The notes under the pieces are model-generated. The model worked only from the letters and a program-made list of their open reading frames with translations, made no database searches and was not told the origin of the DNA. A stretch of DNA of 53,826 nucleotides. It comes from Clostridiales bacterium (GTDB taxonomy: Bacteria > Bacillota > Clostridia > Peptostreptococcales > Anaerovoracaceae). Location: positions 1 through 53,826 of the forward strand of contig JALFNS010000032.1 of the NCBI GenBank assembly GCA_022773945.1, written 5' to 3'. The position numbers and the translations under genes are program-made. This document shows, piece by piece, positions 1 through 53,826 of the stretch. Position 1 is the first letter of the stretch. Each line of letters starts with the position of its first letter.

Positions 1-588
1 GTCGAAAGTCTCCAGGAGCTGCTGCTTGTCCTCCAGCTTGATTTCTATATGAGAACCGATGACGTCGGCCATTCTTCCCGGTGAATCTATGGTAACCACC
101 GTCGCAAAGGCTTCAGGCGGCAGGTTTTTGTTCGTATTGATATACTTGTCGAAGCTGTCGAGAACGGTGCGCATAAGTGCCTCCGACTCCGCGTCCTCTT
201 CCCACTCGCTGTCCGGCGCAGGCTTGACCCTGCACTTGAAGTAGGGCACTTCGAAGAGCATCTCCTCGATAACGCCTCTGCATATGCCCTCAACCAGCAC
301 TCTGATGGAATCGCCCGGCAGCTTGAGCATCTGCTTGATTCTGGCGATGGTGCCCACCTTGTAAAAGTCCTTAGGCGTCGGCAGCTCCACGTTTTCGTCC
401 ATCTGTGACGTGAGGAAGACGTACTGGTCGTTAACCATAGCCTTCTCCAGCGCGTTGATGGATTTCTCTCTGCCTATATCGAAATGAAGAACCATACCAG
501 GGAATATGGACAGTCCCCTCAAAGGGATCATAGGAATATCCACAAACTCAAGTTCAGTTATATTCTTCTCTCTGCTGTTATCTTCCAT
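1..588 (-). CDS. lon: Lon protease, N-terminal part (cut by window edge)
   Basis: ATP-dependent serine protease of the cytoplasm that degrades misfolded and regulatory proteins. Only the first 196 codons are inside the window; the frame stays open to base 1. The translation begins MEDNSREKNITELEFVDIP, then carries the typical Lon substrate-binding (LON) domain pattern: PLRGLSIFPGMVLHFDIGRE near residues 23-42 and PTPKDFYKVGTIARIKQMLK near residues 75-94. The ATPase and protease domains lie off the left edge. The ATG at 586-588 follows a GGAGGA ribosome binding site. It is the last gene of tig-clpP-clpX-lon, 30 bp after clpX. Identity is confident; completeness cannot be judged. Confidence 0.9.
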   Translation of the reverse strand, partial: MEDNSREKNITELEFVDIPMIPLRGLSIFPGMVLHFDIGREKSINALEKAMVNDQYVFLTSQMDENVELPTPKDFYKVGTIARIKQMLKLPGDSIRVLVEGICRGVIEEMLFEVPYFKCRVKPAPDSEWEEDAESEALMRTVLDSFDKYINTNKNLPPEAFATVVTIDSPGRMADVIGSHIEIKLEDKQQLLETFD

Positions 589-618
589 GTTTCCTCCGTT
601 TATGTCAAAGAGACGGCT

Positions 619-1896
619 TTAAGAAGCCGTCCCGGTTGTCTCTTTTTTATCCGCTTCGGCAAAAATAAGCTCCGGTTCTCTGTCCGCCTCTACGGTCTCT
701 CTGGTTATTATGCACTTACTCACGTCTTTTCTTGACGGCAGATCGTACATAACATTCGTCATTATCTTCTCCATAATCCCGCGAAGTCCCCTGGCACCGG
801 TCTTTCTCTCCAGCGCCTTGTCAGCTATGGCACTTACCGCCTCATCGCTGACCTCGAGCTCGACGCCGTCCATGGCTATAAGCTTCCGGTACTGCTTGAC
901 GAGAGCGTTTTTAGGCTTGGTGAGTATGTCCACCAGAGCGTCCTTTGAGAGTTCCTCAAGCGTTACCAGCACAGGAAGTCTTCCCACAATTTCAGGAATC
1001 AGCCCGTACTTCATAAGGTCTTCAGGCTGAGCGTGCTTGAGTATCTCCTCCTTCTCCACCTTGTTGGTATCCACGTTGGAGTTGAAGCCTATTACCTTCT
1101 CTCCTATACGCTTCTGTACAACCTTCTCCAGTCCGTCAAAGGCGCCACCGCATATGAAGAGCACTTCTGTAGTGTCAAACTGTATGAATTCCTGATGAGG
1201 ATGCTTGCGTCCTCCCTGAGGAGGAACATCCGCCACCGTTCCTTCGAGCATTTTGAGCAGAGCCTGCTGTACGCCTTCTCCGCTTACGTCTCTCGTTATC
1301 GAAGGGTTTTCTGACTTTCTGGCGATCTTGTCAATCTCGTCCACGTATATTATACCCTTCTGGGCCTTCTCTATATCATAGTCGGCCGCCTGTATCAGTC
1401 TGAGAAGGATGTTCTCCACATCATCTCCCACATATCCGGCTTCCGTTACAGTCGTGGCATCGGCTATGGCGAAAGGCACATCCAGTATTCTCGCCAGTGT
1501 CTGAGCCAGAAGCGTCTTGCCGGAGCCTGTAGGTCCCACCATCACGATATTGCTCTTCTGAAGCTCAACATCATCTCCCGAATCGGGAGAGCTGATTCTC
1601 TTATAGTGATTGTATACCGCCACGGCCAGTGCTTTTTTGGCCTCGTCCTGTCCTATCACATAATCATCCAGGACTTTTCTGATTTCCTTAGGCTTGGGGA
1701 TTTTGCCTCCAAGCTTGCCTGATGAGGACTTCTTTGAAGCCTCCGACAGCTTCTCCTCCTCAAGTATGCTGGCGCAGACCTCCACGCACTCGTCACATAT
1801 ATATACGCCTGCTCCGCTTATGAGTCTCTTCACCTGACTCTGCGGTCTCCCGCAGAATGAGCAGCGGAGTTCGTTGTTGTCGCTGTATTTATCCAT
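619..1896 (-). CDS. clpX: ClpX, ATPase subunit of ClpXP
   Basis: AAA+ unfoldase that feeds substrates to the ClpP peptidase. The 425-aa product has the ClpX zinc-binding domain (Cys12, Cys15, Cys34, Cys37), a Walker A GPTGSGKT at residues 121-128, a Walker B region IIYVDEIDK at 182-190, and the ClpX C-terminal region with KTGARGLR (sensor 2). Length and motif order are normal. It starts 11 bp after clpP and ends 30 bp before lon, so the three protease genes and tig are likely co-transcribed. A GACGGCTT/AAGCCGTC hairpin spans the stop codon (612-631) but has only a weak U-tract; it might attenuate lon. Confidence 0.97.
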
Positions 1897-1907
1897 CTGT
1901 GATTTCC

Positions 1908-2489
1908 CTATCTGTTAGTTATTACCATGTCGATAAGACCGTAATCGCAGGCCTCGTCAGCCGACATGAAATTATCTCTGTCCGTATCTGCGGAGATTAT
2001 ATCCAGAGGCTGTCCTGTGTTCTCGCTGAGAATTCTGTTCAGCTTCTCCCTTGTCTTCACAATCCAGTCCGCGTGTATTCTGATATCCTCCGCCTGTCCC
2101 TGCACACCCCCGAGAGGCTGGTGAATCATTATCTCGGCATTGGGAAGAGCGAATCTCTTTCCCTTCTCTCCACCGGCCAGGAGGAACGCACCCATGCTGG
2201 CTGCCATTCCCATGCAAATAGTTGATACATCAGGCTTGATGTATCTCATGGTGTCATAAATAGCCATACCGGCGGTTACAGAACCGCCGGGGCTGTTTAT
2301 GTAGAGATTTATGTCTTTGTCCGGATCTTCGGCCTCGAGAAAGAGAAGCTGCGCCACAACAAGACTTGCTATATGCTCATTTATCTCCTCTCCGATGAAT
2401 ATAATCCTGTCCTTGAGCAGTCTGGAGTAAATATCATACGATCTTTCACCGCCTCCCGTCTGCTCAACCACGTAAGGAACCAATGCCAT
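1908..2489 (-). CDS. clpP: ClpP, ATP-dependent protease proteolytic subunit
   Basis: Serine peptidase of the ClpXP/ClpAP proteases. The 193-aa product has the catalytic Ser98 in [10 protein letters not shown], His123 in MIHQPLGG and Asp172 in DTDRDNF, spaced as in other ClpP proteins, plus the NSPGG oxyanion-loop motif. No extended propeptide is seen. The gene lies 29 bp after tig and 11 bp before clpX, with no promoter-like sequence between, so expression probably starts at the tig promoter. No CtsR-type repeat was recognised upstream. Confidence 0.97.
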
Positions 2490-2518
2490 AATCCGAACCT
2501 CCTTCTCCTTAGTATCTC

Positions 2519-3802
2519 TTATTTTATAACTGCATTGTCATACATGAAGTCAATTGCTTTTCTGATTTTGATGTCTCCGCTGATAGCGCCGATATTCTCT
2601 GCTCCTATCATCTCAGCAAGCTTGTCTGCCTCAAGTCCGTACATCTTGGCCATGTTCTCCAGTTCAGCCTTAACTTCTTCTTCGCCTACCTCGAAGTCTT
2701 CCTGATCGGCAATCTTGCTTACGAGCATTCTTGTCTTGGTTCTCTTGAACGCATCATCCTTAAGCTGTTCTCTGAACTCGTTAGGATCCTGACCGAGATA
2801 CTGGAAGTAGCTCTGGATGTCCATTCCCTGAGCTCTCAGCTGCTGATCGAATTCTCTGATCATGCTGTCGATTTCACTCTGAACCATAACGTCCGGAACA
2901 TCGATTTCGTTAGCTTCGAACACCTTCTCTATAACGCTGTTCTTCATGCTGTTCTCAGCCTGTGCAGCCTTTGACTTCTCCAGCTCTTCCTTCTTGGAAG
3001 CCTTGAGTTCCTCCAGAGTGTCGAACTCGCTGACATCCTTGGCAAAGTCGTCATCCAGCTCAGGCATTTCCTGTTCCTTGATTTCGTGAACCTTGCACTT
3101 GAATACGGCTTCCTTGCCTGCCAGATCCTCTGCGTGATACTGCTCAGGGAAAGTAACCTTAACGTCTCTCTCCTCATCCTTAACCGCTCCGATAAGCTGT
3201 TCCTCAAATCCAGGAATGAATGTGCCCGATCCGAGCTTGAGAGGCTGTCTCTCAGCAGTGCCGCCCTCGAACTGCTCGTCACCTACGAATCCCGCGTAGT
3301 CGATGAGAACCATGTCTCCGTCCTGAGCCGGTCTGTCGACCTCAACCATTCTTGAGTTTCTCTCAGCCAGAGCCTTCATTTCTCTCTCGAGATCCTCATC
3401 AGTAACCTCTGCCGGAACCTTTTCGATCTCAACGCCCTTGTAATCCGTTACAGTGAACTCAGGGTATACCGTTACAGTAATCGTAATGTCAAAGCCATCG
3501 CCCTTCTTAATCTGGCTGAACTCAGTTCTCGGATAATCGATAGCGTCCACGTCCAGTTCATCGAGAGCCAGAGGGTAGTTCAGGCTGAACAGATTGTTAA
3601 CGGCATCCTCGAAGAAGATACCTTCGCCGTATCTCTTCTCGATAAGGCTTCTCGGGGCCTTGCCCTTTCTGAATCCGTCGATTTCGAACTTGTCCTTTTC
3701 CTTCTGATAAACCTTGATTACAGCATCTTCAAACTCCTCAGGGGAGAATTCCATTTTGAATTTTGCTTCATTGTTCTCTTTTGAGATAAGTGTTGACTTC
3801 AT
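2519..3802 (-). CDS. tig: Trigger factor
   Basis: Ribosome-associated chaperone and peptidyl-prolyl isomerase that binds nascent chains. The 427-aa product has the ribosome-binding N-terminal domain with the signature [16 protein letters not shown] near residues 44-59, an FKBP-type PPIase domain ([21 protein letters not shown] near 160-180, [15 protein letters not shown] near 192-206), and a long acidic helical C-terminal domain. Length is typical. It is the first gene of the tig-clpP-clpX-lon run and has a strong sigma-A promoter 41-69 bp upstream. The ATG follows TAGGAGGAAG. Confidence 0.97.
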
Positions 3803-3843
3803 TTATGTGCTTCCTCCTAAATTAATTGCGCATAGCTCCCTAT

Positions 3844-3872
3844 ATTATACTGTGTTTTTCTTATGAAGTAAA
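3844..3872 (-). promoter_or_regulatory. Sigma-A promoter of tig operon
   Basis: On the minus strand TTTACT (3867-3872), a 17-bp spacer and a perfect TATAAT (3844-3849) precede tig. The -35 box overlaps the T-tract of the upstream terminator, so the two transcription units are packed tightly. Confidence 0.75.
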
Positions 3873-3899
3873 GAAAAAGAGACATTATTTATGCCTCTT
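3870..3899 (-). terminator. Terminator of the CYTH gene, overlapping its stop codon
   Basis: Minus strand: a 9-bp stem AAGAGGCAT / ATGTCTCTT (one G-U pair) with a 5-nt loop, followed by TTTTTCTTT. The stop codon of the CYTH gene lies at the edge of the loop. Confidence 0.7.
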
Positions 3900-4502
3900 G
3901 ATCAGCTCTATACCGCGTGCATACTTGCTTTTGTCCTCCGGCTCCAGCCCGTATTTCTCCTGAAGCTGAGCCCCGACTTTAACAAGGCTCTCCGTATCTC
4001 CGGAGAAAAGCTCTATCTCAACCTCGTGAATAGGAGCCCTCTCTCCGTGGGTCACCATTTCTCCCCTGTCGATGGACACCTCAAAAATAGCGCCGTCAAC
4101 ATCTATACGGAATCTCTTCCTGCACACCTTCATCTCCAGGAAGCACTCCAGCTTCCTTCCTCTGACGAGTTCCATGAACTCGCTTCCGACCCGGCTCTCC
4201 TCAAACACCTCCGGATCCGGTTCGCATGAAGTGACGGGAACGTTTATCTCCTCCCTAACGTGGAGTCCGTCCTCACTGTGTCCCTTCCACTTGAGGGATG
4301 CAACCAGTCTGTCTCCTTCAGTCCGCACTCTGTATGCGATTTCATTCCCGGCCAGGTCATAATCTTCCGTATCGAAATACCTGTTGTCCAGCATCACTTC
4401 TTCTCTGGAATCCTCTTCCTCGTACTGAGCGAAGAGCTCATTCTCCCAGATGGCCTTCTCAATATTCTCTCCGGGAATATTGTATTTCAGCTCTATCTCC
4501 AT
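3885..4502 (-). CDS. CYTH domain protein (triphosphate tunnel family)
   Basis: The 205-aa product begins MEIELKYNIPG, the EXEXK signature of CYTH/triphosphate tunnel metalloenzymes, which act on triphosphates such as tripolyphosphate, thiamine triphosphate or ATP with divalent metal. The tunnel pattern continues with RYFDTEDYDL, AYRVRTEGD, SLKWKG and a C-terminal KSKYARGIELI. A longer reading frame begins at 4538, but a promoter with its -10 box at 4542-4547 puts the RNA start at about 4535, inside that first ATG. The ATG at 4502 has the ribosome binding site GAGGAAGG. The substrate cannot be told from sequence. It follows the hydrolase gene but has its own promoter. Confidence 0.85.
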   Translation of the reverse strand: MEIELKYNIPGENIEKAIWENELFAQYEEEDSREEVMLDNRYFDTEDYDLAGNEIAYRVRTEGDRLVASLKWKGHSEDGLHVREEINVPVTSCEPDPEVFEESRVGSEFMELVRGRKLECFLEMKVCRKRFRIDVDGAIFEVSIDRGEMVTHGERAPIHEVEIELFSGDTESLVKVGAQLQEKYGLEPEDKSKYARGIELIKRHK

Positions 4503-4541
4503 AGTACCTTCCTCTACACTTTCAGAAATTCGTACCATGAT

Positions 4542-4570
4542 ATAGTATCACTAGGCTGAAATAAAGGCAA
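4542..4570 (-). promoter_or_regulatory. Sigma-A promoter of the CYTH gene
   Basis: Minus strand TTGCCT (4565-4570), 17-bp spacer, TACTAT (4542-4547). It decides the start of the downstream gene, because transcription would begin at about 4535, past the upstream ATG at 4538. Confidence 0.65.
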
Positions 4571-4573
4571 GTA

Positions 4574-5548
4574 TTAATTCTGCACGTATATTTCCTCTTC
4601 CTGCAGCATCGGATAAGTTATGAGCTCTGAGCCGGACAGATCCTCCCTGTGCATATCAACAGCAGTGATTCTGTGCCGGTCGTAGGTTTTGTAATAGTAT
4701 ATTCCCCTGCGGGCGTTCCAGCAGGAATAGTATATGGTGTATTCATAATTCTCGTCCCCCACATCACAGCACCCTCTCTGCTGCTCCACCGACGCCAGTA
4801 TGTGGAAGAACTGGCTCACACTGCTCAGCTCATCGGAACCGGATTTCGAATAGTATCTTGTAAATGCCGCCTTAGCGAATCTCGAAGGCGATGACAGATC
4901 TCCCGGCAGCCCCACAGAGCCCATGCCGCGGCTGTAATGCTTCAGTTCGACCTCTCCCGAAAACCTGTTTTCAGGCTGCCCCGGCGACAGGCTCATGTAG
5001 TTGTTCATGAGAAGCATCTGCACATCAAAGGGCGGATTGTTGGAGAGAACTCCCACATTGTTCTCGTATATTTTAAGACCTCCTGCAGTGCTCTCCACGG
5101 TCACAGCGCCGCTCTCGTCAGCTATAAGCCAGTGGAGCTCCGCAGCCGGCAGGCTGTCACTGAAGGCATCATCGGTAATGCTCACATTCTTCAGAAGTTC
5201 CAGGGCTTCATCGAGGCATGCGCACTGACTGAGAGTCCATGTTATAAACTCATACTGCGCAACGTTTTTCTTGCCTTCCTGCGGCGGATTGTAAACCGCA
5301 TTCCCCACGAAGTTCAGCCCCGCCATGCCCAGGCCCTTCTCATTGACGGCATCGTAATAAAGAGGATAACCCTCCGCCACATGGGCCATTCCTATAATGG
5401 CATACTGCGGGGCCGCATCTTCGTCGTGGAGAAATATATAGGGGAAATTCCGGGGAGTAATGGTTATCTCCTCTCCGTAGGAAAACTCGTAGTCCAGGTT
5501 TCTTCCCATGTAGAAATCCTTAGTCATATACGTTGCTGCAGTGCACAT
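4574..5548 (-). CDS. Choloylglycine hydrolase family protein (bile salt hydrolase-like)
   Basis: N-terminal nucleophile hydrolase that cleaves linear amides such as conjugated bile salts or penicillin V. The 324-aa product starts MCTAATY, so removal of Met exposes the catalytic Cys2. Other family residues are visible: Arg16 and Asp19 in GRNLDY, Asn79 in GLNFVGNAVY, Asn170/171 in LSNNPPF and Arg223 in GLPGDLSSPSRF. These fit bile salt hydrolases better than penicillin acylases, but specificity is not proven. There is no signal peptide, so it acts in the cytoplasm. It starts 6 bp after the radical SAM gene, forming a two-gene unit downstream of a TetR gene; bile response is an inference. Confidence 0.85.
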   Translation of the reverse strand: MCTAATYMTKDFYMGRNLDYEFSYGEEITITPRNFPYIFLHDEDAAPQYAIIGMAHVAEGYPLYYDAVNEKGLGMAGLNFVGNAVYNPPQEGKKNVAQYEFITWTLSQCACLDEALELLKNVSITDDAFSDSLPAAELHWLIADESGAVTVESTAGGLKIYENNVGVLSNNPPFDVQMLLMNNYMSLSPGQPENRFSGEVELKHYSRGMGSVGLPGDLSSPSRFAKAAFTRYYSKSGSDELSSVSQFFHILASVEQQRGCCDVGDENYEYTIYYSCWNARRGIYYYKTYDRHRITAVDMHREDLSGSELITYPMLQEEEIYVQN

Positions 5549-5554
5549 ATTATT

Positions 5555-6886
5555 TCACCTCTCCTGCCAGATTCTCTCGGCTGAAGGCTTCCAGTTCTCC
5601 GAATACCTGTCGCATTTGGCGCAGAGATGCTCCACACTCTCGGGTGACTGCACATCCGTGGACACGGCTCCGGATTCTCTGACAATATCCCTCAGCCTGT
5701 CCGGATTCTCCAGCATAGGACACGGCATGAGCATATTGTCATTAAAAGGCTGGCCTTCATGATATTTCATAAACAGCGGAGACTGCAGAGCCTCCACCAG
5801 GCTTTTCTCTCTTATATTTGAATCTGAATAATGAATGAACACACAAGGCTCAATATCGCCGTTGGCATTAATATGGAAGTATTCCCTTCCGCCCGCTATG
5901 CAACCTCCGACAAACTCGCCGTCATTTTGGAAATCCATAGCGAAGAGAGGCTTCCTTCTCCTGTAATCCCGTATGCGTCTGTACATCTTCTCACGCTGTT
6001 CAGGTGTAGGCAGGAGTTCAACGGAAGCATCGTTTCCAACAGGCATGTAATGAAAATACCAGATAAAATAGGCTCCCGTTTCAATCAGACTGTCATAGTA
6101 CTCTTCTGAGCTTACAGATTCGAAATTATCACTCGTATAGCAGGTTGATATTCCGTATATCAGCTTCTTCTCCTGCAAAAGCCTCATCGCTTCCGTAACC
6201 CTGTCATATACACCTGCTCCTCTGCGCGAATCCGTAGCCTCGCGTGAGCCTTCCAGTGATATGGCAGGAATGAGATTTCCCGCTCTCAGCATATCCTCCG
6301 TGAAAGCTTCATCGATTAGAGTACCGTTGGTAAAAGTGAGGAAGACACAGTCGGAATGCTTCTCACAGATTTCAATCAGATCCTTTTTTCTGACGAGAGG
6401 CTCCCCTCCCGTGTATATGTATGTATAAACCCCCAGTTCTTTACCCTGACTGATTATGCTGTCTATTTCATCCCTGCTCAGGTTAAGTCTGTCTCCGTAT
6501 TCCGCGGCCCAGCATCCTCTGCAGTGAAGATTGCACGCCGAAGTTGGATCCAGAAGAATGGCCATCGGTACATTGCAGCCCAGCTCTTCCTTTTTCTTCT
6601 CCCTGATTTTGGCCCCCATAAGGTTACCGTTGACAAAAAAATTGATTGCCACTGTTCTCAGAACATTAGAATCAACCTTTTCTGTCAGATTGCGTATAAA
6701 AGCATAATAAGGATCGTCAGGATTCTCAATAGCGCTCCTGACCGCTTTTCTCTGTCCGGGGAACCTTCCTCCGCTGAACCGGTCCGCCCAGTCCATGAGC
6801 TTCCTGAGGTTCTTCTCGGGATCCTTGTACAGATAATCAAATAAACCTTCAATCCCGTATCTGGCAATGCCCTTTGACAAATTCAT
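5555..6886 (-). CDS. Radical SAM protein with SPASM-like C-terminus
   Basis: The 443-aa product has a radical SAM core: CNLHCRGC (Cys118, Cys122, Cys125) for the [4Fe-4S] cluster and TGGEPL for SAM binding. The C-terminal part carries further cysteines (VGGCIAGG, IEPCVFIHY, LMPCPM, LCAKCDRY) typical of an auxiliary-cluster or SPASM/twitch region. About 105 residues of helical sequence precede the core. The substrate is unknown. SPASM enzymes often modify peptides, but no peptide precursor gene was seen nearby. It follows the TetR gene by 103 bp and is followed after 6 bp by the bile-salt-hydrolase-like gene. The start has the ribosome binding site AAAGGAGGAAG. Confidence 0.8.
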   Translation of the reverse strand: MNLSKGIARYGIEGLFDYLYKDPEKNLRKLMDWADRFSGGRFPGQRKAVRSAIENPDDPYYAFIRNLTEKVDSNVLRTVAINFFVNGNLMGAKIREKKKEELGCNVPMAILLDPTSACNLHCRGCWAAEYGDRLNLSRDEIDSIISQGKELGVYTYIYTGGEPLVRKKDLIEICEKHSDCVFLTFTNGTLIDEAFTEDMLRAGNLIPAISLEGSREATDSRRGAGVYDRVTEAMRLLQEKKLIYGISTCYTSDNFESVSSEEYYDSLIETGAYFIWYFHYMPVGNDASVELLPTPEQREKMYRRIRDYRRRKPLFAMDFQNDGEFVGGCIAGGREYFHINANGDIEPCVFIHYSDSNIREKSLVEALQSPLFMKYHEGQPFNDNMLMPCPMLENPDRLRDIVRESGAVSTDVQSPESVEHLCAKCDRYSENWKPSAERIWQER

Positions 6887-6965
6887 GACAGCTTCCTCCT
6901 TTCACAGCTCTCTGCCAGTTTAATTCTATAAAAACCCGGCACGAACAGAAACTGTGAAATCATCA

Positions 6966-6990
6966 AATCTGTCACAAATCCTGTCAGATT
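6966..6990. promoter_or_regulatory. Inverted repeat between tetR-type gene and radical SAM gene
   Basis: AATCTGTCA, 7-bp spacer, TGTCAGATT: 9-bp arms with one mismatch (25 bp in all), at the stop codon of the TetR gene and upstream of the radical SAM gene. No T-tract follows, so an operator for the adjacent TetR protein is more likely than a terminator. A weak -10 TAGAAT lies downstream. Confidence 0.4.
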
Positions 6991-7538
6991 CACGATTTTG
7001 TAATATAGTTTTTTACGGCGCCTGTGAACAGTCTGTCAAGATTATCCACCGCTCTGTCGACATCATAATCCATGTCATTCCACAGGAAGTTCAGAAGATA
7101 TCCCAGAAGCGAGTAGCTGCAGAACCGTGTCACAACTCCCCTCTCTTCATCTGTCATATCCACGCATTCCGGCGCTTCATTCACCTGCTTCTCCATCTGG
7201 CGGCACACGAAGTCGTACACGTACTTCTCCATCTTCTCTCGGGAAGCGGAATTCCACACATTATACACGACCTTCCTGTTTACCTGCATGGTATGAAGAA
7301 ATGCCCTGAGAATCTCCGTCCAGGAATCAGGGCTTTCGAGAGACGAAACAATCTTGTCCGCCCTGTCTCTCACCCAGACATCCAGCAGATTGAATATGTC
7401 TCTGTAATGGTAATAAAAGGTGTTGGAACTGATTCCACACCTTTCCACTATTGAAAGTACCGTAATCTTGTCGAAGGGCTTCTCATCCAGAAACTCCTCA
7501 AAAGCGTCGATTATTGCCTTTCTCGTATAGTTAACCAC
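6990..7538 (-). CDS. TetR/AcrR family transcriptional regulator
   Basis: The 182-aa product has an N-terminal TetR DNA-binding domain: AIIDAFEEFLDEKPFDKIT then a helix-turn-helix ERCGISSNTFYYHYRDIFNLL near residues 32-52. The rest is helical and probably binds a ligand or dimerises. The start is GTG at 7536-7538, preceded by AAGGGGGAA. It lies 22 bp after fumB and upstream of the radical SAM/hydrolase pair, so it may be co-transcribed with the fumarase genes yet control the genes that follow. The likely operator is the inverted repeat at its 3' end. The ligand is unknown. Confidence 0.88.
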   Translation of the reverse strand: MVNYTRKAIIDAFEEFLDEKPFDKITVLSIVERCGISSNTFYYHYRDIFNLLDVWVRDRADKIVSSLESPDSWTEILRAFLHTMQVNRKVVYNVWNSASREKMEKYVYDFVCRQMEKQVNEAPECVDMTDEERGVVTRFCSYSLLGYLLNFLWNDMDYDVDRAVDNLDRLFTGAVKNYITKS

Positions 7539-7560
7539 GATTTCCCCCTTTATTATTAAT

Positions 7561-8124
7561 TCAATCTTTCAGGCTTCGCAGATACTCCTCTCTGCCCGTC
7601 TCGTAAAGATTGTTTCCCTGCGTGTCTATAACCACCGTAACCGGGAGGTTCTCCACCTGCAGCTTTCTCACCGCCTCGGCGCCCAGATCCTCAAAGGCTA
7701 TAACCTCCGCCTCCTTTATGCATCTGGCCATGAGTGCTGCCGCGCCCCCTATGGCACAGCAGTACACCGCTCCGTTTTTAACCGTGGACTCACGAACCTC
7801 CTCCGACCTGAGGCCTTTGCCTATCATCATGAGCTGTCCCCTGTCCAGAAGCTCAGGGGCGTATGCATCCATTCTGTAGCTCGTTGTCGGTCCCGCGGAT
7901 CCTATAGGCCTGCCCGGTCTTGCCGGTGTCGGTCCCACGTAATAAATTATGGAATTTTCGATTTCGAAAGGAGGCTTCTCTTCCCTCGCAATCATCTCCG
8001 TTATCCGCTTGTGAGCCGCATCTCTGGCCGTGTAGACAGTGCCTGTAATATATACTCTGTCTCCCGCTCTGAAATCCTTCACCTTGTCTCCGGTGAATGG
8101 CTCCCTGAGATAGCGTTCCGTCAC
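7561..8124 (-). CDS. fumB: Fumarate hydratase class I, beta subunit
   Basis: C-terminal subunit of the two-subunit [4Fe-4S] fumarase (or the related L(+)-tartrate dehydratase), which hydrates fumarate to malate. Family motifs are ITGTVYTARDAAHKR, YYVGPTPARPGRPIGSAGPT and SYRMDAYAPELLDRGQLMMI. The frame is open to an ATG at 8148, but the better start is GTG at 8122-8124. It has the ribosome binding site GGAGGTGA and overlaps the alpha-subunit stop as GTGA, giving 187 aa. This tight overlap suggests translational coupling. The location behind argH suggests it removes fumarate made by argininosuccinate lyase. Confidence 0.88.
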   Translation of the reverse strand: MTERYLREPFTGDKVKDFRAGDRVYITGTVYTARDAAHKRITEMIAREEKPPFEIENSIIYYVGPTPARPGRPIGSAGPTTSYRMDAYAPELLDRGQLMMIGKGLRSEEVRESTVKNGAVYCCAIGGAAALMARCIKEAEVIAFEDLGAEAVRKLQVENLPVTVVIDTQGNNLYETGREEYLRSLKD

Positions 8125-8963
8125 AGAATCACCTCCCCGTGTCTGCATACGTGGCAGTTGATATTCACCGCCACAGGAAGTCCCGCTATATGTGTCGGCG
8201 CCGCCAGAACATTCACTTTGAGCGCAGTAGTCCTGCCGCCGAATCCCTGAGGTCCGATTCCCAGAGAGTTGATTCTCTCCAGAAGCTCCTCCTCCATATC
8301 TCTGTAGTATTCATCCTCGCTGCTTCTGTCCAGCGGTCTCAGAAGCGCCTTCTTGGCCATGAGAGCCGCCTTGTCGAAATTGCCCCCTATGCCGACCCCC
8401 ACAACTATCGGAGGGCATGGATTGGCCCCTGCCTTTCTGCTGGTTTCAACAACAAAATCCTTGACGCCTTCTTCTCCCGCCGAAGGAGGAAGCATTGCTA
8501 TCCTGCTCATATTCTCCGAACCGAAGCCCTTTGGCGCCACGGTGATCTTCACGTTGTTTCCCGGAACAAGCTCCCAGTATATTGCCGCCGGAGTGTTGTC
8601 TCCCGTGTTGACGCGTCTGAGAGGATCCGCCACTATTGATTTCCTGAGATAGGCTTCTTCGTATGCAGCACGGACGCCCCTGTTGACAGCGTCCTCTGCC
8701 GATCCGCCTTCAATAACGACGCCCTGGCCTATTTCAAGAAAGACACATGCCATTCCCGTATCCTGACACAGAGGATATTCTCCCTCGGCGGCTATCTCAA
8801 TGTTCTCTTCAATGGAAGCGAGCACATCCTCGGCCACCGGCCAGGTTTCCCTGAGCCGGCAGCTGTGAATGCACTCTCTGACATCATTTCCAAGTATGTA
8901 GTTCGTATCTGTGCAGAGCTTCCTGACTGCATTTTCTATTTCCTTCACATTAAGAATCTTCAT
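8121..8963 (-). CDS. fumA: Fumarate hydratase class I, alpha subunit
   Basis: N-terminal subunit of the oxygen-sensitive [4Fe-4S] class I fumarase. The 280-aa product contains the three cysteine contexts expected for cluster binding: PLCQDTG, ANPCPPIVVGVGIGGN and NINCHVCRHGEVIL. It also has the GRTTALKVNVL stretch of this family. The ATG overlaps the argH stop codon by 1 bp and the gene overlaps fumB by 4 bp, so argH-fumA-fumB are expected to be one coupled unit. L-tartrate dehydratase is a close relative and cannot be fully excluded, but the argH context favours fumarase. Confidence 0.9.
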   Translation of the reverse strand: MKILNVKEIENAVRKLCTDTNYILGNDVRECIHSCRLRETWPVAEDVLASIEENIEIAAEGEYPLCQDTGMACVFLEIGQGVVIEGGSAEDAVNRGVRAAYEEAYLRKSIVADPLRRVNTGDNTPAAIYWELVPGNNVKITVAPKGFGSENMSRIAMLPPSAGEEGVKDFVVETSRKAGANPCPPIVVGVGIGGNFDKAALMAKKALLRPLDRSSEDEYYRDMEEELLERINSLGIGPQGFGGRTTALKVNVLAAPTHIAGLPVAVNINCHVCRHGEVIL

Positions 8964-10330
8964 CAGTTTTCTCCGCTTATATCCTTCAGCTGTTTTCTCA
9001 CACTGTCGAAGGATGTGGATCCTTCGGACTTCTTGGCCCTGATGCAGTTGACCACATCTATGGCCTCATATATATCCTCCTCAAAGGCCGGCGAGAAGGA
9101 TTTGAACTCTTCCATGGTGAGCTCATCCAGCGCCTTGCCCTCATTGATGCAGTATAGAACCATGTTGCCTATTATGCTGTGACAGTCTCTGAAAGGGATT
9201 CCCTTCGACACGAGGTAATCCGCCGCATCGGTGGCATTCATGTAGCCGTATCTGGCCGCACTTCTCATGCTATCCTTCTTCACAGTCATGGTGGAAATCA
9301 TCTCTCTGAAAATTCCCAGGGAAGCCTTCAGCGTATCCGCTGCATCGAATACAGGCTCCTTATCCTCCTGAAGGTCCTTGTTGTATGCCATCGGGAGGCC
9401 TTTGCACACTGTGAAGAGAGCCATCATGTCTCCGTATACTCTGCCCGTCTTGCCCCTTATGAGCTCTGCCATATCAGGGTTCTTCTTCTGCGGCATTATG
9501 CTGCTGCCTGTTGAATAGGCATCATCCATCTCTATGAATCCGAATTCCACGGAGCTCCAGTTAATGAGCTCCTCGCAAAATCTGGAAAGGTGCATCATCG
9601 TCACGGAAACGCAGCTGAGAAATTCCAGAGCGAAGTCTCTGTCCGCCACGGCATCCATGCCGTTAGGAAGAACCGAATCGAAATCCAGCTTCCCGGCCAG
9701 GAACTGCCTGTCAGTGTTGTACGTGGTTCCTGCCAGAGCCCCGCTTCCCAGAGGCAGTCTGTTTATACGCTTCCTGCAGTCGGCGAAACGCTCCCTGTCT
9801 CTGCTGAACATGTTGTAGTATGCCAGCAGGTGATAAGCCAGAGTAACCGGCTGTGCTCTCTGGAGATGTGTGTATCCCGGCATAACCGTCTCCACATGCT
9901 CCTCGGCCAGCTTCTTCAGTGTTTCCATAAGCTCCTTCAGCAGCACATCAATCTCATCGGTTTCCTTCCTGAGGTAAAGACGGAAATCCACTGCCACCTG
10001 ATCGTTTCTGCTTCTGGCTGTGTGAAGCTTTTTGCCTGTGCTTCCGATTCTCTCCGTGAGAAGGGTCTCTATATTCATGTGGATGTCTTCACCCTCGACA
10101 GTGAACTCCACCTTGCCGTCTTCTATGTCCTTAAGGATCTCCTTCAGCGTTTTCACTATGAGAGCGGACTCCTCGGTACTGATAATTCCCTGTCTGCCCA
10201 GCATCTCCGCGTGTGCGATGCTTCCGGTTATGTCCTCTCTGTACAATCGCCTGTCAAATCCTATTGATGCATTAAACTCATCAGCCGATGTGGCTGAATC
10301 CTTCGAAAATCTGCCTTTCCAGAGTTTCAT
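8963..10330 (-). CDS. argH: Argininosuccinate lyase
   Basis: Cleaves argininosuccinate to arginine and fumarate. The 455-aa product is canonical: MKLWKGRFS at the start, HTARSRNDQ with the substrate-contacting Arg108, MPGYTHLQRAQP with the catalytic His, the superfamily signature TGSSIMPQKKNPD, and YNKDLQEDKEP. It lies 30 bp after carB and overlaps fumA by 1 bp. A second, divergent paralog is encoded at 16466-17812; this copy has every residue expected for normal activity and is the likely biosynthetic enzyme. Confidence 0.96.
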   Translation of the reverse strand: MKLWKGRFSKDSATSADEFNASIGFDRRLYREDITGSIAHAEMLGRQGIISTEESALIVKTLKEILKDIEDGKVEFTVEGEDIHMNIETLLTERIGSTGKKLHTARSRNDQVAVDFRLYLRKETDEIDVLLKELMETLKKLAEEHVETVMPGYTHLQRAQPVTLAYHLLAYYNMFSRDRERFADCRKRINRLPLGSGALAGTTYNTDRQFLAGKLDFDSVLPNGMDAVADRDFALEFLSCVSVTMMHLSRFCEELINWSSVEFGFIEMDDAYSTGSSIMPQKKNPDMAELIRGKTGRVYGDMMALFTVCKGLPMAYNKDLQEDKEPVFDAADTLKASLGIFREMISTMTVKKDSMRSAARYGYMNATDAADYLVSKGIPFRDCHSIIGNMVLYCINEGKALDELTMEEFKSFSPAFEEDIYEAIDVVNCIRAKKSEGSTSFDSVRKQLKDISGEN

Positions 10331-10360
10331 TCATTTTCCTCCTGTAATTGTTGTCATATC

Positions 10361-13300
10361 CTACATATGATTATAACACAATTTCACGCCTTCTTTCTTA
10401 AGTTTAACAGCCTTGAGGAAAATTCCCGCCGTGTCCATGCATGTGAACACAGGTATTCCCCTCTCCACAGCCTTTCTTCTTACCGGGAAGCTGTCGTTTT
10501 CCTTGTTGTTGGCGACGGTCGGAACGTTCATAACCATATGGATTTTCTCCTTGCTTCCTTCGTCGTGATTTGTTATCCACTTGACAGCCTTGTCGTAATC
10601 CATCTCCCCGGCCTTTATACCGTATTCGGAAGCGAACTTCATATTGTCCTCCGACATGTATATTTTGAAGCCTTCCTTCTCATAAGCCTTGAGAATGTCC
10701 GCCGTATACTCGTTAAGCTCCGACGCTCTCAGCGAAACGAATATGTTTCCCTTTACCGGAATGGCGCTTCCCGCTGCCAGGAAGCCTTTGTACACCGCCT
10801 TGTCGAAGTCCTCGTCGATTCCCAGCACCTCGCCGGTCGACTTCATCTCCGGTCCTGCCGCAAAATCCATGTCCGCCAGCTTGGCTCCGGAGAATACAGG
10901 CACCTTCACGGAATAGAAGTCGCTCTTCTTGTAGAGTCCTGTGCCGTATCCGCTGTCCTTCAGCTTGCCGCCCAGCATTGCCGAAACTGCCAGTTTAACC
11001 ATAGGCACTCCCGTAACCTTGCTGAGAATAGGCACTGTTCTGGACGCTCTCGGATTAACCTCGATAACGTATATATCCTTGCCGTCATATGCATACTGTA
11101 TATTGACGAGACCGACAATGTTAAGGGCCTTTGCTATCTTTCTCGTATATACCGTGAGCGTGTCCTCAACCTCCTTAGATATGGAGAAGTCAGGATATAC
11201 GGAGATACTGTCGCCTGAGTGAACTCCGGCTCTCTCGACATGCTCCATGATTCCCGGAATGAGGATGTCCTCTCCGTCACCGATAGCGTCAACCTCTATC
11301 TCCTTGCCGGAGATGTACTGGTCTATGAGAACAGGATGTTCACTTGACAGAGAAACGGCCTCTTCCATGTACTTGATGAGCTCCTCATCGTTGTACACAA
11401 CCTGCATTGCACGTCCGCCTATTACGTATGAAGGTCTTACAACAACCGGGTATCCCAGGGTTTTCACGGCAGCCATCGCCTCGTCCATGCCCGTTACGGC
11501 AAAGCCCGCCGGAGTGGCTATGTTCAGCTCCTTGAGAAGCTTGTGGAACTTTTCTCTGTCCTCAGCCAGATCTATGCTTTCGAAGGATGTTCCCAGTATG
11601 TTTATCATTCTGCTGTCCAGCTGCTGAGCCAGATTCAGTGATGTCTGTCCTCCGAACTGGAGAATAACTCCGTGAGGTCTCTCCTTCTTGATGATATTCA
11701 TAACATCGTCAATGTGAAGGGCTTCGAAGTAGAGCTTGTCCGAAATATCCGAGTCCGTACTTACCGTCTCCGGGTTGTTGTTGGCTATTATGGCCTCATA
11801 TCCCAGATCTCTTATAGCTCCCACTCCCTGAACACAGCAGTAGTCGAATTCTATTCCCTGACCGATTCTGATAGGTCCCGAGCCTATAACGAGTATTTTC
11901 TCCTTGTCGCTTACCGCGTTCTCGTCCTCGCCTTCATAGCATGAGTAGTAGTAAGGCGTGGACACTGCGGACTTGCCGCCGCTGGTATCTACCATCTTGT
12001 AGACAGGGTAAATATCATTGTATATTCTTATGTCCTGAATTACCTCTCTCGGCACTCCCGAAAGCTTGATTATCTCATTATCCGTGAATCCCTTGGCTTC
12101 AACTTCCGCCAGAAGCTCTCTCGTCACAGGTCCTTCCACGAGCTGTTTCTCCAGGCTGATAAGGTATGCTATTCTGTCAAGGAACCAGCAGTCTATCTTG
12201 GTTACCTGATGAACCTCTTCCACGGTCATGAGCTCTCTTCTGATAACCTCTGCGATGCAGAATATACGCTCATCGTCGCATTCCTTCAGTTTGGCCATGA
12301 GCTCAACATCTCCCAGATGAGATACTGACGGCTTGTGAAGTCCGTCACACTTTATCTCCACGGAAGTGAGTGCCTTAAGCAGAGCGCTCTCGAAGGTTTT
12401 GCAGAGTGACATGACTTCTCCCGTAGCCTTCATCTGGGTTCCCAGCTTTCTCGACGCTGTTCCGAACTTGTCAAATGGCCATCTCGGGAACTTGACCACT
12501 ATATAGTCCAGGCTCGGCTCGAAGAATGCGCTGCTTCCCGCCACGTTGTTCGATATCTCATCAAGGTTGTAGCCGATGGCAATCTTGGCTGCAATTCTGG
12601 CTATAGGATAGCCTGCGGCCTTTGATGCCAGTGCTGAGGATCTGCTTACACGAGGGTTCACCTCGATTACTATGTATTCACCGTTGTCCGGATTCAGAGC
12701 AAACTGTATGTTGCATCCGCCTTCGATTCCCAGGCTTTTGATTATCTTGATGGATGCAGCCTTCAGCATATCGTTTTCCTCTTTGGTTATCGTCTGCGTA
12801 GGAGCCACTACTATGCTGTCTCCCGTGTGTATTCCCACAGGATCCACATTCTCCATATCACAGATGATAATGCAGTTGTCTGCCGCATCTCTCATAACCT
12901 CATATTCGATTTCCTTCCATCCTGCTACGGATTTTTCCAGGAGAATCTGGCCTATGGAGCTGCTCTCCATGCCTTTGTAGCAGAGCTCGTCAAGCTCTTC
13001 AGGTGTCTCGGCGATGCCGCCGCCTGTTCCTCCCAGGGTATATGCCGGTCTTATGATTACAGGAAGCCCTTCTTTATTGACGAATTCATGACATTCTTCT
13101 ATGGATGTTGCTATCGTGCTGGCAGGAACCGGTTCACCGATTTCCTCCATGAGGGCCTTGAAGGCTTCTCTGTCTTCAGCCTTTCTTATGCTCTCCTTGT
13201 TGACTCCCAGAAGCTTGACATTGTATTTGCTGAGAATCCCCTTTCTGTCCAGTTCCATGGCCAGGTTCAGTCCTGTCTGACCGCCGAATCCGGCCAGCAT

Positions 13301-13555
13301 TCCCTGAGGCTTCTCCTTTCTGATAACTTCCTCTACCACTTCTTCCGTGAGGGGTTCCAGATATACAACATCTGCGACGTCCTTGTCCGTCATTATCGTG
13401 GCCGGGTTGCTGTTTATCAGGACAGTGCTGATTCCTTCTTCTCTTATAGCCTTGCACGCCTGTGTTCCGGCATAATCGAATTCAGCTGCCTGTCCGATAA
13501 CAATCGGTCCCGACCCGATAATCAGAATTTTCTTCAAGTTTTCCTGCTTTGGCAT
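10361..13555 (-). CDS. carB: Carbamoyl phosphate synthase large subunit
   Basis: Makes carbamoyl phosphate from ammonia (normally delivered by CarA from glutamine), bicarbonate and 2 ATP, for arginine and pyrimidines. The 1064-aa product shows the two homologous ATP-grasp halves: ILIIGSGPIVIGQAAEFDYA at the start and the repeat ILVIGSGPIRIGQGIEFDYC near residue 560. A C-terminal MGS-like allosteric domain is also present. Length is normal. No carA is found anywhere in the window, although carA-carB are usually adjacent. It has its own probable promoter after the argG terminator and heads carB-argH-fumA-fumB. Confidence 0.96.
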   Translation of the reverse strand: MPKQENLKKILIIGSGPIVIGQAAEFDYAGTQACKAIREEGISTVLINSNPATIMTDKDVADVVYLEPLTEEVVEEVIRKEKPQGMLAGFGGQTGLNLAMELDRKGILSKYNVKLLGVNKESIRKAEDREAFKALMEEIGEPVPASTIATSIEECHEFVNKEGLPVIIRPAYTLGGTGGGIAETPEELDELCYKGMESSSIGQILLEKSVAGWKEIEYEVMRDAADNCIIICDMENVDPVGIHTGDSIVVAPTQTITKEENDMLKAASIKIIKSLGIEGGCNIQFALNPDNGEYIVIEVNPRVSRSSALASKAAGYPIARIAAKIAIGYNLDEISNNVAGSSAFFEPSLDYIVVKFPRWPFDKFGTASRKLGTQMKATGEVMSLCKTFESALLKALTSVEIKCDGLHKPSVSHLGDVELMAKLKECDDERIFCIAEVIRRELMTVEEVHQVTKIDCWFLDRIAYLISLEKQLVEGPVTRELLAEVEAKGFTDNEIIKLSGVPREVIQDIRIYNDIYPVYKMVDTSGGKSAVSTPYYYSCYEGEDENAVSDKEKILVIGSGPIRIGQGIEFDYCCVQGVGAIRDLGYEAIIANNNPETVSTDSDISDKLYFEALHIDDVMNIIKKERPHGVILQFGGQTSLNLAQQLDSRMINILGTSFESIDLAEDREKFHKLLKELNIATPAGFAVTGMDEAMAAVKTLGYPVVVRPSYVIGGRAMQVVYNDEELIKYMEEAVSLSSEHPVLIDQYISGKEIEVDAIGDGEDILIPGIMEHVERAGVHSGDSISVYPDFSISKEVEDTLTVYTRKIAKALNIVGLVNIQYAYDGKDIYVIEVNPRASRTVPILSKVTGVPMVKLAVSAMLGGKLKDSGYGTGLYKKSDFYSVKVPVFSGAKLADMDFAAGPEMKSTGEVLGIDEDFDKAVYKGFLAAGSAIPVKGNIFVSLRASELNEYTADILKAYEKEGFKIYMSEDNMKFASEYGIKAGEMDYDKAVKWITNHDEGSKEKIHMVMNVPTVANNKENDSFPVRRKAVERGIPVFTCMDTAGIFLKAVKLKKEGVKLCYNHM

Positions 13556-13581
13556 AGTACCCTTCTTTCTGTCATATTTTA

Positions 13582-13609
13582 ACTGTAATTTTTAACTTGT
13601 TGTGTGCAA
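13582..13609 (-). promoter_or_regulatory. Possible promoter of carB operon
   Basis: Minus strand TTGCAC (13604-13609), 16-bp spacer, TACAGT (13582-13587). A TAAAAT a few bases downstream is an alternative -10. It lies directly after the argG terminator, where a new promoter is expected. Confidence 0.4.
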
Positions 13610-13613
13610 TCCC

Positions 13614-13659
13614 TTAAAAAAGACTGTCGTCCAGATCTGATAATCTCTCCGGACGACAG
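13614..13659 (-). terminator. Rho-independent terminator of argG
   Basis: Minus strand: perfect 9-bp stem CTGTCGTCC / GGACGACAG with an 18-nt loop, followed by TCTTTTTT. It lies 16 bp after the argG stop codon and separates argG from carB. Confidence 0.9.
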
Positions 13660-13674
13660 CTTTATGAAGGATTT

Positions 13675-14940
13675 TTATTCTACAAATTCACTGGCCTTGA
13701 GAACCTTCTTCTCCAGTCCTGCATGTTCCTTAACATCACCCTTGGCTGTCTCCATCTGAATAGCACGAATCTTGAGAGGCAGTGACCAAAGATTGATAAA
13801 TCCTTCCGCATCACTCTGATTGTAAACCTCATCCGCACTGAAGGTTGCGAACTCCTCATTGTACAGCGAATAAGGCGACTTCTTGGCTACAGGAATGGCA
13901 TGGCCCTTGTAAAGCTTCATCTTGACAGTTCCCGTAACGTTTTCCTGCGTCTTGTCAATGAAAGCGCTGATAGCTTCTCTGAGCGGGGTGAACCAGAGTC
14001 CGTTGTAAAGGAGCTCTGCCAGCTTATGAGACACTATATCCTTGTAATGAGTCGTGTCTCTGTCAAGTATGAGCTCTTCCAGTCCCGCATGAGCCGCATA
14101 GAGGATAGTTCCTCCCGGAGTCTCATATACGCCTCTTGATTTCATACCAACAAGACGGTTCTCCACGATATCTATTGTTCCCACACCGTTGGCGCTTCCC
14201 AAAGCATTGAGCTCGGTAAGAAGGTCGATCGGTGATTTCTTTTCTCCGTTAATTCCCACAGGAATTCCGTTCTCAAAATCTATCTCAACATATGTCGGTT
14301 CGTCCGGAGCCTTCTCGATAGGCACGCTGAGAACGTGAATGCTGTCATAATGCTCGTTCCACGGATTCTCGAGTTCTCCGCCCTCGTGGCTGATATGCCA
14401 TATGTTCTCATCTCTGGAATAGATTTTGGCCTCAGTCTGATTGATAGGAACTCCGTGCTCCTTGGCATATGCTATAAGCTCCTCTCTTGACTGAAAATCC
14501 CAGAATCTCCAAGGTGCGATGATTTTAATCGACGGATCCAGAGCCTTGATGGCACTCTCGAATCTTACCTGATCGTTTCCCTTGCCTGTGCAGCCGTGAG
14601 CTATATAGTATGCGCCCTCCTGCTGGCATATCTCCACGAGCTTCTTGCCCATGAGAGGTCTTGCCATGGAAGTTCCCAGAAGATACTGCTCATACTTGGC
14701 ATCTGCCTTGAGTGTAGGCCAGATATAGTCAGTGATGAATTCCTCACGGATATCCAGCGTTATCGCCTTGCATGCTCCCGATTCCAGAGCCTTCTTCTCT
14801 ATTGCTGCAAAATCTTCCTTCTGTCCCGCATTGCAGCATACTGCGATTACATCATAGTCGTAGTTCTCCTGAAGCCACTTCATTATTACAGATGTGTCAA
14901 GTCCTCCCGAGTACGCCAGTACAACCTTTTCTTTAGCCAT
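13675..14940 (-). CDS. argG: Argininosuccinate synthase
   Basis: Condenses citrulline and aspartate with ATP to argininosuccinate. The 421-aa product begins [18 protein letters not shown], carrying the PP-loop ATP motif AYSGGLDTS. Further family motifs are [18 protein letters not shown] and the aspartate/citrulline site WNEHYDS. An upstream in-frame TTG at 14982 has no ribosome binding site and runs through the ARG box, so the ATG at 14940 behind AAGGAGGAAG was chosen. It is a single-gene unit with its own promoter, an ARG box in the leader and a strong terminator. It faces the hairpin island at 15086-16455. Confidence 0.96.
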
Positions 14941-14967
14941 TTCTTCCTCCTTATAATTATAGATTCG

Positions 14968-14981
14968 TGCATTTTTATTCA
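14968..14981. promoter_or_regulatory. ARG box (ArgR/AhrC operator) in argG leader
   Basis: The minus strand reads TGAATAAAAATGCA, matching the Firmicute ARG box. It lies about 25-40 nt downstream of the predicted start of transcription, where bound ArgR would block RNA polymerase. No ArgR gene is in the window. Confidence 0.75.
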
Positions 14982-15012
14982 ATATTTATTATATTTATTA
15001 TTTACAATGATT

Positions 15013-15040
15013 ATTATACAGATTTTATTATATAAATCAA
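15013..15040 (-). promoter_or_regulatory. Sigma-A promoter of argG
   Basis: Minus strand TTGATT (15035-15040), 16-bp spacer, TATAAT (15013-15018). The RNA would start at about 15006, giving a leader of about 65 nt that contains the ARG box. Confidence 0.75.
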
Positions 15041-15085
15041 CCCTTTTTCACGAAAAAATTTGTTATTTTTCACAAAATATCGCAG

Positions 15086-15333
15086 GTATGGTGTAAACCA
15101 CGTCTCATACAACGGGTAACGAAGGTGTTTGCAGCTTAGTCCTCATCGCTGCAGATTATAAATGCTCATTCATAGAGAACAGAATCTCAGGCAAACTCGC
15201 GAACTACGTTCGCTTCAGACAGTGCCTGAGATTTAGCTGTTCTCTTATTTCATTTCGCATATAATCTGATCAGCTCTTGCGGAAGCAGCCGCAAACACCT
15301 TCGCTGCCCGTTAATGACTGAGGTTTACTATAC
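15086..15333 (+). repeat. Long structured hairpin element, copy 1
   Basis: An extended imperfect palindrome drawn here on the plus strand. Helices, outside in: outer arm 15086-15099 with 15322-15333 (imperfect); P1 15111-15132 with 15291-15312 (22 bp, one wobble, one mismatch); P2 15152-15165 with 15257-15268 (8+4 bp, AA bulge); P3a 15175-15182 with 15237-15244; P3b 15183-15193 with 15223-15233 (11 bp); P4 15199-15204 with 15208-15213, 3-nt loop. The internal-loop strands (GCTTAGTCCTCATCGCTG; ATCAGCTCTTGCGGAA) are almost unchanged in copy 2. No T-tract follows. It may be a structured RNA, a cruciform-forming DNA site or a MITE-like element; orientation of transcription is unknown. Confidence 0.75.
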
Positions 15334-15419
15334 ATGATTATATCAACGCTGAAGCATGGCTTGACTTCCTGGACAAGGGCGGCACTAAAACACGGACAAT
15401 ACTTGGAAAAAAGGGTTAA
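15318..15419 (+). pseudogene. Possible 3' fragment of a lost gene
   Basis: An open stretch with no start codon begins at the edge of copy 1 and reads IHDYINAEAWLDFLDKGG then TKTRTILGKKG before TAA at 15417-15419. The composition looks protein-like but no family is recognised. It may be the tail of a gene truncated when the hairpin element arrived. Weakly supported. Confidence 0.25.
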
Positions 15420-15430
15420 GCAAAAATGCG

Positions 15431-15459
15431 TTTTTATTGATGCCGAATCGTTGTATAAT
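15431..15459 (+). promoter_or_regulatory. Possible promoter of the small island gene
   Basis: TTTTTA (15431-15436), 17-bp spacer, perfect TATAAT (15454-15459), about 75 bp before the small gene at 15533. The -35 match is poor. Confidence 0.45.
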
Positions 15460-15532
15460 AATAACGAATTTCAACGGTTATTAGGATATATCAACACGGC
15501 TGAAAGCAAACAAAAGAAAGGTGCGTCAGGGC

Positions 15533-15742
15533 ATGCTAGGTGATTTTTACAAAAACAATCCAAAGGACAAAATCTGGTGGGTTGATGACCTGGATTCAGT
15601 TGGGCAGTTCCTTTTTAGCTTTGATAAAAACACCATATACAATCTGTTTGCAGATTATCCGCACAAACTTACACCAGAACAGAAAAAGATATTTGATGAA
15701 GAAAATCCATATTGGGTAGAATTCTTCAAAGACAGGCAGTAA
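15533..15742 (+). CDS. Small conserved-looking hypothetical protein (69 aa)
   Basis: A 69-aa acidic, aromatic-rich soluble protein beginning MLGDFYKNNPKDKIWWVDD, with FLFSFDKNTIYNLF in the middle and DEENPYWVEFFKD at the end. The look (FYKNNPKDKIWW, YPHKLTPEQKKIFDEENPYW) recalls small uncharacterised Firmicute proteins; I cannot assign a function. The ATG at 15533 has AAAGGTG upstream; a GTG at 15521 is an alternative. It has its own promoter-like sequence and a good terminator, which supports a real gene. It is the only convincing gene inside the hairpin-bounded island and is on the opposite strand to the flanking arginine genes. Confidence 0.65.
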   Translation: MLGDFYKNNPKDKIWWVDDLDSVGQFLFSFDKNTIYNLFADYPHKLTPEQKKIFDEENPYWVEFFKDRQ

Positions 15743-15771
15743 AGCACTCCGCACTCACAGGGTGCTTTTTT
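15743..15771 (+). terminator. Terminator of the small island gene
   Basis: Stem AGCACTC (15743-15749) / GGGTGCT (15760-15766), 7 bp with one G-U pair, 10-nt loop, followed by TTTTTT. It starts at the base after the stop codon. Confidence 0.75.
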
Positions 15772-15912
15772 AGTGCAGAAAAGATAAAGATATGACAAGT
15801 AACGACACGAAACTGATTATCTACAATATACTCCAGGCATTTCCAGTTATACTTAATTCACATCTTCGATTCCTGTCATAATCCTTTAATAACCATTAAT
15901 ATTCCTGACCTA

Positions 15913-16183
15913 TTCCTGACAAAATAACTAAATTCGCCCTCCATGTTGTCAGAATATTGGGTTAGGGTCGACTATGTTCTGACAAGAACCTTTTTATATC
16001 GTATGGCTTTGTCAGAATTATTGCCTGCACTGATCATGTCACACTTACTATTCTCTTCCCAAACCTCTTACCTGCAAGAATTCCTGACAAAGCATGCTCA
16101 GATTTACCTGTTCTTGTCAGAAAAACCTTTGATAAAGACAACGAGTCTGACAAGAAAATTCTCTGGGAGAAGTTTTTGTCAGA
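15913..16183. repeat. Array of TTGTCAGAA 9-mers in alternating orientation
   Basis: Eight sites. TTC(C)TGACAA at 15913, 15977, 16081 and 16146 alternates with TTGTCAGA(A) at 15946, 16009, 16114 and 16176. Start-to-start spacing is 33, 31, 32, 72, 33, 32 and 30 bp. The sequences between sites are 22-23 nt long in six of seven intervals (63 in one) and unrelated to each other. Degenerate extra sites may exist at 15873 and 15902. Any two neighbours can pair as a hairpin. No gene is seen between 15772 and 16221 besides this array. Function unknown. Confidence 0.7.
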
Positions 16184-16221
16184 CTCAGGGTCAAAATACA
16201 TTATTTTCCATCGACTTTGAT

Positions 16222-16455
16222 TGAGCCGTCGTCAACAAGGAGATAGCGGAAGTGATTGCGGCTGTTTCCGCAAGAGCTGATCAGATCATATGCGAAATAA
16301 AATAAGAGAACAGCTAAATCCCGGGAACTGTTTGAGCGAGCGAAGCTCGCGAGTTTTCCCGGGATTCTGTTCTCTATGAATGAGCATTTATGATCTGCAG
16401 CGATGAGGACTAAGCCGAAATTACTTCCGCTGTTTTCTCAGTTGACTGCGGCTCA
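16222..16455 (-). repeat. Long structured hairpin element, copy 2 (inverted)
   Basis: Inverted relative to copy 1 and with the same architecture. Outer arm TGAGCCG (16222-16228) plus GTCAAC (16231-16236) pairs with 16441-16446 and 16449-16455. P1 is 16245-16263 with 16413-16431; P2 16282-16293 with 16384-16397; P3a 16306-16313 with 16367-16374; P3b 16317-16327 with 16356-16366; P4 16336-16341 with 16345-16350. The inner 150 nt is nearly identical to copy 1 except for compensated pairs in P2, P3b and P4. P1 and the outer arms are different sequences from copy 1 yet still self-complementary. It begins 10 bp after the argH2 stop codon. Confidence 0.75.
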
Positions 16456-16465
16456 CATCATATCG

Positions 16466-17812
16466 CTATTTTCTCTTTTTCCTGCTCTTCTTAATTTCCT
16501 CAAGCTGTTCATCCACGCTGGTGAAGGATGTGGAGCCTTTGGAGCGCTTGGACTCGATTACGTTTCTGATGGCGATCTCGTCGTAGACGTCGCTGTCGAA
16601 CTTCTGCGAGAAAGTCCTGATATCGTCAAGCCACAGCTCTTCAACTGCCGAATCCTTGTTAATAGCGTAGGCGATAACCTTGCTTACTATGTCAGGTATG
16701 TCCTCAAGCTTCACGCCTTTGTCCATGAGATAAGTGGATAGCTCGGTGGCGTTCATGTAGCCGTACTTGGCTGCCTTCTGCATTTCTCCTCTGTTGATTT
16801 TGATGGTTTTGATCATTTCAACGAAGAGAGCCAGTGAGCTTTCAAGGGTGTTGGCCGCATCCAGGACAGCATGCTTATCCTCCTGCATGTCTCTGTTGTA
16901 GGCCATAGGAAGTCCCTTGAACACTGTCAGCAGGTTCATGAGGTCTCCGTACACTCTTCCTGTCTTACCTCTTATGAGCTCAGCCACATCGAGGTTTTTC
17001 TTCTGCGGCATCATTCTGCTGCCCGTTGTGAATTCATCGGCTATTTCGATGAATCCGAACTCCACGGAGCTCCAGAGTATCAGATCCTCACAGAACCTTG
17101 AGAGATGCATCATGGTGATGGCGCAGCATCCGGTGAATTCCATAGCGAAATCTCTGTCGGAGATTGCATCCATGGCATTAGGAAGCATGGACGCAAAGCC
17201 CAGCTCCTTCATCATCTCACTTCTGTCCGTATCCCACATTGTCCCTGCCAGCGCTCCGCTGTCAGGAGGCATCATATCAATGGTTTTGATACAGTTCTCG
17301 AACCTGACTCTGTCCCTTCTGAACATCTGGTAGTAGGCGAGCAGGTGATATGCCAGCGTTATAGGCTGTGCCCTCTGCAGATGGGAGTAGCCCGGCATTA
17401 TCGTGTTCCTGTGCTCGATCGCCAGTGCCTCCAGCGTGTCGAGAAGATCATCGATCATGTTTATGCAGGAAACCGCCTCCTTCTTGAGATACAGCCTTGA
17501 GTCCATAACCACCTGGTCGTTGACGCTTCTGGCCGTATGAAGCTTCCTTCCTGTTTCGCCGATTTTCTCCACGAGGAGATTCTCTATATACTCGTGAATG
17601 TCCTCCGCATCTGTATCAAAGCCTGTTTTTCCCGAGGATATGTCTTCATCAATTTCCTTCAGTGCTTCTATTATCTGTTCCGATTCCTCAGCAGTTATCA
17701 GCTGGTGCTTGGCCAGCATTCTGCTGTGGGCTATACTGCAGATGATTTCCTCGTGATAAAGGATATTATCATCTCTGATTGAAGCCATGAACTCTTTAGC
17801 ACTCAGTATCAT
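16466..17812 (-). CDS. Divergent argininosuccinate lyase paralog in ADI operon
   Basis: Member of the argininosuccinate lyase/fumarase superfamily (448 aa). It aligns throughout with the canonical ArgH at 8963-10330 but lacks the N-terminal WKGRF segment. It differs at conserved positions: HTARSVNDQ has Val97 where ArgH has the substrate-contacting Arg, the signature reads TGSRMMPQKKNLD (Arg266 for the second Ser, Leu274 for Pro), GYSHLQ replaces GYTHLQ, and YNRDMQEDKHA replaces the usual LQEDKEP. The catalytic His144 and the first loop Ser265 are kept. It is the last gene of arcB-arcA-arcC-argH2, 21 bp after arcC. It may act on a modified substrate, be weak, or be regulatory. Confidence 0.85.
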   Translation of the reverse strand: MILSAKEFMASIRDDNILYHEEIICSIAHSRMLAKHQLITAEESEQIIEALKEIDEDISSGKTGFDTDAEDIHEYIENLLVEKIGETGRKLHTARSVNDQVVMDSRLYLKKEAVSCINMIDDLLDTLEALAIEHRNTIMPGYSHLQRAQPITLAYHLLAYYQMFRRDRVRFENCIKTIDMMPPDSGALAGTMWDTDRSEMMKELGFASMLPNAMDAISDRDFAMEFTGCCAITMMHLSRFCEDLILWSSVEFGFIEIADEFTTGSRMMPQKKNLDVAELIRGKTGRVYGDLMNLLTVFKGLPMAYNRDMQEDKHAVLDAANTLESSLALFVEMIKTIKINRGEMQKAAKYGYMNATELSTYLMDKGVKLEDIPDIVSKVIAYAINKDSAVEELWLDDIRTFSQKFDSDVYDEIAIRNVIESKRSKGSTSFTSVDEQLEEIKKSRKKRK

Positions 17813-17833
17813 TTCTAATTCCTCCAGACTGCA

Positions 17834-18778
17834 TCAGTTAAATGTAATGACAGTTCCAGTTTCTCCGTTAAGTGCATCGACAGCCTTATCCAGTGATGTG
17901 ATAATAGCCTTCTTGGAAGGATACATTCTAACGAATTTCATTGCCGCTTCTACCTTAGGGAGCATGCTTCCTGCAGGGAACTGGCCTTCCTCGATATAAC
18001 CGGCAGCCTCCTTAAGTGTCATGTGAGACAGATCCTGCTGATCCGGCTTGTTGAAGTTGATGGCAACCTTCTCAACCTCTGTGAGGATGATGAGCATATC
18101 AGCTTCCACCTTCTCCGCCAGGAGTTCTGCTGCGAAGTCCTTGTCGATTACTGCGGCAACACCTTCAAGGTGTCCGTCCATCTTCTCGATTACAGGAATT
18201 CCGCCGCCGCCGCATGTTATAACGATTGTTTTGTCCCAAAGCTGCTTAACGGCATCGATTTCAACTATCTCGCGAGGCTTAGGTGATGCAACGACTCTTC
18301 TCCAGCCTCTTCCGGCGTCTTCCTTGACAGTCCAGCCTTTTTCCTCAGCGAGAGCCTTTGCCTCCTCCTCACTGTAGAACGGGCCGATCGGCTTGGTAGG
18401 ATTGTTGAATGCCGGATCCTGTTCATCAACGATAACCTGAGTTGCCACTGTAACTACAGGAATGTCTCTGTTCTGCTTGTTCAGAGCATATGTGAGAGCC
18501 TGCTGAATATGATATCCGATGTATCCCTGTGACATTGCACCGCATACATCGAAAGGCATCGCAGGAGTAACTTCTCTTGCAGCTTCACTTGCCATTACGA
18601 TTCTGCCGACCTGAGGTCCGTTACCGTGAACAACAGCGATTTCATATCCCATGTTGCTTATTTCAGCGACACGCTCACAGGTGTTCTTAACAACTTCAAG
18701 CTGAGCCTCCGCAGTAGCAGCGCCCTTGCCTGACTGAAGTGCGTTTCCGCCTAAAGCGATTACGATTTTTTCTGCCAT
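17834..18778 (-). CDS. arcC: Carbamate kinase
   Basis: Last energy-yielding step of the arginine deiminase pathway: carbamoyl phosphate plus ADP gives ATP, CO2 and ammonia. The 314-aa product starts KIVIALGGNALQ and has AVVHGNGPQVGR, GPFYSEEEAKALAEEKGW, VVASPKPREIVE and ITCGGGGIPVI, all typical of carbamate kinase. Length is normal. It lies 16 bp after arcA and 21 bp before the argH paralog, in one operon with arcB and arcA. Confidence 0.96.
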   Translation of the reverse strand: MAEKIVIALGGNALQSGKGAATAEAQLEVVKNTCERVAEISNMGYEIAVVHGNGPQVGRIVMASEAAREVTPAMPFDVCGAMSQGYIGYHIQQALTYALNKQNRDIPVVTVATQVIVDEQDPAFNNPTKPIGPFYSEEEAKALAEEKGWTVKEDAGRGWRRVVASPKPREIVEIDAVKQLWDKTIVITCGGGGIPVIEKMDGHLEGVAAVIDKDFAAELLAEKVEADMLIILTEVEKVAINFNKPDQQDLSHMTLKEAAGYIEEGQFPAGSMLPKVEAAMKFVRMYPSKKAIITSLDKAVDALNGETGTVITFN

Positions 18779-18794
18779 TATCTATATTCTCCTA

Positions 18795-20015
18795 TTATAA
18801 ATCAACTCTGTTAACAGGGCAGCTCATACATCTAGGGCCGCCTCTTCCTCTTGAAAGCTCTGCACTAGGCATTGTGAGAACCTTGATTCCCTTTCTGTCG
18901 AGCAGCTCGTTGGAAACGTAGTTTCTCTCGTAGGTAACAACCGTTCCCGGAGCTATGCAGAGAGTATTGGAACCGTCGTTCCACTGCTCTCTCTGTGCAG
19001 CCAGCAGCTCGCCGCCGCCGCATCTGATAAGCTCGACTGCAGGAAGATTAAGTTCCATAGCCAGAATGTTCTGGAGTTCATCCTTCATGGCCGAGAACTT
19101 CAGATCCCCGTTGTCGCCGAGAGTAATCTCATATACTCCCAGAGGGCCTTCTATTTCAGGATGAATAGTGAACTTGTCATAGTCAACCATTGTGAATACA
19201 GTGTCAAGGTGCATGAAAGCTCTTGACTTAGGAATGTCGAACACGAGAACCTTCTTGAAGCTTGAATCCTTAAGAAGATTTCTGGCAAAATGCTCGATTC
19301 CCGCTATTGTAGTTCTCTGTGAGAGGCCGATTGCCACAATCTCCGATGAGAGAACCAGAACGTCTCCGCCTTCAATTGAATAATCGCCTGTCACATCATA
19401 CCACTGCTTGTTATCCTCAGTGGCGAAATCCCTGTTGTACTTGAACATGTACTTGAGAAGCAGGGACTCTCTTCTTCTCTCCTGGGTGTGCATGTGATGG
19501 ATGTTGATTCCGTTTCCCACACATGCGCCCGGGTCTCTTGTGAAGTAGAGGTTCGGCATAGGATCCGAAATGTACGGATAATCGTCATGCACCAGATCCA
19601 TAAGTGAATTTACGGATTCTGAAGGAACCTCATTCTTCTTTATTCCTGCTATAAGCTTGGCAACCATATCCTCCGGGCTGAGGCTCATGAGGTATTTAAC
19701 CATGTTTTCTCTCATTCCCAGGGATGTGAAGTTGCTCAGATCGAGAAAATCGTTTATGAGCTGTTCCTGAAGCTCAGGAGTGGATATGGCCTTTGCGGTC
19801 TCCTCCACATAGTAAACAACCTCAACGCCGTTTTCTCTCAGTATCTCCGCGAATCTATCGTGCTCTTCCTGAGCCACCTTCAGATAAGGAATATCGTCGA
19901 AGAGAAGTCTCTCCATCGTTGAAGGTGTCAGAGCTTCAAGCTCGAGGCCCGGCCTGTGAAGGAGGACCTTGTTCAGCTTTCCTATCTCTGAAAAATTATG
20001 TATTCCGGGTATCAT
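18795..20015 (-). CDS. arcA: Arginine deiminase
   Basis: Hydrolyses arginine to citrulline and ammonia. The 406-aa product has the guanidino-modifying enzyme motifs NLYFTRDPGACVGNGI, MHLDTVFTMVD (catalytic His) and GRGGPRCMSCP with the nucleophilic Cys near the C-terminus. The tail CMSCPVNRVDL differs slightly from the usual CMSMP but keeps the catalytic Cys. It lies 15 bp after the ornithine carbamoyltransferase gene. Cytoplasmic. Confidence 0.96.
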   Translation of the reverse strand: MIPGIHNFSEIGKLNKVLLHRPGLELEALTPSTMERLLFDDIPYLKVAQEEHDRFAEILRENGVEVVYYVEETAKAISTPELQEQLINDFLDLSNFTSLGMRENMVKYLMSLSPEDMVAKLIAGIKKNEVPSESVNSLMDLVHDDYPYISDPMPNLYFTRDPGACVGNGINIHHMHTQERRRESLLLKYMFKYNRDFATEDNKQWYDVTGDYSIEGGDVLVLSSEIVAIGLSQRTTIAGIEHFARNLLKDSSFKKVLVFDIPKSRAFMHLDTVFTMVDYDKFTIHPEIEGPLGVYEITLGDNGDLKFSAMKDELQNILAMELNLPAVELIRCGGGELLAAQREQWNDGSNTLCIAPGTVVTYERNYVSNELLDRKGIKVLTMPSAELSRGRGGPRCMSCPVNRVDL

Positions 20016-20030
20016 TTCTATGCTCCTTTT

Positions 20031-21026
20031 TTATGCCATAGTGGCAACCATAACAGCCTTTATTGTATGCATTCTGTTCTCTGCTTCGTCGAATACCTTG
20101 GAGTTTCTGCTTCTGAATACCTCGTCGGTAACCTCTCTGATGTCGTATCCGAGCTCCTTCTGAGTCTTGGCCATAGTAGTCTCGAAATCGTGGAATGAAG
20201 GCAGGCAGTGGAGGAAGATAACATTATCGTTGCCTGTTGCTTCCAGCATTTCCTTAGTTACTCTGTAAGGAGTGAGAAGCTTAACTCTCTCAGGAATCTG
20301 ATCCTCTTCGCCCATTGAAGCCCAGATGTCAGTGTAGAGAACGTCTGCACCCTTGATTGCTTCGATGTCTGAGCTTACTTCGATAACAGCGCCTGTTTCT
20401 TCTGCAACTGCTCTGGCTCTTGCCACAACATCGGCGTCAACCTGCTCGCAAAGTTCCTTAGGACCGTATGCCACGAAGTGCATTCCCATCTTGGCACATC
20501 CGTACATCCATGCATAAGCCATGTTGTTTCTAACGTCGCCTACGAATACAACCTTGCACTTGTTCAGCGGCTTTGCGATGTGCTCCTCCATAGTGAGCAT
20601 GTCAGCGAGAATCTGTGTCGGATGGTCAACGTCTGTAAGACCGTTCCATACAGGTACGCCTGCGAACTTCGCCAGATCCTCAACTACTTCCTGATCGTAT
20701 CCTCTGTACTCGATTCCGTCGAAGAATCTTCCCAGAACCTTGGCTGTATCCTCAAGGCTCTCCTTCTTGCCCATCTGTGATGACTTGCTGTCAAGGAAAG
20801 TAACGTGTGCGCCTTCATCAAGAGCGCCTACCTCGAAGGCACATCTCGTTCTTGTTGAAGTCTTCTCGAAAAGCAGGCATACGTTCTTGCCCTTCAGTAC
20901 TTCATTGTGAATGCCGGCTCTCTTCTTAGCCTTGAGATCGTGTGCCAGGTCCAGCATGTATCTGATTTCTTCAGGTGTGAAATCCATAAGTGTCAGGAAA
21001 CTTCTGCCTTTTAAATTAACTGCCAT
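20031..21026 (-). CDS. arcB: Ornithine carbamoyltransferase
   Basis: Interconverts ornithine plus carbamoyl phosphate with citrulline plus phosphate. The 331-aa product has the carbamoyl phosphate site [30 protein letters not shown] and the ornithine-binding [10 protein letters not shown]. As first gene of arcB-arcA-arcC-argH2 it is probably the catabolic enzyme. No other copy is in the window, so it could also serve biosynthesis as argF. It has its own promoter, with a direct repeat just upstream of the -35 box. Confidence 0.94.
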
Positions 21027-21086
21027 AATACTTTTCTCCTTTTCTATTTCCTACTTGATAAATTAAAAACAAACTTCTTTATGAAA

Positions 21087-21114
21087 AATATACTATACTG
21101 AAAATTCCAATCAA
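21087..21114 (-). promoter_or_regulatory. Sigma-A promoter of the arc operon
   Basis: Minus strand TTGATT (21109-21114), 16-bp spacer, TATATT (21087-21092), about 60 bp before the arcB start codon. Confidence 0.65.
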
Positions 21115-21115
21115 A

Positions 21116-21148
21116 GTGCCAGTTGCTCTGTAATTTTATGTGCCAGTT
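21116..21148. promoter_or_regulatory. Direct repeat GTGCCAGTT upstream of the arc promoter
   Basis: GTGCCAGTT occurs at 21116-21124 and 21140-21148, period 24 bp, the first copy ending one base from the -35 box of the arc promoter. The second copy overlaps the 3' end of the MocR gene. This placement suits an activator site. MocR regulators often bind direct repeats, so the neighbouring MocR protein is a candidate. Confidence 0.45.
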
Positions 21149-22599
21149 ATCTCCTCGAGTGCTGCCTCGAATATATCCATGCCCCGTCTTATTTCATCCT
21201 CCAGCGGGTAGGAATAGTTCATTCTCAGATTGTTCCTGCCCCGGGATTTCTCCGAATAGAACACGTAACCCGGCATGAAGGTCATCCCCTTCTTCTGGCA
21301 CAGCCTGAGAAGCTCCCGTGCGTTTATCTCTCCGGGAAGCTTCAGCCAGAGATACACTCCGCCCCTTGGCAGGCTGTAATCCATACCGAAACGATCCTTG
21401 ATTTTATCGAGACAGCTGCACATGAGGTCACGCTTTTTTCTGCAGATATCCCTGAAATCGTCGAGCCGGCTGAAGAACACACCGTTCCTCATATATTCCA
21501 GCATAACCCTCTGGGATATCCAGTCCGGATTGGAGGTGTGCAGAGACACCATGTTTTTCATCCTGTCAATAATCACATCCGGCGCCAGAATAAACGACAG
21601 ACCTATACCCGGAGTGGTTGTAAGGGAGAAGGAATACATGTATATCACGTTTCCCTCCGTATCCATGGATCTTATCGAAGGCAGGGATTTTTCCTCGTAA
21701 TAGAGCTCAGATCCCTCATCCTCCTCAAGCACGGGAATCCTGTATCTGTAGGAAAGCTCCAGTATCTTCTTTCTCCGCTCCATGCTCATCTCGCACCCCG
21801 TGGGATTGTTGAAGCTGGAGTCGACATATATGAATCCGGGCTTCTCCTTCTCGATGATGGCCTCCAGATTGTCACATATCATACCTTCGCCGTCCATGGG
21901 AACGGGAATGACTTCTCCTCCCGCCAGCCTGATGGTCCTGTACAGATCCGCCGACATGGCCTCCGGCGTTATAACCTTGTCTCCCGGTTCAAGCATCAGA
22001 GAGAGGAGAAAATTCATCGCCTGGTTGTTCTCCGTGAAGACCTGCACCTGAGAAGGCCTGACATTGATCCCCTTGGTCTCCATAAAGGACGCAATCTCCT
22101 TTCTCAGTTCCCCGTCTCCCTGATATGGGATATGAAAATAAGCACCGGAGCTTCCCCGGCGGAATATTTCCTCGAACACCCGGGAAATCTCCTCCGGCGG
22201 GTAAACCTCTCTGGCGGCAACACCGCCTCCGAAAGAAATAATATTTTCGTCGAAGCTCTTGTTATAGAGATAATCGAAATCGCTTTCGAATACGGCATAC
22301 TCCTCCCTCATGAGAGACTGCCAGTTGACGGATTTCTTTCTGAATTCCTTCTCCTCCGGAGCCGAAAAGGTCACAACATATCCTCTGCCTCTTCTTGATT
22401 CCACAAGGCCCGCGTCCTTAAGCTCCGCATAGGCTCTGGTCACCGTGTTTCTGTGAACATCGAGCATTCCGGCCATGTTTCTCTCCGAAGGCAGCACAAA
22501 GCCGTCAGTAAGACGGCCGCTGTAAATCATTTCTCTTATTGCCGTATACAGCTGCATGTATACGGGTGTTTTAAGTTTTCTGTCGATTTCTATTTTCAT
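21136..22599 (-). CDS. MocR-type GntR regulator with aminotransferase domain
   Basis: The 487-aa product has an N-terminal GntR winged helix (MIYSGRLTDGFVLPSERNMA, then HRNTVTRAYAELKDAGLVES). A short linker leads to a fold-type I PLP-dependent aminotransferase-like domain with NNPTGCEMS and a Ser/Thr-rich PLP-site region YMYSFSLTTTPGIGLSF. The usual Schiff-base lysine of that motif (S-x-S-K) is not obvious: the sequence reads SFSLTT, so catalysis and covalent PLP binding are doubtful. It overlaps the THUMP methyltransferase gene by 4 bp and is directly upstream of the arc operon, whose promoter carries a direct repeat. Control of the arc operon is an inference. Confidence 0.88.
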   Translation of the reverse strand: MKIEIDRKLKTPVYMQLYTAIREMIYSGRLTDGFVLPSERNMAGMLDVHRNTVTRAYAELKDAGLVESRRGRGYVVTFSAPEEKEFRKKSVNWQSLMREEYAVFESDFDYLYNKSFDENIISFGGGVAAREVYPPEEISRVFEEIFRRGSSGAYFHIPYQGDGELRKEIASFMETKGINVRPSQVQVFTENNQAMNFLLSLMLEPGDKVITPEAMSADLYRTIRLAGGEVIPVPMDGEGMICDNLEAIIEKEKPGFIYVDSSFNNPTGCEMSMERRKKILELSYRYRIPVLEEDEGSELYYEEKSLPSIRSMDTEGNVIYMYSFSLTTTPGIGLSFILAPDVIIDRMKNMVSLHTSNPDWISQRVMLEYMRNGVFFSRLDDFRDICRKKRDLMCSCLDKIKDRFGMDYSLPRGGVYLWLKLPGEINARELLRLCQKKGMTFMPGYVFYSEKSRGRNNLRMNYSYPLEDEIRRGMDIFEAALEEITGT

Positions 22600-23723
22600 A
22601 CTCGCTGTCCGTGGAACTGATAGTAGGTGGTCTCAAGCCTTCCGTTGTAGAGTTTCCTTCTCCTGTCAGCCTTTCTGCCCATAACCTTCTTCTCCGCCCG
22701 CGGGTCAGTGGTTATCATGAAGAGTGACCAGTCCCGGTTCCTCCTGCAAAAGCTTCCGAGAGCCTTGTACACCTTCTCTATCTCATCCTTCTCACCGATT
22801 CTGATTCCGTAAGGCGGATTCGTTATAATCACGCCGTTGTTCCCCCTTGCTTCAAGGTCTGCCGCATCCGCAACCGAGAAGTCAATACAGTCATCCACGC
22901 CTGCCTCCTCGGCATTTGCCACGGCCGCCGCAACAGCCTTCGGGCTTATGTCGCAGCCCCGTATATCCGGATATGCGTCATAATCGATAGCTGCAAAGGC
23001 CTTCCTTCTGGCTTCCTTCCACACGTCTCTGCCGATAATGCTCCATTCCTCGCATATGAAGCTTCTTCCTAGCCCGGGAGGTATGTTTCTGGCAATCATT
23101 GCCGCTTCAATGGGAATAGTTCCGCTGCCGCAGCAGGGATCGACCAGAATCCTGTCCCTGTTCCAGAAGCTGAGGGACACAAGTGCCGCCGCCATGGTCT
23201 CCTTGATAGGAGCATTAACACTGGCCTTCCTGTAACCTCGCTTGTGGAGCCCTTCTCCGCTGGTGTCTATGGTGACATCCACCTTGTCCTTGTGTATTGT
23301 TATCTTGACGGGATAGAGAGCCCCATTCTCCGGAACAATCTCCTGACCGCGCACCTCTCCCAGTCTGGAAGCTATAGCCTTCTTGCTTATGCTCTGTATT
23401 GCAGGAGGATTGTGAAGAGTCGACTTCACCGTTGTGCAGGAAACGGGAAATCTGCCGTCTCTGTCTATATACTCCTCCCAGGGAATATCTTTTACCCTGT
23501 CGAAGAGCTCTGTGAAGTCCTTTGCCTCAAACTCTCCCACATTTATCAGCACCCTGTCGGCGCATCTGAGATGCAGATTGGCTTCGGCAACAGCCTCAGG
23601 TCCCCCTCTGAAGGTAACCTTGCCGTTTTCTGTCTTTGTATCCTCATATCCCAGAGCCTCTACCTCTCTGCGCACCACCGCCTCGAGCCCGAAGGTGGCG
23701 GTAGCTGTTATGTTAAACTCCAT
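22596..23723 (-). CDS. THUMP-domain class I RNA methyltransferase (RlmL-like)
   Basis: SAM-dependent N2-guanine RNA methyltransferase, probably acting on 23S rRNA. The 375-aa product has a ferredoxin-like/THUMP N-terminal half, the SAM-binding VDPCCGSGTIPIEAA motif, and ITNPPYGIRIG, the NPPY catalytic motif. Length fits the Firmicute single-domain RlmL/YpsC type, without the RlmK half seen in E. coli. It starts 1 bp after the HutD-fusion gene and overlaps the MocR gene by 4 bp. Confidence 0.92.
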   Translation of the reverse strand: MEFNITATATFGLEAVVRREVEALGYEDTKTENGKVTFRGGPEAVAEANLHLRCADRVLINVGEFEAKDFTELFDRVKDIPWEEYIDRDGRFPVSCTTVKSTLHNPPAIQSISKKAIASRLGEVRGQEIVPENGALYPVKITIHKDKVDVTIDTSGEGLHKRGYRKASVNAPIKETMAAALVSLSFWNRDRILVDPCCGSGTIPIEAAMIARNIPPGLGRSFICEEWSIIGRDVWKEARRKAFAAIDYDAYPDIRGCDISPKAVAAAVANAEEAGVDDCIDFSVADAADLEARGNNGVIITNPPYGIRIGEKDEIEKVYKALGSFCRRNRDWSLFMITTDPRAEKKVMGRKADRRRKLYNGRLETTYYQFHGQRV

Positions 23724-23724
23724 A

Positions 23725-24855
23725 TTACTTGTCCTTATTATTTTTAACGAATCTGTAGAGAGGCGAGTCCGTATCGCTGAAGTATTCGTCCTCGGTGCTG
23801 CTGTACTTCTTCATAAGACGATCCAGCCTCTCATCCTCACTGTTCTGCCGTAAATATACATTTCTCTCCATGGCATTCAGCTCCTCCGGCCGCTTCATAT
23901 GAGCCCTGATAGGCTTCGGCAGTACCAGCATGTATATAAGCGGTCCTATTATGAAGATATGAAGCAGAGATACGATTCCCGCCACTATGCACGGTATCTT
24001 CAGGGAAACTCCCAGAAATGCCGGCAGGAAGCATACAGCCATTTCCAGAATCCATACCAGAGTGGTTATGTAGAATTTCTCAAGCTTCTTGAGCTTGCTC
24101 TCCAGAGCGGGATCTTTATAGTAGGCCGCATGCCGGCCGCCGTGCCTGCGCATTATTCTGGACCATCTGTTATTGTCCATAGCCAGACCGAAAGCGGCCT
24201 TGAAATCCTCTCCCGTAGCCTTTGCGGGAGGAATCTCCTCCGTTATGAATTCCGCCGGTGAATATACAATCTGAGTGAAGATGAATCGTCCTTCTCCCAT
24301 GACCGAAGCTGAAGGCTTCTCTCCTTCTTCAAAATCCGCCACAAGCTGCTCGCCTTCCCTGAGCATCACCTGACTTCCGTCGCAGGTCACCACTACGTAA
24401 CCCTCTGTGCAGTAGATTCCCGCGGAGATGCACTCACCTTCCGCCGGACTCAGTGAAAAATCCAGTTTCCTGCCTTCCTCTCCCGAATCCATAACATCCA
24501 TGGCTCCGCGACAGCCTTTTCTCATTATTAGGTTGTAGTCCTTCTTGAGAGAGCCGAAGCATCTGGTCTTGATGCCTCCGTCAAAGCTGTCCTGCTCCAG
24601 CGGTCCCAGCTTCACCGTTCTCTCCTCTCCGTGAGCCAGAACAACGCTTCCCTCCAGAACCATGAGAATTCTGTCGTAGTCGGGAAGCTTCGTGAAGGAT
24701 GATTCCTCAAGCTCCGATTCTGCAGAGCTCAGCCTCCATATGAAATCCCTGTCGAGATACTTCGAATTCTCCGGCCGGATTGCCATTTCCACAGTGGTCC
24801 CTCCCGACCATCTGCTCTCCGTGAAGTCACTTTCTCTGTACACCTTCGTTTTCAT
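23725..24855 (-). CDS. HutD/Ves-family domain fused to a membrane segment
   Basis: The first 200 residues of the 376-aa product match the HutD/Ves cupin-like family: SRWSGGTTVEMAIRP near 14-28, DFIWRLSSAESELEESSFT near 37-55 and LPDYDRILMVLEGSVVL near 57-73. HutD stand-alone proteins are about 190 aa. Here a second half has two hydrophobic helices near residues 272-295 and 298-325, flanked by charged sequence, and a charged Asp/Glu/Lys-rich tail. No histidine-utilisation gene is nearby. The role is unknown; a membrane-anchored small-molecule sensor is possible. It lies in the YgiQ-MTase-HutD-THUMP-MocR run. Confidence 0.7.
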   Translation of the reverse strand: MKTKVYRESDFTESRWSGGTTVEMAIRPENSKYLDRDFIWRLSSAESELEESSFTKLPDYDRILMVLEGSVVLAHGEERTVKLGPLEQDSFDGGIKTRCFGSLKKDYNLIMRKGCRGAMDVMDSGEEGRKLDFSLSPAEGECISAGIYCTEGYVVVTCDGSQVMLREGEQLVADFEEGEKPSASVMGEGRFIFTQIVYSPAEFITEEIPPAKATGEDFKAAFGLAMDNNRWSRIMRRHGGRHAAYYKDPALESKLKKLEKFYITTLVWILEMAVCFLPAFLGVSLKIPCIVAGIVSLLHIFIIGPLIYMLVLPKPIRAHMKRPEELNAMERNVYLRQNSEDERLDRLMKKYSSTEDEYFSDTDSPLYRFVKNNKDK

Positions 24856-24860
24856 AACTG

Positions 24861-26192
24861 TTAAACCCTCTTCTTCAGATAAAATCTGTTACCCAGAACA
24901 TCGTAACCGATAATATTCATTTCTCCTCTGCCCGAGGCCGCGAAATCTCTGCCGCCCACTATGGTGTCGCTCCTGTGGACGTTCCCGTCGTAATCCCTGT
25001 CCACGCTCCAAAAGCTCACCAGAGATCCTCCGTCATCCGCCGCATATCTGGCGGCTATTTCCTCATCCTCACTGCTGAGGGAAATAACATCAGGCTTGTA
25101 TTCACTGATTCTCAGCATGTCCATCTCGCTGCTGACCCTGACGAAACCCTTCTCATCAGGTCTGAGCGGGTTGCCCTCACCGTCATCCTCGTAGGACCTG
25201 TCCACGCTGAAGGCCCTGCCCTGCTCCTTCATTACAGGGGTAAGTCTCTTAATCTGACTTGCCACCGCCACATTGCCTTCGTCACACATTATCCAGCGTC
25301 TGCCCATGCGGGCGCAGACAGCACCCAGCGTGCCCGAGCCGGAGAAGAAATCTCCGCACAAATCGCCCTCATCGCTGCAGGCGGTAACTATTCTCTCCAG
25401 AAGCTTCTCAGGCTTCTGGGTGGCATATCCCGTCCGCTCGCCGGAAGTCCTGCCCACCATATCAATGGTCCACACATCCTTCATGTTTACCATGGTGTAC
25501 CAGCCTTTGTCGTCGCAGAACTCTTCGACTCCCTTGAAGTGGTAGGGCTTCAGTCCTCTGTTGTAGGATTTCTCCTTCAGGGGATTGAACTTGTACTTTC
25601 CGGATTTTGCATAGAACAGCAGCGTGTCGTGCTTCTTGGCGAAGCTCCGCTTGCCGGATCCGCCGGACTTGTATACCCAGGCCACCTCGTTGACGAAGCT
25701 GTCCTCTCCGAATATCTCATCCAGAAGCATCTTGACGTAGTGTGCGCCGTGCCAGTCCAGATGCACCCATATGCATCCCGTATCGGAGAGCAGCTCCCTC
25801 ATCATAAGAAAACGCACGGTGAGCATGGTGAGATACTTTTCCATGCTGTCCTGCCATCTGTCATCGTATGCTCCTGTATGTATCACAGGCGATTTTCCCA
25901 GTCTCTCCGTCTCCAGTCTCACCGAAGCCTGATATCTGCTGTTGGAAAAAAAGGGAGGATCGGCATATATGAGCTGAAACTTCCCTTTCATATTCTTTTT
26001 TTTGAGGAGATACTTCATGTACTCCAGATTGTCGCCTGCGGCAACGGTGCTGTCACAGTTCTCGTCTCCCGCCTGTCCGTACATTTCATCTCTGAAGAAT
26101 ACAGAACACTCCTCCGACGCGATTATTTCATCAAACTGCCGTCTGCCCTCATCCAAAGCATTGAGCAGCTGGGAAATACGGCTATCTTTCAT
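24861..26192 (-). CDS. Orphan DNA adenine/cytosine-N4 methyltransferase (beta class)
   Basis: The 443-aa product has the catalytic motif IV ADPPF (residues 77-81) before the SAM motif I FSGSGTLG (283-290), the order of beta-class amino-methyltransferases, including type III Mod subunits. Between them are WVHLDWHGAHYVK and TQKPEKLLERI. The longer frame from 26204 (GTG) has no ribosome binding site; the ATG at 26192 has GGGAG upstream and overlaps the YgiQ gene by 11 bp. No restriction endonuclease or Res helicase is nearby, so this is a solitary methyltransferase in a housekeeping operon. Target sequence unknown. Confidence 0.82.
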   Translation of the reverse strand: MKDSRISQLLNALDEGRRQFDEIIASEECSVFFRDEMYGQAGDENCDSTVAAGDNLEYMKYLLKKKNMKGKFQLIYADPPFFSNSRYQASVRLETERLGKSPVIHTGAYDDRWQDSMEKYLTMLTVRFLMMRELLSDTGCIWVHLDWHGAHYVKMLLDEIFGEDSFVNEVAWVYKSGGSGKRSFAKKHDTLLFYAKSGKYKFNPLKEKSYNRGLKPYHFKGVEEFCDDKGWYTMVNMKDVWTIDMVGRTSGERTGYATQKPEKLLERIVTACSDEGDLCGDFFSGSGTLGAVCARMGRRWIMCDEGNVAVASQIKRLTPVMKEQGRAFSVDRSYEDDGEGNPLRPDEKGFVRVSSEMDMLRISEYKPDVISLSSEDEEIAARYAADDGGSLVSFWSVDRDYDGNVHRSDTIVGGRDFAASGRGEMNIIGYDVLGNRFYLKKRV

Positions 26193-28005
26193 GTTTTCTC
26201 CCACCTGTCAGGACATCCGCGAGCTCCTCTCTGCCCGTAACCCTGAGGGCTTCTCTCACGGTCTTCCTGTTTTCTTTTCTGTTAAAATGAAGCAGAGCTC
26301 TCTGCATCTTCTTCTCCTCCCGGCTTACGGCCACGTGAATCTTTTTCCCGGTCAGCGGATCCATCCCCGTATAGTACATTGTCGTCGACAAGGTCCCCGG
26401 CGTAGGATAGAAATCCTGAACCTGATCCGGAACGAAGCCCGTCTCATGCATGTAAAGCGCCAGATCCACAGCATCATCGAGAGTTGCTCCCGGATGAGAG
26501 CTTATGAAATAGGGAAGCATGTACTGCTTCTTCCCCAGCTTCCTGTTCATATCCGCATACTGACGGCTGAATCTGTCGAATACGCTTATATCCGGCTTGT
26601 GCATCGCTCTGAGCACCTGCGGACAGGAATGCTCCGGCGCCACCTTGAGAATCCCGCTGACGTGGTGCTCGCAGAGCTCACGAAGAAAGGTCTTTCCCTT
26701 CTCCCTGTCCGCCAGAAGATAATCAAATTTTATTCCCGATCTTATAAACACCTTCTTAACGCCGGGAACCTCCCTCACCGCCTTCAGCATCTCGAGGTAG
26801 TATGTATGATCCGCTTCAAGTGCTGCGCACGGCTTGGGGAAGAGGCAGTCTCGCTCGCTGCACATTCCCTTCTCCGCCTGCATTCTGCATGAAGGTGCCG
26901 TGAAGTTGGCCGTAGGCCCTCCCAGGTCGTGTATATAGCCTTTGAACGCCTCATCCTGCGTCATAAGACGCGCCTCTTCGGTGACAGATTCGATGCTGCG
27001 CGATCTCACCTCACGTCCCTGGTGATAGGTTATGGCGCAAAAGCTGCAGCCGCCGAAGCAGCCCCGGTTGGCCGTTATGCTGAATCTGACCTCCTGAAGT
27101 GCCGGAACTCCGCCCTCACTGTCATATGACGGATGCCAGTTTCTCATATACGGAAGCGCGTAAATATCGTCCAGATCCTCTCTCTCGAGCGGGCTCTGCG
27201 GAGGATTCTGCACGATATAGAATCCGTTGGGATACTTTTCTATAATTCTCCTCCCTCTGACGGAATCGTTGCTCCTGTACTGCATGCGAAAACTCTCGCA
27301 GTACTTCCTTCGCCCTTCCTCGCTGTCATCAGCTATCTCCTCGAAGTCCGGCAGAAGGATATCATCCTCATATATACTGAGACTTCCTCCCTCACTGTCA
27401 AGCCTCTGTCGCGTGCAGGTTCCTCTGATCCAGCCTATGTCCCCGGCTTCTATACCGCTGTCCAGGGCTTCCGCTATCTCTATGACAGCCTTCTCTCCCA
27501 TTCCGTATATGAGAATATCCGCTCCCGAATCCATGAGAACCGATCTTCTCACTCTGTCATCCCAGTAGTCGTAGTGCCCCAGTCTGCGCAGGCTTGCTTC
27601 CAGTCCGCCTATTATTACGGGAACATCCCCGTAAGCTTCTCTGATTCTGTTACAGTATACTATTACCGCCCGGTCCGGTCTCCGTCCGGCCTTGCCGCCC
27701 GGGGAGTATGAATCTCTCTTTCTCCTGTTTTTCGTAACGGAACAGTTATTCACCATGGAATCAACATTTCCTCCATTTACGAGAAAACCCAGCCTTGGCC
27801 TCCCGAGCCGCATGAAATCATCCCGGCTCTTCCAGTCCGGCTGGGCTATAATACCCACCTTGTATCCTCTCGATTCGAGAAGCCTGCTTATTATTGCCGT
27901 GCCAAAAGACGGATGGTCCACATAGGCATCCCCCGTAACCAGGATAAAATCAGCCCGGTCCCATCCTCTCTCTTTCATATCGGCTCTGTTTACAGGCAGA
28001 AACAT
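26182..28005 (-). CDS. ygiQ: YgiQ family radical SAM protein
   Basis: The 607-aa product has the UPF0313/YgiQ N-terminal domain (LVTGDAYVDHPSFGTAIISR) followed by a radical SAM core with CFGGCSFCAIT (CxxxCxxC). Later blocks DLGGPTANF, RSGIKFDYLL, HSCPQVLRAMHKP and VPDQVQDFYPTPGTLSTTMY are characteristic of the family. Length is at the short end of the usual 600-700 aa. The reaction is not known. It starts 17 bp after the CHAP gene and overlaps the methyltransferase gene. Confidence 0.93.
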   Translation of the reverse strand: MFLPVNRADMKERGWDRADFILVTGDAYVDHPSFGTAIISRLLESRGYKVGIIAQPDWKSRDDFMRLGRPRLGFLVNGGNVDSMVNNCSVTKNRRKRDSYSPGGKAGRRPDRAVIVYCNRIREAYGDVPVIIGGLEASLRRLGHYDYWDDRVRRSVLMDSGADILIYGMGEKAVIEIAEALDSGIEAGDIGWIRGTCTRQRLDSEGGSLSIYEDDILLPDFEEIADDSEEGRRKYCESFRMQYRSNDSVRGRRIIEKYPNGFYIVQNPPQSPLEREDLDDIYALPYMRNWHPSYDSEGGVPALQEVRFSITANRGCFGGCSFCAITYHQGREVRSRSIESVTEEARLMTQDEAFKGYIHDLGGPTANFTAPSCRMQAEKGMCSERDCLFPKPCAALEADHTYYLEMLKAVREVPGVKKVFIRSGIKFDYLLADREKGKTFLRELCEHHVSGILKVAPEHSCPQVLRAMHKPDISVFDRFSRQYADMNRKLGKKQYMLPYFISSHPGATLDDAVDLALYMHETGFVPDQVQDFYPTPGTLSTTMYYTGMDPLTGKKIHVAVSREEKKMQRALLHFNRKENRKTVREALRVTGREELADVLTGGRKHER

Positions 28006-28022
28006 TCAAATACCTCACTCAG

Positions 28023-29228
28023 CTAAAGAAATTTAACGTAATCAGTATGAACCCAGTAGCCTTTGCTCTTCAGCTTGACCCAGCTGCCGCTTCTTTCCGA
28101 AACCTCATAGGTGCCCGGCTTCAGATATCCCTTGGAGGCGTACTTCGTTCCCGGACCTGTTCTCATTCGCAGCTCGGTCACTGTGACCTTGATCTTGTTG
28201 TTTACCACGGTCACATATTTCTTGCACACCCAGTATCCGTCACTGAGCCTGCACCATCCGTTCTTTTCCTCGGTAACCGTATAGGTTCCCTTCTTCGCAT
28301 ATCCGACCTTGGCATAGGAGGTTCCCGGGCCCTTTCGCCTGTTGAGCTGTGAAACATCTATCTTCACTTTGTAAATCCCCGACAGGGCCGCCGAAGACGC
28401 GCTCACCGCGGTTGTCGCAGTTGCCTTGGTCGCGGTGGTGGAATTCACCTTCTCCGTGTATTCGAGATATACCCAGTATCCCGTACTTATATGTCCCCAT
28501 CCGTTGTACTCGCGATCCACCGCATACGTTCCCGGCTTGACATATCCGACCTTATCATACCCCGTTCCCGGACCTATCCTCTGATTCAGATTCTTGACGG
28601 ATATCTTGACCTGATAGTTCACTTTGGTTGCGGGTATATCCGCTTCAGTGTCGTTATTGGTCTTTTCGGTGAAATATATGTAGCCCTGAAGCTTGCTTCC
28701 CCAGGCCTTGGTTCCGTACTGGAATTCTATATCCGAAGCCTTGGCAGGCTTTTTGGTGGTCGTTCTCCATCCGGACTCGGAATAGTAGATTTTGTTTCCC
28801 GAAACCTTCTCAACTATTGCCACATGGTTGTTGTAGCAGGCTATGGATCCGGCCTTCGGCGTGCTCCCGTAAGGATAAATCTTCTTGCTCTTGTTAGTTG
28901 ACCACCACTTGCCGGCCGCCCATCTGAAATTCGTGTTCAGGTTGTGTCCCAGAATCTCGCTGGCTCTGGCATAGGCATACCATGTGCAGTTTCCCCTGCA
29001 GTAGTACTTGCTGCTTGAAGACAGCTTCTTCCTTGTCGGAGCCAGTCCTATCTGATAGAAAATGTTGCTGTTCGTGTAATAGTATTTCTTACCTACAGCA
29101 GAATCGTAATCCGGCATGGATGTTCTGACAGAAAATGTATCTGCTGCACTGACGCTGTCGGCTGACAGGGGAACTGCCACCGTTACGGCCAGAAATACCG
29201 TCAGTATTGCGGACAGAATCTTCTTCAT
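28023..29228 (-). CDS. Secreted CHAP amidase/peptidase with three SH3b repeats
   Basis: Cell-wall hydrolase candidate. The 401-aa product has a signal peptide (KK then a 20-residue hydrophobic stretch ending SVSAAD). A CHAP domain spans about residues 75-195, with the catalytic Cys in GNCTWYAYARA and His in NNHVAIVEKVSG. Three bacterial SH3 repeats follow, each with RxGPGTxYxKxGYxKxGTY, separated by an Ala/Thr linker. It probably cleaves peptidoglycan cross-links outside the cell. It is 16 bp after the YqeY gene and 17 bp before YgiQ. Confidence 0.88.
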   Translation of the reverse strand: MKKILSAILTVFLAVTVAVPLSADSVSAADTFSVRTSMPDYDSAVGKKYYYTNSNIFYQIGLAPTRKKLSSSSKYYCRGNCTWYAYARASEILGHNLNTNFRWAAGKWWSTNKSKKIYPYGSTPKAGSIACYNNHVAIVEKVSGNKIYYSESGWRTTTKKPAKASDIEFQYGTKAWGSKLQGYIYFTEKTNNDTEADIPATKVNYQVKISVKNLNQRIGPGTGYDKVGYVKPGTYAVDREYNGWGHISTGYWVYLEYTEKVNSTTATKATATTAVSASSAALSGIYKVKIDVSQLNRRKGPGTSYAKVGYAKKGTYTVTEEKNGWCRLSDGYWVCKKYVTVVNNKIKVTVTELRMRTGPGTKYASKGYLKPGTYEVSERSGSWVKLKSKGYWVHTDYVKFL

Positions 29229-29244
29229 GGTTTTTTCCTCGCAG

Positions 29245-29697
29245 TTATCCCAAAAACTTCATTACAAGGTTCTTAACGTTTCCGCCGTCGGCAACGCCCT
29301 TGACCTTGCCCATCACCGGACCCATGAGCTTGCCCATGGAGCCTCTGCCGCTTCCTTCCTCTATTCCCATTGAGGAAGCCGTCTCTCTGATTATCTCACT
29401 TATCTCATCATCTGTCAGCTGCTTAGGCATGTAATCCTGAAGCACCTCTATCTCGGCCGTATACGCTTCTACCAGATCATCTCTGCCTGCTTCTCTGAAG
29501 TCGTCGAGAGCATCCTTTCTCATCTTGACCTGCTTGGCCAGAATGGACGCAACTCCGGCATCGTCTATCTCTTCTCTGTTGTCAACCTCATACTGCTTGA
29601 TAGCCGCACGTACGAAGCTTATGGTGTCCTTACGGACTTTCTCTTTATTTTTCATCGCCTCTTTGAAATCGGCGTTCAGTCTCTCTTTTAATGTCAT
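29245..29697 (-). CDS. yqeY: GatB/YqeY domain protein
   Basis: The 150-aa product is a typical stand-alone YqeY protein: MTLKERLNADFKEAMKNKEK at the start, DYMPKQLTDDEI in the middle and the GSMGKLMGPVMGKVKGVADG tail resembling the GatB C-terminal tRNA-binding domain. Its function is poorly defined; tRNA-related amidotransferase activity is assumed from homology. It follows rpsU by 65 bp, a very common Firmicute arrangement, with a partial terminator between them. Confidence 0.94.
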   Translation of the reverse strand: MTLKERLNADFKEAMKNKEKVRKDTISFVRAAIKQYEVDNREEIDDAGVASILAKQVKMRKDALDDFREAGRDDLVEAYTAEIEVLQDYMPKQLTDDEISEIIRETASSMGIEEGSGRGSMGKLMGPVMGKVKGVADGGNVKNLVMKFLG

Positions 29698-29725
29698 TAC
29701 CCTGACCTCCTTCTGATAATATTAA

Positions 29726-29747
29726 ACGGCGCCAAAAATGACGCCGT
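29726..29747 (-). terminator. Attenuating hairpin between rpsU and yqeY
   Basis: Minus strand ACGGCGTC, 6-nt loop, GGCGCCGT (8 bp, one G-U pair), followed by only TTTAATATT. Probably a partial terminator that sets a high rpsU to yqeY ratio. Confidence 0.5.
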
Positions 29748-29762
29748 CTCTTTCAGTACTGC

Positions 29763-29942
29763 TTAGTATTTCTTAGCCTTTTTTCTTGCAGCTTCTGACT
29801 TTTTCTTTCTCTTAACACTTGGCTTTTCGTAGTGTTCTCTTTTTCTTACTTCAGCCATAACGCCGTCTCTGGCGCACGATCTCTTAAATCTCTTAAGAGC
29901 GCTCTCGAGACTTTCGTTCTCTCTTACTATGACCTGTGCCAT
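29763..29942 (-). CDS. rpsU: 30S ribosomal protein S21
   Basis: A 59-aa small-subunit protein, [20 protein letters not shown] followed by a basic C-terminal tail ([16 protein letters not shown]), the normal bacterial S21 pattern. The longer frame from 30020 was rejected: the ATG at 29942 has GGAGGTGA upstream and gives the conserved N-terminus. Its own strong promoter lies at 30012-30040. Confidence 0.97.
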
Positions 29943-30011
29943 TCCCGTTTCACCTCCTGCCATTTTTGAAATCAATGTTGCATAAAACGGTATTTTATTC
30001 ACAACGTTGCC

Positions 30012-30040
30012 ATTATACAATTAAATATGGTTTTGTGCAA
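30012..30040 (-). promoter_or_regulatory. Sigma-A promoter of rpsU-yqeY
   Basis: Minus strand TTGCAC (30035-30040), 17-bp spacer, perfect TATAAT (30012-30017). It lies just after the hinT stop codon. Confidence 0.8.
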
Positions 30041-30052
30041 GCTGTTTTTTTA

Positions 30053-30394
30053 TCAGCCCGGCGGCCAAGTCATCTTTCTCTTGCCGAGCAGGTGGAAATG
30101 CAGGTGACGTACCGTCTGCAGTCCATCCTCTCCGCAGTTGTTAACAAGTCTGTAGCCGTTGGCAAGTCCCATTTCGGCTGCTATATCCTTAACCTTAAGC
30201 ATAATGTATGCGAGAATGTCTCCGTCCTCCTCGCTTACTTCATCTAATGAAGGTATATGCTTTTTGGGGATGATAAGCACATGTACAGGTGCCTGTGGAT
30301 CCACATCGTGAAAGGCCAGAATCTTATCGTCTTCATATACCTTTCTGGAAGGGATTTCACCATCAATAATTTTACAGAATAAACAATCGCTCAT
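30053..30394 (-). CDS. hinT: HIT family protein (HinT-like)
   Basis: The 113-aa product is a histidine triad hydrolase: SDCLFCKIIDGEIPSRKVY at the start and the triad HLHFHLLG with His97, His99 and His101, His99 being the expected nucleophile. Family members hydrolyse AMP-lysine or other purine phosphoramidates. Two N-terminal cysteines (C4, C7) could bind zinc. It lies 30 bp after mtaB. Confidence 0.94.
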   Translation of the reverse strand: MSDCLFCKIIDGEIPSRKVYEDDKILAFHDVDPQAPVHVLIIPKKHIPSLDEVSEEDGDILAYIMLKVKDIAAEMGLANGYRLVNNCGEDGLQTVRHLHFHLLGKRKMTWPPG

Positions 30395-30424
30395 CAGATC
30401 ACTTCCTTTCGCTAGTTTACTGTA

Positions 30425-31750
30425 TTATAACACAACAATACCTTTCATGCCATCTTTATATGGCTCGGTAAGCTTAACATTGATTAATTTTCCCGGGAGC
30501 TTTCTTCCCTCCTCCGGTGTGACCTCCAGATAGGTTCTGATATAGTTTCCCGTGTATCCGGTGACGCAGCCGCTTTCAGGTGAATACTCCTCGGCGAGAA
30601 CTTCCTCCCTGCGGCCTGCCGAGGCATTCTCGATAAAGAACTTCTCCGCCGCCTCCTCCGCCCGGTCTCTGAGAATCCCGGCTCTTTTATCCTTGACCTG
30701 AGGCGAAACCTGACCGCTCATCGCAGCGGCCTTCGTCATAGGTCTCTTGGAATACTTGAATATATGGGTTTTGCAAAATCCGCAGTCACTGACCATCCGG
30801 CAGGTGTCTCTGAAATCAGCCTCCGTCTCCCCCGGGAAGCCGACAATCATATCTGTGGATATACCGTAACATTCATCGAACTCGTAAAGAGTGTCCACCA
30901 GTCTGTAGTACTCCTTGCTGTCATAGGGCCTGTTCATGGCCCTCAGCACGCTGTCACTGCCGCTCTGGGCCGACATGTGCAGATGATGACAGAGCCTTTC
31001 GTACCTGAGGAGCTCCTTCACATAGGTGCTGTTAACAACCGCCGGCTCCAGGCTGCTCAGGCGTATCCTGAAATCTCCCTCCAGCGCATCAACAGCGGCC
31101 ACCGCCTCCTCGATTCCTCTGCCGCCTCTCTCGAATCCGTAGAGAGCAGTGTTTATCCCCGTCAGGACGATTTCTCTGTAGCCTGCTGATACGAGAGACT
31201 TCGCCTCCTTCAGTATATCTTCAAGGTCCCTGCTTCTCACAGGTCCGCGGGCGTAGGGAATGACGCAGTAGGAACAGTATCTGTCACAGCCTTCCTGAAC
31301 TTTGATGTAAGCCCTGGTTCTCTCCTGGGAGCCCTGCATTATGCCCAGCTCTTCGAATTCATCCAGATCCTCCGCAGTATGGATGCATATCCTCTCACCC
31401 GACAATCTGCCTTCGTGAAGGTCGCATATCTCGTCCACCAGTCTGCCCTTCTCGTTCGTCCCGGTTATCACATCAACTCCGGGTATGGATGCCACCTCAT
31501 CGGGACTGGTCTGAGCATAGCAGCCTGTAACCGCGACTATACTGTCCGGATTGACCTTCTTCATTCGCCTTATATACTGTCTGGACTTCCTGTCGGCCAC
31601 AGAAGTAACGGTGCAGGTGTTTATAACGTATGCGTCTGCATACTCTCCCTCACCTACAATCTCATGGCCCCGCTTCCTGAAGAGTCCGGCTATTGCCTCC
31701 GACTCGTACCGATTGACCTTGCAGCCCAGTGTGTGAAATGCTATTTTCAT
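30425..31750 (-). CDS. mtaB: tRNA t6A37 methylthiotransferase MtaB
   Basis: Radical SAM enzyme that adds a methylthio group to t6A at position 37 of tRNAs reading ANN codons. The 441-aa product has the N-terminal MTTase domain starting AFHTLGCKVNRYESEA with its three cluster cysteines, a radical SAM core CDRYCSYCVIPYARG, and a C-terminal TRAM-like domain. The TLGCKVN motif separates MtaB from MiaB and RimO. It has an extended -10 promoter shared back-to-back with the lipoprotein gene at 31852. Confidence 0.94.
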   Translation of the reverse strand: MKIAFHTLGCKVNRYESEAIAGLFRKRGHEIVGEGEYADAYVINTCTVTSVADRKSRQYIRRMKKVNPDSIVAVTGCYAQTSPDEVASIPGVDVITGTNEKGRLVDEICDLHEGRLSGERICIHTAEDLDEFEELGIMQGSQERTRAYIKVQEGCDRYCSYCVIPYARGPVRSRDLEDILKEAKSLVSAGYREIVLTGINTALYGFERGGRGIEEAVAAVDALEGDFRIRLSSLEPAVVNSTYVKELLRYERLCHHLHMSAQSGSDSVLRAMNRPYDSKEYYRLVDTLYEFDECYGISTDMIVGFPGETEADFRDTCRMVSDCGFCKTHIFKYSKRPMTKAAAMSGQVSPQVKDKRAGILRDRAEEAAEKFFIENASAGRREEVLAEEYSPESGCVTGYTGNYIRTYLEVTPEEGRKLPGKLINVKLTEPYKDGMKGIVVL

Positions 31751-31771
31751 GGATTATCCTCCTCCGGCAAT

Positions 31772-31805
31772 ATTCTAGCACAAAGACCGGCTGTTAGGGT
31801 ATAAT
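31772..31805. promoter_or_regulatory. Overlapping divergent promoters of mtaB and the C39-like lipoprotein
   Basis: Minus strand: extended -10 TGCTAGAAT, with TAGAAT at 31772-31777, for mtaB. Plus strand: AGCACA (31777-31782), 17-bp spacer, TATAAT (31800-31805) for the gene at 31852. The two polymerase sites overlap, so the promoters may compete. Confidence 0.5.
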
Positions 31806-31851
31806 GTCTCTAACAAATTAATTCATCATTATTAAAAATCAGGAGGTTATT

Positions 31852-32685
31852 ATGAAAAAGGTTAAACTGATTACAGCTTTAATGTCCGTTACTGTCCTGA
31901 TGTTCGCATTTACCGCCTGCGGAAGCGATGACAGCAGCAGTGGTGATCAGGCTAAGACAGCCCTCGAGAAGCACCAGATAGCATATCCTGAAGGGTATGA
32001 CACCACAAGCGCCGGTGCCTCCTCCTATGACGGATGGTGCGATAATGCCGACTCCGCTTATTTCACGATTAACGATTACTACAACATTAAGAGCGAAGGA
32101 ACTCTTCACATTCTGGAAAACTTCGAAACCTACCAGCAGTCCACGGAATACACCTGCGGTCCTTCATCCGCATATATGGTTCTCAACTGGTTCGGCGGTG
32201 ATACGGAGAAATATGACGAGCTTACAATTGCCGACATGTCCGGAACCGACAGCTCCACGGGAGTAGGCCCTGACGGTCTGGCTGATTTCTTCGAGGAAAT
32301 CGGATGGCATGCAGAGAAATACGCCGACTCCACTGCGGGAGCATTCGATGATAATGATGATCCTCTCCTCGCCTTCGAGGAATTCTGCATCGATAACATC
32401 GACAATGGGGTGCCTGTAATGGTTGACTGGATTGACTGGAACGGTCACTGGCAGGTTGTTATAGGAATAGATACTTGCCAGGAGGACAACTCCAGCGATG
32501 ATGTTCTCATCCTCGCAGATCCGTATGACACCAGCGATCAGTGGCAGGACGGATACTACACCTTCTCCGCCGAAAGATTCTTCTATATGTGGCAGGAAGG
32601 TGCCTGCACCGGCAAGACCGATCCTTATATAAACCCTTATGTAGTTGCAATGCCTATGGATAAGTACAAGGAGCTTAATAAATAG
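31852..32685 (+). CDS. Lipoprotein with C39-like papain-fold cysteine peptidase domain
   Basis: The 277-aa product has a lipoprotein signal with lipobox FTAC (Cys23), then an Asp/Ser-rich linker. A C39-like domain follows: Cys102 in TEYTCGPSSAY, His199 in WNGHWQVVIGID and Asp223 in LADPYD. The expected catalytic residues are all present. It is likely anchored on the outer face of the membrane. No transporter with a bacteriocin peptide is nearby, so a bacteriocin-processing role is not supported. AGGAGG lies upstream of the ATG. A DUF523 gene follows after 2 bp. Confidence 0.82.
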   Translation: MKKVKLITALMSVTVLMFAFTACGSDDSSSGDQAKTALEKHQIAYPEGYDTTSAGASSYDGWCDNADSAYFTINDYYNIKSEGTLHILENFETYQQSTEYTCGPSSAYMVLNWFGGDTEKYDELTIADMSGTDSSTGVGPDGLADFFEEIGWHAEKYADSTAGAFDDNDDPLLAFEEFCIDNIDNGVPVMVDWIDWNGHWQVVIGIDTCQEDNSSDDVLILADPYDTSDQWQDGYYTFSAERFFYMWQEGACTGKTDPYINPYVVAMPMDKYKELNK

Positions 32686-32687
32686 AA

Positions 32688-33158
32688 ATGACTTTACCTA
32701 AAATACTTGTCAGCAGATGCCTGTACGGTGGCGACCCTGTCCGCTACGACGGCAGAGATAAAGCCGAAACAGATGAAATATTCGATAAATGGCGCCGGGA
32801 AGGAAGACTCGTTCCCGTCTGCCCTGAGGTTGACGGCGGACTTCCTGTTCCCCGCCCTCCTGCTGAGATTGTGGGAGACAGAATAATAAACGCGGAGGGA
32901 ATCGATGTTACCCGGGAATACAGGACAGGCGCAGAAGCAGCAGTTAAAACAGCGCTGGCAGAGAATGTTGCCTTCTGTATTATGAAAGAGAGCAGCCCCT
33001 CCTGCGGCAGCAGCAATATATACGACGGAAGCTTCGCCGGGGTTAAAATCCCCGGCGAAGGTCTCACCGTAAGACTTTTGCGCGAGAATGGCTTCAAGGT
33101 GTTCTCCGAGAAAGAAATCAAAAAAGCTGAGGAATATCTCCTAATGACATCTAGATAA
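32688..33158 (+). CDS. DUF523 family protein
   Basis: The 156-aa product shows the DUF523 (YbbK-type) pattern: ILVSRCLYGGDPVRYDG near residues 6-22, VPVCPEVDGGLPVPRPPAE near 43-61 and MKESSPSCGSSNIYDG near 103-118, with conserved cysteines that might bind metal. Function unknown; the family is widespread in anaerobes and sometimes fused to DUF1722. It starts 2 bp after the lipoprotein stop codon and has only a distant ribosome binding site (AAGGAG, 14 nt away), so it may be translationally coupled. Confidence 0.85.
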   Translation: MTLPKILVSRCLYGGDPVRYDGRDKAETDEIFDKWRREGRLVPVCPEVDGGLPVPRPPAEIVGDRIINAEGIDVTREYRTGAEAAVKTALAENVAFCIMKESSPSCGSSNIYDGSFAGVKIPGEGLTVRLLRENGFKVFSEKEIKKAEEYLLMTSR

Positions 33159-33168
33159 GCAAGCCTTT

Positions 33169-34140
33169 TTACAATGGAAGCTGGTCCTGCAGCCTTTGCA
33201 GCATCTCGCGGTACTGCTCCCGCACATCGGCCGGACCGTGAATCCAGATCCTGCCGTTGAACCGGAACACCCATGCGAAAAAGGTCTGGCTGACATTGGC
33301 CTTCACTGTCGCGCGGAAAAAGTCCCTGTTTACAGGTTCGCTCTCCACATCTTCTCCGAACTGGTCGATTACGGACTTCATCATCTCGTTCTCGCACTGC
33401 AGAACGACCTCCTGCAGCTCGCCGGAAAACATGTTTACCCTGCTCTGCGCATAATCGTTGATATCGAAATCATCCGGACGCGGAATCGCCGGCTCGTCTA
33501 TGACGCCGAGGGTCGAAACCCTGTCCACGCGGAATGTCGTGATACGCTCTTTATGATCGAAGTACCCAATCATATAGTAATGGTTATCGTCCCAGATGAG
33601 CCCGTACGGACTTACGATATAATCTTCACCGCCGCGCCGCAGCACCTTCTCTTTTTTCGGTGTGTAGTCAAAATACTTGAATGCAACTTTTTTCTCCTCG
33701 TTGATCGCATCCACAATCTGGTCCACGATGTAGTAGATGTTCTCATTACCGGGTTTCAGGCGTTCTGCCGTATAGATATGGCGAACCAGCTTTTCCGCCT
33801 GATATTTGCTGGCAAGTCCGGAGAGTTTTTCGATCAGTTCTTCACTTTTATCTTTCGTGATGAACCGGGATGATGATACCGCATCGATCAGGAGCTTAAG
33901 TTCCGGCAGTTCAAACTCACGGGATCTCATGTAATACGCATAGTAATAGCTCCGGATAGTCTCAATATCGTAACCTTCCTTTTCGAGGATCCGGATATCA
34001 TCCTGAATGGTCTTTCTTCTGGCATGGGCGTTCTGATCCGAAAACATCTCCACCAGCTCCGACGTCTTTACCGGATGGTTCTCATCCGTATTCTCATACA
34101 GATACCTCAAAATTCTCAAAAGCCTTTGCTTGTTTCTCAT
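33169..34140 (-). CDS. WYL-domain transcriptional regulator
   Basis: The 323-aa product has an N-terminal winged helix (NKQRLLRILRYLYEN, then KTSELVEMF and RRKTIQDDIRILEKEGYDI). A central WYL domain follows with VSPYGLIWDDNHYYMIGYF and TTFRVDRV, then a WCX-type C-terminal region. WYL proteins sense nucleic acids or nucleotides and often control defence or DNA-damage genes, but none is next to this gene. Arginine codons here are often CGC/CGG, unlike the AGA-rich neighbours, which hints at later acquisition. It faces the DUF523 gene with a 10-bp gap and no clear terminator between them. Confidence 0.88.
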   Translation of the reverse strand: MRNKQRLLRILRYLYENTDENHPVKTSELVEMFSDQNAHARRKTIQDDIRILEKEGYDIETIRSYYYAYYMRSREFELPELKLLIDAVSSSRFITKDKSEELIEKLSGLASKYQAEKLVRHIYTAERLKPGNENIYYIVDQIVDAINEEKKVAFKYFDYTPKKEKVLRRGGEDYIVSPYGLIWDDNHYYMIGYFDHKERITTFRVDRVSTLGVIDEPAIPRPDDFDINDYAQSRVNMFSGELQEVVLQCENEMMKSVIDQFGEDVESEPVNRDFFRATVKANVSQTFFAWVFRFNGRIWIHGPADVREQYREMLQRLQDQLPL

Positions 34141-34153
34141 CTTACGTTACTGC

Positions 34154-34798
34154 CTATTCATCAAATGAATAAGCCTCCTCCAGATTCTCCAGCGTTTTTA
34201 TCATGTTACCGGTCAGTGCATTCAGGAACGAACTGTCTCCGTCGACAGCCGCAACCTTCCATGTATCGTCCTTTTTCACCAGATCAAGTGTGACTGTCTC
34301 GGAATAGGTTCTCTTCTTCAGCTTGTTTATCTCGGTTTCAAACAGAGTGTTTGCCAGTTTTTCAATCTGTTCTTCCGATGCACCATCGAAGGCAAGCGTC
34401 AGTGCCTGTGTAAAGTATTCCGACATGAATGATGAGAATGCAGAGCCGATATCATACGTCGTGATTTTAACATCTACAGTAGCCTTGTTTCCATCGATTT
34501 TTTCATTCGAAAGTTCATAGTTGAAATCCTGAAGCTTAGGCAACAGAATTTCTTCAAAATAATTGTCGTCTGCCGCCTCATCGCCTTCTTCGGCTTCCTC
34601 ATCCTCCACTGCGGACAGGAGGTTAAACGAACCACCGTCATATACTGTTTTAATTGTTTCCGTATCTCCGGATTTTACGGCTGAAAGGAAGGTATCCGCA
34701 GTCTCCGTCGGCGTTGGTCCCCCGCATCCGCATAATGCAAAGACTGCGACCAGGCAGATTGTTACACAGACAGCCAGCTTCCTCATGATTTTGTTCAT
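34154..34798 (-). CDS. Lipoprotein with helical DUF4878/DUF5105-like domain
   Basis: The 214-aa product has a lipoprotein signal with lipobox ALCGC. The mature part starts PTPTETADTFLSAVKSGDTE, the pattern of small NTF2-like lipoprotein domains (DUF4878/DUF5105 type), and continues with an acidic loop EDEEAEEGDEAADD. Function unknown. The start ATG at 34798 was chosen over an upstream in-frame GTG because the ribosome binding site GAGAGGTG sits before it. It lies between the WYL gene and another lipoprotein, 31 bp after the latter. Confidence 0.7.
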   Translation of the reverse strand: MNKIMRKLAVCVTICLVAVFALCGCGGPTPTETADTFLSAVKSGDTETIKTVYDGGSFNLLSAVEDEEAEEGDEAADDNYFEEILLPKLQDFNYELSNEKIDGNKATVDVKITTYDIGSAFSSFMSEYFTQALTLAFDGASEEQIEKLANTLFETEINKLKKRTYSETVTLDLVKKDDTWKVAAVDGDSSFLNALTGNMIKTLENLEEAYSFDE

Positions 34799-34829
34799 TG
34801 CAAACACCTCTCTTATATCTCATTCATCA

Positions 34830-35612
34830 TTAGAACGTAAGCTGGAATTCTTCCATATCGATATCATAATTCTCGGTATACCCGTCAATGTGCAGCGTAA
34901 TTTCCTTTTCCGGATCAAGAGGCTTTACACAGATAATTCCCTCCTTCGATGCACCTGCTGATACATCATCGATTTCCGGATAGTCGGCTTCATAATTGTA
35001 GTCGGCATCATACTGCTTGCCGTCCTGAACAATTCTCGCGGAGCCTGTATATGCACTCACTGTGTAATCCGATTTATTGTTCAGTTCCACATAGATTCGC
35101 GTCTCGCTCTCGGCGAATTCCACTTTTGATACAGTCAGCGTCGCGTCCGCTTCAGTCACTTCTTTATTTACTTCCCGCGTTTCAGTTGCCGGGGCTATTG
35201 CTTCCGCATATGTGGACTTTTCGATACTGTCTGCATTGATCTGTACGGTTGCGATTTCACCGCCGAAGGCATTTTCGCCGCTAAAGGTTCCTTCAATCAT
35301 ACCGTCTACAATGATGAAATCGTCTGTCTTGAAGGATTCGTCACTATTGATGTAAGCAATGAAATCCTCTTCGTAGTTTTCCACATCATACCACGCCTGA
35401 ACAGCAACGGTATCACCATCTCTGTCGGTGTTGAACACCTGGCCGGCAATTTTTATGTATTTCCCCTTATAGGCGTCCGGATCACCGAACACTTTGCTGA
35501 TTTCCGCCTGATCGACATATTCTTTCTCCGCACTGTCGCTGCCGCCGCTGCCGCATCCGAAAAATGCAAACACCATCACCAGGCTGATTGCCGCAATTAA
35601 AAATTTTTTCAT
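34830..35612 (-). CDS. Lipoprotein with OB-like and DUF4352-like domains
   Basis: The 260-aa product has a lipoprotein signal ending FFGCG. The first half (VFGDPDAYKGKYIKIAGQVF to GMIEGTF) resembles an OB-fold or tRNA_anti-like domain. The second half (ATLTVSKVEFAESETRIYVE, SKEGIICVKPL) resembles the immunoglobulin-like DUF4352 of Firmicute lipoproteins. Function unknown. The ATG at 35612 follows AGGAGG; an upstream ATG at 35630 lies in front of that site and is unlikely. It pairs with the lipoprotein gene that follows. Confidence 0.7.
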   Translation of the reverse strand: MKKFLIAAISLVMVFAFFGCGSGGSDSAEKEYVDQAEISKVFGDPDAYKGKYIKIAGQVFNTDRDGDTVAVQAWYDVENYEEDFIAYINSDESFKTDDFIIVDGMIEGTFSGENAFGGEIATVQINADSIEKSTYAEAIAPATETREVNKEVTEADATLTVSKVEFAESETRIYVELNNKSDYTVSAYTGSARIVQDGKQYDADYNYEADYPEIDDVSAGASKEGIICVKPLDPEKEITLHIDGYTENYDIDMEEFQLTF

Positions 35613-35747
35613 TTTCTTATCCTCCTGCATGACTCAGACTATTATCTTCACCACCATTAAACCACAAGCTTTCCCCGCCGGTCTACTGCAATAATCCCAT
35701 CATCCAAGCATTGGTCTATTTTTGTTAACATATGAATTGCTGCTATA

Positions 35748-35773
35748 ACAAAAGCTGCCGCTTATGCGACAGC
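35748..35773 (-). terminator. Terminator of vanY-prmA-rsmE
   Basis: Minus strand GCTGTCGC, loop ATAA, GGGCAGC-type arm GCGGCAGC (8 bp, one G-U pair), followed by TTTTGTT. It lies 10 bp after the rsmE stop codon. Confidence 0.75.
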
Positions 35774-35782
35774 CAATATCTC

Positions 35783-36574
35783 CTACAGCTCTAATTCATA
35801 CATCACCATTGCCAGAGCGGCAATTCCCGCCGTCTCTGTTCTGAGCACGGTCTTTCCCAGGCTGACGGAACATCCGCCGCCATTTACTATGGCTTCTGCC
35901 TCCGCCTCGGAGAATCCACCCTCGGGGCCTATTATAATCGCCACCCTCTCAGGAGCGCCTCCCTTTATCTCCGTGTACATGGGAGATGTTACCGTGAGCA
36001 GGGTGTCTTTTATTGTCGTTCCCTTCTCGTTCTCGTAGGGGAAGAGCACCAGATCGAAATCCTCGAATACATCCGGCCTTCCGGAGCCTGTGGTATCGGC
36101 AAGAAGTTCCTTCATCTTCACAGCGTCGCGCACAGGAGGAATCATCCCCCTCCTGCACTGCTTCACAGCCTCAGCCGACACCTTGTTCCACCGTTCGATC
36201 TTCTTCCCGAATTTGCCCTTGTCAACAACTACGGTTCTCTCCATGAACACGGGCACTATCTCGCTGACTCCCATTTCAACGCACTTCTGGACGATAACCT
36301 CCATCTTGCCCTGCTTAGGAATGCCCTGAAAGAGGGTCACTCTGGTGTGAGGCTCGCCGGAGAATGCCTGCTTGTCCGTTATTCTGACCACGGCCTCGTC
36401 CTCGTCAAGAGACTCGATAACGCCTTCATACTCCCATTCAACAGTGTCGGAAACCTCAACACTGTCCCCCTCCTTCAGACGCAGGACCTTAATCATGTGA
36501 TGAAGGTCATCGCGGCTGTCTATTACAATTGTTCCACCGCCTATATTCTCAGGCCCGACAAAAAATCTTCTCAT
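35783..36574 (-). CDS. rsmE: 16S rRNA m3U1498 methyltransferase RsmE
   Basis: SPOUT-class methyltransferase that modifies U1498 of 16S rRNA. The 263-aa product has the N-terminal PUA-like part (MRRFFVGPENI, DDLHHMIKVLRLKEGD) and the knot region IIGPEGGFSEAEAEAI ... SLGKTVLRTETAGIAAL that defines RsmE. It overlaps the end of prmA by 26 bp; the ATG has AAAGGATT upstream. The prmA-rsmE pairing is common in Firmicutes. Confidence 0.95.
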   Translation of the reverse strand: MRRFFVGPENIGGGTIVIDSRDDLHHMIKVLRLKEGDSVEVSDTVEWEYEGVIESLDEDEAVVRITDKQAFSGEPHTRVTLFQGIPKQGKMEVIVQKCVEMGVSEIVPVFMERTVVVDKGKFGKKIERWNKVSAEAVKQCRRGMIPPVRDAVKMKELLADTTGSGRPDVFEDFDLVLFPYENEKGTTIKDTLLTVTSPMYTEIKGGAPERVAIIIGPEGGFSEAEAEAIVNGGGCSVSLGKTVLRTETAGIAALAMVMYELEL

Positions 36575-37571
36575 ACAATCCTTTTCTTCTGGATTTTGCC
36601 GCTATGGCGCACCATTCTCCGTCTTCTCTTATCTCCAGAATCTCAAATCCCGCTTTCTCAACAGCAGAGGCGACCATATCCTTTTTCTCCAGAAGTATTC
36701 CCGAAGAGATGAATATTCCGCCCTTCTCCAGATGCTTCCTGGCAGCCGGCGCCATCTCCATAATCAGATTATGCATAAGGTTGGCTACGATGATATCTCC
36801 CTTCTCATCGATTCCGTCCATAAGGTTGCCTTCCTTCAGGCTTACCCTGTCTGCCACCTTGTTCAGCTCAACATTCTCCTCCGCAACGGAAAGCGCCTTA
36901 TCGTCAATCTCGATTCCCAGAACCCGGCCGCAGCCCATAAGCGCGGCGGCAATCGACAGGATGCCGCTTCCGCATCCCACATCTATCACCTTAATATCCT
37001 CCGGCTTCTTCTCACTTTCACCCACGTATTTCTCCATGAGCTTCATGCAAAGGCTGGTGGTCTCGTGTGTTCCCGTACCGAATGCCATTCCCGGGTCTAT
37101 CTCCAGAATCTTCTCTCCTTCAGCGGCGCTGTACTCCTCCCAGGAAGGCTTGACAACAATACTGTCTGTAATCTTTGACGGCTTGAAATTCTCCTTCCAT
37201 TTGTCCTTCCAGTCCTCATCATCGACTATGCAGTCCTCCGCGTAGAGACGTCCGAAATCGATGTTCTCACCGTACTCGCCGTACTGCTCCTTGCCCTTGA
37301 GCATCATTATGTCCAGCTTAAGTCTCTGGAGGAGAGCTCTGCCTCCCTCATTGTCGTTAAGGTACACGGACACTGTAGGCTCCTGCCCGCTGTTGTCCTT
37401 CAGGCTTTCGTCCACATAATCCCAGTCGTACTGGTTCTCGCTGTTCATTATGTCATCGAAGTCCGCAGGATCATCTATTGACAGCCTGTCGATTCCGTAT
37501 TTGAGAAAAATCTCCGTAAGGGCTTCTATTCCCTGTCTGCTCGCGTGTACCTTAAGTTCTATAAATTTCAT
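36549..37571 (-). CDS. prmA: Ribosomal protein L11 methyltransferase
   Basis: Trimethylates lysines of ribosomal protein L11. The 340-aa product has the N-terminal substrate-recognition domain, then DPGMAFGTGTHETTSLC, the SAM-binding VIDVGCGSGILSIAA and the catalytic-region IVANLMHNLI, normally NI. Length is somewhat above the usual 290-315 aa because of a longer N-terminal domain. It lies 14 bp after vanY and overlaps rsmE. Confidence 0.93.
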   Translation of the reverse strand: MKFIELKVHASRQGIEALTEIFLKYGIDRLSIDDPADFDDIMNSENQYDWDYVDESLKDNSGQEPTVSVYLNDNEGGRALLQRLKLDIMMLKGKEQYGEYGENIDFGRLYAEDCIVDDEDWKDKWKENFKPSKITDSIVVKPSWEEYSAAEGEKILEIDPGMAFGTGTHETTSLCMKLMEKYVGESEKKPEDIKVIDVGCGSGILSIAAALMGCGRVLGIEIDDKALSVAEENVELNKVADRVSLKEGNLMDGIDEKGDIIVANLMHNLIMEMAPAARKHLEKGGIFISSGILLEKKDMVASAVEKAGFEILEIREDGEWCAIAAKSRRKGLYEKIFCRA

Positions 37572-37585
37572 AAATCCTCCATGTT

Positions 37586-38422
37586 TTATTCATAATCCGG
37601 TGCCGCCTCGTTACCTGTATACTCCTCGAGAGTCAGCCCCGAATTTTTTATCTTCTCCGCGTTCTCCTGTCCCACATAACGTATATGCCACGGCTCGTAG
37701 ACATATCCCGTAATCTCCGTCTTGCCTTCCGGATATCTTATTATGAATCCGTACTTCCAGCAGTTCTCCGCCAGCCATTTACCCTCTTTCGTTTCATCGT
37801 AGGAGTAGGACAGCTTGTAGCCTACGGAAGGTGAGGATACGTCAGCGCAGAGTCCTGTCTGGTGCTCGCTGTATCCCGCTCTGGCCGAATACGTCTCAGC
37901 CTTGGCCGTGCCTTCCTGATTGGCATACCTTCTGAACAGGCCCTCCTGATAATCATAATCCCTGTATCCGCTTACCACCTTGATGGTGCTTCCCGCATCA
38001 GCGGCATCGGATGTGAGAGCATTCATGGCATCCGCTGCCTCTCTGGTCATGTACTGCCTGCTCTCATTCGTTCCCGTTCTTGAATCCGGCAGAATAAGAT
38101 CATCTGGAACATAGCCGCTGTCAAGCTTGTTGTGCTTGTTTACAATCATCAGCCTGTTGATGCTGACATATTCCCCCGAAGGTTCAATTTTTACCTGAGG
38201 AACGTATTCAGCCGGCTGAGTGGCTTTCGTCGTCTCCGCCACCGTTTCCTTCACGCCGTGCTCCTCCGGCTTCTCCTCATCTCCGGCAAGCCATCCCGCT
38301 ATATTAACTGCGGCCGCAATAATAAGGACTATTACCACAATGCCGGCTACAACGGCGGACAGAAACAGCTTCATGTTGGCGATTCTGTATTTTTTTCTGC
38401 GTCTTCTGCGTTTTTTACTCAT
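37586..38422 (-). CDS. VanY-type D-alanyl-D-alanine carboxypeptidase (M15B)
   Basis: Zinc carboxypeptidase that trims the terminal D-Ala of peptidoglycan stem peptides outside the membrane. The 278-aa product has a very basic N-terminus, one membrane anchor near residues 19-45 and a Thr/Glu-rich linker. The M15B motifs are YSEHQTGLCAD (His187, Asp194) and YEPWHIRYVG (Glu243, His246). No van resistance cluster is nearby, so general wall maturation is more likely. The -10 box ends only 7 bp before the ATG and no ribosome binding site is visible, so the mRNA may be leaderless. Confidence 0.9.
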   Translation of the reverse strand: MSKKRRRRRKKYRIANMKLFLSAVVAGIVVIVLIIAAAVNIAGWLAGDEEKPEEHGVKETVAETTKATQPAEYVPQVKIEPSGEYVSINRLMIVNKHNKLDSGYVPDDLILPDSRTGTNESRQYMTREAADAMNALTSDAADAGSTIKVVSGYRDYDYQEGLFRRYANQEGTAKAETYSARAGYSEHQTGLCADVSSPSVGYKLSYSYDETKEGKWLAENCWKYGFIIRYPEGKTEITGYVYEPWHIRYVGQENAEKIKNSGLTLEEYTGNEAAPDYE

Positions 38423-38429
38423 GCCCTAC

Positions 38430-38458
38430 ATTATATCCCATATTCGGCACAAAGGCAA
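38430..38458 (-). promoter_or_regulatory. Sigma-A promoter of vanY, leaderless configuration
   Basis: Minus strand TTGCCT (38453-38458), 17-bp spacer, perfect TATAAT (38430-38435). Transcription would start at or within 1-2 nt of the vanY ATG. Confidence 0.6.
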
Positions 38459-38498
38459 AAAAATACGGAGCAGCTGCATATATTCGTGCAGCTGCTCC
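38455..38498 (-). terminator. Terminator of hrcA-grpE-dnaK-dnaJ operon
   Basis: Minus strand: perfect 12-bp stem GGAGCAGCTGCA / TGCAGCTGCTCC, 8-nt loop, followed by GTATTTTTTT. It starts 8 bp after the dnaJ stop codon; its T-tract overlaps the vanY -35 box. Confidence 0.95.
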
Positions 38499-38506
38499 CG
38501 GTTATT

Positions 38507-39646
38507 CTACGAAAAGAACTCTTTAAGAGAAGCGAGGAATCCGCTCTTCTTCGAGTAGCATTCATCGGTAACTTCCTTGCCCATAGCTTCCACAGCTTTC
38601 TTCTGCTTCTTGTTGAGCTTGGTCGGAACCTCCAGGCTGACCTTCACGTAGAGGTCTCCCTTCCTGCCGCCTCTGACATTCTTGATGCCTTTGCCCTTGA
38701 GCCGGAATACGGTACCCGGCTGGGTCCCCGCAGGAATCTTGTATGAAACCTTCTCCTCGAGTGTAGGAACCACTATCTCGTCTCCCAGTGCAGCCTGATT
38801 GAATGTTATAGGTATTTCAAGCCACAGATCCTGTCCTCTGCGCTCAAACAGCTTGTGCGGTCTGACGTTGAGAACGATGTAGAGATCTCCGTCCGGGCCG
38901 CCGTTGATTCCCGGTTCTCCCTGTCCTCTTACAGGTATTACGGAATCGTTGTCAACTCCGGCAGGTATGTTTATGGTAATCGTTACCGTATCCCTTACTC
39001 TGCCTGTTCCTCCGCAATCCGGGCACGGACTCTCGTTTATCTCGCCTGTGCCGTTGCAGTCAGGACACGGAGATACGCTCTGGAACACACCCAGAGGTGT
39101 CTGCTGCTGGGTTCTTATCTCCCCGCTGCCGCCGCACCTTGGACACGTCTTCTTGGATGTGCCCGGTGCCGCTCCCGTGCCGCCGCAGTTCTTGCACTTG
39201 ACGTTCTTGGTAAGCCTTATCTGCTTCTTGACTCCGAAGGCAGCCTCCTCGAAGTCTATAGTCATAGTCTTCTGGATGTCACTGCCCTTTCTCGGCCCGT
39301 TATTTCTCCTGCTGCCGCCTCCGCCGAATCCGCCGCCGAAGGCACTTCCGAACATGTCGAAAATGTCTTCGAATCCGCCGAATCCGCCAAATCCGCCGCC
39401 ACCGGCGAAACTGTTCGGATCCACTCCCGCATGACCGAATCTGTCATACTTGGACTTCTGCTCCGGATCGGAGAGAACAGCGTAGGCTTCATTGATCTCT
39501 TTGAATTTTTCTTCGGCCTCCTTATCGCCCGGGTTCTTGTCAGGATGATATTTCATGGCCAGTTTTCTGAAGGCCTTCTTTATTTCATCATCACTGGCAC
39601 CCTTGGATAAGCCCAGGACCTCATAGTAATCTCTTTTATCTGCCAT
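38507..39646 (-). CDS. dnaJ: Chaperone DnaJ
   Basis: Hsp40 co-chaperone that stimulates DnaK ATPase. The 379-aa product has the J domain ([20 protein letters not shown] and HPD in YHPDKNPGD), a Gly/Phe-rich region and four CxxCxG zinc-binding repeats (CKNCGG, CPRCGG, CPDCNG, CPDCGG). The C-terminal substrate domain follows. Its ATG overlaps the dnaK stop codon (TAATG). Last gene of the heat-shock operon, followed by a strong terminator. Confidence 0.97.
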
Positions 39647-41547
39647 TACTTGCTTTCTTTCTCATCGTCCACAACTTCGAAATCAGCGTCAACCACGTTG
39701 TCATCTGAAGCTCCCGGTGCCTGTCCGCCTGCCGGGCCGGCACCTGCTGCGCCTGCTCCCATGCCGCTCATGTTAGGACCTGCTCCTGCCGCACCGGCTG
39801 CTCCTGCCGCCTGAGCCTGCTGATACATCTTGGCCGAAATTGTGTGGAACTTCTCTGTAAGAGCCTCGGTCTTCTCCTTGATCTCATCGATATTTCCTGC
39901 ATTGAGGGCTGCCTGAAGAGCATCCTTGGCTGCAGTGATATCGTTCTTCTCTTCTTCTGAGAGAGCCGTCTCAAGCTCCTTCATGTTCTTTTCTGTTTCG
40001 TATATGAGGGTTTCGGCCTGGTTCTTGACCTCAACCTCTTCCTTTCTCTTCTTGTCTTCTTCTGCGAACTGCTCTGCCTCCTTCACCTTCGCATTGATCT
40101 CTTCCTCGCTGAGCTTGGTTGAGGATGTGATGGTGATGTTCTGTGACTTGCCTGTTCCCAGATCCTTAGCGCTTACGTTTACGATACCGTTGGCATCGAT
40201 GTCGAAGGTTACCTCAATCTGAGGAACTCCACGTGGGGCCGGCGGAATACCTGTGAGCTGGAATCTTCCGAGGGTGGTATTTCCTGCCGCCATGTCTCTC
40301 TCGCCCTGCATTACGTGAATGTCAACTGCAGGCTGGTTGTCTGCCGCCGTCGAGAATATCTGGCTCTTCTTTGTAGGAATAGTCGTATTTCTCTCGATAA
40401 GCTTGGTTGCAACTCCGCCGAGTGTTTCGATTGACAGTGAAAGCGGTGTTACGTCCAGAAGCAGTACGTCATGAACTTCTCCTGTCAGTACTCCTGCCTG
40501 AATAGCTGCGCCTACTGCAACACACTCATCCGGGTTGATTCCCTTGAACGGCTCCTTGCCTGTAACTCTCTTAACAGCTTCCTGTACAGCCGGAATTCTT
40601 GTTGATCCGCCGACCAGGATAACCTTGTTGAGGTCGCTGTTGCTTACGCCTGCATCTCTCATAGCCTTCTGCATAGGCTCGATGGTCTTGTTTACCAGAT
40701 CTGATGTGAGCTGATCGAACTTGGCTCTGGTGATATCCATGTTCAGGTGAAGCGGACCTGCATCGCTTACCGTTATAAACGGCAGGTTGATGTTCGTTGT
40801 CTGTGCGCTTGAAAGCTCTTTCTTGGCCTTCTCTGCAGCTTCCTTCAGACGCTGGATAGCCATCTTGTCCTGTCTCAGGTCGATTCCGTTCTCCTGTGAG
40901 AATGTATCTGCCATGTAGTTCAGGAGAGCTTCGTCGAAATCATCTCCGCCCAGCTTGTTGTTTCCGTTTGTAGCCAGTACTTCGAACACGCCGTCTGCCA
41001 GCTCGAGTATGGATACATCGAATGTACCGCCGCCCAGGTCGTAGATGAGAACCTTCTGAGCCGCATCATCCTTGTCCAGACCGTAAGCCAGTGAAGCCGC
41101 CGTCGGCTCGTTGATTATTCTCTTTACATCCAGACCTGCAATCTTACCTGCATCCTTGGTAGCCTGCTTCTGGCTGTCTGTGAAGTATGCAGGAACTGTG
41201 ATTACGGCTTCCGATACTGTCTCGCCCAGATAGCTCTCCGCGTCAGCCTTGAGCTTGGCCAGAATCATGGCACTTATGTCCTGAGGAGTGTACTTCTTGC
41301 CGTCGATTGTAACTTCATATGCTTCACCCATGTGTCTCTTAATGGATGAAATTGTTCTCTCAGGGTTTGTGATAGCCTGTCTCTTGGCTGTCTCACCAAC
41401 CAGTCTCTCGCCGTTCTTGGCGAAACCTACGACTGACGGAGTTGTTCTTGCTCCCTCAGCATTTGCTATTACTGTAGGCTCTCCGCCTTCCAGTACTGCC
41501 ACACACGAATTTGTAGTTCCTAAGTCAATACCTATTACTTTTCCCAT
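39646..41547 (-). CDS. dnaK: Chaperone DnaK (Hsp70)
   Basis: Hsp70 ATPase chaperone. The 633-aa product begins [20 protein letters not shown] and has [28 protein letters not shown], the substrate-domain [18 protein letters not shown] and a Gly/Ala-rich tail ending [10 protein letters not shown]. Like other Gram-positive DnaK proteins it appears to lack a short segment in the first lobe; this was judged from length only. It lies 38 bp after grpE. Confidence 0.98.
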
Positions 41548-41585
41548 GTCATTTTCCTCCTTTGTATTTACCGAAAGCAGCTCGA

Positions 41586-42128
41586 TCAGCTTACAACCTT
41601 CACCATGGAAGGTCTTATAACCTTGCCGTTGAGAGTGTAGCCCTTCTGCATAACTCCGGAAACCTTGCCGCTTTCATATTCTTCAGTTTCCTCAGTCAGT
41701 ACCGCATTGTGGAAGTTCGGGTCAAACTCCTCGCCCAGTGCAGGTATCTCAGCCAGCCCCGCCTTGACAAGCACGTCGGACAGCTGTCTGAAAATCATCT
41801 CCATTCCCTCCTTGAAGCCATCACCGGCCTCCTGGAGCAAAGCCCTCTCGAAATTGTCCAGAACCTCGAGAAGCTGGCTCATAATCTGCTCGTTGGCATA
41901 GGAACGAAGATCGGATTTCTCCTTTTCCACCCTTTTCTTGTAGTTCTGGAAGTCAGCCATCAGTCTGAGATACCGCGTGTTCTCGTCCTCTTCAGGCTCT
42001 TCCTTGCCCTCTGCTTTTTCTTCAGTACTCTCTTTTCCCTTTTCCTCCTTGTCTTCCTCTTCAGTTTTCTCTCTTTCCTCAATACCTTCCTGTTCTTCCA
42101 GGACCTTATCCCTGTTATCTTCCATCAT
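41586..42128 (-). CDS. grpE: Nucleotide exchange factor GrpE
   Basis: Exchange factor for DnaK. The 180-aa product has a long Glu/Lys-rich coiled-coil N-terminal half and the GrpE core: [19 protein letters not shown] near residues 49-67 and [30 protein letters not shown] near the end. It overlaps hrcA by 14 bp. It begins with two ATGs (42126-42128 and 42123-42125), so the exact start is uncertain by one residue. Confidence 0.95.
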
Positions 42129-43158
42129 CGTCTCCTTCCGTAAGTCTGAATGCCTTCGTTATATTCTCTGTCAGATATTCAACTACTGACGTGACTTCAT
42201 CGTATTTCATACGAGTCGGACCTATTACTCCCAGCTTGCCCACCAGCTTGCCGTCCACATGATATGTGGCCGAAATGACGCTGCAGTCCGCCAGGTCCTC
42301 GTCCTGATTCTCGCCTCCGATGGTAATCATCACACCATCGTCTCTTCCCTTTATCTTCTGTGTAATTTCTTTCTTCCTGTCAATCATCTGGAAGAAGGAT
42401 CTCGCCTTCTCTATGTCATTGTATTCAGGAAGAGAAAATATATTTGTCATACCGTCCATATAGAGGTTGACGTTCAGCATATCCTCCAGAGTTCTTATGA
42501 AGCTCGGGGCTATACTGTTCTCAAACATTGCCATGGCTTCCGCATCCGCCCGGAAGGTCTTGATGATATCAAGCTTGAGCGCCTCGCTGAGGGTTTTGCC
42601 GCTGTAATTATAGGTCATATTCTTGGCCAGAACCCTGAGGGTTTCCTCGGAAGCAGGCTTCTTCAGCCTGACCGCCGCATTGCTTGCTCTGCCGCTGTCA
42701 GATACCAGCATTATCACTACCGTATGGTCATCCACCGGGAGCAGATTCACATACTTGAGCTTGTCCTGCTCCTTGCCCGGTGAAAGGGCAAAGGCCGTGA
42801 GATTTGTTATCTCCGACAGCACATGAGCCGCTCTCTCTATAAGAGTGTCAAGCTCCGAAACATTGGCGTAGAGCCTGTCACTTATGGCTTTCTTCTGCTC
42901 CGCAGTCAGCTCCCTCTTCTTCATCATCTCATTGACATACAGCCTGTATGCCTTCTCGGAGGGAACTCTTCCCGAGGATGTGTGGGGATGTGTCAGATAC
43001 CCCATCTCCTCAAGATCAGACATTTCATTTCTTATAGTCGCAGGACTTCCCAGCTCATAATTCTTCGATATGGTTCTGGAGCCCACCGGCTCAGCTGTCC
43101 TGACAAAATCTGCAATTACGGCCTGCAATATTTTTAATTTACGTTCTGTTAAATCCAT
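42115..43158 (-). CDS. hrcA: Heat-inducible transcription repressor HrcA
   Basis: Repressor that binds CIRCE and controls class I heat-shock genes. The 347-aa product has an N-terminal winged helix (LTERKLKILQAVIADFVRTA, EPVGSRTISKNYELGSPATI) followed by HTSSGRVPSEKAYR and the C-terminal dimerisation/GAF-like domain ending VIGPTRMKYDEVTSVVEYL. It is first in the operon behind the CIRCE element, so it controls its own synthesis. Confidence 0.97.
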   Translation of the reverse strand: MDLTERKLKILQAVIADFVRTAEPVGSRTISKNYELGSPATIRNEMSDLEEMGYLTHPHTSSGRVPSEKAYRLYVNEMMKKRELTAEQKKAISDRLYANVSELDTLIERAAHVLSEITNLTAFALSPGKEQDKLKYVNLLPVDDHTVVIMLVSDSGRASNAAVRLKKPASEETLRVLAKNMTYNYSGKTLSEALKLDIIKTFRADAEAMAMFENSIAPSFIRTLEDMLNVNLYMDGMTNIFSLPEYNDIEKARSFFQMIDRKKEITQKIKGRDDGVMITIGGENQDEDLADCSVISATYHVDGKLVGKLGVIGPTRMKYDEVTSVVEYLTENITKAFRLTEGDDDGR

Positions 43159-43177
43159 TGTAAGCCTCCTTTTGTTA

Positions 43178-43204
43178 TTAGCACTCTTTATCTGCGAGTG
43201 CTAA
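43178..43204. promoter_or_regulatory. CIRCE element (HrcA operator)
   Basis: TTAGCACTC (43178-43186), 9-bp spacer, GAGTGCTAA (43196-43204): an exact match to the CIRCE consensus, between the promoter and hrcA. Confidence 0.98.
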
Positions 43205-43215
43205 CCTCTATACAT

Positions 43216-43244
43216 AAAGTACCACTTTTGCGTTACGGTGTCAA
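43216..43244 (-). promoter_or_regulatory. Sigma-A promoter of hrcA operon
   Basis: Minus strand TTGACA (43239-43244), 17-bp spacer, TACTTT (43216-43221). The CIRCE palindrome begins 11 bp downstream of the -10 box, covering the transcription start. Confidence 0.8.
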
Positions 43245-43261
43245 CACTTAGCGGTGATTTT

Positions 43262-46200
43262 TTAGTTCATATCCATAAATTTTTCACTGCCGAACACGTA
43301 TATGTAGGCTTCGATCACGGGAACGCCTTCCGCCTTCTCCAGAGCCTCTCTGTAAAGCTCAATCTGGCTCCTGTATCTTTCCCTGATTTCCTCCTCCGAC
43401 GCATCGCCGAAAGTCACGGTATTCTTGTAATCAATGAGGACCATGCGGTCCCCCTCGCGAAAGAAGCAGTCGATTATTCCCTGCACTATGGCAGGCGTAC
43501 CGTCTATTTCCTTTCGCATTATGAATTCCTGTTCTCTGTGAAGTCTGCCCTCCGCATATGCGACGGCAGCTCTCCTGCCCGGCTCACCGGAGAAAAATGC
43601 GGCAATCTTGCCGGACTTCACGACACCTCTCTCCTTCCCGGTCAGAATGCCCTTCTCCAGCATTTCATCCGCAAAGGCCTCAACATAGGCTCCGCCTTCC
43701 TCTGCGGCCCGGGTGAAATCTATGCGTTCCATAACCTTGTGCATGACCGTTCCCCGCTCTGCGGGAGTAAGTCCGCCCTTCTTCCTCTCCGGGTTGAACT
43801 GTGCCAGAGGAATCTCCCGGCTTCCCTGACTGTTAAGCATGGAAACGGAGTACTTGGTTCTCACGCCCTTATCCTCGTAAGGGTACACGAAAGAAAGCCG
43901 CTCCGCGGCTGCCCTGCCTCTTTCGGAATCCGGCGGATTATCTGCCTTTGCCATAAGCCCCATCAGGGACAGTCCACGTTTTTCCGCCGTCATCTGCTCA
44001 GGCGGACCGGTGTACCTAAACACCTCAGCCTCATCCATATCCTTAAGGGCGGGGTAAATCATACTGATGTATGAATCCTTTCTCTGCGTCTCCTTAAGAG
44101 AATCCGCCTTCACAGTTCCGACGATTTCCAGACGCTCTTCCGCTCTCGTCATGGCCACGTAGAGAACTCTCACTTCCTCGTCCAGATTCTCCTCGGCCTT
44201 CCTGCCCGCTATGACCTTCTGAAGCAGCGTCGGCTTCTTTATTCTGTTCTCCCTGTCCACATAATCAAGACCCAGACCGAAGTCCTTGTGCATGGCCACG
44301 GTCTCACCTCTGCTGCCGCCTGTTTTCCTGCCCGCTCCTATCAGGATTACCACAGGGAACTCCAGGCCTTTGCTCTTGTGAATGGTCATTATGCGGACGA
44401 CGTCCTCATTCTCTCCCAGAGTCTTGCCCGGCGCCACATTCAGCCCGGCTCCCGCCATGGCATCTATATATCTGAGAAATCCCGACAGTCCCCGGTGATT
44501 CATCTTCTCATATGCCGAAGCCTTCTCCACTATGAGACGCAGGTTTGAAACTCTCTGCCGGCCTACCGGCAGGCTGCTGCAGTAATCGTAATAGCCCGTG
44601 TCGTAAAGCATTCGCTTGACAAAATCGTCCAGGGCCATGGTGCCCGCAAGCTCCCTCCAGTATTCAAGAGATGAAAGGAAATCTCGAACCTTGTTTTTCA
44701 GAGTCTCATCCCGTCCCTCTTCTCCGTATGCTCTCACAGCCTCACAGAAGCTTCCCTCCGGGAATTCTCCTCTGATGTGCGCCATCTCGTTAAATGTAAA
44801 GTTGTACAGCACCGATCTCATCACCGATGCCAGCGGCACGTCGCGGCGCATATTGTCTGTAACACGCAGGAAATTGATGAACACCTGTATCTCCACCGAC
44901 TCGAAATACCCCTCATCGTTTTCCCCGTACGCCGGTATTCCCTCGTTCATGAGCAGGTTCTCCAGCTCTCCCACGGCGTTGCCTCCTCGCGAGAGCACAG
45001 CTATATCTCTGTAGCTGAAGCCGGCCTCAAGGCACTCGCGTATTATATTTACTGCGACTGCTCCCTCCGTCTCCAGCTTCTCTCTGTCTTCCTCTCTGAG
45101 AGCTTCACTGTCAATGATGTGCAGGCGCGTCTTGTAGTCCGAGATTCCTCTGGTGCAGTGGAGCTCGTCCACCTCGCCGTATCCCGGCATCACACCGCGA
45201 AAAACCCTGTTGACCGCCTCGGTTACATTCTCCCTGCTCCTGAAATTGCTGTTCAGATCGATTACCAGACTTTTCTCATTCTCCACGCGGCGATAATTCT
45301 CCGCAGTCCTTATGAAAATCCCCGGCTCGGCAAGTCTGAACCTGTATATGCTCTGCTTCACATCACCCACCATGAAGAGATTGTCCGGACGGGCGATTCT
45401 GCTTATAATTGCCTCCTGGAGGAAATTGCTGTCCTGGTATTCGTCTATAAATATGTAGCGGTATTTTTCTCTCAGCTCTCCGGCGGCCTTCTCGTCCCGT
45501 AGAATATCCAGAGCATAGTGCATCACATCGTCAAAGTCTATAATATTCTTCGAGCTTTTGCGCGCCCTGAGCTCATCCTCGAACTCCTTCATGAGATCTA
45601 TGAAATAGACCGTATCCGCATATACCAGATGAAGCTCCTCTTCAAGCACCTCCCGGTCATCGCTGTAGTATGACTCGCTGAGCCGTGAAAGACATTTCTT
45701 GCTCAGGTTACGCAGATCTGTGACCTCATCCTTCACTGCCTCCCAGTGGGCCTTTTCCTCCTTGGGAGCCCTCATGACGGCAAAGCCAGGTTTTGCAGCA
45801 AAAGCCGCAAAATCCTCCTCGTCCATTCCGCGGGCCGCTTCCAGCAGTGCCGCGTCCTCAAGGATTTTCTGATTCATGGCAGGCATGAGAGTGCTGTCCG
45901 TAAGGCCTGCAGCCTCCTTCATGTATTCTATAGCCTGCTCAACGCTCCTGTCCCGCTCTCTGCTTATGAACTCGCTGAGCCCCAGTTCCTCGGCGGGCGC
46001 TTCCCTGTCAAGCTTACCCGCCATGGTGTATGCCCAGTCGAAATAATCCGGAACGCTTCTTATCTTCTTGTATGTACTTACCAGAGTGTCCTTGAGATTC
46101 CTGTCGTTTCTGTCACTGCTTCTGCGCATGAGAAATGCTCTGAAATCCTCATCCTCTCTGTTCTCATAATGCTTCTCGAAGACACTGTCGATTGCCTCCT

Positions 46201-46612
46201 TCTCCATTATGGCGGTTTCGACCTCATCACCCACGGTAAACCCGGGCTCCAGATCGGTCAGATAAAAATAGTCTCTTATTATACCTCCCGCGAAGGCGTG
46301 GAACGTGCTTATGCTGGCTGAGGGCAGGAGATAGAGCTGCCTGAGAAGAAAGCTCCTGTCAGGATCCCCCGGGGCTCTCGACTTCAGCTCATCCCTTATG
46401 GATTTCTCAAGCTTCTTCTTCATATCCGAAGCCGCGGCCGTGGTGAACGTGGTGATGAGGAATCCGTCCACATCCTCCTTCTCACGCAAAACAAGCTGCT
46501 TGATCCGTTCCACCATGACGGTGGTCTTGCCGGATCCAGCAGCTGCCGATACCAGAATGTTTCTTCCCCGTTCTTCTATTGTCTGTTTCTGTTCCTCTGT
46601 CCAGGTCACCAT
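43262..46612 (-). CDS. addA: ATP-dependent helicase/nuclease subunit A
   Basis: UvrD-like helicase with RecB-family nuclease, working with AddB on double-strand breaks. The 1116-aa product starts VTWTEEQKQTIEERGRNILV, has Walker A AAAGSGKTT, RYIFIDEYQDSN (Walker B), GDVKQSIYRFRLAEP, LNSNFRSRENV and TIHKSKGLEFPVV. The C-terminal nuclease residues are IVQGIIDCFF and VLIDYKN. Slightly shorter than the usual 1150-1250 aa. No addB is in the window, although addB normally precedes addA; here a PHP-domain gene precedes it by 15 bp. Confidence 0.93.
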   Translation of the reverse strand: MVTWTEEQKQTIEERGRNILVSAAAGSGKTTVMVERIKQLVLREKEDVDGFLITTFTTAAASDMKKKLEKSIRDELKSRAPGDPDRSFLLRQLYLLPSASISTFHAFAGGIIRDYFYLTDLEPGFTVGDEVETAIMEKEAIDSVFEKHYENREDEDFRAFLMRRSSDRNDRNLKDTLVSTYKKIRSVPDYFDWAYTMAGKLDREAPAEELGLSEFISRERDRSVEQAIEYMKEAAGLTDSTLMPAMNQKILEDAALLEAARGMDEEDFAAFAAKPGFAVMRAPKEEKAHWEAVKDEVTDLRNLSKKCLSRLSESYYSDDREVLEEELHLVYADTVYFIDLMKEFEDELRARKSSKNIIDFDDVMHYALDILRDEKAAGELREKYRYIFIDEYQDSNFLQEAIISRIARPDNLFMVGDVKQSIYRFRLAEPGIFIRTAENYRRVENEKSLVIDLNSNFRSRENVTEAVNRVFRGVMPGYGEVDELHCTRGISDYKTRLHIIDSEALREEDREKLETEGAVAVNIIRECLEAGFSYRDIAVLSRGGNAVGELENLLMNEGIPAYGENDEGYFESVEIQVFINFLRVTDNMRRDVPLASVMRSVLYNFTFNEMAHIRGEFPEGSFCEAVRAYGEEGRDETLKNKVRDFLSSLEYWRELAGTMALDDFVKRMLYDTGYYDYCSSLPVGRQRVSNLRLIVEKASAYEKMNHRGLSGFLRYIDAMAGAGLNVAPGKTLGENEDVVRIMTIHKSKGLEFPVVILIGAGRKTGGSRGETVAMHKDFGLGLDYVDRENRIKKPTLLQKVIAGRKAEENLDEEVRVLYVAMTRAEERLEIVGTVKADSLKETQRKDSYISMIYPALKDMDEAEVFRYTGPPEQMTAEKRGLSLMGLMAKADNPPDSERGRAAAERLSFVYPYEDKGVRTKYSVSMLNSQGSREIPLAQFNPERKKGGLTPAERGTVMHKVMERIDFTRAAEEGGAYVEAFADEMLEKGILTGKERGVVKSGKIAAFFSGEPGRRAAVAYAEGRLHREQEFIMRKEIDGTPAIVQGIIDCFFREGDRMVLIDYKNTVTFGDASEEEIRERYRSQIELYREALEKAEGVPVIEAYIYVFGSEKFMDMN

Positions 46613-46627
46613 ACAGTTCTTCCCTCT

Positions 46628-47434
46628 CTATGCTCTCGATTTTTGATGGAGAATACGACTCGGGAAAAAGTTCATCAGTTTCTTGTGGTGATATTTCCTG
46701 TACGGACACTTCAGCTTTCCCAGTCCTCTGTTGTATATGAGATAGCCCAGCCTTCCCGTCCAGTGCTCCTTGCGGATGGCCTTCCTGGTCAGAGCTCTTT
46801 CGGTACCTTCTGCTCTGATGCTCTCTCTCGCCTTGACGGTGTATATGAAATCATTGTTGCTTTTAATGTTTCTCTCCGTAACCGTGGCCGCCATTCCCAC
46901 ATAATCCTCAACGTGGGAATCCGAACCGGCCAGCCCGGGCAGTCCGTACTTCGCCGCCAGCTCCTCTGCCAGACGGTTGGACTCGGGCGATTCACAGGTG
47001 TTAAAGGTTTCTATGAAATCAAAACGCCTGATAAGCTCCATATTCATATTTGAAAACCCCATGGCGCTCGAGGATGATACGCCGAAAGGATGGGCCAGAC
47101 CAACTATTCCTCCGTAGTCATGAACAAGTCTGATGACTTTTTCGGCCTTCATTCCGCGTATTTTGAACACCTTGAGATAGAGGTTGTCAGGCATGATTAT
47201 GAGCACATGCCCGGCATCCTTCGTGTCGTATTCTATTCCCCTTATTACAGTCAGGTTCCTGTATTCCGGTTCGTCCTTTATTTTATCCCAGGCCTGGCAG
47301 CCTTTGTAGCTGTTGTGGTCGGCAATCATGAATCCGTCATACCCCCGCTCCAGGAACATGTCCGCGAAACGGCGCACAGGCACCTTGGAATCGATGGAAC
47401 CTTCCTTAGTATGACAGTGCATGTCAAATTTCAT
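46628..47434 (-). CDS. PHP-domain metal-dependent phosphoesterase-like protein
   Basis: The 268-aa product begins MKFDMHCHTKEGSIDSKVPV, with the first PHP metal motif HCH. It continues with ADHNSYKGC (DH motif), VLIIMPDN, GLAHPFG (HP motif), ETFNTC and GSDSH for the remaining metal ligands. Family members hydrolyse phosphate esters such as histidinol phosphate or nucleotides; the substrate here is unknown. It lies 16 bp after gpmI and 15 bp before addA. Confidence 0.87.
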   Translation of the reverse strand: MKFDMHCHTKEGSIDSKVPVRRFADMFLERGYDGFMIADHNSYKGCQAWDKIKDEPEYRNLTVIRGIEYDTKDAGHVLIIMPDNLYLKVFKIRGMKAEKVIRLVHDYGGIVGLAHPFGVSSSSAMGFSNMNMELIRRFDFIETFNTCESPESNRLAEELAAKYGLPGLAGSDSHVEDYVGMAATVTERNIKSNNDFIYTVKARESIRAEGTERALTRKAIRKEHWTGRLGYLIYNRGLGKLKCPYRKYHHKKLMNFFPSRILHQKSRA

Positions 47435-47450
47435 TCAATCATCTCCCTCT

Positions 47451-48974
47451 TCAGAGGAGAGGCCTGCCGGTCATTTCCTCAGGTATCTCCAGCCCCATAA
47501 GTTTAAGCAGCGTAGGCGCTATATCGCAAAGTCTTCCGCCCTCCTCCAGAGCTTCGGCATCTGCTGATATATTGACAAGCGGCACATCATTAAGTGAATG
47601 GGCAGTCACCACATTGCCTTCTCCGTCGGTCATCTGATCCGCATTACCGTGGTCTGCCGTCAGAAGAATCCGTCCGTCCTGATCCAGGACTTTGCTTACT
47701 ATCTGTGAAACGCAGCCGTCCAGGGCCTCCACAGCTTTAACGGCGGCCTCCATGCTGCCTGTGTGTCCCACCATATCCGCGTTGGCGAAATTAAGTATGA
47801 TGAGATCGTATTTGCCGGTATCCAGCGCCTCCAGAACCTTCTCAGTAACCTGAGGTGCACTCATCTCCGGCTGCATATCGTAGGTCGGAACCTGCGGGGA
47901 CGGCACAAGAATTCTGTCCTCACCCGGGAACGGTTCCTCTACACCTCCGTTGAAGAAGAAGGTAACATGGGCGTATTTCTCCGTCTCAGCTATCCTCAGC
48001 TGGGTAAGTCCCAGTGACGATATGTATTCTCCCAGTGTGTTCTCCGGAGTTTCAGGCGGAAACGCCAGTTCAACCCCCGGCATGAGAGCATCATACTGGG
48101 TCATGCATACATAACAAAGGTCACTGACTTTTTTCTTCCTGTCGAAGCCGTCAAAATCGGGATCCACAAAGGCCCTCGTGATTTCTCTGGCTCTGTCCGG
48201 CCGGAAGTTGAACATGATCATGCTGTCGCCGTCGCACACGGGAAGCATTCCCTCCACGGCCGTAGGCAGGACAAACTCATCGTTCTCTCCGCGCTCGTAA
48301 GCCGCCTCTATAGCTTCCCTGCCGCAGGACGCCTTCATTCCTTCGCAGAGCGTCATGGCATCATAGGCCTTCTCCAGTCTCTCCCAGCGCTTGTCTCTGT
48401 CCATGGCGTAGTATCTGCCGCTGACAATGCCCACTCTGCCGACACCTGTCTTCTCCATATGCTCCGTGAGCATATCCATGTATTTAACGGCACATCTCGG
48501 CGGCACATCTCTTCCGTCCAGAAAGCAGTGCACCGAAACCTTGTCGATTCCCTCCCGGGCCGCCATATCTATGAGAGCCAGCAGGTGATTAATGTGGCTG
48601 TGCACGCCTCCGTCAGAAAGAAGTCCCAGAAGGTGGAGAGTTCCTCCGGTCTTCTTCACATGCTCCACCGCCTTGCCGAAAGCCTTGTTTTCGAAAAAGC
48701 TTCCGTCTTCAACCGCCCTGGTAATAAGCGAGAGATCCTGATAAACTATGCGTCCTGCTCCTATATTAAGATGCCCCACCTCTGAATTTCCCATCTGACC
48801 GTCGGGCAGACCCACATAACTGCCGCAGGCCTTAAGAGAAGTGTGGGGATAATCAGCAAATATACTGTCCAGATGAGGCTTGCGGGCGGCCGCTATGGCA
48901 TTTCCCTCCGTCTCCGGATTGAGACCGTATCCGTCAAGAATCATCAGCATTGTTGTCTTTTTATTTTCTTTCAT
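47451..48974 (-). CDS. gpmI: Phosphoglycerate mutase (2,3-BPG-independent)
   Basis: Manganese-dependent glycolytic enzyme interconverting 3- and 2-phosphoglycerate. The 507-aa product has TMLMILDGYGLNPETEGNAI near the start, the catalytic Ser in QMGNSEVGHLNIGAG, HCFLDGRDVPP, and metal ligands in NFANADMVGHTG and LTADHGNADQM. Length is typical. It has an extended -10 promoter immediately downstream of the terminator of the preceding gene. Confidence 0.97.
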   Translation of the reverse strand: MKENKKTTMLMILDGYGLNPETEGNAIAAARKPHLDSIFADYPHTSLKACGSYVGLPDGQMGNSEVGHLNIGAGRIVYQDLSLITRAVEDGSFFENKAFGKAVEHVKKTGGTLHLLGLLSDGGVHSHINHLLALIDMAAREGIDKVSVHCFLDGRDVPPRCAVKYMDMLTEHMEKTGVGRVGIVSGRYYAMDRDKRWERLEKAYDAMTLCEGMKASCGREAIEAAYERGENDEFVLPTAVEGMLPVCDGDSMIMFNFRPDRAREITRAFVDPDFDGFDRKKKVSDLCYVCMTQYDALMPGVELAFPPETPENTLGEYISSLGLTQLRIAETEKYAHVTFFFNGGVEEPFPGEDRILVPSPQVPTYDMQPEMSAPQVTEKVLEALDTGKYDLIILNFANADMVGHTGSMEAAVKAVEALDGCVSQIVSKVLDQDGRILLTADHGNADQMTDGEGNVVTAHSLNDVPLVNISADAEALEEGGRLCDIAPTLLKLMGLEIPEEMTGRPLL

Positions 48975-49012
48975 AAACCGTTCCTTTCGGGATGTTTTAA
49001 TATTTACATTTT

Positions 49013-49021
49013 ATTATACCA
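49013..49021 (-). promoter_or_regulatory. Extended -10 promoter of gpmI
   Basis: Minus strand TGGTATAAT: a perfect -10 box with the TGn extension and no good -35 box, because that place is taken by the terminator stem of the gene at 49055. Confidence 0.6.
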
Positions 49022-49050
49022 CAAAAAAAGAGATAGTCGCGACTATCTCT
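49022..49050 (-). terminator. Terminator of the secreted lysozyme-like gene
   Basis: Minus strand: perfect palindrome AGAGATAGTCG / CGACTATCTCT (22 bp, 49029-49050) followed by TTTTTTT. It begins 5 bp after the stop codon. Confidence 0.9.
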
Positions 49051-49054
49051 TCTG

Positions 49055-50929
49055 CTATATCTTCTTAGTATACTTCAGATACACATAGTATCCGTTCTTC
49101 AGCTTGCCCCAGTTGCCGGACTTGCTGACAACCGTGAGGGTCTTGCCCTTCTTGTAGGTTCCCTTTCTGGCATACTTGGTACCCGGACCGGTTCTGTAGT
49201 TCAGCCTGGTCGTGGTCTTGACCTTATAGGAGGCTGTGTACTTGGTCGTGTACTTGAGGTAAACGAAGTATCCGTTTTCCAGCTTGCCCCAGTTGCCGGA
49301 TTTGCCGACAATGGTGAGAATCTTGCCCTTCTTGTAGGTTCCCTTGCTGGTATACTTGGTTCCCGGGCCGGTCCTGTAGTGCAGATTCTCAGTAACCTTG
49401 ACCTTGTACGGAGTTACCTTGGTGACGGAGACGGTTGTCGCTGCCGTCGTTGAAGGTTTGCTTTCAGCTGATGTGCTTCCGCCGCTCTTGCAGGCTGTTC
49501 CGTAGTTTATAACCTTGTCCTTCGATGATACGGTGAATGTGTGACTTGTCGAGAAGCTTGTCCCCGATGAATCTTTCACGGTAATCGTATATATGTATGT
49601 GCCTGCCGACAGAGCACTGAACTTCATGCTGCTGTCAAAGTCACTCAGATTCTTGTAATGAGTGTTCGGTGAAGCACTCTTGCTGTAGAGAGCCTTTCCG
49701 GAGCTGTTCGTTATTTTGGCATTCACACTCGTAATGCTGTAGTTTGAAAGCACCATGCCGCTGACACTCATGCCTTTGCCCTGCTTGACATTTGACGGAT
49801 ATGTGTATCCGCAGATTCCCAGGTAGGACTGGGATGAGCTTCCGGCACTCTTACCGCAGTAGTTGACCCAGTACTTGGAGAGAGCCGTCTTGGCTCTGGA
49901 CACTGACACGGTGAATCTGTTGGCCGGCGCCTCGAACACTATGCAGAATTCTCTCGCCGCCAGATAAACTCCCTGCGGTGTATCCGGAACGTTCTTAAGA
50001 GTTGCCCACACCTGTGGGTAGCTGTTCTTCAGCTCTTCTCCCAGAAATTCCAGCTGCATGTCGGCATCGCTTATGGATACCTTCTTCGCCAGTGCCTTGT
50101 CAAGAAGCTTCTCTCTGCGTCCCAGAGACGTCCACTGACAGAGACCGTAGCCGCAGTAGTCGGTTCTGAAATTTCTTGAGGCTCCGGACTTGGTCTTATA
50201 GGCGCCCTTGCCCTTATCAACGCGTTCCGTGTATTCCGCATCGGACAGTCCGAAGAGAATGTTATTCTTGTTCTCCAGATTGTTTGATATCATGCCGCTC
50301 TCGGCATAGATATTGGCCATAACGCCGCAGGCGGCGGCACTGTTGAGACCCAGAGTTCCCGTCAGATAGGAATAAACCCTGGAGGTTGTGTCAGTGGAGG
50401 CTGCGTAACATGATTCTCCGAATAACGAGGAGATATCTATCGAGCCTTCCTCCTCTGTGTATACGGGCTCCAGCTCCTCCTCTCCCTTATCCGAAATCAC
50501 ATCAACCTCAGGTTCAGACTCCTCAATTTTAGCGTCCTCATTGGCAACCCTGTAGACCGTGATCCACGGCACATCCCACAGAGGGTCAATGTCCGGAGAC
50601 AGCACGTAGCAGTCGTTCCACACAGGCTTAAGGGAATAGTAGTAGTAGTCCGTGTTGTCAAAATCCTCCACACATTCCCACTCCACGTCTATCGGAGTTA
50701 CCGTGTCGCTTCCGTTAAGATATACCGCCAGAGTGTCAGGAAGTCCCGCCTCCAGCTCCTCCTCGGCAGGATCCCCGTTAAAGGAGTACTCTGCCGTCTC
50801 CAGAGGAGCGAAGGATGTAATTATTCTGCTTCCCGTCTCTGCGGACGCCGCTGTCGGAATCATAGTGACAACAAGCATCACCGACAGGAGCGCGATTGTA
50901 ATTTTTCTCATAATTCTATTCTTATTCAT
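49055..50929 (-). CDS. Secreted phage-tail-lysozyme-like protein with two SH3b repeats
   Basis: The 624-aa product has a signal peptide ending near ASAETG and an acidic region of about 130 residues. A domain resembling phage tail lysozyme/muramidase follows near residues 180-340 (YLTGTLGLNSAAACGVMANI, YAESGM, CGYGLCQWTSLGRREKLL). Then comes an Ig-like stretch and two C-terminal SH3b repeats (NYRTGPGTKYARKGTYKKGK). It is expected outside the cell, cutting or binding wall glycans. A TAGACT -10 box with a TGn extension ends 6 bp before the ATG and no ribosome binding site is seen, so the mRNA may be leaderless. It follows the histidine kinase gene. Confidence 0.78.
   Translation of the reverse strand: MNKNRIMRKITIALLSVMLVVTMIPTAASAETGSRIITSFAPLETAEYSFNGDPAEEELEAGLPDTLAVYLNGSDTVTPIDVEWECVEDFDNTDYYYYSLKPVWNDCYVLSPDIDPLWDVPWITVYRVANEDAKIEESEPEVDVISDKGEEELEPVYTEEEGSIDISSLFGESCYAASTDTTSRVYSYLTGTLGLNSAAACGVMANIYAESGMISNNLENKNNILFGLSDAEYTERVDKGKGAYKTKSGASRNFRTDYCGYGLCQWTSLGRREKLLDKALAKKVSISDADMQLEFLGEELKNSYPQVWATLKNVPDTPQGVYLAAREFCIVFEAPANRFTVSVSRAKTALSKYWVNYCGKSAGSSSQSYLGICGYTYPSNVKQGKGMSVSGMVLSNYSITSVNAKITNSSGKALYSKSASPNTHYKNLSDFDSSMKFSALSAGTYIYTITVKDSSGTSFSTSHTFTVSSKDKVINYGTACKSGGSTSAESKPSTTAATTVSVTKVTPYKVKVTENLHYRTGPGTKYTSKGTYKKGKILTIVGKSGNWGKLENGYFVYLKYTTKYTASYKVKTTTRLNYRTGPGTKYARKGTYKKGKTLTVVSKSGNWGKLKNGYYVYLKYTKKI
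49072..49431 (-). repeat. 180-bp tandem duplication encoding two SH3b repeats
   Basis: Two copies of a 180-bp unit lie in tandem (for example AGCTTGCCCCAGTTGCCGGA at 49101 and again at 49281 on the plus strand) with long identical blocks. They encode the two SH3b repeats and appear to be a fairly recent in-gene duplication. Confidence 0.8.
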
Positions 50930-50935
50930 GCTTAC

Positions 50936-50944
50936 AGTCTATCA
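50936..50944 (-). promoter_or_regulatory. Possible extended -10 promoter at lysozyme-like gene
   Basis: Minus strand TGATAGACT, with the -10 box 6 bp before the ATG. TTATTG lies 17 bp further upstream. Weak match. Confidence 0.35.
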
Positions 50945-50968
50945 CATAAATGCCGCAACAATAACTGT

Positions 50969-52600
50969 TTAACCATTAAATTTCGTTAAGAATACGGTAA
51001 ACTCGGTGCCTTCACCCGGCTCTGACTCCACGGTTATGCGTCCGCCGTGGTCCTCGACGGCCTGAGCGGCTATAGCCAGCCCCAGACCGGTTCCCTTGCC
51101 GTTCTCCTTGGTGGTGAAAAACGGATCGAAAATCTTATCCTTTATCTCATCCGGTATTCCCTTTCCCGTATCCTTTATGGAAATGCTCACCTCGTCTCCG
51201 CATATTCCCGTGGATACGGTGAGCACGCCGCCAGAAATCTCCATGGCCTGATATGCATTCATAACAAGATTGAGCAAAAGCTGCGAGAGCTGAATCTCAT
51301 TTCCTTTCACCTTCACTTCTGCGCAGTTAAGTTCTCTGTGAACATCCACATTCTTAGGCAGAGCCGGAGCCGCCACATTGAGGACTTTGTTCACCAGAAC
51401 GTCCGGGCCGATCTCCGTGAACACCATCTCCGTGTTCTTTCTGGACAGCTCAGAAAGCCTGGATATTATGTCCTTCGCCTTGCAGGAGGCGTTGTATATC
51501 TCCAGTATATCGTCGTAAACCGGCGTCGTGTCCGGTATCTTCTCCAGAGTCATCAGACTGTATCCCATAATAGGCGTGAGGAGATTGTTGAACTCGTGGG
51601 CTATGCTGGATGTCAGTGTTCCTATTGTTTCCAGACGCTGATGATGCGCCAGCTCCTGAGTTTTGGCATTCAGCTCCTCCATGGCCTTTGCCTTTTCCTT
51701 AAGCTGCTTTATCTCCATCTCACCGCGCAGCTCGCGCTTTCTTCCCAGGAGAATCAGCACCACGAATAGTATTATACCCGCTGCTATCATGAGGAGGAAT
51801 GCGATCATGCTGCCGGCCGTCTTCCTGAACAGAGTGGTCTCTCTGTTGAAATCACCGTACACGCTTATGGAGAATATCCCGTTCCCGGACTCCTCCGCCG
51901 GCATCACGGCCTGCCTGATATTCGCAGTACTGCCGTCTCTGTCCTGTTTGAAGCTGTCCAGCTTTTTACTTCCGTCTGACCCGGTCACATTCCCGACAGC
52001 TCTGTCATAAGCATCTCCTGAGAGCACTATATTACCCGTTACATCAGCCATTATCAGACTGCAGTCAGTTCCCGCCATCCTGCCTGCGGAGCTTTTGTAC
52101 AGCCTTTGCGCATCCATCACACCCAGATAGGAGAGGCTGTCATCCACCTTGTACTCCAGGGCAATATAGTATTCGCCTTCATCGCTGCGCACCGTGTACT
52201 GTCCGTCACCGATCTCATCCTCTATTTCATAGCTCAGCTCGTCCGTTGAGAAAACGACACTGCCCCCTTCCACCGCCAGCATGCAGTGATAGATATTCCT
52301 GTTTGACAGAGAACTTTCACGCATTGCTTTCAGAAGTCGCGAGTTGTCCCCTGTGCCGGTCCACACACTCTCTCCGTTAATAAAGTTGGGCCGCGTCGCA
52401 GTATATTCAAGCTCCCTCTCGAATCTCTCCGTGTAGCCGGCCACCTCATCGTCTATGGCCTCCTCCATCTCCCAGAGCTCGTCGTCCATGGTCTCCATGC
52501 TCTCGTTCATGTAGTTTTCCATTGTGTATACGGTCATTCCCGCGCCTGCAGCCACCAGGGCTACCGCCAGCACCACGAGAATCTTGTTCTTCCAGGCCAT
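50969..52600 (-). CDS. Membrane sensor histidine kinase without adjacent regulator
   Basis: The 543-aa product has a membrane helix near residues 6-28, an extracytoplasmic sensing region of about 240 residues (Cache-like in size), and a second helix near 270-292. A coiled coil follows, then a HisKA-type dimerisation domain with [18 protein letters not shown] and a HATPase domain ([29 protein letters not shown]). The HEFNN box resembles NtrB/hybrid-type kinases. No response regulator gene adjoins it. The ATG at 52600 has GAGGTGG upstream; an ATG at 52624 lies 3 nt from the predicted RNA start and was rejected. Confidence 0.88.
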
Positions 52601-52633
52601 TATATCCACCTCTTGAAAATCCATTATCTTTTA

Positions 52634-52639
52634 ATTATA
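52634..52639 (-). promoter_or_regulatory. -10 box of the histidine kinase gene
   Basis: Perfect TATAAT on the minus strand with no good -35 box at 17 bp. It would start the RNA at about 52627, supporting the start codon at 52600. Confidence 0.5.
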
Positions 52640-52685
52640 CTAAAATAAACTATTTTAACTGTAATGCCGTTTTACCGATATAATA

Positions 52686-52717
52686 TTTAGAAATGTTGAA
52701 AAATAGCCGTTTCTAAA
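52686..52717. promoter_or_regulatory. Inverted pair of TTTAGAA sites
   Basis: TTTAGAAATG (52686-52695) faces CGTTTCTAAA (52708-52717). The same motif lies inside the promoter of the XRE repressor at 53526-53535, so both may be operators of that repressor. This site lies between the repressor gene and the kinase gene. Confidence 0.4.
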
Positions 52718-52778
52718 GGGTTTCAAGGTGGATTTTGCATCTTATTTGTTACTTACCGCAAAAACAATACAAGGTTTT

Positions 52779-52908
52779 TTATGCCTTTATAACACCTATG
52801 TATGTGCCGACGCAGTTCACTTCGTCGGTCATTTTTATGACTATATCCTCACCGTGACGGCTGATAGAACGGAGCACATTCCGCCCGTTTTTCTCCACGA
52901 ATCTCCGG
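52779..52908 (-). pseudogene. Frameshifted C-terminal tail of the XRE/S24-like repressor
   Basis: From 52908 downward a different frame reads RRFVEKNGRNVLRSISRHG, EDIVIKMTDEVNCVGTYIG, then VIKA and TAA at 52779-52781. This is the ending expected for a clostridial S24-like repressor (EDIVIK ... VGTYIGVIKA). It joins the upstream open frame after NRIL by a +1 shift at the C at 52908 (minus strand CTT-C-CGG). Either an indel mutation, a base error, or a programmed shift. Confidence 0.75.
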
Positions 52909-53460
52909 AAGTATCCTATTACCGTCTATCACGAACACGGCTCGCTCCCCGTCCTCAGGGAACCGGTCCTCCAGGAGAATTATATCGCCCTTACAGAACG
53001 ACGGCATGAAGTTGTTACTGGTGACTTTGATAGCTGCGTATACGTCCTCGCAGTCCGTTTCAACGTCAATCACCTCGCTGCATTTGTACTCGAAGCCGTC
53101 CACCATTGCGCCCTCCGGAACGAAGCAGGGCACAACGTAGGCATCATCACAATCATGTCTGGCGGTCATAGCCTCATATCTTCCCACAAGGTACATGAGA
53201 GCCTTGCCGTGGCTGCCACACTTTCGATAATTCAAAATCAGATTGACTTCTTTCGGGGTGTAGATTTCCTCACCCATGAGATGATTGACAGAGCATCCGA
53301 GTGCTTTTGAGATTGCGGTTACTGTAGATACTTTCGGATCTGTTACTTTTCCGTAGTAGAGATTACGTATAGTTTCAAGCGGGACCTCTGAGCTGTTAGA
53401 CAGCTCCCTGCAGTCCACACCCTTAACCCTCATTATTTCTTTTAACTTGTCGCCGAGCAT
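52849..53460 (-). CDS. XRE-family repressor with degenerate S24-like domain, frameshifted
   Basis: Transcriptional repressor. The N-terminal helix-turn-helix reads LKEIMRVKGVDCRELSNSS and LETIRNLYYGKVTDPKVSTV. The C-terminal half (YVVPCFVPEGAMVDGF, KVTSNNFMPSFCKGDIILLE, RAVFVIDGNRIL) is S24/LexA-like but has Phe where the self-cleavage Ser of the SM motif is expected. The reading frame ends at 52849 with an unrelated tail (PEIRGEKRAECAP); the true ending is in another frame down to 52779. The ATG at 53460 follows GAGAGGCG; upstream starts lie within the promoter region. It is divergent from a Spo0A-C-like gene. DNA binding may survive the truncation. Confidence 0.78.
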   Translation of the reverse strand: MLGDKLKEIMRVKGVDCRELSNSSEVPLETIRNLYYGKVTDPKVSTVTAISKALGCSVNHLMGEEIYTPKEVNLILNYRKCGSHGKALMYLVGRYEAMTARHDCDDAYVVPCFVPEGAMVDGFEYKCSEVIDVETDCEDVYAAIKVTSNNFMPSFCKGDIILLEDRFPEDGERAVFVIDGNRILPEIRGEKRAECAPFYQPSR

Positions 53461-53489
53461 TTCTCGCCTCTCGTCATTGATGACACGAT

Positions 53490-53496
53490 TTCGACA
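53490..53496 (-). promoter_or_regulatory. Possible 0A box
   Basis: The minus strand reads TGTCGAA, the core of Spo0A binding sites, in the leader of the XRE gene and near the gene for a Spo0A-C-like protein. A single 7-mer, so only suggestive. Confidence 0.25.
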
Positions 53497-53512
53497 ATAT
53501 TTTACAAAAGTT

Positions 53513-53541
53513 ATGTTACTACTGGTATTTCTAAATGTCAA
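53513..53541 (-). promoter_or_regulatory. Promoter of the XRE repressor with operator in the spacer
   Basis: Minus strand TTGACA (53536-53541), 17-bp spacer, TAACAT (53513-53518). The spacer holds the motif TTTAGAAATA (53526-53535), which fits self-repression. Confidence 0.65.
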
Positions 53542-53556
53542 ATATTAGTATATTAT
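53528..53556 (+). promoter_or_regulatory. Divergent promoter of the Spo0A-C-like gene
   Basis: Plus strand TTTCTA (53528-53533), 17-bp spacer, TATTAT (53551-53556). The -35 box lies in the putative repressor operator, so one bound repressor could block both divergent promoters. Confidence 0.45.
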
Positions 53557-53592
53557 GCACTTAACGTATCACAGTTTGCGAAGGAGGCTGAT

Positions 53593-53826
53593 ATGAGAAG
53601 AGATTTATTGGAAGCCATCCGTTGTGCGCTGTTTGATTTAGGCATCCCGCCTAATCTGCTCGGATTCAAGTACATCGAACTTGCCATACTCATCTGTATT
53701 GAAGACGAGGACGACCATAACGGGCACCTCAAGAGATTGTATGATGAGATCTCAAAGATTTATGAGACGTCACCCGGCTCGGTGGAGAGGTGTATCAGAA
53801 ACGCCATATCCATGTGCTGGATGCAG
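53593..53826 (+). CDS. Stand-alone Spo0A C-terminal-like DNA-binding protein (cut by window edge)
   Basis: The 78 visible codons read MRRDLLEAIRCALFDLGIPP, then NLLGFKYIELAILICIED and SKIYETSPGSVERCIRNAIS. This follows the Spo0A effector domain: a GIPxxLxGFxY opening and the recognition-helix pattern TxxxVERxIRxAI. Spo0A normally has a receiver domain first; here the effector-like domain begins at residue 1, behind AGGAGG at 53582-53587. It may continue past the window. It is divergent from the XRE repressor. Stand-alone Spo0A-C-like proteins occur in mobile elements of Firmicutes, so this may be an element border. Role unknown. Confidence 0.75.
   Translation, partial: MRRDLLEAIRCALFDLGIPPNLLGFKYIELAILICIEDEDDHNGHLKRLYDEISKIYETSPGSVERCIRNAISMCWMQ

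Follow-up and report, generated by a model that had tools for sequence, protein, structure and literature searches.

A family of long near-palindromic DNA elements lies behind genes in the window, by which we mean the whole 53,826-nucleotide stretch of a Clostridiales bacterium contig that was analyzed, and in related genomes. The elements keep their internal loops, pair almost purely by Watson-Crick pairs, and are present in some genomes and absent from others at an orthologous locus, where one element shares a terminator helix with the element-free site of four relatives. We lean, somewhat beyond an even chance, toward reading them as dispersed DNA elements that combine a terminator tip, conserved loops and locus-private arms and whose pairing would be maintained at the DNA level.

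The window contains two copies of the element, copy 1 at positions 15086 to 15336 on the forward strand and copy 2 at 16212 to 16465 on the reverse strand. Each was predicted to fold as a rod, in which the core of copy 1 is enclosed by self-complementary outer arms and the 5′ arm of copy 2 adjoins the argH stop codon. A sequence-only reading had proposed two inverted hairpins with a common core at these places, and its proposal was borne out by two inverted blocks, with 86% complementarity over 95 nt and 89% over 91 nt, and by a core of 90% identity over 154 nt; the rods extend slightly past the ends that it had given. Covariance-model (CM) matches covered 15133 to 15287 of copy 1 (168 bits) and 16263 to 16416 of copy 2 (179 bits), and the folds had z scores of −10.2 and −9.85, respectively, with 0 of 200 shuffles as good in either case. 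The compensatory changes reported by the same reading were also seen in the alignment of the two copies, namely, CAGATTAT/ATAATCTG versus CAGATCAT/ATGATCTG, GCGAAC/GTTCGC versus GCGAGC/GCTCGC, and three changed pairs in the apical helix. Within copy 1, one conserved strand of the outer internal loop occupies 15138 to 15149 (AGTCCTCATCGC; family form GTCCTCGTCGC) and its partner occupies 15273 to 15284 (GCTCTTGCGGAA; family form GCTCCTGCGGAA), both on the forward strand and both located by the alignment (A5 set) and a DNA pattern scan. The apical helix of copy 1 and its flanking A/T-rich strands span 15182 to 15234 (forward strand; fold and alignment) and include the conserved apical loop strands AAACTCG and TCAGACA; we read this terminator-like apex as a putative terminator by reference to orthologous loci. 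The fold of copy 2 placed the corresponding apical helix and A/T-rich strands at 16317 to 16365 on the reverse strand. The complementary strand folded somewhat better in both copies (−120.9 versus −111.2 kcal/mol for copy 1 and −130.5 versus −118.6 kcal/mol for copy 2).

The two copies belong to a real repeat family, as had been suspected: a covariance model built from 8 copies gave 35 matches at an E value of ≤0.1 in the genome of the window, some of them partial or of a shorter subfamily, and a blastn search with the core as the query located 12 sites there. Among a relatives set of 61 genomes, CM matches were found in 24 of the 37 genomes of the genus and in 0 of the 24 from other families of the order. 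Of 297 genomes drawn from the order, 20 matched at an E value of 1e-4; 19 of these came from the window's own family (genera g1, g21, g23, and g48), and the remaining one, a weak match, lay outside it. The elements thus reach further genera of the window's family, [Eubacterium] minutum (G061; record CP016202) among them. One of the 19 genomes, G328, has its matches at coordinates identical to those in the E. minutum record, which NCBI assigns to Anaerovoracaceae, so that this is very probably the family of the window. A degenerate DNA pattern consisting of GTCCTCGTCGC, 105 to 135 bases, and GCTCCTGCGGAA matched 72 stretches of genome contigs, mostly MAGs titled Bacillota, Clostridiales, or Eubacterium, and viral contigs gave 0 matches to the core pattern. 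Pattern matches in Variovorax (one), Eisenbacteria, Nitrospira, and Saccharofermentans were set aside as chance, as their folds were unlike this rod (4 of 21 folded loci), and the Saccharofermentans genome gave 0 CM matches. Rfam likewise returned no match at the gathering cutoff in the window, as had been anticipated, or in 11 loci of other carriers, and a permissive search returned chance-level matches only. 6S RNA, a likeness that had been raised and doubted from the start, did not appear at either threshold. Literature searches yielded no description or name that we recognized as this hairpin family. We conclude that this is a real and sizeable repeat family whose nearest kind is the REP/REPIN/BIME-type intergenic palindromes together with terminator-forming repeats.

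The element is about 230 to 280 bp long. Among 103 aligned copies, the best-conserved unpaired stretches were GTCCTCgTCGC, CTcatTCacA, AGAA, AAACTCG, cTCAaACA, TTTtgCTaTT, TTCGttTCG, and GCTCCTGCGGA, in which some letters are in fact paired. Averaged across the whole alignment, the top-base frequency was the same for unpaired (0.735) and paired (0.745) positions, and the paired ones vary in concert. Read on the complementary strand, the internal loops are Py-GA-Pu at both sides, the context in which tandem sheared G-A pairs form. At the tip, an A-rich and a T-rich strand flank a helix. A shorter, GC-richer subfamily in the window's own genome (L119 to L130) has the same outer loop and a different inner helix, and the A/T-flanked tip was absent from the three members folded. 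Tips also occurred alone (L005, L011, L125, and L115:5389), and the L125 tip is letter identical to that of L010. Moreover, two copies in E. minutum, L205 and L221, lie inside the middle of another copy (L205 was folded), and L230 is perhaps nested in the same way.

The outer arms were described at the outset as unrelated between the two copies yet pairing with themselves, and this property extends to the family. The mean pairing score of 103 copies was 18.4 for a copy's own arms and 3.3 for swapped arms, and the own-arm score exceeded the 99th percentile of swapped pairs in 89 of the 103. In the best 88 of 107 alignment rows, the others being partial or of the shorter subfamily, the arms had a mean length of 47 nt and were 77% complementary, with mismatches comprising 127 GU and 197 AC; two L003 rows that duplicated L111 had been dropped. 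At one locus in two species (L093 and L110), the far arm includes a complement of the final codons and stop codon of the adjacent gene, which in each species fits that species' own version, and the far arm of L102 complements the neighboring gene end imperfectly. We rejected the idea that arms are insertion targets copied in inverted form: orthologs, like the E. minutum copies, have arms that are conserved in part, and hence no copying at insertion is required.

Functional RNA is conventionally proved by covariation, and covariation in this family was very strong. In 107 distinct rows, the covariation score was 0.513, versus 0.184 for shuffled and at most 0.076 for slid alignments; both sides had changed in 38 of 41 pairs, 94% of cells were paired, and changes on one side alone were few. 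A functional RNA strand should also show a clear excess of G-U wobbles over A-C mismatches, and RNase P RNA from 30 genomes of the genus, counted on the same footing, gave 93 GU and 8 AC, with 0.45 GU per double change. The rods, in contrast, gave 44 GU and 76 AC (0.05 GU per double change) and, on the complementary strand, 76 GU and 44 AC (0.08), where pairs whose commonest Watson-Crick pair was below 30% were left out of the counts. Counting by transcribed strand at tandem-gene sites (23 sense and 18 antisense copies by a nearest-ORF rule; one mainly G-U pair left out) gave 27 GU versus 21 AC. Thus, wobbles did not clearly outnumber A-C mismatches on either strand, as they should in a structured RNA, and the strongest point in favor of an RNA is the mild GU excess on the complementary strand. 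The early claim of a conserved folded structure, whether RNA or DNA, holds as to structure; between its two options, the evidence favors DNA, or both strands, since wobbles are as rare as A-C mismatches irrespective of which strand is transcribed. Because a clear GU excess would be expected of a functional RNA strand, we infer that pairing is kept or made either at the DNA level or on the two strands together, and the former seems somewhat more likely. Maintenance at the DNA level could occur by template switching between arms, by replacement with other copies, or by selection on a folded strand.

The elements are placed preferentially between converging genes. Among junctions of ORFs of at least 100 amino acids, 41 of 69 with an element were convergent, 28 were tandem, and none was divergent, whereas the 210 other junctions of the same loci comprised 21 convergent, 142 tandem, and 47 divergent (Fisher P of 8e-16 for convergent and 5e-7 for divergent). 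A cruder count with ORFs from 70 amino acids gave 55 convergent and 5 divergent junctions of 107, and copy 1 of the window itself sits at a divergent junction if the 69-amino-acid DUF7675 gene is counted. At convergent junctions, 36 of 44 elements had the sense orientation relative to the nearer gene, and tandem junctions held 16 sense and 15 antisense elements. The inverted arrangement of two copies, first pointed out in the window, recurs: close pairs were ordered plus then minus in 12 of 12 cases in the A5 set, three of which are one locus in three species, and in 14 of 15 cases among CM matches in the own genome and the relatives set. Close pairs of the same orientation were seen three times in other genera of the family (G220 twice and G080 once) and once in G028.

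In the window, the neighbors of the copies are argG and argH, with the DUF7675 gene (69 amino acids; positions 15533 to 15742, forward strand; Pfam) between the copies. Copy 2 lies at the 3′ end of argH, which encodes argininosuccinate lyase (16466 to 17812, reverse strand; Pfam PF00206 and PF14698). The argH homologs of three other species in the genus also have an element behind them, with upstream-flank matches of 69 to 72% (L050, L094, and L071). By eye, a terminator-like hairpin follows the DUF7675 gene near 15743 to 15773. Positions 15912 to 16190 hold several inverted copies of a word resembling CCTGACAAAG/CTTTGTCAGG, which also occurs in the flanks of L006 and L007, and such words may represent another small repeat family. 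Two argH-like genes lie within 8 kb (8963 to 10330 and 16466 to 17812) beside argG, and ORFs in the vicinity look like those for arginine deiminase, carbamate kinase, and the large chain of a carbamoyl-phosphate synthase.

One convergent gene pair showed both states of an element-bearing site. The element was present in G004, G078, G035, G071, and G014 and partly present in G031, and it was missing in G008, G021, G007, G077, G017, G026, G076, G034, G016, and G013; the locus in G020 was visible only to the contig end, and G033 and G072 differed in arrangement. At the orthologous locus, G072 (L306) has a large nested palindrome of a different kind, in which the words CCTACCATA/TATGGTAGG recur. 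Element-free sites carry a short hairpin of A-tract, stem, and T-tract that resembles a bidirectional terminator. In G008, G020, G021, and G077 this hairpin was AACCCGGAG-loop-CTCCGGGTTT, and the element that G014 carries here has the same helix as its apex. When 9 genomes were searched for exact matches, the helix occurred only one to three times per genome in G008, G014, G020, G021, and G077. Across the family, the apex has the form of an intrinsic terminator, with a GC-rich stem between A and T tracts (consensus AGAAcccC...GgggTTTt) and a short T run of 3 to 5 after the tip. The apex thus looks like a putative bidirectional intrinsic terminator. The element may have grown around a shared terminator or decayed to it; flank identities among G008, G014, and G071 were mixed.

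Comparison of orthologous loci indicated how the elements change. All 34 comparisons with two good flanks, each flank aligned over more than 130 nt and three comparisons with shorter upstream matches left out, gave 166 double changes from one Watson-Crick pair to another, 76 one-sided changes, and 9 other double changes in 1,394 cells, and these comparisons are not independent. A set of 18 hand-picked comparisons gave 43 such double and 37 one-sided changes. There were 7 double versus 31 one-sided changes in 14 comparisons among G008, G014, and G071 and 28 double versus 10 one-sided changes in 4 comparisons of G004 with G078. Because the comparisons fall into two regimes, they suggest single-step drift combined with possible whole-copy replacement: nearly identical copies drift by single steps, and some loci change many pairs together, as copy replacement or template switching would do. 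Many of the double changes may reflect whole-copy replacement or reinsertion rather than switching within a hairpin. One-sided changes that touched a Watson-Crick pair in the hand-picked comparisons produced 9 GU, 16 AC, and 10 other combinations, such that GU was not favored.

Arm homogenization and spacer inversion are given as marks of template switching in passages of PMC8604942 and also of PMC8794818. The orthologs L085 and L319 have identical left arms, and the right arm of L319 is the exact complement over 23 nt, whereas that of L085 has 4 clustered differences in the same stretch. L066 and L069 occupy the same locus with the element in opposite orientations, and their flanks are 87% identical.

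One alternative is that the rods are overgrown but ordinary bidirectional intrinsic terminators. Both strands would be transcribed from the converging genes, and because a G-U pair on one strand is an A-C mismatch on the other, selection on both RNAs would forbid wobbles. Such terminators would account for the convergent junctions, the terminator-like apex, and the rarity of GU and AC alike. We nonetheless consider them an unlikely explanation, as tandem-gene sites, where transcription from one side is expected, were equally devoid of wobble preference (27 GU and 21 AC), rods of 230 to 280 nt with internal loops conserved across genera are unnecessary for termination, and the inner helix of the shorter subfamily lacked an A/T-flanked tip in the three members folded. 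A new structured-RNA family, either a 3′ untranslated region element or a small RNA under selection for RNA pairing, appears improbable. Very strong covariation, conserved loops, and the 36 of 44 elements sense to the nearer gene at convergent junctions agree with an RNA, as does the complementary strand, which folds better, has more GU than AC (76:44), and would form tandem G-A pairs in its loops. Wobble, however, was hardly favored on either strand when set beside a true RNA of the same genomes, the 16 sense and 15 antisense elements at tandem sites show no such bias, and the arms are private to each locus. Several points count against the DNA elements that we favor: selection on RNA from both strands, as in a bidirectional terminator, likewise predicts few wobbles, and the sense bias at convergent junctions is not required of a purely symmetric DNA element. 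The two regimes among the orthologous comparisons, the divergent junction of copy 1 when the DUF7675 gene is counted, and the short T run after the tip weigh on the same side.

The rods might instead be nonautonomous, MITE-like elements moved in trans by a transposase, with the hairpin as recognition signal and the paired changes as the product of bursts of diverged subfamilies, and we regard this as possible though not likely. A MITE harbors most of the 14 copies found in E. minutum, and its ends match an insertion sequence of 1.5 kb that encodes a UPF0236 protein (L406; E. minutum 781.6 to 783.7 kb; ends AAGTTTTTGTGGAGTTTT/AAATAATTGTGGAGTTTT); inspection of the E. minutum ends established no target-site duplication. 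Moreover, 32 of 88 copies, including 13 of 13 in G000, had their nearest core within their own genome, and both the nested copies and the presence or absence at one locus are consistent with movement. Outside E. minutum, however, the flanks of 88 copies from the window's genus showed no shared terminal inverted repeats or common ends, and conservation is lowest at the outer ends, which a transposase would be expected to read. There were 126 same-genome flank matches, and those that could be placed were a copy's own arms, overlapping windows of paired elements, neighboring elements, or isolated similarities, such as that between L010 and L114 (226 nt at 73%). The transposase family searched was Y1 (PF01797). 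Of 11 carrier genomes, 5 had it and 6 lacked it, namely, G014, G022, G023, G031, E. minutum, and G000, the last of which is rich in copies. That absence weighs further against a MITE-like element, and it makes a REPIN-type element of a RAYT (REP-associated Y1 transposase) very improbable unless the transposase went undetected, as all six genomes have copies; assignment to REP/REPIN via a RAYT was accordingly rejected, even though passages of PMC3116915 describe REPIN hairpins in which conserved segments accompany compensated spacers.

Under the reading that we favor, that of dispersed DNA elements with pairing kept at the DNA level, long near-palindromic elements would sit just behind genes, chiefly between converging genes, and the tip would act as a bidirectional intrinsic terminator that ends transcription of both neighbors. 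Outward from the tip, short conserved internal loops would give way to arms of about 25 to 50 bp whose sequence is private to the locus. Upkeep may come from template switching between arms during replication, whereby one arm is copied from the other and the middle is sometimes flipped. Alternatively, the element could be replaced by another copy, or selection could act on the folded single strand. Because template switching by itself would wipe out the internal loops, selection must also act. The loops, tandem Py-GA-Pu on one strand, may persist because they are required by a protein or by the folded strand, or because without them the palindrome could become perfect. A bolder proposal, which is tentative and which we judge rather unlikely, makes the DNA fold itself the unit of heredity: locus-specific arms would drift freely and be rewritten by template switching, tandem G-A loops would be kept by selection because a host or selfish factor recognizes the folded single strand, not an RNA, and helices would be nested, such that the tip of one element could enclose further elements and terminators.

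BIMEs are dispersed extragenic palindromes that form hairpins. Like these, the REP/REPIN palindromes of Proteobacteria, as portrayed in parts of PMC3116915, resemble the present family in being dispersed, extragenic, and hairpin forming, with conserved segments and compensated variable ones. A GTAG or CGTC tag beside a palindrome of 20 to 40 bp is a defining mark of REP/REPIN (PMC3733652). Unlike these, the present family consists of 230- to 280-bp rods with several conserved internal loops, a terminator-like apex, and locus-private arms, and it occurs without a Y1 transposase in 6 of 11 carriers. Uptake-signal pairs of Neisseria and Pasteurellaceae are likewise a dispersed repeat co-opted as a terminator in tail-to-tail regions, according to passages of PMC1852404, but they are two copies of a 9- to 11-nt word, whereas the present family is one long structured element. 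MITEs are similarly short, noncoding, and present in many copies, and the rods of E. minutum are literally inside one, although copies in the window's genus show no shared terminal repeats in the flanks of 88 copies. Hairpins attributed to template switching in rRNA stems and yeast inverted repeats share arm homogenization, multibase compensations, and spacer inversion with the family, as set out in parts of PMC8794818 and PMC8604942. Those cases lie in single genes, whereas the family is a dispersed bacterial repeat with conserved loops, for which switching is one reading among several.

More than 100 aligned copies with textbook covariation fail the wobble test, which is a warning against taking covariation as proof of RNA. 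Counting G-U pairs against A-C mismatches beside a known RNA of the same genomes provides a simple control for RNA discovery pipelines. Moreover, dozens of loci in related species offer a natural system in which to test the upkeep of hairpins by template switching, in a repeat that carries or captures terminator-like tips.
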